A DNA stretch of 64,000 nucleotides, taken from Podaxis mareebaensis. Lineage: Eukaryota; Basidiomycota; Agaricomycetes; Agaricales; Agaricaceae. The stretch spans positions 186,001 through 250,000 of the forward strand of contig JAEUWP010000500.1 in NCBI GenBank assembly GCA_018524725.1, in the 5' to 3' direction. Below the pieces are notes generated by a model. The model saw nothing but the letters and a program-made list of their open reading frames with translations. It was not told the DNA's origin and did no database searches. Of this stretch, positions 1 through 64,000 are shown one piece after another. The position numbers were made by a program, and so were the translations under genes. How positions within the stretch are numbered: the stretch's first letter is position 1; the number at the start of each line of letters is the position of its first letter.

Positions 1-3000
1 ATGACAGATGACGCTTAACACTTCAACCCCAAACGACGCAGCTATTATGTCTTCCCATACCCTTACCACATATTTATCGGTCGCCTTTTGCGAAAAGGAT
101 ATTTCGTTGTATGCTTGCCGTGTACTCACCCTGTATTCATCGTCGACGCTATCGGATCATCATAATCACATCTTGCATAATTCTTGTACTTGTCACGGGC
201 TTTATGGTGGAGAATGATGAAGCGGTAAAGGTACGAAGGGAAGTGACCCAGGAAATGGCAGCATGTGTTCCGCAAAAGGGGACGTAAGAGATCAGACGGA
301 CAATGAAAGGCCCACGATCCACGAGGTTTTCGCATTGTTGCCAAGCCGAGGGAAGTGTTCGAAGGGACATTTAGTACAGAAACATCGATTGGGATGGACA
401 GAGTGTCGATTCGGCCGCACACTGGTGGATGTTCACCGCACAACGAACTTGAAAACGAGCTCTCCCAAGCAATATCGTCCATATGCAGGAGATGTGGAAT
501 ACTCGGGCCCTGGGGTAACCTAAAAAGAAGGTGGAGATTCCTCAATGAAGGTGGAGCATGAGCAGTTATGATTTGGCGGTAGATATGTAGCGCTGATAAG
601 TATGAGCTATACAGTAGACACATAAGTGGGACACGGTAGAAGCAGATGACTCAGGGCTCAGGCTTCAGACTTTGTGGCTATACCAAGTGCGCCGTCGGTA
701 ATTAGCCAACCCGCTTAGCCGGAGAACCGTCACCGTATCCTTGGATCATGTAGACTGAGGGAATTTAGTTGTACCTCCACCAAAAGGAAACTGAAGCAAA
801 CTATGTAAGCAGACTGGACAACGGAGCCAAAAATGACCTCAATATGACCAAGCTATTGTCTTCTCTCCACCCAAGCGACCAGTTCAAGATAAGGAGGAAT
901 GGAAGGGTTTTTTCAGTGCTCAGCGGTTAAAACTCATTCCAAGTATTTGTTTGTACGTTCCTCAATCTCTTCATTCCGGGAAAGACACTCCCCCACAAAC
1001 AAAGGCACGTGCCTCGCGTTGATTTCCAGATTTCAATTCCTTCTAAGTCGAGATCCCGTGGCTGAGCGCTGGATCTCAAACTTTCCTGGATTCCGTTTTT
1101 ATCGCTTGAACCCCAATTTCTAATTCTCCCAAGCCAGGTCTATCAGTCTTCTACCCGCCTTCATCGCTCATGTGATGGCCTTGCTTATATACGTACGAGA
1201 GATAACATTATCATGCGTCGAGCGGCCGAGATTCCCTCTGGATCTTTTGCCGTCGAGATGCCAGTGATCCGCCACGAGAGTCCGGCACACTTAGTGCCTT
1301 CGTGGCTTGTGCACGAGGGTCTATCATGGCATTAATGAAGTTGGTCCTCGGAATTGTCACTTGGAAAGACTTCGTCTGGGTAAATCTAATCGTAGGCTTC
1401 CTCGAGCTTAGGTGGTTGTCACATCTTGAAGATAACATCATTAATTCGATTTCATTCTCGTTTTTCATGAAATGATTAATCGCGTAAAGACCTCAACAGG
1501 TTACTTACTAGCAACGAGTGGCCCAGGCCCATCCCAGAGAGCGGGGAATTGGATCCTTGCAAGCTGTCCGCGGGATCAAGGTCTGCCAGGTGTTTATTTG
1601 GGCTGCACGAAGTACGCCACTCAGGCACTCGACACCCAAAGTTATCGTATACCTGCCCGAGGATTTCTTTTCTCTTATCATTAATACTTTATTGGCGAGT
1701 GCATGTCGTGGCTGTTCGCATAACGACCGTTTGATTCATCGTTCAAATCAATGTCAAACACATTTTGTGGGCGTGGTGATGGCTGAACATACACACAGAC
1801 TGTTCAATACGGTAGGATTGACGGTTCCTCAGATCCTCGTGGAGCGAGGAGAAAAGCTTGAGCTTCAACGCGCCATGGTTACGAACTGAAATGAGCCAAC
1901 CAGCCTTTTGATCTCTTCTCAACCCAGCCCTCGATTTGATCGTTAGCAAATACCCCAGGTGTTCAGGGTCCTGGGAAAATATCCGGGGCTGTAATCTTGA
2001 GTCTATTATTAACAATTAATCGATTGCAATGAATCTATTACTGTGTCAGCGTCTAAGATCTGGACGTTGCCCTTTCCTTAATGAGCTCTCTCACTAACTT
2101 ATTTCAGTATTCTGATTGGGCTGTTCACGCAGTGAGACAATATCATTGATGTGACTCTTTGTTTTTCAGTGTTGAGACAACCTTCAACCCAGGTTATACC
2201 CATAAGTCGAAGGTTTCACTCGTTTGCCCTGAAGCTATTCCACTCGGGGCGAACGCACCAGTTTCGCCCGCTATCCAGGACTTGGGCGGAAGGTCATCTC
2301 CTCCACAAGACGTCTCACGTCGGCTTTTGCCATGCCAGGAGTCCACCATGCTTCTCTGGCCATACGTACAATGGACTGCTTGTTTGCGAAGGCAGCAGTG
2401 GATCAACCTGGACTGTTTCAAGAGAACTCCTTTTAGGCATAATTGACAAAAACCTGTACCGCAACATCTTGGATATTGACCATCATGCATCATATCTTCG
2501 AGTTCAACAGCCTCTAAACAAAGGAACGATGCGAATGGCACGCAAGGATTATATGCATCACATTGCTCATCTCTACACTTTCCCAGATCAACGTCGTTTC
2601 GAGGATGTTGCCTGCGGCTCTCATCCGACTCTGAAACTAGCGCCATCTGCTCATTAAAGGCTCTTGACGGAAACTTCTCGCACAATCACCATGGCCTCGG
2701 AAATCAACTAGCAGGACGCAAAGCTGGATCCAAGCGTCCAAGACCATCTCCAAGTCGCCCTTCCTTGATGAAATCAATGCGCATGGTACCTGATCTTCCT
2801 TAATGCACTCCATTGTGCCAAACAAAGTGTCCAGGAAGCCACACGCGCATGATCACTCTTGTATCAGGTCTTGGAAAGGCTCGAGTATGCCGCGACCAAG
2901 CCCGAGGTCCTAGGTCTAAGTGATGACTCCCTCGGCGCGTACATGCAACGCTCTTTTGTAAAGAGAAAAAAAATACAGGCTAGGACAGACTGCAAAGTGA

Positions 3001-4287
3001 CACAACTTCGGAATCATCCAAGCTAGGGCTTCTTTCGTTTGACCCATAAGACCTAAAATTGGCCCTTCTATGCCAACTACATAAATTCAAACGTAAGCGA
3101 TACAACTCAAAAATCTGGCACAGATGAAGCAGCAGCGATGGCACTACGAGGCCGACGTTTTCGACCTTTACCAAGCTCCGTGAAAAGCATCCACGAAACT
3201 CTCCGCCGAAGTCTGGTGTCTATTACTGGGAATCGCAGGTCCGCCAGGCACATTTTTCAGCCGAAATAATTATGTGCTCTTCATTAAAGGAACTTTCTTG
3301 ACCGTATTCGTCAAATTCCTCGGGACAAGTAGTACCCAGAACTCACGTGCGACTCATTGTTCAACAACCAAACTCGACTATCATCGTTCCGTCAACTACT
3401 AGAAGCGTGGAGCGCATCCATGTAAATAGCAACTACAAAGTTATTTTTGGGTTCGATCAGACGCGGAAGGTCAAGAAGAGAAGGGAAGCTTGAGGTCCAC
3501 ATGGGACCCTTTCGGATCCTAGTAGTGAAGTGGTCAAGCCTGGAAGCATAAGGACGGTTTTTGGCGAAGGAATCTATCTACCAACCGGAAGTTGGAAAGC
3601 TAAAGTAGGGGGAATAAACAGAATGCAACAAGATATACAACAAGACAGGTTTCATAGACGTACCATCTAATGGGAGACACTGGGGTAAGACATCGACAAC
3701 GTGAGATGAGGCAGAGCGAGTACAATGAATCATGGTTTTGACAGTGACAAGTGTCCGAAAGTCCCAATGCCATGCAAAGTCAAGTGAACGGAAAAAACAT
3801 AAACAGGTCGTTACAGATAAAGAAGACGAAAGTTGAGCGTGGCGGCATAACAGTGCATGAGGAATGCAAACGAAGAATACAGATCACCAAAGAACATATG
3901 GCAATGGATCAACAAGCTGCATGATAGATGAGTCGACCAGACGAGGGTGAAATGGATGAAGCAAGATACATAAGGAATTGGGTGTGATGAGAAACAGCGT
4001 GTCCGTGACCAAAAGCAACAAATCAAAAAATTGCATAACGTGCTTGTCCTCATAATAACACTGTAAATGAACAAAGGGGGAGCGGAAATTTTGTAGTCGT
4101 CGTCCTGCCGCTTTCAAGAGGAAAGAAAAATCAAAGCGGTGCTGCCCGAAGGGACGATGACATCCTTCCATCCTAAAGATACAGAACTTGCCGGGTATAA
4201 CGAAGCATTCTACACGTCCTGCATCGTCAAATCCATCCATGATCCAGATGAAGGTAGGAGAGGGAAGGAGGGTCGAAGGCCGTGGTG
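1..4287. other. Gene-poor stretch, no supportable gene
   Basis: I see no gene here. Open frames are short (the longest is about 168 codons at 2151-2657), they overlap one another on both strands, and none has a domain or an intron pattern that joins neighbouring frames into a protein. The sequence looks like non-coding or long-decayed DNA. The last few hundred bases before 4288 probably contain the 3' UTR and terminator of the minus-strand zinc-finger gene that ends at 4288. No long terminal repeat, tandem array or tRNA was recognised. Confidence 0.5.
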
Positions 4288-6604
4288 TTACGCCTTCGAA
4301 GGAGGGGGTACATAATCCTTGTGTACCCTCATGTGCTGGCCAAGATTGTCGTGCCTGCTGAAATCCTTGCCGCAACCTGGATAAGGACATCTATGCGCTA
4401 TGGAGGAATCAGAGACGCATACATAAAGGAAACGGATGACTTACGCTTCTCGTAAGTATGGATGCTCCTCACATGTCGCTTCAAGTGTTCCCCCCTTGCA
4501 AAGCACTTGCCGCATCCTTGAACTTCGCACAAATACATCCTCGCGCCTTTTCCGGCCGTCTGGCGCTTTCGCCCAGCTCCACTTGACGCACTCTTGAGAT
4601 CCTCCAACGAGGACGCAGTCGGCACCCTACGCCCTCTTGACTTCTTCGTGAGATTGGGAACAGGGATGGGAACAGGAAGGCTGTTAGAAGGTCGGGGGCG
4701 ACGGCGAGAAGCGCTTGATGAAGCAGAAGAGAGTGTTGTAAAATTGAGGTAACTGTTGGAAAGTGTATTTCCCGCGGTCGGTGAAGCAGAAGGAGCACTA
4801 AAGCGTTTGGACCGGGGGCTCTGCGAAAGCTCATCATAGAGGTGATCCATATAATTTGTGTCATTCTCGGTCGGATGATCGCTGGGGTAGGGGGTGTAAC
4901 GAGTTCCAGTGCGTGTACGGAGACTGCGGCCCTCGGAGTAGCCATAAGAAGGATAAGAAGATGATATTGTCGCCTGTGGACGGCGTTGGCGGCGCGGTCT
5001 GGAACCAGGGATGAACTCGCTATCGTCTGAGTCTGTTGATGAGTCTTCCTCGCTGAATTTGGATTCGTCAGTGTCATCTAATGGCGCTCCTTCCCCCACT
5101 CCGTCGGAGTTAACAGGCACAACCGAGGACCCGGTGGGAAGACTGCTGAACGGCTGCTCGACATCGGAAGGATCCACCTCCTCGCCCTCAGCATCAAGGT
5201 CGCCCAGGTCACCCTCATTGACTTTCTTTTCCCCATCCCAGCCCGACTGCACAGCAGAGTGCGTCATGGATAGGCCCATCCCAAGATCAATCCCAATCGA
5301 CCCTTTGAGATCGTCCCCAGGTGGCATGGCAGGAATACACGCATAGCTCCCTGGTTCACAGCCATCTGAACTGTCAACCCCAATGCCTCTGGCGGCCATC
5401 TCGGGATAAGCGGAAAGCGGGGAATTCGAGGGGCAAGAATCAAGGGGGGATACTTCAGCAGGGTGCACTGTAACATACTGTTGTTGATGACCGTACGGAA
5501 GTCGAGAAAACTGGGACGGGGAATAAAAAGTCGGGGTCGATGTCTGGTGCTGATGATATTGCCGGGAGGAAGCGCGTGCCTGGGTAAGGGCGCCCGCCGG
5601 GTCGGCATTGTGCGACGGCGCGATGGGGTTGGTCATGTCGAAGAACTGGTTCTGGGCCTCGGCGTCCGAGTGATGGTGTGCGTTGATGGAGGTGGAGTAG
5701 CTATCCATACTACCGTCAAATACAAGGTCGCCTGGCTTTGGACGCGATGCCTGCTGCGGGTCTAGGACCTCAGAGGGATAAGATGTGCTAAATTTAGAAC
5801 AGGTCAGACTCGGTAGATAGATAACGGCCAAAAGACAATGACAAAGCGGACGCATCGCGAGTTGAAAATAGCTTACCTTGAGTGGCCGTGTGGGTTGATG
5901 CCGGTAGGTGATGTGTTCCAATCGTCGAGGTCGACATCGAACATGACGTCGTTGGCAGTGACCTGTGGCGGCGCAAGCGATTGCTGTGCATGAAGATGAT
6001 GGGGTTGCGTCTGTCGTTGATGCTGGTGTCGGTGGGGTGACGGAGCATACTGAAATGGGATAGACAAACGTACAACAGACGATAAGGTGGCTTGGTTATG
6101 TCGTTGGGGAGGTGCCGGTGGTGGGATGTAAACAGTGCTCATGGTCTTGGGGAACGGGACGTTCTGTGGTCGGAGAATCTGTTGGCGAGGATAGCGGGAA
6201 GGGCTAAATAGAAGTGACGGTGGAAGGGAAAGAAGAAAGGGTACCTGTGATTTCTTGAGGTCTGAGGCGAGTGTCATCATACCGTAATCAAGATCGGCGG
6301 CGTATGATGGGGCTGTGTCGCACTGCGAGGCGAACATTTGAACTGAAACAGGCCCGGAGGGATATACAGCGACGTCGGTATTCACTGCATCGACCGGGCT
6401 TGGGATATTGTCAAAGTGCGTCTCCGAGATAGGACTATTCTCGTTCGGAAAGGAAGCACTGGAGGCAGAGGAGAAGGGTGATGGAGCTGAGGAGGAATAT
6501 GTAGGGCTTATAGGCGAGGGCATGTTCTTCTTGGACGGGTTCTGGTGTTGAAAGTAGAGGGATGCAATGGAAGCAGCGAAGTGCCGATGTTGGAGGGCGG
6601 CCAT
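4288..6604 (-). CDS. Two-finger C2H2 transcription factor (Msn2-like), paralog 1
   Basis: Predicted nuclear DNA-binding regulator of 704 residues in four exons: 6604-6245, 6178-5877, 5787-4445 and 4397-4288. The first two thirds are Ser/Pro/Gln/His-rich low complexity. A basic motif KKSRGRRVPT precedes two tandem C2H2 fingers at the C-terminus (CEVQGCGKCFARGEHLKRH, then CPYPGCGKDFSRHDNLGQH). The finger pair is divided by a 47-nt intron (4398-4444), whose removal creates the canonical finger linker EKPHRC; this is good evidence for the join. The 66-nt intron at 6179-6244 is a multiple of three and could be retained. Tandem C-terminal fingers with RGEHLKRH and RHDNLxQH helices are typical of the fungal Msn2/4 group, which bind AGGGG-type stress elements; that target is inferred. 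The same basic motif and finger arrangement recur in the gene at 17547-18746. The start at 6604 is the first Met of the open frame. Confidence 0.88.
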
Positions 6605-9600
6605 TGTGACGGGGAAATGGGGGAGATTATATCACGGACGGGGACCGAGCCGAGAGCTACCCCCGAACCTTAGGGAATGGGCCAAGCACCGAAGTAGCGA
6701 AGTGGGCTGGCCGGACGATGAATCTGGGTCGGATAAAAATTCAGCACCAATGTACGATATTGGAAATCCGGGCTTACATGGGGTGGTGGTACGGATGCGA
6801 TCGACGGATGGCGGATGAGTCGATGTGTGCCTGTTACAGAAGGGACGGGGAGCGGGTGTATGTACAGAGGCGAATGATGCAGAGCCTCGGCTTATAGAGG
6901 GCTGGAAAGCAGGGATTAAGACAAAGAAGGGTGGTGATCCTTGAGGAGAAGGAGGCGTAGATCGATCTCGATGGGTTTTATATGAATACCACAACGGGTT
7001 CCAACTGACCGTCGAAAGCAACCCAGGCTCTGGCGGGGACGAGGGCGGGGGGACACGGGGAGGACAGGATGACGAAGGTGAGTGGAGGAAGTACTCGAGT
7101 ATTTCAAGAGAAGAAGAGTGATAGGTGGACTGCTGATGACCGATTGTGGATTAGTATCGAAGTGGAACGCAGTATGACAGAACTGACTGGCGGAAAGAGA
7201 AATGAGAAATGGCCATGAAGAATACGTTTACTGGAATTGATTCTATCGAGCTATCTCTCGGGCAGCGGCATCCATATCTGCCAACGCCGCTTCATTCCCA
7301 GATCTTCCAAGTATGCTTCAGGACACAAATAGGTGAACTGGCCGTAAGCAGGTGCGCCGAAGCGAATCAGAGCGTCACTCCTTCATAACTGCGAGCCCAA
7401 TCTCGTTACGAGCCTCACTAAACGCGCGAGTCTCCCGAGCTACACAACTGATCGGAATCCAACGTCTCGGGCTTAACCTGCCACAAAGGGAACTCTCCTG
7501 CCACTCGCTGCTCCAAACCTTCCCTCAATCACACTCCGTCACGCATACTGGTTCGTCTCTCCTTGTCCTATCCATAACCGCCTCCCCTTCGTATCCCTTT
7601 TCCTGCTTGTGTGTCATGGCAAATTTCGCTGCTCACCGTCTTCCGCGCACCGCACCGTGGACCTTGTCTCAGATAATAAACGGAAAAGACTATGTATGTA
7701 CTCACACAGCCAATACAACACAGCATGCATACGTCACCAGCTGGGCTGGCGGAGTATCAATCGGCTTCCAAGCGGAGCTCGAACCATGAGCCTAATTCCG
7801 GGCAAACCTGATCGTTGAATCTAGCATCCCGCCGATCTCCCGCATCTCAGATCTCCTCATCTCGATCTTCCATATTGAGAGAATGGCCCTCCCCAGGCAA
7901 CCGATGCTCGACGTCTCCCAGGTCGTCACGATTACGCGCCTTCCTTCCCAATTCTTCGGTCGATGCGTCCTTGTCTCTCGCATCATGCATTAACCGTCGC
8001 ATCTCCCACTTCCTCTCTAACCATCGTCCCCACATCCCATCTCATATACCGACACTTGATTACAAGTTTACGGCGGAAGCAAATAGCCGCATTCGCCCAC
8101 GCTGCTTGGCCAAGGACAGTCACCATCGTTGTTCTTGTTTCATACTTTGATATTGCATTCAATTCTCTATCCCGCTCAAATCCATATCCGATTCTAAAAC
8201 TCGACATACATCTCATTAAAACCTCAAAATATACAGACTGTCTCTGCAACACTGTACAGCTTTCATTGACTATCCTTGGTTCGTGTCAGTCGCAAAACAA
8301 GGGAAAGAGTCTCACAGGTCGTGAGTTCAAAGGTGGAGGATACACATGCTTTCACTGATTCAGACCCAAACACTGTTGGAGCAACTTGCAGCCCTGCGAG
8401 CAGACGAATTGACCAACTGTGAGTAGAGATTTGATCATGAAGAACACCTTCGTTTCCTGCATGATGACTCGTAACTCCGTCTACAATGTTAGAGTTTCAT
8501 TTACCGACCTCATAAACGTTATATGATCCTGGTGTGAGAGGAAGAATCCTCGGATGACAAGGTGAAGGTGGTGTCGCATAACACATCCTTCTGGTGCCTC
8601 CTGAATACTTATTACAGTCGACCAAATTGAACCAGAAAGCTCGGGTATCCACCCTGCCGTGTAGAATAACACCCCCGGGCTGTTGGGAGCATATTCTGGC
8701 GTTCAAGAATGAGTGGGTTATTTTTAGTTAATACATGACGCCAGCGGAAATTTCCCGAGAACTACAGAATCGCGCAGCCGCGTTCCTGTCTAACCACTAA
8801 AGGTCGTTATCTGAAAGTAGAGAAGCATCGATATCGGGGCGTTGAACCCGACGCGCGTCGTGATCGTACCATTAACAACTTCTTCGCGCCCGCGTCCCCC
8901 TTTCATTAAATGAAGTGGTTCCAAGCTGACGAGCGTTGCCAGGAGAATGACGACGGATTATCAGACTGTGGGTTAATCTTTCTTCAAAATTGCCATTAGC
9001 AAAGTTCAGCAACAGATCGAGCACATGATATCCTTCAAGGAGAACTCGAAGCTCCTGAACGATCCCGTGTATATGGCTCTCGATTTTCAATATGTTACAT
9101 CTACCAGTGTTGCCAAATGCGCGTATTCGCTAGCACGATGCTCGCATAAATATTTTTGGTGGTACGTTTGGAACCGAACTAGATGCAATAATCTCTCGAT
9201 AATGAAATGTATCGACAATTCTCTCTCCTTTGTTCCATTCAGCAATAGCACTAAGCGATCAGGGGGCCACTCGTGGCATGACGCTTTACAGTTTCGCGCC
9301 ACAACGGACATTTGTCGAATACATTTAGCTGCCTCAACCAGGAGTCGGTGCCCTCAACCGCCACATCGAAAAACTTGAAGCCCTTTCTGTTCCGTAGCAC
9401 GCTTACGATATACCCGAGTGCTTCAATTAATTACCGCCTGCAATAACGTATTGGAAATGTTCTACTAAGTATTATAAAAATTCTTGCCCTCACCTGGTGC
9501 ATCATGGCAGGTGCTATGTACGTCCTAGACATGTGTATGGAAGCTGAGGTCTTCGCTGAGGAGTCATGCTGCCTATTAGTCGTCCGACATAGACGCTGAA

Positions 9601-12600
9601 CAGACTAGTGTGCACCCGCCGCCCATCACAACACGTTCCACGTCGTACTTGTTCTATCGCAGAAGCTGTCGCTGTTCTTAGTTCAGGAGGCTCCTTTGTC
9701 CTCTTGCGCAGGTGTGGCGATGGCAACTCTTGTCGAGCCGAGATGTAATAGAAACTATGCCGTGGGTCACATGGGATGGATATTCCATTGCTTGGAATCC
9801 ACAAAGTCGTGTGGCCGACTGCTTTCATATCAAAATGATCATGCTTCAAACTCGGTTAGGCCTCACCGGTGGTGCTGAACATAATCAAATAACGGACCAC
9901 GAGACTCCTGAGCGAAAGTATGAGGATCGCGAGTATCTCGTTCTTTTCGTGCAACATTGTTAGACAGTACCACCGTAATCCCAATAATTATTTGAAGGAA
10001 ACATGTCTTTTACAATGGACTCCCGCACCATCACCGACCTCAGGCACTGCTGGTCGAATGAAGGGCCAAGAACCACCACATTCACATCTCGGCCGAAGGT
10101 ATAGAATAACTTGCCCTTCAGCTTGGAGGATGTCCAGATGGTCCAACCTCATGACTTGGAAATGTTACTCCTTCCGGTATCTGATTGAGTGGGTCGGTAC
10201 GCTCAATGGTCAGGGGCACTGAATAAGCCTCGGATGTTATGAGCTATTCCACCCAGTCAACTAGCATCAGGAGTCATGAGATGCGAGGCGCTCTAAATAG
10301 TGACATCTTTCAAGCAAAAAAAACTTCTCTCAGCAGCAGAATTAAATTTGGCAGAACTATCGCACCAAGCAGCCGGTTTGGGGGAGCTGATGAAGTCACA
10401 ACGTTTCGTATTGTGATGGCAGACTGTCATCGAAACAATATACTATATATATTTACAACCGCAGTAGCCTCTCCTGCGAATATCACAGGAAATTGACGGT
10501 AAAGGGAGGCTTGACATCTTAATCATAGACGTGCGCGAAGGGATTAAATGATCGTCCGATCAACGAGCTCGAACGAAAGAAAATTTAAGTGGCAGATGGC
10601 CACGCTGACGAGCTGAGACAGGACCTCGCCCCGTTATATTTTCAGAACTTCTGAAGTTTCCTTTCCATAAGCAACTCGGGAGCAACGTGCTTGAACACGA
10701 GGCTTGCAATTCCTAACTGGGATAAGCTCATAAGCTATGTAATGTGAGCGTCGAGTCATGACTGGATAGCGAAGCGTTCTGTAAGATTTGAACAACAGTA
10801 TTGACAATTAAGGGCGAGCCAAGGATTTGGGCAAGTATCTGACTTCGGAAGCCAGTCAGATGCTCATCATTCTTGTCCGCATGCCGCTCACGATTGATCA
10901 TGACTGTCAAGAGTTTACAGTGCTGCTGGACCCATATTTGATCTATCCTTGGGTCGAAAGCTTCTTATATCGCTTCCACTGCTTCTAACGGAGTATACAG
11001 GGTAACTCGCTGAGTATAACAGTCGGGATTGGATCGATACGTCGTTGATCAGACTGTCACAAGGCAGGCACCCAAATCACATTCTATCGTTAACAAGGTT
11101 GACTTTGGTCAGGTAATTTAAGTTATTTTCATTAACAAAACTATGAGTGGCTGCAGGAGACCATGCATGGGGATCAGCAAGAATGGAGTCGTCCAGAGAC
11201 CGCATGAAAGAACTCCCCGAATGAAGTTTCCTACAGTTCCGTCCGAAAACCGCAACGCTTTTCGACTGGTTCAGTCGTTGTGCATCCCATCCAGCCTCGG
11301 GGTTCTGTGCAGCTTCGGTGAGCTTTTCAGTGACGTTGATGATTGAAAAAGCGGAGCTGCCCTAGTCAATAATGACTGCAATGCCGTCACCCACTGCGAC
11401 TGTCTGAATTCATGTAGTACGAGCAAGTAGAACCCGAAAAACACGCTGAGCCAGTTGGTTAATTTCCTGGGTCTTTTCCAATCCTTTTATTCAGCTAAAG
11501 ATACCGGAATACAGGCTATCCTCTACCCGTGAAGGGCCGTCAATAAACATTCAACATTTTATATGATTCTGGATCCTGGGGAATGAGTGCGGAAGACAGT
11601 GGATATACATAGACCATTTATCACGTGTTTTAAGGAGAGATGCAAAGGTTATTGATGGAAGGGCCAGGGATTTTAAGGAAACCAACCCCATAACTTCCTG
11701 CGTTGTGATTAATCAGGGCTTGTTCACACAGCATCGGTTGCAATGATATGTGTCGACGGGTGGCGTTGCCCATCGAAATATAGAAGCACCATTTCCTTCT
11801 CTTCTTTGAATTGTAATCGTAGCAACGATACGGGCGCAAACCCCCTCATTGGACAGCCATCCATGAAGGGGATCTTCCTACACCTGACGCGATCGCCCTA
11901 AAGGCGGCTGCTCATTGTAAGAGAATTTACATTCGCTCCTCACGAATGAACGCCAAGAAGCTGTTGGCCCTAACATCGACACGATATGACCCCTTGTGGC
12001 GCGAGAACCTTCGTTATTTCGTTCGCAGCAAATGTACTAAAGGTTGTAAGAATTGAGTTTCGGACTTTCCCGGCCGGGTCTTTTGGGAGGATCGGAAAGC
12101 GAAACAGTGATCCTCCGCTCATTCGGCATCCTGCATGACGCTCATTGTTCATCCCCAGCGGTGGGCGGGTCGAGCCACAAGCGTCATATTCACTCGATGA
12201 TAAGGATCTATATTAATTGATTTTCCCAATTAATGATGATCAGTTTGTTTCGTGCTCCCAAAATTGTTTAATCCCAGACGGTTCATGGCCGGAATGTTTG
12301 TATACGAGGGATCTGGGGCCAATACATATCAGATTCTGGATTCACGAGACGAGCATCATAAATTGATTTTGTTGGAGCTCGAGATTCTGATTTTGTCCTT
12401 ACAAGGCACTGACAAGGAGGACTGAATCGGTGCCGTCTCCTGCGACCTGCACACCTCCACAAGAGCCTACGGTGCCGATAAGTTTGAAGAATGAATTCAC
12501 TGCGAGGTGCCGACCAGGGTCTCGTTTCATGCCAAGGCAATAAAGTACCTTACCGTACATATCCGAGTTCTCCTTTAATGATAGGCTCCCAATTAAGTCG

Positions 12601-15600
12601 CATATTTCTGAATAGGTCATACTTGACACGGGTGCTGGGGCGCTTGTCCTACTCCACCATTCCACTGGTGGATATGTAGTGAGCAAGCGGGTGATCTGAA
12701 CGATCAAACAATATGTGACTTGATGATCGTCTTGTGGCATGACTCCATTTTCTTATTCATATTCCCGATCCGTCCTTGTCTCTTGTCACACCATAAAATT
12801 GTCGTTATACGCGCCAGCACAGCAGTTAGAGTCAACAACAGGATTGTTTCTTTGACTCAGTCTCAGCTTGAGGTAGGTGAATACTCCTTCCTGGGATTAG
12901 CAGGCCCTACCAGGCCCGAAGGATGACATTTATTTGACTAGACTCGAGTGTTCATCATGACAGGGTGCCTTATTTTCTCCACATGAGACATGATGAACAG
13001 GTTATTGGTTACGTTTAGAGGCACAGTGACTATACTCGGCCATTCATTTATTTCGCTGTAGTAACCATGGGCGTTTACAGGGCCATTGTCCGTTGTCCAA
13101 ACGTCGATTGGCCTAGTAGGTCCGCCGAAGCACAAGACAAAGGCAATGACGAATGTGCATCAGCCTTTCTAATCTTGGCCTTATGATCAAACAGCCACCG
13201 TCTCATAACATGGCTTGGAGCCCATGTCATGATCGTCACCGTCCAATCTTTATGGTCTGATCAATCAAACAATCTACTAGAAGACCCGAGTCTCTAGCCC
13301 TGAGGACAACAATGTGTCAGCCATCAGCACTTTAAAACCCTCGAGACGGGCTACAGCCCGGCCGTCGCTATTGTTATTCAAATCCGATCCGGTATGATTT
13401 CCTATCAGGAATGCTCATAACCAAACTCATAATCTGCAAAATGCTTTTTCTGTTCGTGCAACCCCAGCTCGTTGACTGATGCGCTATCAACGCCAGCATC
13501 TAACGCTTTCAATCAAATTAGTTTTAACAACTGACTGATGCACTGATGAACCGCTTTCCGTTGACAAACTCGTCCATCTGCCCCTTCAGGTGAGTCACCC
13601 GACACAACTTGGATTCTAGACCCTAAGGATTAAGATTGATCAACATGGGATCCCTAGCTGACAAAATCTGTCACTGCCCCGTGCGATACGATAACATCAA
13701 CGACGATTGCCGGGCAGTTGTCCTACGGTCCCACAGGGTTCAAGTTTCGGGTTCCAAGTCTAATGGGGCACTCGGCCACTCGTCTAAGCCCGAGAAGCAA
13801 TGAAAGTTTCCGTCGGCTCATGCAATGTCGAAAGCTATTATGACAACCTCGAGCCTGAGTAGGTCATGCCTCGTGTTTATGACGATAACCTACGATCGAG
13901 TGAACAGCACCACATGGACTGAAGAGTTCTTTGCGCAGCAATAGTCCCCGGGCTCTGTTCATCGACAGGCTTCCTTGTTGTCGTATTAATCTTGGCCGAT
14001 TTGACTGCTTCAAGTGAATCCGCCTATGAATGAGCAATCCGGGTGCGTGTGAGAGTGGGATCAGATAAGTGAGACTTGGGGGTTACCGGTCACTGGGATA
14101 GTAACATAGCGCTTGATGGGGAGCAGGACCATGCCCTTCACGTTCCCGATGATCCATGGTGGACAAAGCAAGCGTGACTAAACTGGTTTCTTTGTTGTGG
14201 GTCTCTACATAACCAGAAACGGGTCCTTGCGTAGAAGGAATCAAACCATGGTGAGAAAGGTCTGACAGCTAACATACATGAGGTGAAAACCCTGCCTCCG
14301 GAAGGCGCTCGTTGCAAAAGCTAAGTTATCATATCAGAAGTCCGCAGTCGATATGAACATTGCTGACCAGCCTGGACCTGTGGCCGTGGTTCTATCGTTT
14401 AATTCCAAGTTGGAATGCTGTCTATCTATCAGCGCGATTATAAGATGCTTGGAATCAGTCTGCCGAGTGATGTGACGGGCAGGCCGTGATTCATAACTGC
14501 GATGACACACCGCCCAACGATGCCAATTCCTCTCGACTCTTTTGGCCGGAGGTCGAGACATGTTGTAGCTTTAAACCCCAACAGCTTCAACACCGTCACC
14601 GGCCGTAACCATGCTAGCAGTTGCACGAGGCATAACAGGAAAATATCACTAATATCACCGTGTACTGTACCCTGGAGTGTCGAATGCTATTTCCGTCCAC
14701 TGAAGGAGATCATCCACAGTTACGCCACATTCAAGAACTCGCCCAGAGAATGTGTCACCAGACTTGCACGTAAGAGGCAATAGCACCTGATAAGGCACTG
14801 AGAGCCAATCGCTCGTCCTCGGCATTCCAAGAAAATAGCTGAACCAAGGGAGAGAAAAACCTTGTCCGATCAAAGAACCATCTTGGGCGAAGAGAAGCGC
14901 ATTAGAATGACTGTCCCCACTTTTAGTGCCACAAAACTTTCTCAGAGCGGTATCTCAAGACCTGGAAAGAACATCGTCGACTCACAAATGGCAACTCGGT
15001 GGGGACTTTGCCAAGCTTCGAAGTCGGCGCGCGGGATAAGCCGAACTTGTTATCTATTCTCGAAGGTGTATGAGGTGTGTCTTTTAATATCATTAATTGG
15101 GACTATAGGCGGATGAGCGAAGGGATCAGAAAGAAGCAGCTTCTTTCGGGGTTACATACCCGAAATAAGATGACTCAAGCCAGACTCCAGGGTGTCGGTA
15201 TTGCCGCTGACTGAACAAGGCAAGGGTTAATTAAGATTCTTTCTGTCTGTCCACACGCCCTTGTAGTTAGAAACTTTGTCAGAACCTTTGTGGAGTATCG
15301 CTCGAGTTGGAGCATGGGTGCCGGAAAGCGAAAGGGACTGAGTCGGAACATGAGACATCCATCTACACTATGATTCAGGTTCGGTATGGGCGACGGGACA
15401 AAGCTGAGGAATGTACATACTCCATCATTCAAGGGGTTAACCGTGGAATTATGGCAGGACATTTGATCAACGGCCAAGCCATTTTCATATCGTGATCACC
15501 GTCGGATGCTGTGATGACGACACAACGACCTAAGCATATGGATTTTGTGAAAGCGCGGTTCATAGTCTAAAGCCACTTCCCCTCTATGCTCGTCTTCCGT

Positions 15601-17546
15601 GGTAGCAAAGGCGATTTGAAAGGAGCCTTGCAACGAGAACTGAATTAGCACACTCCACCATTACATCTATGATTTGGAATCACCAAGAATCCCAGTGGTG
15701 AAGCGAATAAGAACGAAGTAACGGCATGGATTGTTGAATTTTGGAGTTGAACGGGTTTTTTTTGGACCCTAGCCTACGACCCCAATTTCCGGTGTCGAAT
15801 TCCGCAAGTACCGCAATTTTCAAGACAAAGGAAGTGTAGGGACGGTAGGAGGCAGGCGTTGGCGTCAAGTGGATTGGCGACAAACAGTCTGGGAAACGGC
15901 ATAGGGCTATTGGCCAGAAAGGGACATAGTAGAGGCATATCCAGTCGTGGCACAGGCACTCAATGTCACGGAAATAGTAAGGTCGGTTCTGCGGCCAGAA
16001 GGTAGAGGATGGCGCCTAGGTCAATGGAAGTCTGTCTATCAGATGATTTTCATAAATGAGACATCAATGGGAGCCTTAAGAGTGGACTGCGGAAGTCTCA
16101 TCCTTTGCACCCCCATGCACGGATGGGCAATGAGAAGTATGCCGTTGTCACAGCAGTGTTCGGTTTCTCGGTAGACATGAGAACCAGCGGAGTAAAAACG
16201 GGCAGTCATATATGACAGGAGTGACCCATTTGAGCGAGATTTGTTCACGGAGGCGGAATTGCGCCAATGACAAGTCCGCAGGCGAAGATATGACTCGACC
16301 CCCCTTGGGAATTGTTGCGAGCCTGCGGCCAAAACATTGCTAGGTATACGTCACTTGAGCAGAGCATCTTGACTCACAAGGCCGAATTTGTAAATTCTGG
16401 AACGACCCGTCGGATTCATCCACGGAAACAATGCTGATAACCGACGAAGGCATTCCCATCTACCTTTCCACGGTCTCCCGACATAGATATGGAGATGAAA
16501 GCAGTCAAGTGGATCCGTCGTGGATAACGTGATATTAGTTCTGCTGACGAGGAGGAGCCACGTATCTTGAAGCGCATATCATGGCGCAGGCCTCAGAGAT
16601 GTGCGGAAGGCAGGAGGCCCTCTTAAGGCTTGGTTTGTTGTAATGGTGTTGACCAAGAAGGGACCATAGGATCTGGCAGCCATAAAGGGATTGTGGATGT
16701 CGCCCCGGCTAAGTGAGCCAGCTGACTGCCATCGAGAAACATAGAAAATGGAAGTATGGTCTCTTAGAAGCGTATAAGCTCGGAGCCATGATCCCGAGCT
16801 GGAAGAGTACCTTTCAAGGCTCAATGTTAATCACCCTCTATGCTCCTACTTCATCCAGGACAGTAACGAGGATCTCCGTGCCAAAGACGAGAGCAGGCAT
16901 AATTTCAGAGTCGCGTAAAAGCCAAAAGAAGGATGGTCGGTCTGCGAATATGAAGTATATCTGATTAGGGTCCTGTCACACTTTTGATCTCGTGAGCGCA
17001 AATCAACAAGACACGGAAAGGTGGTATATCACGATATAAACACGGTGGCTATATGCATTCTGCCATATATTGAGGGGAACCTACAACAATCCTTCCTTGT
17101 CAAATGTTCGTCGGAGTGGGGCAGCTGCTTGTTCCTAGGTGAGTTGTGTGTCGCACCAGGTTGTAGGTCGCAGTTGTTGACTAGCTGGCGCAGGAGAGTT
17201 TCAGAGGCGCACAAGGGGGGCAAATAGCAATTAGAGACATTCCAGGTGTCAACCGTCGTATTTATGGGCTGTAGGAAGCAAGAGAAAGCGTTGGGTCAGG
17301 GGAAGGTGATTACATAAGACATTGAGGTGACCACGTGCAAATTTTAGAGAAATGGATCCGTCAAAAGTTTGCATGGAACTTAGGGGCTGAAACCAGAGCT
17401 TCCTCTCACCCACCCCTAATCCTCGCTCTCTTCTTAAACTCTTCTCTCCGCCCCTGGCACACTGATTCTCTGGTCATTGCACCAGTGTACACTCCCGTAT
17501 ATCGTACTGACTTATCTGCCACTTACACCCGCTCCACCTCATCCCA
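6605..17546. other. 11-kb gene desert between two paralogous zinc-finger genes
   Basis: No protein-coding gene, tRNA or recognisable transposon can be supported. The first 500 bases upstream of 6604 are pyrimidine-rich on the minus strand and probably hold the promoter and 5' leader of the zinc-finger gene. From about 8.3 kb to 17.2 kb open frames rarely exceed 100 codons, and no frames join across splice signals into a conserved protein. An ATG followed by a short open run and a GT donor at 8346-8418 resembles a first exon, but I found no continuation. Just before 17547 two CCCCT (STRE-like) motifs lie at 17413 and 17451. The region may be decayed transposon or centromere-distant repeat DNA, but I see no terminal repeats to prove it. 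Confidence 0.5.
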
Positions 17547-18746
17547 ATGGACCCCTCACACAACTCGGAACACCAAATGGAGAGCGGTGTGCCTCAGAAT
17601 ATACAAGAGACATCACATCAACTTGACGAAAAGGTGTGTGTGGCCTCTCTCGCCTCTTGTCGAGATGCTGTCATGACTTACCTGCTCCGCACATTTTAGG
17701 CATCGAACACTGGTGGCCCAGACGCCATCTCTGCCGAAAAACATACCGACGAAGCGGACGACTCCCCTCGACCTCGAACACGTTCGCAAACAGGCAGCAC
17801 TACTAAACGCCGTCTCCTTGATGAGCCGCACTCATCTTCATCCCAGAAACTTGGCACGTCTCGCAAGAAACCGAGGGCCGCGTCTAAAAAGTCCTCCTCA
17901 CCAACGGACGCTGAAAGTAACGAGGGAAATAGAACGGAGTCTCCTATGACCGATTCCAAGGACGTCTCGCAGTCAACAACGCGCAGTTCTTCTCCGTTCA
18001 GCTCAACGCCGCCCTTGACCTTCCTTGAAAGTTCAGCGTCCCCCGGTTATGCTCCAGAGCGACGTGGCCCGCGGTCGCGCGCTACATTACCCATTCCCGT
18101 GCCCAACTTGACCAAGAAGAGTAGAGGCCGCCGTGTCCCAACGCAAGAGGCCGCCGAAGTGCAAGGTGATCCAAAGGACAAGAGAATGTATGTTTGCAAG
18201 GTCGAGGGCTGCGGGAAATGTTTCCACCGAGGCGAACACCTAAAGCGCCATATACGGTCCATTCACACTCACGAAAAGCGTAAGTGGCGTCTTCGCCGAA
18301 AAGCAGATTCCCGAGCTAATGTTTTCCGTCAACTAGCTTTCAAATGCACACATCCATCCTGCGGCAAATTCTTCAACCGACATGATAATCTACTACAGCA
18401 TCTCAAAGTTCACAAACAAAACCACCGCGAAGAGAACGGCAATCCTCGTCCCATACTCAAGTTATCCCCGCCATCACCCTCTCCCTCACCCGAACCGGAA
18501 CCAGCTACGGACCACGAAGCTGATTCCTCTGCATCGGAGTCGGAGCCGGAGGCACCCATGGCCACAGCGCAAACGAAGCCTACGTTCCCCATTACTCCTG
18601 TTTCCTATAATCCCTATGTATCTTCAACGCGCTTCGACGTTTCTTGCGAGTCCTACGCTACCAATATGGCCGTCTCCTCTCTTCGCACCGAACTAGCGCC
18701 GCATTCGCCACCGACGTCCCGTGTAGGAAGACTCCCTGTAGACTGA
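17547..18746 (+). CDS. Two-finger C2H2 transcription factor (Msn2-like), paralog 2
   Basis: Predicted nuclear DNA-binding protein of 358 residues in three exons: 17547-17633, 17700-18279 and 18337-18746. The N-terminal half is Ser/Thr/Lys-rich. The motif KKSRGRRVPT, identical to that in the gene at 4288-6604, leads into finger 1 (CKVEGCGKCFHRGEHLKRH). A 57-nt intron follows, at the same place as in paralog 1 (after HEK or YEK, splitting the linker proline codon), and finger 2 is CTHPSCGKFFNRHDNLLQH. Shared intron position, linker and basic motif show common ancestry of the two genes. This copy carries its fingers centrally, with an acidic and Pro-rich tail of about 120 residues (SPSPEPEPATD) that could activate transcription. 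Family knowledge suggests stress or nutrient-responsive regulation; the targets are unknown. The start is the first ATG in frame with exon 2. Confidence 0.88.
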
Positions 18747-20965
<2,219 letters not shown>

Positions 20966-21682
20966 AGAGAAGAGTGACAGAATGCATCAAAATAGGTGAT
21001 ACCCTAATACTACGTGCATAGTAGCATATACCATTGCTCGCTTTCAACAGCGAGAATTTTCTTGGCAACTTCTAGAGAGGGATGGAAGGCGTGATCCGTT
21101 ATATTGCATGTCCTAATGCTAATGTCCACGGCACAGCTTGGGGGAATGGAAGGGAGAGAGAAAAATAGAAAGTGAGAGAAGGCTGTCAATCCTATGACCC
21201 CCAAAACCCAGACCGCGCTCGGCACAGTCACCGTATTATTTAGATGTCAGATACACTGTAACGATATAGCGTCGTCAGCATCTGAAACATGAGTGACAGC
21301 TTCTAGAGGGCCCAAACACACCTAATAATATCCCAGCTAACAGCCCTGAGGAGAGACGAAGATAATAGAGGGGTAAGCAAATTACAAACATGACAGACAA
21401 TACTACTAAGCCCGTTTTGCAATGTTATCAATAACCGTAAAAAAAGAAGGGAAAGCACCGCGGGAAGTGCAAGCGTAAAATTTTTTCAAAGAATGATCAA
21501 ATATAGACAATGGAAGGTCTTGGAGCAATAGGCGAACCAGTGTGAAAGCATAAATCGATAGCGATATAATTGAGAATGAGCGAGCTGGAGAAAGATTAGA
21601 TATTGAAGCTTTGATCACTTATGCGTGTATCTGTGTGATCTAGAGTCAATAGTCCTCGGAAGTAGGTGGCACGGAGGAATGG
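20966..21682. other. Intergenic between convergent genes
   Basis: About 700 bases between the adenosine kinase stop and the stop of the minus-strand C2H2 gene. It should hold both 3' UTRs and terminators. No gene is visible. Confidence 0.5.
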
Positions 21683-23742
21683 TCATGGCGGTGGCGTTGC
21701 GAGTGACTCCTGTGATATTAGGAATGAGACCCCATTACTTAGCCCGTGGCTTAAGAACGACAAATGGACCAATGTGTTACCTGGGTTAAGAGCTCCGCTG
21801 AGGGGATGAAACAATTGAAAACGATTTAGAGAAGGAACCCCAGGGGCACGGAGGGACCACTCACCCGGATGAAGCATGTGTTCTCCATCTTCGTTGATGA
21901 TATGATGATGTTCTAATGGGGACGGCGACCGATCCAGTGAGGGAGGTCCATACTCATCATCATGATGGCCATGCAGCTCATTAATCCCATTCACCTTCAC
22001 CTTTCCTAGCCCTCCATCCTCTCCAACGACGTATGCCTTGAGGTTACTGCTTCCGTCCATATCCGAGGTACGAACACTAACACCCTCGTCTCCACCATGG
22101 CTTCGATCGTGATCCCCCAAAGGAGGAGAATCACAGTCCCTCTGAACCTCATTTCCCGGGCCATGGTGCGCGTCCGGAAGACCGGTAGGAGCATGGCCGT
22201 GTCGAGCATGAACGCCTTTATCATGACCATTCACTCGAGTTGAAGATGATATCTCGCTGAGGAATGGTGACCCATCCTGATCGGCGGTACTGCTCGCACG
22301 AATGCCGATACCCAAACCCACACCCACATGGTCATGTGTGCCTGCCGTATTTTCTGCCTCCACCTGTTGTTGTTGAACGGACTTTAATACTGCGTCCATT
22401 GCCGCTTTGACTTCTTCCGCGGTGATACCTGTGGCAGGATCGATGCAGGCCTCAATGTCAGGGATATTGCCAGTTTCTGGCTCTGGTTCTGGGGACGAAG
22501 GTAACAGTTCGTCAACCTCGGCTTCAGATTCAGTGTCGGACTCGAAACTTGACGTGGACCGCGGATGAGGCTCAGTGGATGCTATTGGCGGTGGGGGTGG
22601 CGGTGAAGGCGTGGATGTGAAAGAAGTCTCCCTAGTCGAGGAGTTTCCACTATCATTGCTGATTCCTGTTGGGCATGCGTCCTGTCCTTGTTTGTGGCCA
22701 TGATCCGGATTGGGTGGTCTATGTGACAAGGGTGCGGGGTGCAACGGAGCAAGCAATGGTGAAACCATATCAGAGGCAGAGGGGTACCTATAATGGGGTA
22801 CATAATGGCCATCACTTGGTACGGGTGGAGGAGGTGGAGGTGGTGGGGCTGGATAGCCGTTATGTGGATTGCTTTGCCCAGATGGTGGGTATGTCCAATT
22901 GGCCGGATGTAGACGCGGTGTAGAGATAGGCGAGGCTAATATTGCATTGAGCGAGGAGGAGTGTGTTTGCGGCCGGGAGGATAATGCTGACTGTGATGCT
23001 GGAGGTGGTGTATATGCTAACAGAGCCATTAAACCAGAGCACAAAACGTGGGCGGACTGACGTACGAGTGGACATGGCAGTATGTTGTCTGTAATATCTC
23101 GAGGGTCCAGTTGTCTCCAACGGAGGGAGTTCGCGGTCTTTCCTCTCCCTTTCTCTTCGCTCTTTCTCCTTCTCTTGCGAGGGCCTAGGGGACAGACTAC
23201 GCGAACTTCGACTTCGTGTCGATAGACTCGAGGAAGTGCTGGTCGCTTTGGACTCTCCTAACGTAGTGCCGGACTCTTCAATGAACGCATTGCTGTTGCG
23301 CGAAAGTGCACGGACAACATGATGCCTAATGAACATACACATGAGCATGAGCAATCCACAACCTTTCTTCCTCCTAATCAATCCCCCTACCTCGATTTCT
23401 GATGTCTTCTCAGAGCATCCGTCTACAAAACAGGTTGAGCCCAACCGTAAAACGTTGAGGATAGAAACGCACTCTAGTGAAACTGGCATCACATTCCTGG
23501 CACGTACTGCGCACACCAAAGAACAACACATGAGCAAAAAGCGGCTCAGAACAGGGGGAAAGAGAAACACACAAGCTTGGCATTGAATGCGTCTTCGTCG
23601 TCCGCTGGTGTCGTTTCAGATCCGCTTCCCGTACAAACTTCTTTCCACACCCGTTAATCTTACAAGGCCACAATGGCGCAACATAAGCCTCAGTCTTCCC
23701 CCCCGCTCGCCTCCGGGAAGTAGGAATCTCCGCATTATGCAT
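21683..23742 (-). CDS. C2H2 zinc-finger protein with N-terminal fingers and long disordered tail
   Basis: Predicted nuclear transcription factor of 563 residues. The model has seven exons: 23742-23573, 23506-23473, 23422-23391, 23325-23066, 23016-21865, 21797-21781 and 21709-21683. Finger 1 is CKINGCGKKFVREADLKRHQRTTKTH. Finger 2 is rebuilt by splicing three exons (CQECDASFTR joined to TDALRRH), ending QKSR. The remainder is disordered: Ser/Arg- and Glu-rich, then a run of prolines, a Glu/Asp-rich region near the middle, and His-rich parts. All six introns (49-67 nt) have GT-AG borders and keep the frame. Exons of 34, 32 and 17 nt make this gene easy to mis-predict. The fingers are unlike those of the two Msn2-like genes, so it is not a third copy of them. 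Target genes are unknown. Confidence 0.82.
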
Positions 23743-24263
23743 CCTCCCACTAGTCTATAGGTGTAAAGCGGGGTGAGAAAGGGATGAATTCTTCGGGTTA
23801 ATAGGCCAATATATGGCTGACCACCGGTGCACTCACTTGGTCGTCAGCTTTGACCATTCTGGGTCCCTATTCCCTGTTTCTAATATCCTGCAACCCTCCG
23901 TCACTTCCAAGCGCACGTGTAGTCCAAAGAGCCACCAAGTTATGCCGCGATAGTGTTGGGTGGGAATGAGATGTAAGCCTGTCAGTGGCGAAAGGACCCT
24001 AGTCGCGTATTGTCACTCGTTCCAACAACCCCAACTCTCCTTAAACTCAGGTTCCCTCTCGGCCCGCATCTCCGGTCCGCAGCTTTCCCTCGTTAAAATC
24101 ACTCAGGCTGAGTGCACTGAATGTACCTCGTTCATTAAATGCCCACAATTACACTGCGTACATGTTTGTATGGTATCTAGAATAATTGCAATTTGTAAAT
24201 ATGCCCCCAAGGTATCCCATAAATCATGTCTCCACTTTCTTCCCAACATCAAATTGCCATCGA
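23743..24263. other. Intergenic upstream of the C2H2 gene
   Basis: Promoter of the minus-strand C2H2 gene and 3' UTR of the minus-strand dynactin gene, which lies in tandem with it. I see no separate gene. Confidence 0.5.
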
Positions 24264-27200
24264 TCACAGCCTTTCACTCAACGCACTCGCCTTCTCCAGC
24301 AGTCCCTGCACCCTCCGTCCCAGCCTCTCAGCCTGTAATTTCCTCTCCAAAACCTGTGCCGCAGGTGTCTTCTTCTTGGGCATCCAGCCCCTTCCACCTG
24401 CACTCCTCGACTCAGCCCGCTTTGCGTTTAACGCCGATAGATCAACAACTCTCGGCGACGATGAGAACCGGATAACATCCCGATACAGTATCTTCGTTTC
24501 GGTCGCAAGCGATCGCAACGTTGGCGGTGTCCTTGTCACGTCTTCATCCGAATCGCCCTCCGTGTCCGTATCCGACATTCCCGACGGAACCAGAGGCGGT
24601 GTGGGTGGTCGATGTGCAGGGACGGTCAGAGGAGGCAGGGCTTCAATCTCGCGAAGGAGATCCTGACCTTTGAGATAGGAATTCTCGGTTCGGAGGAAAC
24701 GGACGGTTCCACGGAGCGCCTCGATCTAGAAAGCCACTGTTCAGTTTGCGGTTCCCTCGCCTCAGAAGAAAACGACAATCCGGGCTTGTACCTGTTCCAA
24801 TAGATACGATGTCTCCAAACTCCCCTCGATCGCCACGTTCTCCGTCTCAATGGGTTGTATACCAGGCGCTGGGTTCAGTTCGTCGGTCACACTCGGTCTC
24901 GAAGAGAGTAACAAGAAGACTCGAACCTTGTTTTTCTTGTCCGGCGGTCAGCGCCTTCAGTTTGGCATTATCCTGCTCCAAAACATCCAAATCTGCCTGC
25001 AAGTGTTCCATAGCTTCTTCATAATCCCGCTTCTGCTTCTTGGCGTCTAACAACTCATTCTCCAAATTTGCGATCGCCTCTGCCTGCTTCTTGGCCGCCT
25101 CCATCCGTCGCTCCATCCACTCAATCTTCACAGAAGCCTCTTGGATACTCTGGTCTTTACTTTTCAGTGTCCGCATCAAACCTTGCATCTCGTCATTCAA
25201 CTTCGCTACTTTCCGCTCGGCTTCGACATTAACTTCCAGAGCCGCCTTGATCTCTTCTATGCGAACGACCCAGGGTGGCGTTCCCGTGACTATGAAATGG
25301 AATGAATAAGTGAGAGGAGGGAAAGGTGGCGCAAATTCTCACTTTTGATCACATTCTCGTTTTCTAGAACCAGCGGAAGGAGCTTCGTGCCTTCTTCCAC
25401 AAGCTGTGAGATAGCGGTGCCTACAGCATCCCAAGTCGATTCGCCTGGCTTCAAATCCTTGGCTACTGTACTCGTTGCTGTGTTCTTCACGAACCCGAGA
25501 ATAGTAGTTAACTGGAAAGAAGATTTGGAGTTACGCGCGTCGTTGGTGTGACTCATGATCAGTTGAGCGAGCTGGAAAGGTGCGAAAATCAATTGTATTG
25601 TTCTTCTTTGAAATAATAGGAACGTACCGAGATGCCAAAGTTAACCAACTCGGCGACGGGGTTACTTAATGCTTTGAGCTGGGGAATAATGGAAGCCTTC
25701 AAAGCCGCAGACTCTTGTGTCAGGTCGTCCAAACGTTTGGTCAATTTCCTATCGCAAAGCTCAGCACCGCGTAATTACGAGAGTGAGAGACGACACCCAC
25801 TTGGACAAAACCTTGGCACTTTTACACTGGTCCAATAGCTTCTGTAAAGGCTCGAGCAACTCCGTTTCAACATCATATCCACCCAAGTCAAGGACAACGT
25901 CTACAGAGCCCTCTAAGAACCCAGCTCCTATACACCATGACAACAAACTCACCTTCATCTTCCATGATAGTCGCAACGCAGGTTTTTGTAAGCGCTACCG
26001 AAGCCGAAAACATATCCAAATCCAAATCAAACGAAACGGCATACCCCAACTCGCGTTCCGCAAGATCATGTTCAAAGCCCTCGAAATACGTCTCTGCGAG
26101 GTGATCAAACTGCGCTTGAATCCTATCGCAACCGCCACTTATTCAGCAACCTATAGTCAAAAAAGGGAAGGCAAGAAAACGTACTTGGCAACATCACTAA
26201 CGCACTCCATCTCCCTAAACTCATCCCTCCTCAACAAATCCACGTGCATATCAATCCTCTTCTCAAGCGGGGCGATTTCTGGATAGATCCTTCCAACATT
26301 CAAGAACGTTTCCACATCGCAGTGTTTCAAAATTGTAGCAAACCGCTTGCATAGTGTCGACAATCCTGCAATGCGCCCGCGCATTTCGCAGATCCCGACA
26401 AGGACTTCGGATACAGGGCCTGGGCCGTTGAGGGACTCGGGCATGTTGTGCTTTTGTGCGACGACGGTGTTGATGAGGTCCATTTTGTAGGAGAGCCGGA
26501 GGAAGAAGAGGTAGCAGGATGTGGCGTCCCAGTCGGATTGGACGTAAAGTTGGGGCAGGTAGGGCTAATTGAGGGTCACGTTTAGTTTGATAGGTTGGAG
26601 AGCAGGGGGTACGCACCTGAACAATGGCCAACAACTCTTTTGCTTCCTTTGCTTCCAACTTCTTGATCTCGAGGTCAATGTTCCTGGCCTGGTTCTTTGC
26701 AGCTGAAGATTGAAGTTTCATGTTCAGAGAGATCATGGCTGCTGCTTGAGACGCAGCAGTAGCAGACTCATTTTGCGCGGTTTGAGTTTGTGTGCGAAGA
26801 GTGTCGAGTTCACTATGTCATCGTTAGGTCAAGAGTTAGAAGCCAAAGTGCGAAGATCGTACGTCTGAAGTTGCAAGACGAGTTCTCGGAACTGGGTGAC
26901 AGTTCCTTCAAGGTCTTGGTAAGCATCTTCGAGGGAAGCGATCTTGGCCAAATGTTCGCGAATCTGAGTATCCCTTTGCTCTGTGCCAAAGAAATAAGAT
27001 GTCCTCAACGAGTAGAAGGCATCAAGACGTACCAATGTCTTCATACAGCTGTTTTTCAGTCTCGATGTGATTTTCTTCCAGTTCATCATTGAGCTCCTTC
27101 AGAGCTTCGAGGTCCTCGATTGTGATCCGCATTTCTTCGATTTTCTGAAAGAGGTGTGTTCAGGTTTGAGAGAGCAGAGTATGTATCGCGCTCACCTCTC

Positions 27201-28990
27201 CCAGTTCCAGATTACGCTCCGTAAGCTTGACGAGAAGGTCTTCTGCATGTAAAGCGTCATCAAGCTGGAGTTTGAGTCCTTCAATCTCGGTTTCCGCGTT
27301 GGAAAGCTTGATCAAAGTCTCGTCGTATTGGACTACATTGAGGATTCCCCTGAGGACACACTAATGATTGGAGGGGCGTAGGACCAACCTTGGAGTTCGT
27401 CAAGGGTCTCAATGTCCTTCTCCATCTCTTGAATGCGCTTCCGCTGTTCATGTTCGGTTTCTTGAGAGAGGTCACGTAATCTGTGCATATACGTGAGTTT
27501 TGGGAGGTTGTAATATAAGGAAGAAGCTCACTTAATAAGAGCCTCCTTCAAGCGCTCGTTTTGCTTTTCCAGCTGGATGTATGCCAGTGAGTCCTTTCCA
27601 GGAGCCTCTGCACGAGCGCTCCCATCTAGCAACACGGGTTAACAGGCCTAACATTTGGATCATGGTGTAGGGATCCAGCACACCTTCCTCGCCTTTCAAC
27701 ACGTTCATCTCAACCTGCATAACGGCCAACTTCTCCTTCAGTTCCTCCAACTCCAACTCCGCTGCCTCAGCCTTTTCCTCAGCCATCTCCTTATCCAACA
27801 TGGCCATCTCCAACTGATCCTGAGCATCCACAACTCTGCCCTCGGCCAACTGCGACAACTGCTGCGCATCCGCAAGCTCGCGTTTAGTCGCGATGAGATC
27901 TTGCTGAAGCTGACTGAGCTTGAGCTGGAGCTTGGGCTTGACCGCGATGAAGGATTTGGCGTCTTCGAGCTGGGTTTCAAGTTCGCGGATGTGGCGGGCG
28001 TCGTCGGTGCGTTTGGCTTCGAGAACACGGACTTTGGCGCGGAGTTCTTGGAGCTCAGTGTCGTCTACTGGACGCTAGAGGTGAAGATGTTAGGTTATAG
28101 TACGTTAGACTGGTGAAGGACAGTGCATACGGGTGCTGGAGCGACTGGAGAGGCGACTTTGGGGCGTGTTGCTCCACGGTCGTGGATAGGGGCAGAAACC
28201 TGTGGGGAGGTAGACGGTGAAGGGGTAGGTGCAGGCTCTGGTTCCGGTGGCAAACTGAGAGGGGAAGATGTTCGGGGCGCAGTGATATTAGATCCTACTA
28301 TACCAGGCGCAGTGGACGCGGCAACAACGGCTGGCATCTTGGTATACATCGGACCTGGCGAATTTGGTCCAGGACTTGGGGGAACATCCGAGCTAGGCGA
28401 CTGGCGCATAGCAAGGGATCGACGAGGCTGAAGACTGAGATTCGGGGTGCGTTTGGTTGGAGAAGCGGCATTGGCTCGGGCGATCTTGTTGGGTACGGGC
28501 GTTGCTTGAGGAATGGTTTGTGGTAGTCTGGCTGGACTTTGGGCACGGGGAGAGGATGCTTTGGAGGAAGTGCTTGTTGGTGTTGCACTTGGTCGAAGTG
28601 TGCTTGCACGGAGCAAACTGCTACTATTGGTGCGTTGGTGGCCCTGTGGACGTGCTGCTGTAGGAGGGGGACCTGGTGCCGGTCGCTAGACACGATGGTC
28701 GTCAGGGAATTGAGGATAGTGGGATTAATGGTATTCACTGTGGATGTACTCGCTGTGTTGTCAATTTCCATGCCATGAATATTCTTGATCTGGCTCTGGC
28801 GGACAAAGACGCCATAGTTCATCTTGCAGGAGAAGTAGACGACGCCATTGATAGATCCATCGTTCTTTCCGTTTGGCTCATAGAGCTCGATGCCGATCCA
28901 TTTTCCCGGCGCAAAGTCTGTCGTACCAGAGAAACGCACGACACCACGGCCTTGAGGAATGGTCACAATGGAGCCCACTGGAGGGTCCAT
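24264..28990 (-). CDS. NIP100: Dynactin large subunit p150-Glued
   Basis: Cytoplasmic adaptor that links dynein to microtubules and cargo, needed for nuclear migration and hyphal transport. The N-terminus is a CAP-Gly domain (residues about 5-70: GRGVVRFSGTTDFAPGKW, then SGTTDF- and GKNDGSINGVVYF-type motifs) that binds microtubule plus ends. A Ser/Pro/Arg-rich basic linker follows. A long coiled coil then begins at RPVDDTELQELRAKV and is rich in heptads. A dynactin-family helical region follows (for example QSDWDATSCYLFFLRLSY and MDLINTVVAQKHNMPES), then a second coiled coil and a charged C-terminus ending ALSERL. At least ten introns are evident. The first exons are 28990-28739, 28685-28131 and from 28074 downward, all in frame with GT-AG borders. 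Total length is roughly 1,250 residues, normal for fungal p150. The start is divergent from Raptor, 318 bp away. Confidence 0.93.
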
Positions 28991-29308
28991 TGTGCGGGGT
29001 GTTGTTCAGGCTGGGAGGAGGATGCGTTCATCGTAACAAAATGTGACACGCGCGTCCATCACACAAACAACCTTGACATACCGTTCTCCTCCCTCTCCAC
29101 CCTTTATCTCATCTCCCTCCATTCAGCCTAGCTTTCCGTTCCCTGAAGAGAGGCTTACAACCGACCCCCAGCTTAACCCAACAGGTGCATTTTTATTATC
29201 CAGTTCGCATGGATTTCACTCGACAACTCACACTCAACTCACACCCGGTCCGGCTTACGTCTCCAGTAGTCGATTGCACAGCTCTCGAGGTCAGCACTCG
29301 GCGGAGCG
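28991..29308. promoter_or_regulatory. Shared divergent promoter, dynactin p150 / Raptor
   Basis: The two start codons are separated by 318 bp and the genes are transcribed away from each other, so both core promoters and 5' leaders must lie here. The Raptor side is C/T-rich (for example CTCCCTCTCCACC near 29090), as is common just upstream of fungal transcription starts. No TATA box was identified with confidence. Confidence 0.55.
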
Positions 29309-32300
29309 ATGTACATACAATCGCGGCCATCGCAGAACGGTACGGCCTATGCTGAAGGCGAGTTTTATGATCAACAAGTTTCCACCTCTCGTTCTTACAT
29401 CACAAACTCAGGTGTCGGCTGGCCCCAAGGCCCTGCCTCCCGGATAGGAACACAAAGCTCGGACTCAGACACTGAACGCGAATACCGCTCTACATCTCTC
29501 TCGGACCCATCCGGACAACACCAAGGAAGCAGCGACATCAATCGCGACGACAGCCCCGCAGAGAACGCGAACCCATCTATAGATATCCTCCCAGACTCTG
29601 GACCTCCCATTCCATACTGGTCTGTCAAGCGCCATCTCACATGTGGCAATCCCACTCCGGGTCCTCCGTGGTCCCAGCAGTTCGTACCCTGGCGTGGTTC
29701 GGCTCCCGGAAAACTTAAGACTGCCAACGCAGCACTTGTCCTGTGCCTCAACATCGATGTTGACCCCCCAGATATAGTAAAAACCAACCCTTGCGCAGTA
29801 TTGGAAAGTTGGGTCAATCCCCACACTCTGCCTTCTCACAAAGCACTGGAAGCCATCGGCTCTAACCTTCAGCACCAGTTCGAGGGGCTTAGTCTCAAGA
29901 TCGCCTATAAACCGATACTGGATCCGTCCCTGGAGGATCTCCGTCGCTTCTGTCAGACTTTACGTAGGCAGGCAAAGGACGATGCTGTTCTGTTTTATTA
30001 CAATGGTCATGGCGTCCCGAAACCCACTTCAAGTGGTGAACTGTGGTGCTTCAACCGCAACTATACGCAGTATATCCCCGTTTCATTACAGGAGGTGCAA
30101 AGCTGGATTGGCTCGCCGGGTGTTTATATCTGGGACTGTTCGGCAGCAGGTCATCTACTCAACAACTTCAACACCTTTGCCCGACGGCGCGATCAGGAGG
30201 CGAGAGCAGCTCACGGGGAATTTCCTGAAGGCATCCACCCCTTCACCGACTCACTACAACTTGCCGCATGTGGACCGAACGAACAGCTACCTTCATGTCC
30301 AGAGTTACCTGCAGATGTATTTACCGCCTGCCTCACATCTCCCATTGACATTGCCCTACGATACTTCACCATGAACAACCAGCTCCCAAACGGCATTTCG
30401 ATAGACATGGTTATTCAGCTTCCCGGAGATCTTAAAGATCGTCGGACACCTCTTGGGGAACTTAACTGGATTTTCACTGCAATTACCGACACGATTGCCT
30501 GGACGACCTTTCCTCGTGATATCTTTGTCAAACTGTATCGCTCGGATCTCCTCATCGCTTCCCTTTTCCGCAACTTTCTCCTCGCAGAACGTGTTATGAA
30601 GAATTATCACTGTACCCCACTTACTGAACCACGACTTCCCCCTACCAATACCCACCCTCTATGGGACACATGGGATTTAGCCGTTGATGCTTGCTTGCGC
30701 CAACTCCCTGACCTCCTGTACAGACCACCAGAGCTGAAGGGTGGCAATCTCGCGAAACTCGGTGTGACTCCAGACAAAATTGGTCAACCAGGCAAAGACC
30801 CTTTTGGCGGTCTCTTCAAGCCACCCGATGCCAAACCCTACGTCTACATTCCCAGCAGATTCTTCGCCGACCAACTCACTGCGTTCGAGGTTTGGATATC
30901 ACGAGGTGGATCTGCATTGACCAAACGGGGTCCCATGGCTCTGCCCGTCCCTGCTCCCAGCCAGGACGTTCCGCCGACACCCAGCATAGGAGAATCAAAA
31001 CCGGCGCCAGGAACCAACACTCCCTTCCCCGACAAAGATGCCCTTGCCAAACGTACCACTGAAGAAATCCGTCAAATGCGCCCAAAGCTCGACGGAATCA
31101 ACGACCAACGACACCTCGTCCCACGCAAACCACCCGACCAACTCCCGATAGTCCTCCAAGTCCTCCTCTCGCAACCTCACCGTCTACGTGCACTCATCCT
31201 CTTGTCCCAATTCGTTGATCTAGGACCCTGGGCTGTCCACTTAGTACTCACAATCGGCATCTTCCCATACATCTCGAAACTCCTCCAAGCAGCGGGCCAA
31301 GACCTCCGCCCCGTTCTTATATTCATCTGGGCGCGCATTCTCGCGGTTGACCAGTCTGTACAAGCTGACCTCTTCAACTCCTCCGGCTTCAAATATTTTT
31401 CGACGGTCCTTGGACTCCAGAACGACGACGTCCTCCCGAACAGCTCGGAACACAAAGCCATGTGCTCGTTTATCCTTGCTTCAGTCTCACGAGATTTCCC
31501 TCACGGACAAGCCGCCTGCTGGTCAGAACGGGTATTCGACAACTGTTGGAATAGACTTGAAGAACCAGATTTCCTGTTGAGGCAATGGACAGCGTTGTGT
31601 ATTGCGCAGATGTGGGCGGGGAATGACGAGATTAAGGTATATGGTGTTGATCGTGGGACGCAGGATAAGTTGATTAGGATGTTGGCGGATGATTCGGCGG
31701 AGGTGAGGTCTGCAGCTTTGTATGCGTTGGGGACATTTATGGGTGCGAGTGGGTCGGCTGATCCGAGTAGGCCTGGTGGGGGTGGAACGGGGACGATGTA
31801 CCATTTGGAGGAGAGAGTGCATTTTAGGATGGAGGTGGCTGTTGCGACGGGTGCTACGCTTGCCATTAAGGACGATGCGAGCCCGATGTGTAGGAAGGAG
31901 TTATTGGTGGTGATCAGTTGTTTGGTGAAGGAATGGCGGGGGTATTTTGTGGTGTGTGCGTGGTTGTATTGGGAGGAGGATAGGCGATGGAGGGCGGGTG
32001 CGACGGGACATAGTTCGAAAGCGTATATCCATGACGATGATGTCACAAATCAGGCCGTCACGGAGTGGTTGGACAGTTTCGGGGACGATGAGATGTTAAG
32101 AGAGGAGAACCGTGTGCTGCTTTCGTCGTTTTTCACGATTTTTGTTGTCTTGTTGGATCTTTCCGTGGACCCATACGTGGAAGTCGCGACGATGGCACAG
32201 ACGATCGTGGATTACATCGTGGCTTTGCTCTTGGAATCTCCGTTTACAAAGCTCGAGAGCTCGACGCTGGATAAACCTCCGACGGCACCGAATGAGAAAC

Positions 32301-34592
32301 GTACTGGGTCATCACCGTATTTGGGCTCGGAACGAACGAGAAGTCTCTCATCTGGGGCTCCTACTACGGCAGTTATTGCACCTCCTTCGCCAAATCCGGA
32401 CCGACCATCATTGGCAAGGACTGACACCCTAGGAAACCCGTTGTCCAGTACGCTCAAGCGCACGTCATCCTTCGCAAACGCCACCTCGTCGTTTATCAAA
32501 TCCTTTGCCTTCCCCTCGACGTCTTCAGATGAAAACAGATCCTCATCCGCTCCTCCGCTTTCCGGGTCAACAAGTTTCCAAGAACCCATCGACCTTACGA
32601 AACCTCCTCCTCCAAATCTCAATTTCGCGAAATACGAATCACCCTATCCAGATCCCGAATCTTCCGAGAACTCCCCATCCCCTTCATCGCATCTGCGCGA
32701 AAGAGAGAGGTTCTCCGCCAACGCAGCAAATTCACCCCACTCTTCGCAAGAAGTCCCGCACTACACACACGATTTCCAACCTTACCACGTCATGGAGGCG
32801 TTGATGGAAGAAGATATGGAACGGCTGCGTGCAAGACGTAGGACTGGATTGTACCCGAGGAACCGTCACCAGAGTCAGGGACATGGCGGGAGTGGCTCAA
32901 TGCCAAGTCCGAGTAATAGTACGTTCTCGAGGGATTCGGGTGATAGTAGTGTGATTTTGGGGCTGGGGACGGGGGCTGGAATCAGGGATGTGTTGCCGTT
33001 GAGGAGTACGTTCTTTGATTGGTGTTGTGAATACTTTAAGGAGCCGCAGATGAGGGTGAGTGTCCTGTCTTTTGTTCTGGAGTTGGGGTGGGTGATTAAT
33101 GTAACATGCCTTTAGCAAACAGAGGCAGACGAACCGGGTAGTATGCAATACAATTATCAAGTGTGGAGAAACTCGAGGAATGAGAAGGTTTTGAGTGAGA
33201 CAAAGGAGCAGGCCAATAATGCTGGTGAGTTTGTGTTATCCCCCTGGAGCGTCGGTTGTTGACGCTGTCGAGCAGAATTTTGTAGATGGGATAGACCTGT
33301 GGCAACGATACAGACTGGAGGATACCCGCTTACCATGGCTTTCCATTCGTTTGATCAACAGCTTGTCGTTGCAAATGATAGTGACATTGTTAGGTACGCA
33401 CAACCTGGTTCTCGATAACAAAGCGCGAGTTGACGGCCATATAGCGTGTATGATTGGTCAACCCGTAAACGCCTCAGTCAATGGTGCAATGGGAACCCCA
33501 AAGGCGCGAGTATCACATCCATCCACATCATCAATCAGGATGTTGGTGGCATTATTGTCGTTGGATCAGCTGAGGGCATCGTTCGGTTGTACCGCAACTA
33601 TGATCCAGTCCTGGAGCAAGGACCTGTTCAGATGGTTAGCGCGTTCCGGGCGTTGAATGAAGTTATCCAAATGAGGCAGGGAACTGGTTTGATCCTTGAT
33701 TGGAAACAGTCCGCTGGAACGCTTCTCGTTGGTGGTGATTCGCGGGTCATCAAAGTGTGGGATGCGCAAACAGAAACCCAGGGATTGGTGAGTTTTCTCT
33801 ACAGAATTGAGACAACAAGCTGAGTTTATGCATTCTAGGACATGGACACTAACTCTGAAAGTCCCGTCACTGCTATTGCTTCCGACATGGGTAACTCGCA
33901 GACGTTTGCTGCTAGTTTCGCTGACGGTATGGTCAAGATCTTTGATCGACGGATAGAGGAGGAAGACTCCATTGTGAGGACGTATTCCGATCATACGTCT
34001 TGGATACAGAATGTGTGCTGGCACCCGAGACAAGGATTACAGCTTATGTCGGCTAGGTATGTGCACGGCCTGCGCCTTGAGATGACTTTACTGAATTGAC
34101 TACTTTAGCTTGGATGGACAAGTGAAGTTATGGGACATGCGAGGACCTCCCCTGCCAATCAAAACATGGCAGGTTCAGCCTCAGGGCCTCTCGGCGTTTG
34201 ACGCTCATCCGTTAACAGGCGTCTTTGCGTCGTGAGTTCACTGCTCCCTTCCTCTTTGCTTTCCACTGAGATCTATGCTTCTCAGGTCGTCTGCCATCGG
34301 CGCCACCAACTGGCGTGCACAAAAGATCGTCGTCAACTCGTTGAACCAGCCCGAACCCCTCTCATCATTCCACCTACAGACCGGAATGACTATGGCCCCG
34401 CTACGGACACTGCCATCGACGTTCATTCCAAGACTTAGTTCGTTGGTTTTCCATCCAAAGGAAATGCTCTATGGCTTGGGTCAGCCTGATGGTACAAGTG
34501 AGTGCTACACCTCTTTTACTTGGAACTAATTTTGATGTAATTGCTCAGTTCGTGTCATGGGCTGTAAACTCTCTCAGCCAGAATTTGCATAA
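29309..34592 (+). CDS. KOG1: Raptor/Kog1, TORC1 scaffold subunit
   Basis: Scaffold of TOR complex 1 that presents substrates to the TOR kinase at the vacuole or lysosome in response to nutrients. The model has eight exons: 29309-33055, 33116-33224, about 33276-33393, about 33445-33787, 33839-34056, 34109-34231, 34286-34497 and 34549-34592, about 1,637 residues. The N-terminal caspase-like Raptor domain is clear (FYYNGHGVPKPTSSGELW and IWDCSAAGHLLNNF). Armadillo/HEAT-type helices follow (LLSQPHRLRALILLSQFVDL). Then comes a Ser/Pro-rich variable region (roughly residues 1000-1200) and a C-terminal seven-blade WD40 domain (GNPKGASITSIHIINQDVGG and SLDGQVKLWDMRG). The first exon of 3.7 kb is uninterrupted, while the WD40 part holds seven short introns. 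Length and domain order are normal for the family. The start is the first Met of the long frame; a few residues either way are possible. Confidence 0.96.
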
Positions 34593-35437
34593 ATGCAAAC
34601 TTGAGTTGTTTCGCACACTATCTTCTTGGATATAATAATATTTTTCTTATTTCACGTTTTATATAAATCCTCCAACAATGTTGTTTTTGTAGAGTAACAT
34701 AATGGAAACGAGTTGATTGAATTGAATAATTTCTTGACATACAACATAATGCCATTATCACCAGAAGTGATGAGAACTTTCAACTTATGAAGGATGCTTA
34801 CTGGCAAACTTGGAAACGTCCGCTCATGGGATAGACATAACCCGCTACGTGTACGTCGCTGCCATGGATCCGAGGAAAGTGTCAGAAAAAAAAACGCGTT
34901 ACCAATCACTTACAAAACTGAGCATAGGAGTATCCTTGTGCTGCTTGGACATTGGAATGATTCAAACAGTATAAGGGCCAAGGTTTTGCGGCACCGGCAA
35001 CTCGCAGCAAGTCACATCACCCCGCTCTTTGGACATCTCTGGGGTGAAGAACTTACGGAATGTTCGAAAACCGACATAACCTTGGAATGTGGAGACTCAG
35101 GGTCAAATCAGCTCAGCCGTTAGTGCACAGTGTTCACTTCAGGGCCTGAATCAAATAAAAGTCAATACTCAATAGTAGACAAGATCCGAAGCAAAACTCT
35201 TGCAAAATTTACGGTCGCGTGTGGAAGCAGGATGCTCACACCGTTAGACATCTGTGTTCACGCAACAGAACATACAAGGTGGCATTGTCCTGTTAATAAT
35301 TCGAAGTGCAATGAATGAGGCCTGAGAACTTTCCCCAATTTATTGAATGTTATCACGCCGTGAGCAGGAGATTATGCTGGTCATATAACCTGGATAGCAG
35401 GAATATATCCATATACAGTATCAATCATCGTACAAAT
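34593..35437. other. AT-rich intergenic between convergent genes
   Basis: Between the stops of Raptor (plus) and the RNA-repair-like gene (minus). The first 150 bases are AT-rich with TATAATAATATTTTTC, fitting a 3' UTR and polyadenylation region. Short open frames here overlap on both strands and show nothing conserved. Confidence 0.5.
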
Positions 35438-38017
35438 TCATTCGGTCGACGCAACTCCATTGAGGCCCAGATTTCCCCTGGTCCAATGCTCATTCCCTGC
35501 AATGAAGTCCCCACGAACCACCTTCCCTCTCTCTCGTACGACCCCTTGATGTTCTACCTTCACATACACGCCCTCCACTCTCCCATCATAGAACCGAGAC
35601 GGCATTTCAATTAGCTCCATGAACCTGTTTCGGGATGGCAGCTCGTTTTGCAGCTCGCACATGATAGGGACAATAGGAATAGAAGTGTCCCGCAAAACAG
35701 CCTCTAAAGTTGCACGATCGACAAACTGACAGGAACTGCGATCGTATAAGTCAAAGGCGATGAAGAGGTCGGGGAGACGAGTATAAGCAATAGAGTGGGT
35801 TGCATACATCCACTCGCCGAAAAAGATGTACCGCTCGGCATAGTAAGGGTCGCGATCGAGAACGTGATAAATGTCCGAACGGCGCTGTTCGATCCACTTC
35901 CCCAACTTTTTGAATTGTTCATGCGTTTCGGGGTTCACGAAATGAGACCTATTTTGGACGAGGATGTTAGAGCGGTCAGGGGAAAGCGAAAATCCCATAT
36001 TGGCACCATCAATCTTTTCAGTGATGATCACACGACCAACGACTTCTCGGCCAAGATTAGCGTCTCGAGAAACAATATCGTCGGGTGTGGCACCTCCAAC
36101 ATCTATCAGATGCGATGTGCGAGGAAACTTGAATATGGTGACGGGTGGTGATAAGAGCCGAACAAGTTCCAGGGCAGCTTGGAATGACTTGATCCGAACA
36201 ACTGCAGCGAATCCTTCAGACAGCCGTGGCCTGACGAACTGCTGGTGCATTTGGGTGATGGCGTTGCGGACACGGTTACCCGGTGGGAGAGTGGGATGTC
36301 CGATTCGCATTTGCGCCCTTGATGTGCACAGCACGCGATCGTAATCGAACCAAACGCAGACAGGGGAGATGGCCCAGTTGGATGCTAATTTAAGCCACTC
36401 CTTCCTTTCTACGTCCGACATATTGCATCGATCGAGCAGCGTGAGACTGTGTCCAGGTTTCCTCGATATCGCCGACTCGCACGCCACACGGCTGCCAAAT
36501 TCGTCTTGGGAGACCCTCCAAAAGTGTTGTGGCGCGCGAGCCACTAAAGCATTGGAGAACCATGATTTTCCGGAACCAGGTAAGCCAACGAGAACGATGA
36601 GGTTGGATTCCGAGGAAATCGTGCCTTCCACCTCCATGGGACAAGGTGGTGGTTCGGAGGGTCTTTCAGGATAGATCGACTGCCGTTTCCAGATGGTGCT
36701 ACACCACTTAGAAATGAACTCTTCTTGCTGAGAGGTTTCTATGCTTCCCGGTCTAATGGTACGTAGGATTCTAACCGCTTCTGAGGCAGCCAGCTCGGGC
36801 TGGGTCAGATGGAGATTTGGTTTCTTGAACCCATAGGCAGCAAGGTAGCACGCGACAACCGTGCCAGCTCTCCCTTTTCCTCCGCCGCAGTGAACCAGTA
36901 CAGGGCGCTTCTTCTCGTCGTCTATCAGCTGCATGATGATGTCCATCTGCTCGATCGACGGTGGGTGATAATTGGGGATAGGTAGGAAGGTATTGGATAT
37001 CGATTTGTTCCTGAACCAGGAAAGAGGAAGGGGTGTCTCTTCGGTAAGTGTGAGGACATGGCGAATGCCTAGATGAGGTGATGCGAGGACGTCGATGTCC
37101 TCTTCGCTCCTGGGCGTGGACATAACGGCCAAGTGATACGGGATGACCCAGCGAAAGAACCGGGGTAATTTGTGGTATTGATTAGTCCCAACAGGAACGA
37201 ACAGGGCATCTCGAGGTTCGAGACGAAGCGAAGGGGTTACCTCCAGGTCGCTGAGTTTCTCTCGAAGTGACCCTGACCAGGGTGTAAGCAGTAGGTTCGA
37301 GGGAATGTCCACTTTTTCGTGTTTCTGCAAGGCAGCACCCCATTCAGTCTCCCGAGCGCACACCACCAACTTCTTGATGCAATATTTTTGCACCTTGTGG
37401 TCGTCAGTCCGATCATGGGCCTGTGCATAGGCCAGCATAGCGTCCTTATAACTCTGCAGAGCAAGCGATGCTTCTGCAAACCGCAGAAACCCTTTTTGTG
37501 AGTCCGGACAGGTATTCATGAGCTCCAGGGCGAAGCTTTTCGCTTCGGTATGCCGTGAGAAGATAAAGGAAGTAAAAGATGAATGATCCAGAAACTCCGG
37601 GCTCGACAAAGGAGGTTGGTCGGGAAGCAGCGACTGGATACTTTTGTCCATTTCATGATCATCGTGGGGAGACAGAGTGATATGGAAGTGTTTTGGCGGA
37701 AGACCAAACCGTTTTCGAAGCTGTTGACCTGCTGCCCAAATAACGACAACGAAAAACACGCCATTTTTCCCACCAACACCGGCTGCAAAGACGTGGTTTG
37801 TATCCAATTCCTGTTGAAGCTGATTCAAACGAATCGAGGAATCGCGTAGTTCGCCTTTAGATGTGAGGGTAATATGGTACGGCATGCGTGTGTGTAGTTG
37901 ATCGTTTCGAACCCAAGGGCAATTCTGGATCGCGCTGCGAGCCATTTCGTCAACGCCGGGCCCAGTCAAAGCGTAAACACCGTGGATTTTCTGTAAGGAC
38001 AGCGCCATGTCACGCAA
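35438..38017 (-). CDS. Multidomain RNA-repair-like protein: 2H phosphoesterase, phosphatase, polynucleotide kinase and RNA ligase
   Basis: Single uninterrupted frame of 859 residues. Residues 1-125 carry two HxT motifs (H48-I-T50 and H112-I-T114), the signature of 2H phosphoesterases that open 2',3'-cyclic phosphates. Residues 150-225 are helical, TPR-like. Residues 290-445 form a dual-specificity phosphatase fold with the active-site loop HCGGGKGRAG (Cys377, Arg383); RNA 5'-phosphatases belong to this superfamily. Residues 470-620 hold a P-loop kinase: Walker A GLPGSGKS (478-485) and LLDRCNMSDVERKEW, as in PNK-type kinases. Residues 625-859 are an ATP-dependent RNA ligase: motif I EKIDGANMGF (adenylated Lys668), FGEWMY, FIAFDLYDR, motif IV EGVYVK and motif V KVVRGDF. 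Together they could heal and seal broken RNA, for example cleaved tRNA. The activities are inferred from motifs; substrate and location are unknown. The start could also be the second Met, at 38008. Confidence 0.9.
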   Translation of the reverse strand: MRDMALSLQKIHGVYALTGPGVDEMARSAIQNCPWVRNDQLHTRMPYHITLTSKGELRDSSIRLNQLQQELDTNHVFAAGVGGKNGVFFVVVIWAAGQQLRKRFGLPPKHFHITLSPHDDHEMDKSIQSLLPDQPPLSSPEFLDHSSFTSFIFSRHTEAKSFALELMNTCPDSQKGFLRFAEASLALQSYKDAMLAYAQAHDRTDDHKVQKYCIKKLVVCARETEWGAALQKHEKVDIPSNLLLTPWSGSLREKLSDLEVTPSLRLEPRDALFVPVGTNQYHKLPRFFRWVIPYHLAVMSTPRSEEDIDVLASPHLGIRHVLTLTEETPLPLSWFRNKSISNTFLPIPNYHPPSIEQMDIIMQLIDDEKKRPVLVHCGGGKGRAGTVVACYLAAYGFKKPNLHLTQPELAASEAVRILRTIRPGSIETSQQEEFISKWCSTIWKRQSIYPERPSEPPPCPMEVEGTISSESNLIVLVGLPGSGKSWFSNALVARAPQHFWRVSQDEFGSRVACESAISRKPGHSLTLLDRCNMSDVERKEWLKLASNWAISPVCVWFDYDRVLCTSRAQMRIGHPTLPPGNRVRNAITQMHQQFVRPRLSEGFAAVVRIKSFQAALELVRLLSPPVTIFKFPRTSHLIDVGGATPDDIVSRDANLGREVVGRVIITEKIDGANMGFSLSPDRSNILVQNRSHFVNPETHEQFKKLGKWIEQRRSDIYHVLDRDPYYAERYIFFGEWMYATHSIAYTRLPDLFIAFDLYDRSSCQFVDRATLEAVLRDTSIPIVPIMCELQNELPSRNRFMELIEMPSRFYDGRVEGVYVKVEHQGVVRERGKVVRGDFIAGNEHWTRGNLGLNGVASTE

Positions 38018-38176
38018 ATGGAGATCTGGAAGGTATCAATGCAGTTGGTGGCCTTGAAGTTACGAAATATAAGCCCGACGGTGCCATCTCGTGAGTCAGC
38101 TTGACGGTTAACAAGATATGTCGTGTGGCTGTGCCATGTGTGTATCGGTCCCGTCGATGGTGTGAGTGGCCAGTTC
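38018..38176. promoter_or_regulatory. Compact divergent promoter, RNA-repair gene / RCC1-like gene
   Basis: The two start codons lie at most 159 bp apart (105 bp if the upstream ATG at 38123 is used), transcribed away from each other. Both genes therefore share one nucleosome-sized promoter, which makes co-regulation likely but not certain. Confidence 0.5.
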
Positions 38177-39562
38177 ATGAAGATGCTTACACTCTTGTCC
38201 GCGGGCTCGAATGCTCAAGGTCAGCTTGGCAACTCGACTGTCGATGATTCCCACATATTCCAAACTTGCTCATTCGCCCAAACACCACCTGGAACCCTTC
38301 CTCCAGGCACTACCAACGTCCTGGATATCGCGAATGGTTCCAACCACACCCTCGCGCTCCTCGAAGCTAGGACGGCTGATGACGCGAACACAACTCAGGT
38401 ATGGGGATGTGGGGACGGGAAGAAGGGTCAGCTAGGGCCACACTATCGGAGATGCTGCCAAGATCAGGAGTCCACGACAGTCTTCCAACGTTTGCTTTTC
38501 GATGAAGCTCTCGATAAACTGGGTCTCCCGGATTGCGTGGTCACCGCTATCGGTGCAACATGGGAGACGTCCTACTTGGCACTCACACGACCCAGAAGAC
38601 ATGACGTGATCGTGTCTTTTGGTTCTAACGAGTTCGGTGATCTTGGAATCGGCAAAGATGCGGGTGACAAGTCGGTTGAGAAGGGTCCAGGTATCCATAT
38701 AGTCGACTTTTCTCATATTATTATAGGTGGGAACACGATTGATTCTGCCCAAACTGTGACTGTTGAAAGATTACGGACTGGCCAAAGACATGTTATCGCG
38801 TCCCTGAGAATTGTGTGGGAGGGGAAGGAACCCATGCAGGTACTCGTTGGATGGGGTGCCTGTAGACGTGGACAACTTGGTGCTGTTCCGGCTGTCCCCA
38901 AACCTCCCAAGTGTTCCACCAAACCGAAGAATATCCGCGTCCCACCTCAAATTGCCTACTACTCCCGTCCGACACCCATTGTCTCGACTGCAGCACCATC
39001 GGATTTCGTCGTAGAATATTCCTTGGGCATTCATCATAGCGTTTTCCTTCATGCTTCGGGCCGCTTGTCATTCCGAGGCTCCAACCACAAAAATCAGACC
39101 CAAGGACTCGATGGCCTTCAGAACGTCTGTGACGTCAAGTGCACTTGGAATGGAACATGCGTGCTTACCACCGAAAATCCTTGTCATATCTTGACTATGG
39201 GAAGTAACTCGCATAGCCAGCTAGGAAGGGCAGAGGGCGCTCAGAGCCAGGAAGTCCAAGGCGTACCACTCTTGGAAGGCAACAAGAAGGTTAAAGCCCT
39301 GGCTTGCGGAAGCGAGCATTCGTTGGTTTGCCTGACGACTAACGGGCAAGAGGACGAGGTCTGGGGGTGGGGGTGGAACGAACATGGCAATCTGGGTGTT
39401 GGGAACACAATCGACTCCTTGACTCCATTCAGGATTTGGCCACCATCGCATCAGCCAGAAAACGTTGAGATTCACCCCGTTCGCAGCATTTGGGGTGGAA
39501 CAGGCTCAAGCTGGATCCTTTGTGGTGCACCCGATAGTGCTGGACATATGATTTACAAGTAA
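38177..39562 (+). CDS. RCC1-repeat propeller protein, possible Ats1/Kti13 orthologue
   Basis: Intronless gene of about 461 residues built of RCC1-type beta-propeller repeats: SAGSNAQGQLGN, VWGCGDGKKGQLG, SFGSNEFGDLGIG, GWGACRRGQLG, TMGSNSHSQLGR and WGWGWNEHGNLGVGN. RCC1 propellers serve as exchange factors or as protein-binding platforms. The low repeat conservation and the start LLSAGSNAQGQLG resemble fungal alpha-tubulin suppressor Ats1 (Kti13). Ats1 binds Kti11 and promotes wobble-uridine tRNA modification and diphthamide synthesis. I prefer the ATG at 38177 over the upstream in-frame ATG at 38123, because the propeller begins directly after it and the extra 18 residues look non-coding. 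Orthology to Ats1 rather than another RCC1-like protein is a guess from architecture. It is divergent from the RNA-repair-like gene. Confidence 0.82.
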   Translation: MKMLTLLSAGSNAQGQLGNSTVDDSHIFQTCSFAQTPPGTLPPGTTNVLDIANGSNHTLALLEARTADDANTTQVWGCGDGKKGQLGPHYRRCCQDQESTTVFQRLLFDEALDKLGLPDCVVTAIGATWETSYLALTRPRRHDVIVSFGSNEFGDLGIGKDAGDKSVEKGPGIHIVDFSHIIIGGNTIDSAQTVTVERLRTGQRHVIASLRIVWEGKEPMQVLVGWGACRRGQLGAVPAVPKPPKCSTKPKNIRVPPQIAYYSRPTPIVSTAAPSDFVVEYSLGIHHSVFLHASGRLSFRGSNHKNQTQGLDGLQNVCDVKCTWNGTCVLTTENPCHILTMGSNSHSQLGRAEGAQSQEVQGVPLLEGNKKVKALACGSEHSLVCLTTNGQEDEVWGWGWNEHGNLGVGNTIDSLTPFRIWPPSHQPENVEIHPVRSIWGGTGSSWILCGAPDSAGHMIYK

Positions 39563-40097
39563 GGGAACCGATGCGGCTATGGGGAGGAAGGGGAGTTCGT
39601 GCTCTTCACTAAGAGTCAGGGCGAAGGACTGTTGACGAAATTTCATATTTCGTTCCTTTTCGGCCGTTTTTTTTGTGTCCCATGCTGATAGACTACCTCC
39701 CCGTTCCTCTCATAGAATAGCGAGCTCATAATCTTACTTGACTGCAGACCCTCTAGGTCCTTTAGCATTGTAGAATATTCACTATTCAGTCTTCGAGGCA
39801 GATATATGCACCACTTTCCCCCTGTTTTCGAAGCCTCCTCTACTTGATACCTTCTTACATTCGAAGATCAATGACCTTACACTGCCGGGAAGATCACGTT
39901 TCGACCTGACAGTCAACATATACAACACAATGATTCCTTGTCACATACACATAGTATGTAGTATGTTTGATCAACCAGCCGCGACAGATGAATAACATAC
40001 CCCTCGAGGCGATAGCCTCTGTAACTAAACACGTGACCCATCCGCCTGGTGAAAGAATTGAAACAGCGGTTAAGTCGATAAACTCGTAACCCTAAAC
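39563..40097. other. Intergenic, 3' of RCC1-like gene
   Basis: T-rich 3' region followed by sequence upstream of HNH-like copy A. The last about 100 bases (GTAACTAAACACGTGACC through CTAAACATG) resemble the upstream bases of copy C near 54.93-55.01 kb, so the duplication includes part of the promoter. Confidence 0.5.
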
Positions 40098-41385
40098 ATG
40101 TCGCAGCTGCGTGCCCAACTTCCCGACAACCTACAATCGTCTCCGCTTTACCACACTTCCGGAGCACTTACCAGATCTGCTTGCACCTCGAAAGCAGGAT
40201 CCAATCAAGAATCCCCGAAAGCTCAAGGAAGGACCGCAATATTCTTCGCCGCAATTTAATCTGCTTTCGCATCCTCGGCTATCTTTTGTGTCATGCACCG
40301 AACGAACATGCACGTCATCAGGTTCAAAGAGAAATCATGTCTTGTAGCGATGGGCCCGCGCTACTTGAGCTCGGGCAGATGTACCTGGACCACTGGATTC
40401 GGGTGTGTGCGTATATATTTATACCGCAGTAATCTACTTTTATCCAAACTGATATGAACTTCGCTCAACACAGTTCGATCCAACAAGGAATGCACACCCA
40501 CCCCGTCGACACATGCATCCCGTCCCTCTTTTAATAAACTGAGCGACGAGATTGCTTGGATATTGGAAAATACGCCTCAAGATCATAGCAGGGCAAAACA
40601 ATTGGTCAGTTCAACAGCATTATTACTTCTTCTATCATGTTTACTCGCTGGTCAAGGCCCTGACACGCGATGATTACCGCTGCGTCGTGACTGGTGATTA
40701 TGCCATCGCGGCCAAAGAAGAAATATGGGAAAGGCTCCCCCCAGGGTCTCGCCCTGTGACAGTACATTGCACTCATATATTTCCCGAATCCACTAATAAA
40801 GATCTTGAGGATGTAGACGAGGTAAGTGTATGCGTTTTACTCTTGGTCACGTCCCCTTTCCTGAGTTTTATACCTTGATTATGCATCGACGGTCTGGACC
40901 ATCATGAACAGCTTCGGTTATCCAGACATCGTCAAGGAATTGAACGGTAGCAACATACATCGTCTGGAGAACATTCTATCGCTGGAAGGTAGCACGCACG
41001 CCTTTTGTGATATGTTGGCCATTTGGTTAGTCCCAACCGTGCGTAATGTTTTACTCTTTCCCGACTTCAAATGACGAGAAATGACGTAGGGAACTCCCAA
41101 CCAATATAAGGTTGAGAGCCATGATCGTTGGTTGTAGCCGTGGTATTCGCAATGCATAACCCTTGCCACGGACGACCCAGAGAAACTTCCACTTCCATCT
41201 CCGGAGTATTTGGCCATCATGCCTCATGTGCCAGGATCGCCCATATTTCCTGCGCTAGAGAATATATCGAGAAAGTATTGAAAGACATGGAAGACACTCG
41301 AGTCTTGGCGGAGGATGGAGGATCGGCAACGCTCCTTGAAGACGCCTTACTCCTTGTCAAAGCTCTGGGAATTACTCGTGATTGA
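40098..41385 (+). pseudogene. HNH_2-like nuclease family, copy A (broken)
   Basis: Closely related to the intact gene at 43294-44605 and to the copy at 55010-56294, but damaged. After MSQLRAQLPDNLQSSPLY a base is missing relative to both other copies (TTTACCACACTT against TTTACCCACACTT), which shifts the frame into a stop. The acceptor before the HNH core has lost its AG (TATACC where the others have TATAGG). In the last exon GTT GAG AGC CAT leads into an in-frame TAG. The residues that form the HNH core are otherwise still readable: DDYRCVVTG, CTHIFPES, NGSNIHRLENILSL and STHAF. Three independent lesions make a functional product unlikely. A single lesion could be a sequencing error; three probably are not. 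Confidence 0.8.
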
Positions 41386-41807
41386 GGGGGGGCGTAGTCT
41401 AGGGTTTGTGCAGTGTAGGCTGGGATTGAGGTTAGTGTATTACAACTTCCCTGCTGCAGTGAGAGCTCAGCCCACAGAACACAATCACAGTACATTACCT
41501 GTTTTATCTTTCCGGTGCACATTGGATGGCTGTTGGTAGGCATAGGACCCTAACAATAAATGGTAGCCGCCATATTAAAATTAGACAGGATGCAATATTA
41601 TTAGGTTTCAAGATAAAGCACAAAAAACAAGCCCCAAGCAACCCGAATTAAACAGATTAAGCAACATACATATGCAATAATGCCAGTGTCAATGTCTGAA
41701 TCTCGCCCTCCATAGATCCGCAACACGACCATGGTTCAAGTATATCCCCCCTACACATCATGTTTTCAAGATACCGCATGAGCTTTGGGTCCAAGGGTGT
41801 AACGGCG
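41386..41807. other. Intergenic between HNH copy A and PAH gene
   Basis: Convergent 3' ends of the broken HNH copy (plus) and the PAH gene (minus). Bases just after 41385 are recognisably related to the downstream flank of HNH copies B and C. No gene is seen. Confidence 0.45.
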
Positions 41808-42260
41808 CTAATGAGCTCTGGGTCCCATAGTGACTGCAGGAGGATTCGTTCGTTTCCGACTTCGTCGCCGCCCCTCTGGAGTTACAATTACAACGTCACT
41901 TGAGTATGACGAGTCATCAGATGGTTCGAGGCGATAGCCTTTGGGAAGAAATTGATTGAATCCACTAAGCAGTTGATGATGGCCGGCGAACAGTTCTGCA
42001 ACATGCTCGATCACCTCCATACGTTCTAGGCTGTAATGTCAATGGAAGAGAAAGACCGTAAGCATAATCTGTGATAAACGTACAGCAGTGAAGGCGACGA
42101 GGACTCACGTTTGCTCTTTGAACCTCCCCATGACATCAAGAAACGAGTCGTAGACCTCTCGATTATTCAAGAACTGCGTTCTTACTTGATTGAGGTACTC
42201 GTAGGCCCTCGTTATTGGTTCTGACCGAGCGCAAGCGGGAGGTGGATGGGGAGTGTTCAT
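41808..42260 (-). CDS. Single-PAH mini Sin3-like protein
   Basis: Two exons (42260-42109 and 42030-41808) joined across a 78-nt GT-AG intron give 124 residues. Residues 15-85 (ITRAYEYLNQVRTQF, then YDSFLDVMGRFKEQT, then VIEHVAELFAGHHQLLSGF, ending NQFLPKGYRLE) match the four-helix paired amphipathic helix (PAH) domain of Sin3, including the conserved F-L-P-x-G-Y-x-L end. Nothing else of Sin3 (further PAH domains, HDAC-interaction domain) is present; a short acidic and basic tail follows (DDSSYSSDVVIV, then RRRSRKR). PAH domains bind short amphipathic helices of transcription factors. A lone PAH could compete with Sin3 for these partners; this is inference. A frameshifted second copy lies at 56935-57373. 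Confidence 0.78.
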
Positions 42261-42570
42261 GGCCTTGACGTTGAGGGATTGGAGAAAGTTTCGATTGTGT
42301 GAGGGTTGGGCGACGCGCTAGGACAATTTGGGAAGCAATTTAGCGCCCATGGCTGTGGCATTGATGGAAGTGGGGAGCTGCTGGGAACCGGCATGAGACG
42401 AGTTCAGCGACGTCTGTAGCGTCCAGATAGCATGTCGTCAAAGTCACAATTATCGTTGGCATCATGTGCTCTAGTCACATCGCGTTGCGCTACCCACTAT
42501 ATGAAACGCGACAATATTAACCTCGGTACTCGAAACGTTATCCTGATTTATTGCCATCTATTACATTGCC

Positions 42571-42971
42571 CCTTTGGGGCTCATGAGGTTCACTTCATCT
42601 GCTGTACCCAGGAACAAGTAGCCAAGTCCCAAGAACTTATGACACGTATCCCTGTATCAAGGATGGTTGATGATCTTGCTAACCTACGAGGTTCGAAGTC
42701 CCAATTGAATTGGCAGGAGGCATGTCCCTTGCACGACTTTTCCACACCTGGTCAAGTCATGGGGACTTTACGGAATATATCGTTGAGAAGGCCCTCGCTA
42801 GAGAGTGTATGTTCTTGAAGGTGATCCGGGGGAACGATGCTGTGGAGGAAGACACTGGACATAAGAAATGGATATCATGAAAGTGCTGGTAATCATTCTG
42901 CTATGGATTAGTTACAGATTAGACACCCACAGTCACGATGAACCCATATCTTGCGTTAATAAATCAGGATA
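42571..42971 (+). pseudogene. Duplicated 3' end of the ABCA transporter, truncated
   Basis: Bases 42571-42892 match the last exon of the transporter at 44917-50581 in the opposite orientation, including ATGAGGTTCACTTCA, the stretch encoding EVPIE-type residues, and GAGTATA-type variants near the end. Matching bases continue past the stop into the transporter's downstream flank, up to the MITE. The fragment has frame disruptions and TGA in place of a Trp codon just before the original stop (ATATCATGAAAG against ATATCATGGAAG). No nucleotide-binding domain is included, so it cannot make a transporter. It marks an inverted segmental duplication of about 400 bp. Confidence 0.75.
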
Positions 42972-43147
42972 CAGTCAACTCTCTCATAACCCATACTTCT
43001 CATAACCCATACTCCACTACGACCCGTAGCTCTTCCCGGAGACCAAGTCAGCTTTTTCGTGGTTTATTCCTCTCTTATAACCACATTCTCTCATACCCGT
43101 AGTCCGAACACGGGACCAAATGATATGGGTTATGAGAGAGTTGACTG
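42972..43147. mobile_element. 176-bp MITE, Tc1/mariner-type, with TA target duplication
   Basis: Perfect 24-bp terminal inverted repeats start CAGTCAACTCTCTCATAACC and end with the exact complement. TA flanks both sides (42970-42971 and 43148-43149). The interior is non-coding and has internal copies of CATAACCCATAC, so it has sub-repeat structure. TA duplication and a CAGT terminus are typical of Tc1/mariner/pogo superfamily elements, so it should depend on a transposase supplied elsewhere. Three related, unoccupied sites in this same window (TA at 42539, 44826 and 56410) show the pre-insertion sequence. Confidence 0.88.
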
Positions 43148-43293
43148 TAATGTTTTGAGTACCGTGTTGATATTGTCGCATTTTTTCCCCATAAAGTGTC
43201 ATGATACACTAACCTTGAAATTTGATAAAAAAAAAATGATACACTAACCAGAAGATTAACTCAAACCCAATATACATTGCGAACATCCCCGGA

Positions 43294-44605
43294 TTAGGAC
43301 CCCCTCAAGTACGATTTACGAGTAATTCCCAGAGCCTTGACATGAAGTAAGACATCTTCAAGGAGCGTTGCCGATCCTCCATCCTCCGCCAAAACTTGAG
43401 TGTCTTCCATGTCCCTCAATACTTTATCAATATATTCTCCGGCGCCAGAGAGATGGGCAATCCTGGCACATGAGGCACGAATGGCCAGGTACTCCGGAGA
43501 TGGAAGCGGAAATTTCTCTGGGTCATCCGTGGTAAGGGTTATGTGTTGCGGATACCCCGCCTTTAACCAATAAAAACGGCTCTCAACCTTATATTGGTTG
43601 GGAGTTCCCTACATCATTTCTCGTCATTGAAGTCAGGAAAGAGCAAACATTACGCACAGTTGGAACAAACCAAATAGATAACTCATCAAAATAGGTATGA
43701 GCGTTGATTTCCAGCGTTAGAATGTTCTCCAGACGATGTATGTTGCTACCATTCAATTCCTTGACGATATGGGGGTACCCGAAGTTGCTCATGATGGCCC
43801 AGACCGTCGATACATAACCAACCTATAAAACTCAGGAAAGGGGAACCTGGCCAAGAGTAGAGCGTATACACATACCTTGTCTACGGCCTCAAGATCTTTA
43901 TTAGTGGACTCGGGAAATATATGAGCGCAATGTACATGCACAGGGAGAGCCCCTAGGGGAAGCTTTTCCCTTATTTCTTCTTTGGTTATGACGGAATGTT
44001 GGTCATAGGAACCAGTCAAGACACAACGATACCCATCGCGTGCCAGGGCCTTGATCAACGGGTAAGCATGATTGAATAATAATGCTGCTGAACTGACCAA
44101 CTGTTTTGCCCTGCTATGATCTTGAGGCATATTTTCCGATATCCAAGCAATCTCGTCGCTCAGTTTATCAAAGGAGGGACGGGACGCATGCGTCGACGGG
44201 GTAGGTGTGCATTCCTTGTTGGATCGAACTGTGCTGAGCGAGGTTTATATCAGTTTGCATAAAAGTAGATTGCTGCGGTATATATATATACGCACACACC
44301 CGAATCCAATGGTCCAGGTACATCTGCCCAAGCTCAAGTAGCGCAGGCTCATCGCTACAAGACATAATTTCTCTTTGAACTTGATGACGTGCATGCTCAT
44401 TCGGTGCATGATGCAAAAGGTAGCCGAGAATGCGAGAGCAGATTAAGTTGCGGCGAAGAATGTCGCGGCCCTTCCTTGAGCTTTTGGGGAGTCTTGATTG
44501 GATCTTGCTTTCAAGGTTCAAGCAGATCTGGTAAGCACTCTGGAAGTGTGGGTAAAGTGGAGACGATTGCAGATTGTCGGGAAGCTGGGGAGGCAGCTGC
44601 GACAT
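43294..44605 (-). CDS. HNH_2-like nuclease domain protein, copy B (intact)
   Basis: Four exons (44605-44296, 44228-43876, 43822-43658, 43608-43294) give 380 residues, with all borders GT-AG and the frame kept. The N-terminal third is helical (QLPDNLQSSPLYPHFQSAY; LLELGQMYLDHWIRV). The core reads ARDGYRCVLTG, then VHCAHIFPES, then NGSNIHRLENILTL, then INAHTYFDEL: a Cys, the first catalytic His, the central Asn and the final His of an HNH endonuclease of the HNH_2 type. Many Agaricomycete genomes carry this family in numbers, with unknown roles. The C-terminal domain (SPEYLAIRASCARIAHLSGAGEYI) is conserved in all three copies here. It is the only one of the three without visible damage, so it is the likely functional member. 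Substrate and biological role are unknown. Confidence 0.8.
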
Positions 44606-44916
44606 GCTTAGGACGATTTGCTGGTCACTGTTTCAATATTTCAGTAAAGCCCTGAGATCCTAGGTGTTGAAGGACCAACGCACCGCAAAAAATTAAAAAT
44701 AAATAAATAAAGCAAACGGCTCACGTGTTGATTTGGCTGCATACCCATTCACCTCCACATTGCGTTGGGCTAGCCATCGTTCATTAAGTGGAACGTGACA
44801 ATGCTAACCACGGTGTTCGAAACGCTATCCTGAGTATTGGTTAACGCAAAACATAGTTCATTCATGATTGCGGGTATCGACATCTAATCTGTAACTAAGC
44901 GTCCGTAGCATAATAA
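44606..44916. other. Intergenic between HNH copy B and ABCA transporter
   Basis: Contains the upstream region of HNH copy B and the 3' flank of the transporter. The part at 44770-44890 is the repeated flank element that also occurs at about 42.49, 42.95-43.2 and 56.36 kb. Here its TA site (44826) is unoccupied. A short AAATAAATAAAT run lies near 44700. Confidence 0.5.
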
Positions 44917-47900
44917 TTACCAGCACTTCCATGATATCCGTTTCCTATGTCTGCTGTCTTCCTCCACAACATCGTTCTCTCGAATAACCTTCAAGAACAC
45001 ACTCTCTAGTGACGCCTTCTCGACAGTATACTCCGTAAAGTCTCCATGGCTTGATAGTGTGTGGAATAGTTGTGCAAGGGACATGCCTTCTGCCGATTCA
45101 ATTGGGACTTCGAACCTCGTAGCAACGTCGTCAGCCATCCTTGATCCAGGGATACGTGCCATAAGTTCTCGGGCTTTGACGACTTCTTCCCGGGTACGGC
45201 AGGTGAAGTGAACCTCATAAGTTCCATAACGACTTGACAAAGAGTCTGTTGTCCCGAGAGCGAGGACACGCCGAGCCAGGATGCCAACTCGGGTGGCTAA
45301 AGCTGACGCTTCTTCCATCGAGTCTAGAAGAACGGGGGTGAGTATGAGCATGAGCATTAGAGAGTGTACGCACGGGTTGTGATGACCACTGCTTTCCCGT
45401 GAGCTACATTCCTCAGCGTCTTCCACATATCACGCTTCATCTTGGCATCAATACCCGTTGAAAACTCATCGATCAGGATAACGGCGGGATTGCCTACGAG
45501 AATCAGGTCAGTCCCCTCCAAACGTAGCATTGATGAAGACGCACCAATCAAGGCAATGGCTAGCGCCAACTTTCTCTGGTTTCCGCCAGAAAGCTTACTT
45601 GCTAACCGATCCGCATACATATTCAGAGCGGCACCCTTCAGCACGGTATCAATACTCTCGTCCAACTCGGGTCCCTTTCTCAGACCCTTCAGACGCCCAT
45701 AAATAAGGAGGTGCTCCCTCACAGTTAGCTGCGAATCGATAGCAGTGAACTGCGGACAGACACCAAGCGCAAGTCGGGCAGTACGGGGACTACGAATGAC
45801 AGATGTGCCATCGATTAGAATGTCCCCGGAATCCGGTATCACGTCTCCGCCTGCGATTATCCCAAATTAGCAACAAATCTTCGGCAAGCTGAGAAGTCAA
45901 CTCACGGATCATGTTGAAAGTCGTAGTCTTTCCAGCGCCATTCGGTCCGAGCAATGCGAACACTGTATCCCGCGAAACCCCCAAGCTGACATCCTCCACG
46001 ACCCTATTCCCATGATACGTTTTCGTAACTCCAAGAACACGAAGCAAGTCTTCAGAGCTTAGTGCTGCCTCTGCCTCTGCATCAGTGTCATGCTTTTTTT
46101 TCGAGTCTTCGTCATCCTTTTCATTCATAGCCTCCGTCGTCGTCGGGCGTTTTCCAGCCTTGCGGGGGAGTATTGAGCCAGAATCTACCCAGATGAGAAT
46201 GCCCAGGAGCACGAATGCATATACAAAGAGATATAGGATCGGACCACCGAAGCGATGGATAGAGCCTAGGGATTTTGTTGTGACGGGTTCATTACCATCG
46301 CATAGCAGGGAGAATAGGTTGACCGAAACGAGGGCTGCTCGGACCTGTATATGCGAAGGCGATCAGGCAATAGATGGGGTAGCAGAAGAACCACACGTAC
46401 AACACTGCAAACTGGCGCCGCAAGGGAGACGGTGAAATGGATGATGACCAGCATGGAACGAGAGTCGGACGACTTGGCATAAGTGAGGACTAGAAGGTAT
46501 CCAGACAGATACAGCTGTGACATATCGTTGAGGGTAGTTTTTCGGGAAAGGGAGGAAAGGACGCACAACAAATATGACAACCTGATACCCAGCAACGGCA
46601 GCAAAAGCAGCGAGCGGAGACGACACGGCAAGTGATACGCAGTAGGAAAAGAGGGCACCTGCGATGCCATAAAGAACCATGACGAACCACTGTACGGATT
46701 GGTCAATAAACTAGACAATTAGGAGATGCTCAAGACATACCATTTCCCCAAGACCATGGAACTGATTCGACACTGCGGCGAAAATAATCACAATAATCGT
46801 CGTCAAAATCACCGAGAAAATGGTATCAAACATCAAGTGCCCAATCCATAACCCAATCGGATCCGTCAGCCCATTTGACAACTGCATAGCCTGCACTGAC
46901 GATCTGCGTTCTCTCGACACATACAAAGCAAAGAATGCAGGATATACCGCCTAATCGTAACAATTCAATCCTTAGCCATGTACAATGAGCAATAAATAAT
47001 CCTTACCATTACAGCACCAAAGAACGCTAACCATTTCAACGAAACCAACGTTCCAGCGGCGACGGGCGGGAACAACGAGTAATTTGCCCTGATTATTGTC
47101 GCCTCCGTAACAGCCCCTCCTCTCGTTTGATTTACCGCCCGATTGTACAGCACATTGCTCGCCATATTCAGCATGGAGAGTCCCATTACCCCAGGTGACG
47201 TAGCCTCCCAGGCAACCAATGTCTCTCCTCGATCAAAATCAAATGCAACACCTCCAAGAGACAAATTCCGGTGATTCTGGTTGATATAACTACTGAAAGC
47301 CGTCATGTCGGGTTCATCCGTGACCCTGAGCCTGTTCGTAGAAGGCCCAAGACTTCTAATAACACCAGGAGGAGTGTTGACCGCTCGCGAGGAGAAACCG
47401 AATGTGAACGGTACGATCGGTGATCCAGGGAGGTATAAGGGCACACTAGTGGAATTTCTGAGCCGCGTTCCGCACGCCACAGGTCGATCGGATAGGAAAA
47501 CCATTGGTATACACGATCCAGCAATGGCGACGCCGACGGTCAACAACGGTGTGAGCCAGCTTCTTCGCAAAATAAGGAAGCGTTTGTGGAAGATGGTGAA
47601 TGCTTGCCGGAATGGGGATACACGACGACCCGTAGCAAGTCTCATTGACGTCCTAGAATCTTTATGCTTCAAGGGTGGCATCGCAGCAAGGGAATCTTTA
47701 GAGAGCTCTTCATCGTCTTTAGACTTTGGATCCATCTGATAAGCTTGATGCTTGTTCATAAGGTCTAGGAAAATGTCTTCAATTGTCGTGCCCAAGATGT
47801 CGTACGAGTGAATTCCATATGCTTCCTTTTCCGAATCAAGCAGCTGAAGAACTTGCTGTACCACCGCATCATCCTTGGACTTGAGGGCGTAGGAGACCTG

Positions 47901-50581
47901 GGAGGGAGAAGGACTCGACGCGTGTGTATCAGGTGCGATGGCTTGAATACAGTTGAGCAATTCTTTGCGTGGGGAGGCCAAGGTCGAAGTCTGGCTAAAT
48001 GTGACAACGATAGAATAACCTTCACCGAAGCTTCGCTTGAGGGCTACAGGTGAGCCAGAAGCAACTAGTTTTCCGGGAGCCGCAAGAACTGCGATATGGT
48101 CTGCGAGAAGATCTGCTTCATCCAAGAACTATAGAAGGATTAGAGGAGGGATTATACAATATATGGGGGGCCACGCACATGAGTGGTAAACACGATAGCT
48201 CTATCGTCCCTAAAAGACGTCAACGTTCGCCAAAGGGCACGACGACTGAGGGGATCAACACCCGATGTACATTCATCAACAAGAACAACTAAAAATAGTC
48301 AATTAATTCCTTGACCGGGGTAGTATAGCCTAACCACGTACTGTTAGACCCGCCAAGTAAACCGATCGCAAGTTGCAACTTCCTCTTCTGTCCTCCACTC
48401 AGGGTATTGGCATTCGCATGGATCTTCTTACCCAGATCACAATCCTTCAATAGCTGTTCCAGATCCTCGTCCTTATCTGACCGATCGGACCATTTAACAG
48501 CACGCCACACACGAAGTGTTTGTAGACATGTCAACTCGGGGAACAAGACGTTCTTCTGGGGAACGATGCCCAAAGTACCACGAGGCGGACGAGAGACACC
48601 ACCCGCAAAGGTGATACTTCCACCAGTGCGTCCAAGTAAACCACCGATGATTGAGAGAGACGTTGACTTTCCGGCTCTGCGTTAACATATGAGCTCGGTT
48701 TCAATGAGAGAGTGTGATAGACATACCCATTTGATCCCAAGAGGACAAAGATGCCCGTCTTGGGAATATCGAGGCTGAGATCATCAACAGCAGTAATCTT
48801 GTTCTTTGATGTAAAAAGGGAGGTCCTGAAAGTCTTGTTCAAATGCTTCACAGATATGGCAAGGTCATCATCGATGGTTTCGGATGTCTGACTGGTGCCT
48901 TTCTTCCAGACCTGCCACCAGCGCTTAGAGCTAGGAGTGGGAACATCAAATATCTTGCGTTCGAGGAGGACTGCAAGATACGGCCAAAGGAACACATCAA
49001 TCTTGAGTGGTTGTCAGGACGTTCACGATATTGGTATCAAGAGAAGACTCACGAGAGCAGCAATAAGCAACGGCAATAGTCTGAGCCCGTTATCCGGGTC
49101 ACCTTTCAAAGCATTAGTGGGATGCAGGTGGTTCTCCCACCCAGCCATTGCTCTGAGAGCGAAGATATAGAAACCAGGCGGAAATATGAGGGTGAAGATG
49201 AATGCAGCACCATCACGAGCATGTGCGAAGACCAAGGCGAACACAGCAAATAAGATAGCCAAAAACGTAGAAATCACAGCGGCTAATTGAGGAGATTTTC
49301 CGAAAGGAGCAGCAACAAAGAATGACCATGAAGCCAATGAGAGTGGGAGAAGGAGATGAACGGCGAGGACCATCAATACACTGGTTTTCGCGAAGATACG
49401 GAAACGCCAGATGATAGCGACAGCGATCCATGCAGGGAGGTAAGTCAGGGATATACTTAGGTGCCAGGAACTGCAAAATCTTTAGTCTTGATATAATTAT
49501 TTGAGAGACAAGGACTCACATAATTCGGGCGGAATCCAACAAACCCATGGCCTTCATATGTGAAGTCAGAAGTCCGGCCCGCTCACCCGCTACCGCTCCA
49601 GGAAGCTGATAGGCAATACCAATATAACAAATGAATCTGCACTTGATGAGTAAAGTATGAACAGACGGAAAGGACAACCGTACAGAGCCAGAACAAGCAA
49701 CTCGCGCAGTCCCCGAATGTAGCCTGCAAGTAGATTAGTGGGTTATACAAGCGAAGAGCGCTCAACATACTAAGGCGTGTCTCGGTGGCTTGTTCTTCAT
49801 TCGTCTCCTTGGTATATGGCCATTCTTGAGGCGTTTGAGGGGAGACTCCTGTTTGTAATTCGATAATAGCCTGCCAACCAGGATAAGATTCGACTCCTGA
49901 GTCGGCAAATGGTACTTACCTTGTCAATTGCCCACTGCAGCGGGAGTAACCGAAGCTCATAGTCACTGGTATGCTTTTCGACATCAACGAAGACTAATCC
50001 TCCATCCGCTCTGATGGTATAATTGATAGAACGGCCTTCGTTGGGTGAGGGTATATCGTGAAAAGCGACTGCGGCGAAACATGTTGAGCGGAGGTTGAAA
50101 TTCTGAGGGCAGGCAAATGGGATCTCGGAAGGGGAGTCGACTTTGCGCACGGCGGCTCGTTGCTTCTCGGAGAAGCTGGAGGTTATATGTGTTATAACGG
50201 CTTGTGGGGATGGATTGCTAGTGCCATTCGTTCCATCAGCCCAAATGAACGCCTCAGAACCATCAAAGTGATCTGTTAAGTTGCCGATGAGGGCAGGTTG
50301 ACCAATCCCAAGCTAAAGAAAGTGAGATGAGGTGCGCCGAGCATGGCAAAATGGCGTACATTATTGGGTTTGTTGAAAAAAGCTTGAGCAGTTGCTAGGA
50401 AGGCACCATAGGCGACGGGGAGTATCAAACAGCGCACGATATTAAGCTGATAAAACGAAAAAGTATTCAGAGAAGGAATAAGGAGCAGAGATAACACGCC
50501 ACTCACAAACCAATGCTTCGAGAGAACGATCCAATTTTTCCAAATTAGAGCACGTAACTGAATCCAGAAGAGGCCTGTCAT
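44917..50581 (-). CDS. ABCA-type full-length ABC transporter
   Basis: Integral membrane transporter with the arrangement TMD1-NBD1-TMD2-NBD2. The protein begins MTGLFWIQLRALIWKNW, the typical cytosolic start of A-subfamily transporters, then a membrane helix and a large extracytosolic loop. NBD1 has a Walker A split by an intron (VLLGSNG then AGKST), signature LSGGQKRKLQLAIG and Walker B VVLVDECTSGVDP. TMD2 follows. NBD2 has Walker A LLGPNGAGKTTTFN, signature LSGGNQRKLALAIALIG and Walker B VILIDEFSTGID. A 51-nt intron interrupts NBD2 before NPAVILIDE; spliced, it gives the normal ALIGNPAVIL. The gene is broken by about twenty short introns. A-subfamily proteins move lipids or sterols; the substrate here cannot be told. 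The C-terminal end has been copied to 42571-42892 in inverted orientation. Confidence 0.93.
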
Positions 50582-51082
50582 GGTGGCGCTTGATTCCGGA
50601 TTATGGATCCAATTTAATCGAAGTGAGGGAATATGCAGACAAAGGACGGTCAGAGGAGACGCATAATAAGTATGTCAAGTGGTAGAGGAAAGCGAAAGGT
50701 ACGGAGGCACGGCAAGATTGGGCTGTGAAATAGTCTCTGCGTTCACAGGCACGGCAACGATCCGAGGTCACCTTGCGGACATTGGCATCGACTCGGCGCT
50801 GCGGTTTGTCAAACATGCCGTCCTAAATTTGGAAATCCTCGGAAAAATAACTCGTGCTTCTTCCCCTTTTAGAATCCTAGTCAAAATCCCAATGTCGTGC
50901 TGATTACGCCCGGGGCCCGAGAATAACTTGAGACCTGGGTGTGAGGTGAATGTTTGGAAGCGCAGTCAACCGTCACCAAGTGTTTACCCATTATCTCTAG
51001 AAGCCGTTGCCAAATATAACAGACGCCCGTCCAGCAATTCAACAGTTTCATCCTCAGCCGCTCCGCCCATAACAACACGAAT
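50582..51082. promoter_or_regulatory. Divergent intergenic region, ABCA transporter / Swi5
   Basis: About 500 bases between oppositely directed starts, so it must contain both promoters. The Swi5 gene could have an additional upstream 5' exon here, which I cannot confirm. Confidence 0.45.
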
Positions 51083-51568
51083 ATGTATGTCTCAACATCG
51101 GCCAAGGTGCCCGATTTCCCGCAGCATCACCCTCCTTGACATTTCAGGTTGATCATATCGCCCAGAAAACTCAAGCTCGTATCACTGCCCTTCAAGCCGA
51201 GATCCGAGCCCTTCAGAACACTCTAGGGTGCCTGGCCTTGCGTTAAGGCGCATGTCTACCTCATACTCAACGCATATATCCACTTAGCGAACACGAGAAC
51301 GCAGAGGATATCGTCAAAATGCACATTAGGCTTCTCCACCGATATAATGAAGCGAAGGACGCGACACAGGTAATTCCTCGGAGTCAACCCACTCATTCAC
51401 CCTCTACATGTTAAACCATCTCTCCCTGTCAGATACTCATTGGCCGTGTATGACAAAACTATTAAAGCGGGACGTTGTACATACGCTGACTCGGTTTAGC
51501 TGGCCTCTCTGCGGGATACAACTATTAGGCAGATCCATGACGACTATGATCTTAAAGACTCAGACTAA
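51083..51568 (+). CDS. swi5: DNA recombination mediator Swi5 homolog
   Basis: Small nuclear protein that, with its partner Sfr1, stabilises Rad51/Dmc1 filaments in homologous recombination. Five tiny exons (51083-51106, 51148-51227, 51288-51369, 51433-51447, 51500-51568) give 89 residues with continuous frame. Residues 10-35 form a coiled coil (QARITALQAEIRALQNTLG). The C-terminal Swi5 core is clear: EDIVKMHIRLLHRYNEAKD, then ATQILIGRLASLRDTTIRQ, then IHDDYDLKD, closely matching the family pattern HIKLLHEYNEIKD. The fourth exon is only 15 nt. The start ATG is the best in-frame candidate, but an upstream exon is possible. It is missed by simple frame-based searches because no exon exceeds 30 codons. 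Confidence 0.82.
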
Positions 51569-51928
51569 CATGTAGGACTGGAAGCTTGACCCTCTGGATT
51601 TCCGTTTTGCTTGACTCTTCTTTTGACCATCAATTGCAACCCGATCTATCGCTAACGCGCCAACCACAAATATCTCGCTCGTCCCTAGTTCTGCGAACAG
51701 CCTGTGCCCGCAGTTCCATTCACCCGTTCGTTAATTCAGGGGACGATGTTGCGTTCTTTCTTGATGAAGGGGAAGACTTATCAAATGAGATAACTTATCA
51801 CTGTTTGTGACAGACACTGATACTTACATTGTAGTACGCATGGAGAACACGCTTCGTTGCGCAGTCGTTAATTATAGCTCACTGATCCCAACCACATACA
51901 CCCCCAACCCCTCTTCGACCCGACAGCC
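51569..51928. other. Intergenic, Swi5 3' region and kinase promoter
   Basis: Contains the Swi5 3' UTR and the upstream region of the kinase gene. Short frames near 51586-51810 do not connect to either gene. Confidence 0.45.
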
Positions 51929-54239
51929 ATGCTCTTCCGACAATCCAGTGTTGTTTTTAGGAATTCCGCCAGTCGTGGGCAGGGGACTCCCCCCAGTTCG
52001 TCATCAGCAGATGAGTCAACTCTGCTCAATGAAATCATACGCGAGAGCCACCTTGGATCCAGCGCTTACTTACTCAAGGTCAAGGAACATCTACAGCAAG
52101 CAGGGACATTCTTGGATTTCTTGAATACAGTCAAAGATCTGAAAGATGGAAGGTGGATTAAAAGAGAAACCTTTACTCCCAGGTCTAACCTAGCTGCTCT
52201 CACAGCATTGACCCACCTAGCTTCATCCGCAAAATCGCTGAAACGCTTCAATCACCGGAGCTCATATCCGAATCAATAACAATACTTCCGCCGGACTGTC
52301 TCCTACAACTGCAACACCCGAGCAAAAACAGGACATTCGTTGTCACTCTTAGATATCCTGCAAATACTACCGTCCCCATACATGTTGTTTGCCAACAGAC
52401 ACCTCAAGAAACCGTCGGTTTCTTTGGACACCCAGGCCCTACACCAAACCCTACACCGAGTCCTGAAAAGACCTCCCTGAAGAGGAAACGGTCGACGAAT
52501 CTCAGGAGGAACGCAGCCGTGGTTTTTCATGAAAATGATGTAGCGCAGCAGGAACCAGTCGCAATCCGTCGGTCAAAGGTAACCTCATTGATCATTGATC
52601 ATCGATCATCCTCGAGTCCTGTCTTGTGGACTTGATTGACGCGAACACCCAGAGACTTAAACTGAAAAGAGAAGCGGAAACCTCTGTACAGGACGCTCAA
52701 TCATTTTTAGCGACTTCCACGTCGAGAAAGAGGCTGACGGTCGCCGGGGTCGTCTCGCTTTTTACCGAGATGCTCTCGAACCGAGCAAGACGCCGTCGCT
52801 TGATGGAGTACAAAGACAACAAAGCGCAACTTGTTCTGGACACTATGCAAGCAGTAAGAATATTCGAACGCTCCGTTCTTAGATTTTCTCAGCGAAATGC
52901 TAGCTTGTAGACGTTCCTGATATTATCCCATCTTCAAGACACAAACTCAAACAGGGCCTGATCAAGCTGTCAGCGGAATCATCGTTACCTCCTTCGTGTT
53001 TCTCTTTGTCTGGGCTCAACATAGACGACTTCTCGCCATCGGAGGCATCGGATGGTAGTTTTGGCGAAATATACAGTGGCACGTTCCATCAACAGCCCCT
53101 GTGCATCAAAGTCGTAAAACTGCGGCATAAGTCAAATATGAACAGAGCTATCAAGGTATAGCCTAATTTTATCCAAGTACATCCTTCTCTCAGTGCTCAT
53201 ATGTCTCTCGTATGGGTAGGCGTTCCTGAAAGAAGGTGTAACATGGGGTCAAATCGATCATCCCAATATTCTTCCTTTCTACGGCATATATCGCCTTCAG
53301 GATAAATATAACCGACTGAGTCTTGTGTCTCCTTGGCTAGCAAATGGAAACGTGAATGTATACTTGGAAAATCACCCCACGGCAAATCGTCTCCTGCTGG
53401 TGGGCTGGGATCAACACCTCCGCAGTAAATGACTTCTAATCTTTCTACATAGGTTTACGACATTATCCAAGGGATTGCGCATCTACACAAAGAAGGCATC
53501 GTACATGGCGACCTCAAAGGCGTGAGTCTAACTGCGGAAATTCCTCGTAAAGCCTAAACCGTCACAATGTACGCAGCCCAACATTTTGGTCACCAAGACG
53601 GGAAGAGCATGCATCGCAGATTTCGGGCTGGCGACGATGAATTACGAGAAGAAACCGAACTGGACATCACTGCGCAGTACTGCGGCCTCTGGTGGGACTC
53701 TTCGTTGGCAGGCTCCCGAACTTTTGGAGTCTGACTTATCTGGACCAACGACAAGTTCGGATGTGTATGCGTTTGGGTGCATTATGTATGAGGCAAGTAT
53801 TATGACAAGAACGAGGCGATGCCGGAACAGCATGTTGAATTCGTACCAGATATTCACAGGCCAGATCCCCTTCTACGAAGTCTCGCAGCAAATCAGAGTG
53901 ATGAAGGTCATGCTTGAGGGTAAACGGCCAACCCGGCCCACACCCGCACATCCTGCATGGACCCAATGGGGTTTAACGGAGAAAGTATGGGAGTTGATGG
54001 AACAATGCTGGGCTGAAGAGGTTGAACAACGGCCTCCAGCCAGTAGGATTGTTAGGATTGTGCCCGGGTTAGGCCCGAATGGTACGCTGAAGGACAGCAG
54101 AGCAGTGGGGAACGATGAATATTTGCTGCCCTCGGCATTTAGACATGCTGTACACGCAAAACTGAGCCCATTGTCAGAGGAAACAATTGAGAAGGTTGTG
54201 CAGTGGTTACAGGAGGAACGTTCAGGTTCCAGGCGTTGA
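51929..54239 (+). CDS. TKL-like protein kinase with helical N-terminal region
   Basis: Predicted 629-residue cytosolic Ser/Thr or dual-specificity kinase in eight exons: 51929-52152, 52221-52578, 52653-52853, 52904-53155, 53220-53399, 53453-53521, 53577-53792 and 53850-54239. The N-terminal 340 residues are helical and charged, without a known domain. The kinase core has the glycine loop SDGSFGEIYSG, the VAIK-type lysine in CIKVVKL, the catalytic loop IVHGDLKGPNIL (HGD in place of HRD, usual in fungal TKL-type kinases), DFG (IADFGLA), and RWQAPELLE as the APE motif. The C-lobe reads SSDVYAFGCIMYEIFTGQIPFYE and ends at about residue 560. The intron 53793-53849 uses a GC donor (GAG|GCAAGT), and its removal restores MYEIFTGQIPF. 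The first intron donor could instead be at 52183 in the same phase. Such kinases are expanded in Agaricomycetes; the target is unknown. Confidence 0.85.
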
Positions 54240-55009
54240 GGCGCAGCAACTGGACTAGATGATCGTCGTCAGGGATATTGGGGCGATCGGTTATAGTGAA
54301 CCTTGTCATGATTCTTCGTATATCAACAGTTTCAGGTTTTCCGCCGAGTAGATATGTAAAGGGTTTTTCTTCCTGCCCGTGGTGGTGATGACTTGATCAT
54401 ATATCAAGGCTGGAATTGCCCAGGAAGAAACCATCACCAACGGCAAGACATAACATCGCAAAGCTACGTAAATATTCAATTGTTGCCAGTTGATTTCTGT
54501 GGTACGCAGTACACTCAACCCTCAACGTTGGGCGGGGTGGCGGATGTGACGCAACAGGTGGATGTTTGAGGCGGCAGGCCACGAGCAGCGGTATGCAAAA
54601 AACATCGTTAAATTATGTGGATTTTTTTTGGAAGGTGTCTACGTCTCTCCGCCACCCAAAGCACATGAAAACCTGAGAGTACTTGTCAGATTAAGTCGTG
54701 CTAACAAGCGTGGACAGGCAGTTTCGCTGTCCAACATTTCAGGGGATAAAATGTTGGGACTCAAGCGCGAGCTCAAGAGATAGGCGGTTGACAAGATGGC
54801 GTAGTTATAGGTCGATGACGCTTAGCAGTTTGATACACAACGACTCAGTGGATGGATGTTAGCCACAATTATTCCCTATTATATTCCCATGGACTCGGAT
54901 TAGGAGTGTAACGAAATGAATGGTTATGTAACTAAATCAACACATGACCCATTCGCTTTGTTGAAATATGAAACAGTGGCTAACAACTCAACAACTCGTA
55001 GCCCTAAAC
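54240..55009. other. Intergenic, kinase 3' side and HNH copy C upstream region
   Basis: No supportable gene. An imperfect hairpin (CCAACATTT with AAATGTTGG) lies at about 54731-54760. From about 54910 on, the sequence resembles the upstream region of HNH copy A. Confidence 0.45.
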
Positions 55010-56294
55010 ATGTCGCAGCTGCCTGCACAACTTCCCGACAACCTACAGTCATCTCCGCTTTATCCACACTTAGAGAACGCTTACCGGATCTGCTTGGACC
55101 TTGAAAACAAGATTGAATCTGGACTTCCCCTCCCCGAAAGCTCCAGGAAGGACGGCGATATCCTTCGCCGCAACTTAATCTGCTCCCGCATTCTCGGTTA
55201 CCTTTTGCATCATGCACCGAGTGAACACGCGCGCTTCCAGGTTTGCAAGGAGATTGTGTCTTGCAATGGTGACCCGGAACGGCTTGTTCAACTTGGGCAG
55301 ATGTACCTTGACCATTACATTCGGGCGTGTACGTATATATTATAGCAACCCGTGTTTATCCAAACTGATATAAACCTCGCTCAACACAGTCCGATCCAAC
55401 AAAGGCCACACACCCACCCCCTCGAGACATGCATCCCGTCCCTCTTTTGATAATCTGAGTGACGAGATTGCTTGGATATTGGAAAACGCGCCCCAAGACC
55501 ATAGCAGGGCAAAACAATTGGTGAGTTCAATATTGTTACTTCCTCATGCTCACTCATTGGTCAAGGCCCTGATACGTGATGGATATCGCTGCGTTGTGAC
55601 TGGTGCTTATCATCCAAAACTGACCACAACCGGGGAAGTTGTCCCCAAGGTTCCACCTGGGATACTACATTGCGCTTATATATTTCCCGAATCCACTAGT
55701 AGAGATCTTGAGGTTGTAGACAAGATAAGTGTGTGCGTCCTATTCTTCGGTCACGTTCCCCTTTCCTGAATTTTATAGGTTGGTTATGCATCGACGGTCT
55801 GGACCATCATGAGTAATTTCGGCTACCCACATATCGTCAAGGAATTGAACGGTAGCAACATACATCGTCTGGAGAATATTCTAACTCTAGAAGCCAGCGT
55901 GCGTGGCTTTTTTGATGAGTTGTCTATTTGGCTAGTTCCAACCGTGCGTAATGTTTTGCTCTTCCCCGACTTCAAATGACGAGAAATGATGATGTAGGGA
56001 ACTCCCAACCAATATAAGGTTGAGAGCCGTTATCCTGAGTTGAAGGCGTGGTACTCGCGATCCATAACCCTTACCACTAACAACCCCCACGAACTTCCAC
56101 TTCCATCCCCGGAGTACTTGGCCATTCATGCCTCGTGTGCCAGGATTGCCCATCTTTCTGGCGCTGGAGAGTATATCGAGAAAGTATTGAGGGACATGGA
56201 AGACACTCGAGTTTTGGCGGAGGATGGAGCAACAGCAACACTCCTTGAAGATGTCTTACTTCATGTTAAGGCTCTGGGAGCTGCTCATGCTTAG
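55010..56294 (+). CDS. HNH_2-like family, copy C (catalytic residues lost, possibly decaying)
   Basis: The start is intact (MSQLPAQLPDNLQSSPLY) and the frame is open through exons 1 (55010-55328) and 2 (from 55390), and again in the last two exons, ending LGAAHA. Compared with copy B, the first catalytic His is Tyr (CAYIFPES for CAHIFPES) and the final His is Arg (SVRGFFDEL for NAHTYFDEL). The splice donor after exon 2 reads ACAAG|ATAAGT where copies A and B have GT, so normal splicing there is doubtful; a cryptic GTGTGC donor lies just downstream. The C-terminal domain is well preserved. It is either an inactive binding protein or a young pseudogene. Gene order next to the PAH relic at 56935 mirrors the pairing of copy A with the intact PAH gene. 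Confidence 0.7.
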
Positions 56295-56934
56295 GGGGGT
56301 CTTGGTCCGGGGATTTTTACAGTGTAGATCGGGTTTGAGTTAGTCCCCTGGTTAGTGTATCATGACACCAAATGAAATGCGACAATATTAAACCTGGTGC
56401 TCAAAACACTATCCTGATTTTTGACTAACGCAAAATATGGGTTCGTTCATGATTTCCGGTGGTATCTATCCTTAATACTTCCAAGCGAGAATAGTTTTTC
56501 ACGGGGAATAAAAACGCGATCTGATTGACTGACCAGCATGGGACACACTTGGCCTCTGCGCGACTCCTTTGCCAACGCCTTCCACCGTAATGGTGCTCTT
56601 CGAGCGCTATAGATTCTCCGCGGAATACTTATGAATGTTCGGAATGACGGTACGCATGCGATATATATGTGTGTGACCTTCTATTATTTTGGACATCTAG
56701 ACCTCATCAACAGTTGCTCCTCGGCCTCGATTTCAATCCTTGTAATGACCTCGACGACATGCTATCTGAACGCTACAGACGTCGCTGAACTCGTCTCATG
56801 CCTGTTCCCAGCAGCTCCCCACTTCCATCAATGCCGCGACCATGGGCGCTAAGTGGTTCCCAAGTTGTGCTGGCGTTTCTCTCGGCCCTCGGATAATCCC
56901 AAACTTGCTGGGACCCCTTCAACATCAAAGTCAT
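56295..56934. other. Intergenic between HNH copy C and PAH relic
   Basis: The first 170 bases are the repeated HNH/ABC flank with an unoccupied TA site at 56410. From about 56755 (GACATGCTATCT) onward the sequence matches the promoter of the intact PAH gene. No gene is supported in between. Confidence 0.5.
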
Positions 56935-57373
56935 GAACACTCCCCACCCACCTTCCGCTTGCGCGCCCTCAGAACCAATAACGAGGGCTTATGAGTACCT
57001 CAATCAAGTAAGAACACAGTTCCTGAGTAATCGAGAGATCTACAACTCGTTTCTTGATGTCATGGGAGGTTCAACGAGCAAACGTGAGCCCTTGTCACTT
57101 TCAGCGTTGCACGTTTACCACAGATCACGCGCTTCCGTTAACATTACAGCCTAAAACGTACGGAGGTGATTGAGCACATCGCAGAACTATTCACCGGTCA
57201 CCATCAACTGCTTTAGTGGATTCAATCCATCCCTTCCCAAAGGCCATCGCCTCGAACCATCTGATGACTCGTCATACTCAAGCGACGTCGTAATCGTAAC
57301 TCCAGAGGAACGGCGACGAGATCGGAAACAGACAAATGCTCCTTCTGTCGCTATGGGACCCAGAACTCATTAG
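56935..57373 (+). pseudogene. PAH (mini Sin3-like) copy, frameshifted
   Basis: Begins MNTPHPPSACAPSEPITRAY and is closely similar to the intact gene at 41808-42260. One G is missing in GTCATGGGAGGTTC (the intact copy has four G's), which shifts the frame before the intron. In exon 2 an extra T (CTGCTTTAGTGG against CTGCTTAGTGG) introduces a stop. Later bases still resemble DDSSYSSDVVIVTP, so decay is recent. No intact PAH domain can be made. Confidence 0.78.
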
Positions 57374-58098
57374 CGCCGTTACACTCTTACCTTCTTGCAC
57401 GCCTCCCTTCTGACTCAAAGCACACGCGGTATCTTGAACGATATGGAACGATATAGTGCGAGGGGGAGATATACTATGGATGATACTCATATTTCGGGTC
57501 CATAAAGGACGAGATTTGGGCATTGACACTGGGATTATTGCATATGTATGTTGCTTAATCTGTCTAATTTGGTTGTCCCGGGCTTCAGGCTCGCATTTCT
57601 TGAGATTGATTCCTGATAGTATCGCACCTTCTCGATATTGCTATGGCAGCTACCATAGCTAGTTGAGGCCCGAGCGCCTCCACTTGCATATCTCACGAGA
57701 TTCGGACATCGGACAGACTACTAAATGCATTTAGTCACTTTCGTCCGGTGCGGGCGCCACCTGCCACCTTTAGAAGGCGCCTAATAGGGGTTACGACAAT
57801 ATACGAAATGAAGTGATTTCTCAATACGCATTCATAGGTTTCGCTGCTGGCATCTCCAACTGGACGCATTGCATGCCATAACCTGGGAACCTTCTAGGCC
57901 TGCTCACTATTCGTGATCCGCCTCAAATCCGCGGTGTTTTATGAGTGAGCAGTGGACGTTTTCTATACAGATTCTTGGTACTGATGATTATATACACACA
58001 ATAGGCCCGAATATCCAACGAACTACATAATGTCCATGATCGACAATCAAAATAGGGTCTCTTGCCTAAAAGACCAAATATCCTACGACCGCCATAGC
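57374..58098. other. Intergenic, nothing recognised
   Basis: Holds the 3' side of the minus-strand desaturase gene and unassigned sequence after the PAH relic. No open frame or RNA gene is supported. Confidence 0.5.
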
Positions 58099-59193
58099 CT
58101 AATTGGCCGCCCAAAACTGATGTCCATTTTTCCATCCGGCCTGAACACCTTTCACAGCCTTCGACCGGACGATCGTCGGACGTGTAAGAATTTGATGGAA
58201 CGTCTCCCTGAGCCCGTATGAAAACACATTCCTCGTTCGGTACTCAGCGCTTTTCTGCATCAGCTCCTCGTGTGCGTCCCGGAGGCGGTGAAAGGGGATC
58301 TGACTGTTCAAGTGGTGTGCGGCATGAAGGCCGTCATTTAGGGGATGAATCCACCATTTTTGCCAAAACCCATCATTCGTTCGGGAATTGCCAAAGTGGT
58401 CTGTCATGTTAAGCCCGAGATGTTCGCTCATCTCCGCCCACCAGCGTGTGACCGGGAGGATCCCCATCCAGGGAACGACGAAATAGAGAGCGAAGCCTTT
58501 CCAGGCGTTATAATACTGGATGACTGAGAGAATGGCGGACCAATACAGGAATTTGGAGGGATAGGAGGTGGGAGTCATCCAGAACTCGGCGAATGTGGTG
58601 ACGATGTACTCGTACTGGAGCCAACCTGTAAAAGGAAGGCCGTACACCAGCCACCAGAAGCGGCGGGGATCCAACGGCTTGTCGGAGACTAAACCGTAGT
58701 GCATGAATCGGGCGACATCAGCATCGAGGGCTGGATCGCCGATGTATTTGTGATGCTCGATGTGCTGGGTGCGATATATTTTGAGGACGCGGAAGACGGG
58801 AAAGGCGAAGAGGAATTCGAGCTTGTCGTGAAGACGGGCGACGGTGAAGAGGTTATTGTGGGAGGCCTCGTGAACCAGGTTCTCGAATGCGCGCAAACGA
58901 GAAGCAATGATGAGTGCCGTGATGGTGTAAACTGACCACCACAAAATATGACGGCTGGAGTACTGTTCTTGAATGTATTCGCATGCCGAGGCGCAGACAA
59001 AGCAAGTGATGTAGTTGTTGGTGATGGCAAGAATGGCCTTCACATCGTCGCGCCTCTTGTGACGATTGGTTATGGCAATAGCCTCCTTGAGTGAGGTGGT
59101 AGTCTTTGTGGGTTCGAATTGGGTAAATGCGTCTGAGGCGGTCTCGAGAGATGCCTCCTGGGAGACTTTTGTTTGCGTGGAAGTAGTGGACAT
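58099..59193 (-). CDS. Membrane fatty-acid desaturase-like protein
   Basis: Single exon, 364 residues. Three histidine boxes of the membrane desaturase/hydroxylase superfamily are present: H108EASH112, H144IEHH148 and H290AAHH294, expected to bind two irons at the cytosolic face of the ER membrane. Hydrophobic helices flank the boxes (residues about 62-100, 122-140, 215-245). The N-terminus is polar, with no signal peptide and no cytochrome b5 domain, so it would need an external electron donor. Third-box spacing and the HEASHNNLF sequence recall short bacterial-type desaturases more than fungal delta-9 or delta-12 enzymes. The acyl substrate is unknown; a sterol, sphingolipid or specialised-metabolite role cannot be excluded. 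It lacks introns, unlike most neighbours. Confidence 0.83.
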   Translation of the reverse strand: MSTTSTQTKVSQEASLETASDAFTQFEPTKTTTSLKEAIAITNRHKRRDDVKAILAITNNYITCFVCASACEYIQEQYSSRHILWWSVYTITALIIASRLRAFENLVHEASHNNLFTVARLHDKLEFLFAFPVFRVLKIYRTQHIEHHKYIGDPALDADVARFMHYGLVSDKPLDPRRFWWLVYGLPFTGWLQYEYIVTTFAEFWMTPTSYPSKFLYWSAILSVIQYYNAWKGFALYFVVPWMGILPVTRWWAEMSEHLGLNMTDHFGNSRTNDGFWQKWWIHPLNDGLHAAHHLNSQIPFHRLRDAHEELMQKSAEYRTRNVFSYGLRETFHQILTRPTIVRSKAVKGVQAGWKNGHQFWAAN

Positions 59194-59920
59194 GATTGGT
59201 TAGATGCAGTTTATCTTTTGGATTACTGGGTTCACGATTCTTTTATACTCGAGCTAACTTGAGTGGCTGTCGTATGGAGCTGTCCGGAGGTGACTTGCGC
59301 TGTGCTACTTCCTAATAGACATAAAACCGAAAAGCCCACGGTCTGTACGGAGTCTGCAGCGGGAATTATTATTTGACGGAGATCCACTGACTCGCATGTA
59401 AACTAGTCCACTTCTTGCACTCATCGTGAAACTTCATAGATTTTGGTGTTCGCATTCAAGTTAGATAATAATGAAGTGATCTAAAAATAGGCGCGGGTAT
59501 CGATCAGACCAGGGCTTTGTTGATTGATGCCACTTAACGTCAAACGGAGATGTTTGCCACTCGTACCCTCTCATACCGCCCACCCATTCTCGTCTAAAGA
59601 AGGCCATGTCCGCAACAGATGGGGATGCATCCCCGAAAGGCCCATCGGTCCGTAACAGACTCGTTTACCGACGACACATGCCGTGTTTCAGGCTTTCATC
59701 TGGTCTTCGTGAACCAGGACAGCTCCATTAAAATGCAGTGGCACACATGGTTCTTGACAACATCTGCTTCGATGTTCTCCTGCTGCAGCATTACGCCAAG
59801 GTACGCCCGCTCATAATCAAGTTCCGTTGTTCCTGGTTACACGGATCAGCCAAGAATTTTTTTCTCACCTACTAGTAGAGGAAAAGCGCGTTCGTTTTTC
59901 TTCCTCGTCACCCATCCACC
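59194..59920. promoter_or_regulatory. Divergent intergenic region, desaturase / SulP transporter
   Basis: About 730 bases between oppositely directed start codons, containing both promoters. Short frames inside are not conserved-looking. Confidence 0.45.
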
Positions 59921-62860
59921 ATGAATGTGCTGAAGACGCACACCGCCCGCATCGTCAAGAATGCGCCAGGTCGCCTCTATCGTGCCATACCGGCAGTTGT
60001 ACTGGGAACAATGTTCAACGTTCTTGATGCAGGTACTCCAATTGTGTTCTAAGACAGGCATCCATCTCAATTTGATTCGATAGTGTCAACTGGGCTACTT
60101 CTATTTCCTGCAGAACCAGAGGGCTCTGGAGCTACGCAATTCAGAGACCTCCAGATCCAAGGATTGTCCATGTACATCATGAGGTAGGCAGACTGCTCTC
60201 AGTAGGTTTCTGCCTTCTGACGCGTTGACAACAGTACCATCCTCTCCCAGGTTGCAATGACACTGGGAGGCTCTCGTTTCCCGGGCGCTCTAGGTGCCAT
60301 GTTGATTGAAATCTTGCCGTTCCTACGGGGCGTTGGCAGCGACATTCGGACCGCACTGGGGGCTGATAATCCAGCTCTGGTCCCTACCGTGATGGCAGCA
60401 TATGCCCTAACCAGTTTCCTGACTGGCTTCGTTTTCATCATGCTCGGCATACTCAGGCTCGGAGGTTTGGTATGAAAGTTCTTCCACAGTACTATCTCCG
60501 CAATCTCACGGGCTTCGGTCTATTCTAGGTGGCGTATTTTCCTCAGACTGTACTTACGGGCGCAATCGGTGCAATCGGACTATCCCTCTTCATCTTGGGA
60601 CTCGGCCTTCCCCTCCCCGAATCATCTCCACCCTTGACACTATCCTCTGCTGGTTCCGTCTTGTTCAGCAAAGCACATCTTCCGATCCTCGCTGCGTCCT
60701 TTCTCCCCCCTTTCATACTTTCCGTGACAAAGCGGTCAAAACTTGTCGATCGATGGACTCGAGGCGCTATTCATAGCGCATATTATGTCCCAGCGTACCT
60801 GATCGCCATTCCCGTGATCTTCTGGATTGTCGCAGCGGCGAAAAGGGTTCCGCAAGAGGTGTTGATCACCAATGGCTGGCTGTTCCGCGTCCAGACGCCT
60901 CCCGACCAGCGCGGCATCGGTACCCAATGGATCTACTGGCGAGAATTTGATTTCTCGAAAGTGGAGTGGTGGGCACTCAGGCATGCCATCACGAACATCG
61001 TGCTCCTCGTGGTAATTGGTGTCCTCAACCTGCCGATCTATGTGCCAGCGCTGGGTTTCACGCTCGATGTCCCGTATAGCATGAACCATGAATTCTTAGG
61101 ACAGGGTGTTGCTAATCTTTTAGCTGGTGTTGCAGGAACTGTCCCGAACATCCTGGTGAGCGTTTTCGTGCCATGATGTGCTGCGTCCGCTGACCATCAA
61201 GAAATAGCAATATTCATACTCGGTATTCATCACTAGGGCTCATGGAGGCCGATTCGAATGTGCCATCGTCACGATCCTCACTTTTGTTCTCTTCCTGACG
61301 GCAACTCTTCTGTTGCCGTATGTCCCAACGGTTCTGGCTTCTGCCCTGGTTTTGTTTCTTGGGATCGAGCTTATGATTGAAGCCATCTGGGAGTCTGCTC
61401 AGAGTCTCATTCTCCTTGAGTGGTGTATTGTCATCGGTACACTTTTGTCTTGCACGTTCCTTGGTTTCGCGGAAGGCTTCGGGATAGGTATTGGTGTGGC
61501 GGCTGTGGTATATCTCGTCTTTGGAGTGGTTGATTCGGTGAGTATAGTTGATCCAACTCTCGATTAATAAGACTGATCATGTAATGTTAGAGGGCTCGTG
61601 CTATGCGATGGGAAGAGTGGAATGAAACGCAGAAGTTCCAGCATCATGGAAGCGACACCCCGGTTCCAAAACTCATCTCGCCACTCAATCATACACCCTT
61701 CCCTACGAGTGACATAGAGAGCTCGAGGAGCCTCGGAAGCTTAGTTCCGACCCAAGCGAGCGTCGATGGACTTGCGGACAAGACCAATGCACGCGTGATT
61801 GTCCTCACAGGCTACGTATGTGAGTATAGTTTATTTTTTTTATTATGTAAGGTTTCTTTTGACGAGTTCCCATTTAAAAGTCTTCGCGAGCATCCCGTCT
61901 CTGGAAGCCCAACTTCTTGGCAAGAAGCGACATACACCATTCATTATCGTGGATTTGGCAACTGTCTATCGTTTAGAGACCTCGGCTGCACAGTGCTTCG
62001 ATCGTGCTGTGCGTGACCTGTCGCCTAGGAATGTTACGATGGTACTTTGTGGCGTGGAGAAAGGCAGTGGTGTCCACGCAGATTTCGAACGTGCTGGTGT
62101 CAACATTTTGTTTGATGCAAATCAGTCCGACGAAAAGGGTATAATAGCCTTTCGAACTCGCTCCGAGGCCGCGGATTGGTGTCGCCTCCAGCAAGCAGAA
62201 AAGGACATGATTGCTAAGGAGTATAACACAGAACTTGGTATGAAGATTCTCATCGCTAGCCTAGCGTTTTAATTGACATCTGTGTAGATCTGTCCCGATT
62301 CTACGAATGTTTCTGCGAGTTGTTCGGCTTCCCCGCCACCATACTCGCTGGAGAAACCACTGCAGCCGATCTCAATGCTTCGGTATCAAAGGAACTGCCA
62401 GGTAAAACTGACTCGGACAAGTTTTGGCGTGCTGGAGCTCGGTTGGTCCACTATCCTCCAGGTCATACTATCTATGCAACAGGTACGCTGGTGGCCTTTC
62501 ATTTGAAAACGCGTGACTCACTAGGTACCAGACAACACCGACGATCGCCATGTTTTCATCCTCGAGGGTCAAGCCAAAGTCTTAGCACAATCTGAGATCG
62601 TGCATCGGCCGGCTCTTTATGACTTGATGTTGAAACTGCCAAAGGAGACGTATGTTTACGTCAAAAATCGGATCGTCGCGGATTGGCGAAACAGAGGAAT
62701 GCGAAAAGTTTTGAAGCCAGGAGATGTGGTTTCAAATAAGCAGTTGAGTGGTCGCGATGTATATGTCGTAGCACGAAGTAGATGTTCCGTGGTCGAGGTC
62801 CAGTCTGAGCGCGCAACGCAGGCGTTGGTTGAATGGACCCGTGGCTATAATGGTCACTAG
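59921..62860 (+). CDS. SulP-family transporter with STAS and cyclic-nucleotide-binding-like domains (Vsb1/YGR125W type)
   Basis: Integral membrane anion or amino-acid transporter. Exons read through GT-AG introns, for example VLDA joined to VSTGLLLFPAEP across 60034-60085. The membrane part has about ten helices (SQVAMTLGGSRFPGALGAM; YFPQTVLTGAIGAIGLSLF; ITNIVLLVVIGVLNLPIYV; GFGIGIGVAAVVYLVFGVV). A STAS domain follows (ARVIVLTGYV, then TPFIIVDLATVYRLETSA). The C-terminus resembles a cyclic-nucleotide-binding fold (ARLVHYPPGHTIYAT, then DDRHVFILEGQAKV and VLKPGDVVSNKQ). The architecture matches the yeast vacuolar protein Vsb1 (YGR125W) and bacterial YbaR-type proteins rather than plasma-membrane sulfate permeases, so vacuolar basic amino-acid transport is a better guess than sulfate. 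The start at 59921 is the first in-frame ATG. Confidence 0.85.
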
Positions 62861-64000
62861 ATGTAAATGGCTGCGAATACTGCAAGTCTGTTTTGGGTGA
62901 ATGGGACTGGTTAGATTAAAATATTTAATAGGAGGTACTAGTCAAAAACGGTGGCATGCAGTAAGGGTTATGTCGGTGTATTGATATTATCCCATGAATG
63001 GAACAAGTTCTGCATGTGCGTGATACTCGGAGTCTCTTGGCTATGTTCATGGGTCGAGAAGGTTCCATGGATCCTGATGCAAATGTTGCCTCGTTGACCC
63101 TGGGGCCAGAGTGTACTATTCGAGGCGGTGATCAATGCTTCTAGTCGTTCGTGCTCATGACTTTGTATATTATTATCGAGCGTATACCGTGCTTGTCAAG
63201 AAGCAGTAAGTACCAGCGCTGAGTACCCAGTGGCGGTGATTATGACAGGGGCACCCTTTCACATGATACCACCTATGGTATCTAGCGACTATATCATAGG
63301 GGTATGGATCACAGCGGCAGGGGGCGAGAATAGATTGTCGTGGGGGATGGGAGAAATTGAGAGGCATGCTGAAATGAAGATAAACATATGCTGGGAATAG
63401 AACAGATTCCGAATCAAATACCACCAACACGTTACTTGGTGATAGATCGTGTACAAGGCTTCCAACTGGTGACATTATGGCACTATACTAACTGAGAGTA
63501 AGCGGCGCCGGGCGGGACTTGACGATACCTTGATGCCGACTCTTACCGGTGTCAGCGCGCGAATTGGCGCAATAAGTTCCGTAGGCCAGTCTTGGGTGGC
63601 CAAGAGTCCTTTATTCCTATGATCCGCCGCTCTGGTGAAACACCAGACTCCAGAGTGCCGCTTCCCAGTTGCTCTCTACCGGCCTGATTGAAATCCTTCT
63701 GACTCTTGTTCACGGTGCCAGGCAGAGGAACCCTTACGGAGCTTTCACCCACTGTTTCTCTACAATACTTAGACATATAATGCGTGTTTCAGAAGCCTCA
63801 GCTTGTCCTCTGATATCATCCTTGTATCAAGTTTCCTATCCCCACTTGAAGACCATTTAGCCGTCGATGGGATAAGACGAAGATCCATCTTCATCTGCTT
63901 GATTGTAGCTAAGGGGCTTTTTCCCTGGGTCATTAGCTTTGATTGGGCTTTTGTGTGGTATCCCCCATCCAAACAAGACGCTTGGGGTTGGTCGATTTCT
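62861..64000. other. Intergenic, no gene recognised
   Basis: Contains the 3' UTR of the transporter gene and about 1 kb with only short, overlapping frames. Nothing could be identified. Confidence 0.5.

Follow-up and report, generated by a model that had tools for sequence, protein, structure and literature searches.

A predicted one-chain RNA heal-and-seal repair enzyme of the SAK family in the mushroom Podaxis mareebaensis

The 64,000-nucleotide window of Podaxis mareebaensis DNA, by which we mean the whole stretch analysed, encodes what is probably a one-chain RNA heal-and-seal repair enzyme of the SAK family, separate from tRNA splicing. This reading is held with reasonable confidence because four Pfam domains with intact catalytic residues lie in one frame, the predicted fold and the conservation of the protein agree with it, and Trl1 and Tpt1 are encoded separately. 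Read from the N-terminus, the protein opens with a 2H phosphoesterase, continues through a TPR-like stretch and a Cys phosphatase to a PNKP-type kinase, and closes with an Rnl2-like ligase (Table 1). Its gene is a single open frame of 859 codons without a stop (window 35438-38017, minus strand) that needs no intron, and the ATG at 38008 rather than the TTG at 38017 is the likely start, as the corresponding Met4 is aligned with Met in all 101 relatives that have a letter at this position. Residues are numbered here by the 859-aa frame, and the numbering of the AlphaFold model, which is confident (pLDDT 92.7, pTM 0.87), is three lower. For three metagenomic relatives of 859-869 aa (P0026, P0009 and P0072) the longest contigs measure 2,753 to 3,013 bases, which leaves little space for introns in those genes either; an intron-free gene would fit a horizontal origin without proving one.

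Table 1. Features of the SAK gene in the window (positions of the window; residues of the 859-aa frame)
Feature	Position	Strand	Basis or remark
SAK coding sequence, whole	35438..38008	-	856 aa, intron-free frame, probable start ATG at 38008
2H phosphoesterase domain, residues 17-121	37655..37969	-	PF22547; HxT pairs H48/T50 and H112/T114
TPR-like helical region, about residues 140-220	37358..37600	-	AlphaFold model and fold comparison
DUSP23-like Cys phosphatase domain, residues 285-435	36713..37165	-	PF22784
Asn349, at the position of DUSP23 Asp65	36971..36973	-	Alignment with DUSP23
Phosphatase P-loop, C377 to R383, then Ala384	36869..36889	-	C377, R383 and A384 in 119/119 relatives listed (best 120 of 509)
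Glu427, equivalent of DUSP23 Glu134, likely general acid	36737..36739	-	Alignment; 119/119 relatives listed (best 120 of 509)
PNKP-type 5'-kinase domain, about residues 469-624	36146..36613	-	Walker A 478-485, K484, D505
Rnl2-like ligase nucleotidyltransferase domain, about residues 626-845	35483..36142	-	K668 nucleophile

The original prediction had named four activities in this order and had pointed to H48/T50, H112/T114, C377-R383, GLPGSGKS with K484, and K668-IDG, all of which are found in the frame. The four domains and their order are borne out by Pfam, in which the 2H, phosphatase, kinase and RNA ligase families all match above their cut-offs, and by fold comparison; the TPR-like helical region and the existing family name, SAK, were absent from that prediction. 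The 2H-SAK family (PF22547) matches residues 17-121 (E 1.2e-17, 64.7 bits, cut-off 27), a region with both H-x-T/S motifs of the 2H phosphoesterases, and the 2H assignment rests on Pfam and these motifs since the fold comparison, in which the match lists for this part are filled by TPR chains, gave no 2H confirmation. The same chain is matched at residues 285-435 by PTP-SAK (PF22784; E 1.1e-59, 201.3 bits, cut-off 27). PF22547 matches none of 14 control genomes, and there is one 2H-SAK match in the whole P. mareebaensis genome. PF22784 alone is not specific, as it matches 8/14 control genomes and two other places in the same genome, at far lower scores.

The kinase is matched by AAA_33 (PF13671) at residues 473-512 (E 8.4e-11, above the cut-off) and has a polynucleotide-kinase-like P-loop fold with the Walker A lysine and Asp505, its best solved folds being the fungal kinases 9drz and 9d8a, PNKP and the polynucleotide kinase of C. 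thermocellum. Only this part matches the NCBIfam whole-protein equivalog PNK-3'Pase, with 43.1 bits against a cut-off of 502.8. The RNA_ligase family (PF09414) matches residues 662-834 (E 1.8e-30, 106.8 bits, cut-off 27), the KxDG, EGxxxK and KxxR motifs of Rnl2-type ligases are present, and the best solved folds are the RNA ligases of Naegleria and T4 (Rnl2). Rnl2 ligases carry a C-terminal domain after the nucleotidyltransferase. This domain is absent here, the chain ending at residue 859, about 14 residues past the last fold-matched residue (about 845), and the expectation of an Rnl2-like ligase at the end of the chain holds for the nucleotidyltransferase part but leaves no room for the C-terminal domain.

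The four-domain frame is not a chance product, given that a protein search found 509 relatives. The best 120 were listed and one is the window protein itself (P0002), leaving 119 that share 52-77% identity with mostly 97-100% query cover (lowest 86%). They include Macrolepiota, Leucocoprinus, Coprinopsis, Amanita, Armillaria, Trametes and Ganoderma, and those with names are often annotated as 'ATP dependent DNA ligase', 'dual specificity phosphatase' or hypothetical protein. Across these 119 relatives (best 120 of 509) the architecture is kept, mostly end to end, and Cys377/Arg383 of the phosphatase, Lys484/Asp505 of the kinase and Lys668/Glu815/Lys832 of the ligase are intact in every one. 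The two HxT/S pairs of the 2H domain are both intact in 96/116 and degenerate in 20/116, with gaps in 3 further rows. The phosphatase-kinase-ligase triad is thus strongly conserved, unlike the 2H part.

A search with a 404-aa kinase-ligase query found 250 proteins, of which the best 120 were listed, many of them contig fragments; its length rule limits rows to about 222-707 aa, so that four-domain rotifer or oomycete proteins could not appear. Among these rows the core triad without 2H is present in the bdelloid rotifers Adineta (P0147) and Didymodactylos (P0150), the oomycete rows P0185 and P0195 and the ascomycete Elsinoe (P0208), as seen by alignment and, for P0147, P0185 and P0208, by Pfam; the gene models of P0185 and P0208 start inside the phosphatase and may be front-shortened. 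All four domains are found in another ascomycete, Pseudogymnoascus (P0264, P0265). When domain profiles were counted on the same proteins from which they were built, the 263 proteins with a match comprised 121 with the order 2H-MID-PTP-KIN-LIG, 13 with 2H-PTP-KIN-LIG (one of which, P0244, has a ligase stub), 24 with MID-PTP-KIN-LIG, 46 with PTP-KIN-LIG, 48 with KIN-LIG and 8 with LIG, and three further orders occur once each. Within this set, assembled with queries that mostly contain the phosphatase, all 134 proteins with 2H, kinase and ligase also have the phosphatase. Individual rows show further variation. P0263 (930 aa) has a weak ligase match ahead of the phosphatase and kinase, an arrangement that the other rows do not share. 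In P0057 (Mycena maculata) and P0101 (Cytidiella melzeri) there is an additional PfkB carbohydrate-kinase domain, from real fusions or merged gene models. The tremellomycete Kwoniella mangroviensis (P0127) groups among agaric rows beside the window protein and P0006 in a quick tree (SH-aLRT 98), as if by sideways transfer between mushrooms and the Kwoniella yeast, or by mislabelling.

With PF22547 and PF22784 both matching in one chain, and no difference found from these SAK families, the window protein is, by its Pfam matches, a member of an already named protein type. The relatives listed likewise carry both SAK domains with kinase and ligase. The hope that the domain combination would be new is accordingly disappointed, since two Pfam families were already named for the SAK type and the same set is present in many mushroom species. 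The source paper is reportedly that of Burroughs and Aravind in 2023. A description or biochemistry of the SAK architecture was not found in a literature search that covered a minority of subscription papers.

Trl1 resembles the SAK protein in joining a ligase, a P-loop kinase and a cyclic phosphodiesterase (CPD) in one chain, and its CPD is of the 2H type. It differs in its order (ligase-kinase-CPD), its ligase family (PF09511) and its lack of a Cys phosphatase, and the predicted contrast in ligase family and domain order is upheld by Pfam and fold comparison. A reading of the window protein as a Trl1 homologue is rejected, as PF09511, PF08303 and PF08302 are all missing from the 21 Pfam families that match it at E up to 1 and Trl1 is elsewhere. 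The search for Trl1 located a separate Trl1-type gene on contig C183, with its ligase, kinase and CPD parts (PF09511, PF08303, PF08302) in that order and in several frames as expected with introns, and Tpt1 (PF01885) is present in pieces on contig C47. The one RNA_ligase match in the genome is the window's own. Because Trl1 and Tpt1 are separate, the SAK protein is viewed as a second system, with tRNA splicing provided for elsewhere. The multi-protein RNA-repair system with Hen1 is similar to SAK in that a phosphatase, a kinase and a ligase act together on broken RNA, and is unlike SAK in being made of several proteins and in having two phosphatase types from two different superfamilies. Neither of these is known to be a Cys phosphatase. 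In the neighbourhood of the SAK gene are a gene for Raptor of the TOR complex (window 29309-33115, plus strand) and an RCC1-repeat gene (38123-39562, plus strand) that is head-to-head with it; no RNA families reach gathering score in the window.

Relatives beyond the cellular eukaryotes are of several kinds. On the 30.9 kb IMG/VR contig L094, the 2H, phosphatase and kinase domains lie in one frame (5758-7455, minus strand) and the ligase in the neighbouring opposite frame (5052-5780, plus strand), so that two genes, placed tail to tail, share the four domains between them. Eight more frames of at least 190 aa encode an M13 peptidase, an IMPDH/GMP-reductase-type protein, a methyltransferase, a PP-loop protein and a weak repeat match, with three blank; as none of these eight is a viral hallmark gene, the contig is termed giant-virus-like from its collection and gene content. 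Among the 80 viral loci kept, 2H and phosphatase matches occur only in L094 and a kinase match in 24 (L094 included), and the 6 phage records that match do so only over the ligase or over kinase and ligase together. Searching with the L094 protein brought up twelve environmental proteins (P0245, P0247-P0251, P0256-P0261) with all four domains, the ligase being full or partial. The top two Foldseek matches among predicted viral structures are from Terrestrivirus (A0A3G4ZM97, 859 aa; 931 alignment columns, E 8e-62, TM-score 0.27 by query) and Bodo saltans virus (A0A2H4UUE0, 649 aa; 732 alignment columns, E 5e-38, TM-score 0.18 by query); identity to the window protein is 24% and the TM-scores are low. 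The viral scan with the window protein alone gave no match, and a scan of an anti-phage library gave one, at E 0.003, that was taken as chance. In prokaryote contigs the core alignment found 188 relatives, and the best 80 were kept, all titled bacteria. A bacterial origin of the whole fusion is rejected for these best 80 of 188, as the 2H, phosphatase or kinase profiles match none of the 80 loci within the DNA stretches scanned. The same loci (L014-L093, best 80 of 188) are diverse and hold a relative of the ligase part alone, with 32-41% identity in the best segment.

The phosphatase has DUSP23 as its best solved fold and 25xa as its closest solved sequence, both of which are named protein phosphatases. 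It has the CX5R loop and fold of DUSP23 and, in Glu427, the counterpart of Glu134, and it lacks the loop Asp65; in the alignment Ala384 takes the place of the Thr after the P-loop Arg, within the sequence HCGGGKGRAGT. The loop acid is changed from Asp to Asn in 117/118 and 43/44 rows with a letter there, in two row sets, and Cys377, Arg383, Glu427 and Gln431 are conserved. In DUSP23, Asp65 is subservient to Glu134, which does the primary general-acid job (PMC9038691). Together with the conserved Glu427, this weakens the view that Asn349 marks a dead or acid-free phosphatase.

The branch of the window protein holds fungi, rotifers, oomycetes and many rows without a name. Of its rows, 187 have a phosphatase match, the window protein included; 22 are gapped, and 163 of the 165 with letters at all sites combine Asn, Ala and Glu, the other two (P0027 and P0226) having Asp, Ala and Glu. 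The environmental or virus-like rows have Asp with a hydrophobic residue in place of the Glu (19/19) and Thr at position 384 (18/19). These two branches were defined by which search found each row, and in a quick tree of 75 rows, for which P0226 was too short, the 12 virus-like rows kept are set apart by a branch with SH-aLRT 100. A single deep split separates the two acid types, so the rows do not count independently, and Asn/Glu versus Asp without Glu is one evolutionary contrast rather than many. A control from the same genome, the other phosphatase L006, is a weak profile match and keeps Asp and Thr. Neither the Asp/Glu contrast nor the apparently split virus-like version was met in the literature examined, which was mostly open-access.

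In the proposed mechanism, the 2H domain would act on the 3' side of a break, where it would open the 2',3'-cyclic phosphate and probably leave a 2'-phosphate, an end that 2H chemistry is described as leaving for later clearance (PMC9503650). The Cys phosphatase, through Cys377 and Arg383 and with Glu427 as the proton donor instead of the usual loop Asp, would then strip the remaining terminal phosphate, likeliest the 2'-phosphate. The kinase would add a phosphate to the 5'-OH side, and the ligase, adenylylated on Lys668, would join the 5'-phosphate to the 3'-OH; the TPR-like stretch may bind the RNA or a partner. The chemistry of each domain is taken from its family, to which we infer a substrate, an order of steps and any need for partners, and a self-sufficient SAK protein would do every step on RNA. 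The phosphatase, kinase and ligase would form the core and the 2H domain an accessory, replaceable by other cyclic phosphodiesterases. The full four-step path would not be universal, since 2H is degenerate in 20/116 relatives and missing in the listed rotifer and oomycete forms. The phosphatase is retained even where 2H is missing or degenerate, so the phosphate that it removes may be supplied by a different phosphodiesterase, or may be a 5'-triphosphate; a first guess at its substrate would be the 2'-phosphate and a second the 5'-triphosphate. Since the P-loop Arg is followed by Ala384, where a Ser/Thr is usual, and the loop Asp is missing, the phosphatase could work slowly or on an unusual phosphate. 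The protein-phosphatase names of its closest solved relatives, 25xa and DUSP23, and the lack of the Rnl2 C-terminal domain in the ligase both count against a heal-and-seal function.

Under a different assignment, which is unlikely, the phosphatase would be an RNA 5'-polyphosphatase that converts 5'-triphosphate into 5'-monophosphate ends for sealing, with the kinase serving 5'-OH ends. The replacement of the loop Asp by Asn would suit such an enzyme, given that the RNA 5'-phosphatases MCE1, DUSP11/PIR1 and the baculovirus enzyme are placed among the PTPs without a WPD motif (PMC9038691). The retention of the phosphatase where 2H is absent or degenerate points the same way, as its substrate need not derive from the SAK 2H domain. 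Against it, Glu427 is conserved and may still serve as a proton donor, DUSP23 is the best fold match, and the P-loop differs from the HCTHGxNRTG of RNA triphosphatases. It is very improbable that the domain is instead a non-catalytic module for binding ends: Asn349 and Ala384 do break with the active consensus in almost every row of this branch, but Cys377, Arg383, Glu427 and Gln431 would be unneeded for mere binding and are nonetheless conserved.

The substrate could also be broader than RNA. PNKP-type kinases also act on DNA, and a kinase of this type, together with the core triad in the bdelloid rotifers P0147 and P0150, is compatible with a general break-repair enzyme for DNA and RNA nicks after radiation or drying, rather than one dedicated to RNA. 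Two RNA ligases of Adineta vaga, predicted to be horizontally acquired, rise after radiation (PMC10809525), which would add to this case if they are of the SAK family. This general role is considered doubtful, as the rotifer link assumes that the induced ligases are SAK relatives, a 2H domain makes sense mainly for RNA 2',3'-cyclic ends, and the ligase matches the RNA_ligase family. A back-up ligase for tRNA splicing or for mRNA splicing of the HAC1 type, overlapping with Trl1, is quite improbable: Trl1-like chemistry (CPD, kinase, ligase) can be composed from the SAK domains, but the genome already has Trl1 and Tpt1, and the ligase family and domain order differ from those of Trl1.

A wider evolutionary scenario for the SAK proteins is possible, although it is put forward tentatively and is more doubtful than the enzyme assignment. 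In it they would be RNA-repair machines on one chain that have passed between giant viruses and eukaryotes in both or either direction, descended from a two-acid ancestor with both Asp and Glu, as in DUSP23, from which the virus-like branch would have kept only the Asp and the fungal, rotifer and oomycete branch only the Glu; the 2'-phosphate would be removed without NAD, independently of Tpt1. If the SAK enzyme itself works as proposed above, self-contained RNA repair would exist beside the tRNA-splicing ligase in mushrooms, some ascomycetes, rotifers and oomycetes, and probably in giant viruses. The reciprocal Asp/Glu pattern offers a testable instance of general-acid replacement within one phosphatase family. 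The SAK enzyme could also serve as a one-pot RNA ligation reagent. A working SAK enzyme would point to RNA damage, as from ribotoxins, stress or conflict with viruses, as a selective pressure in eukaryotes.
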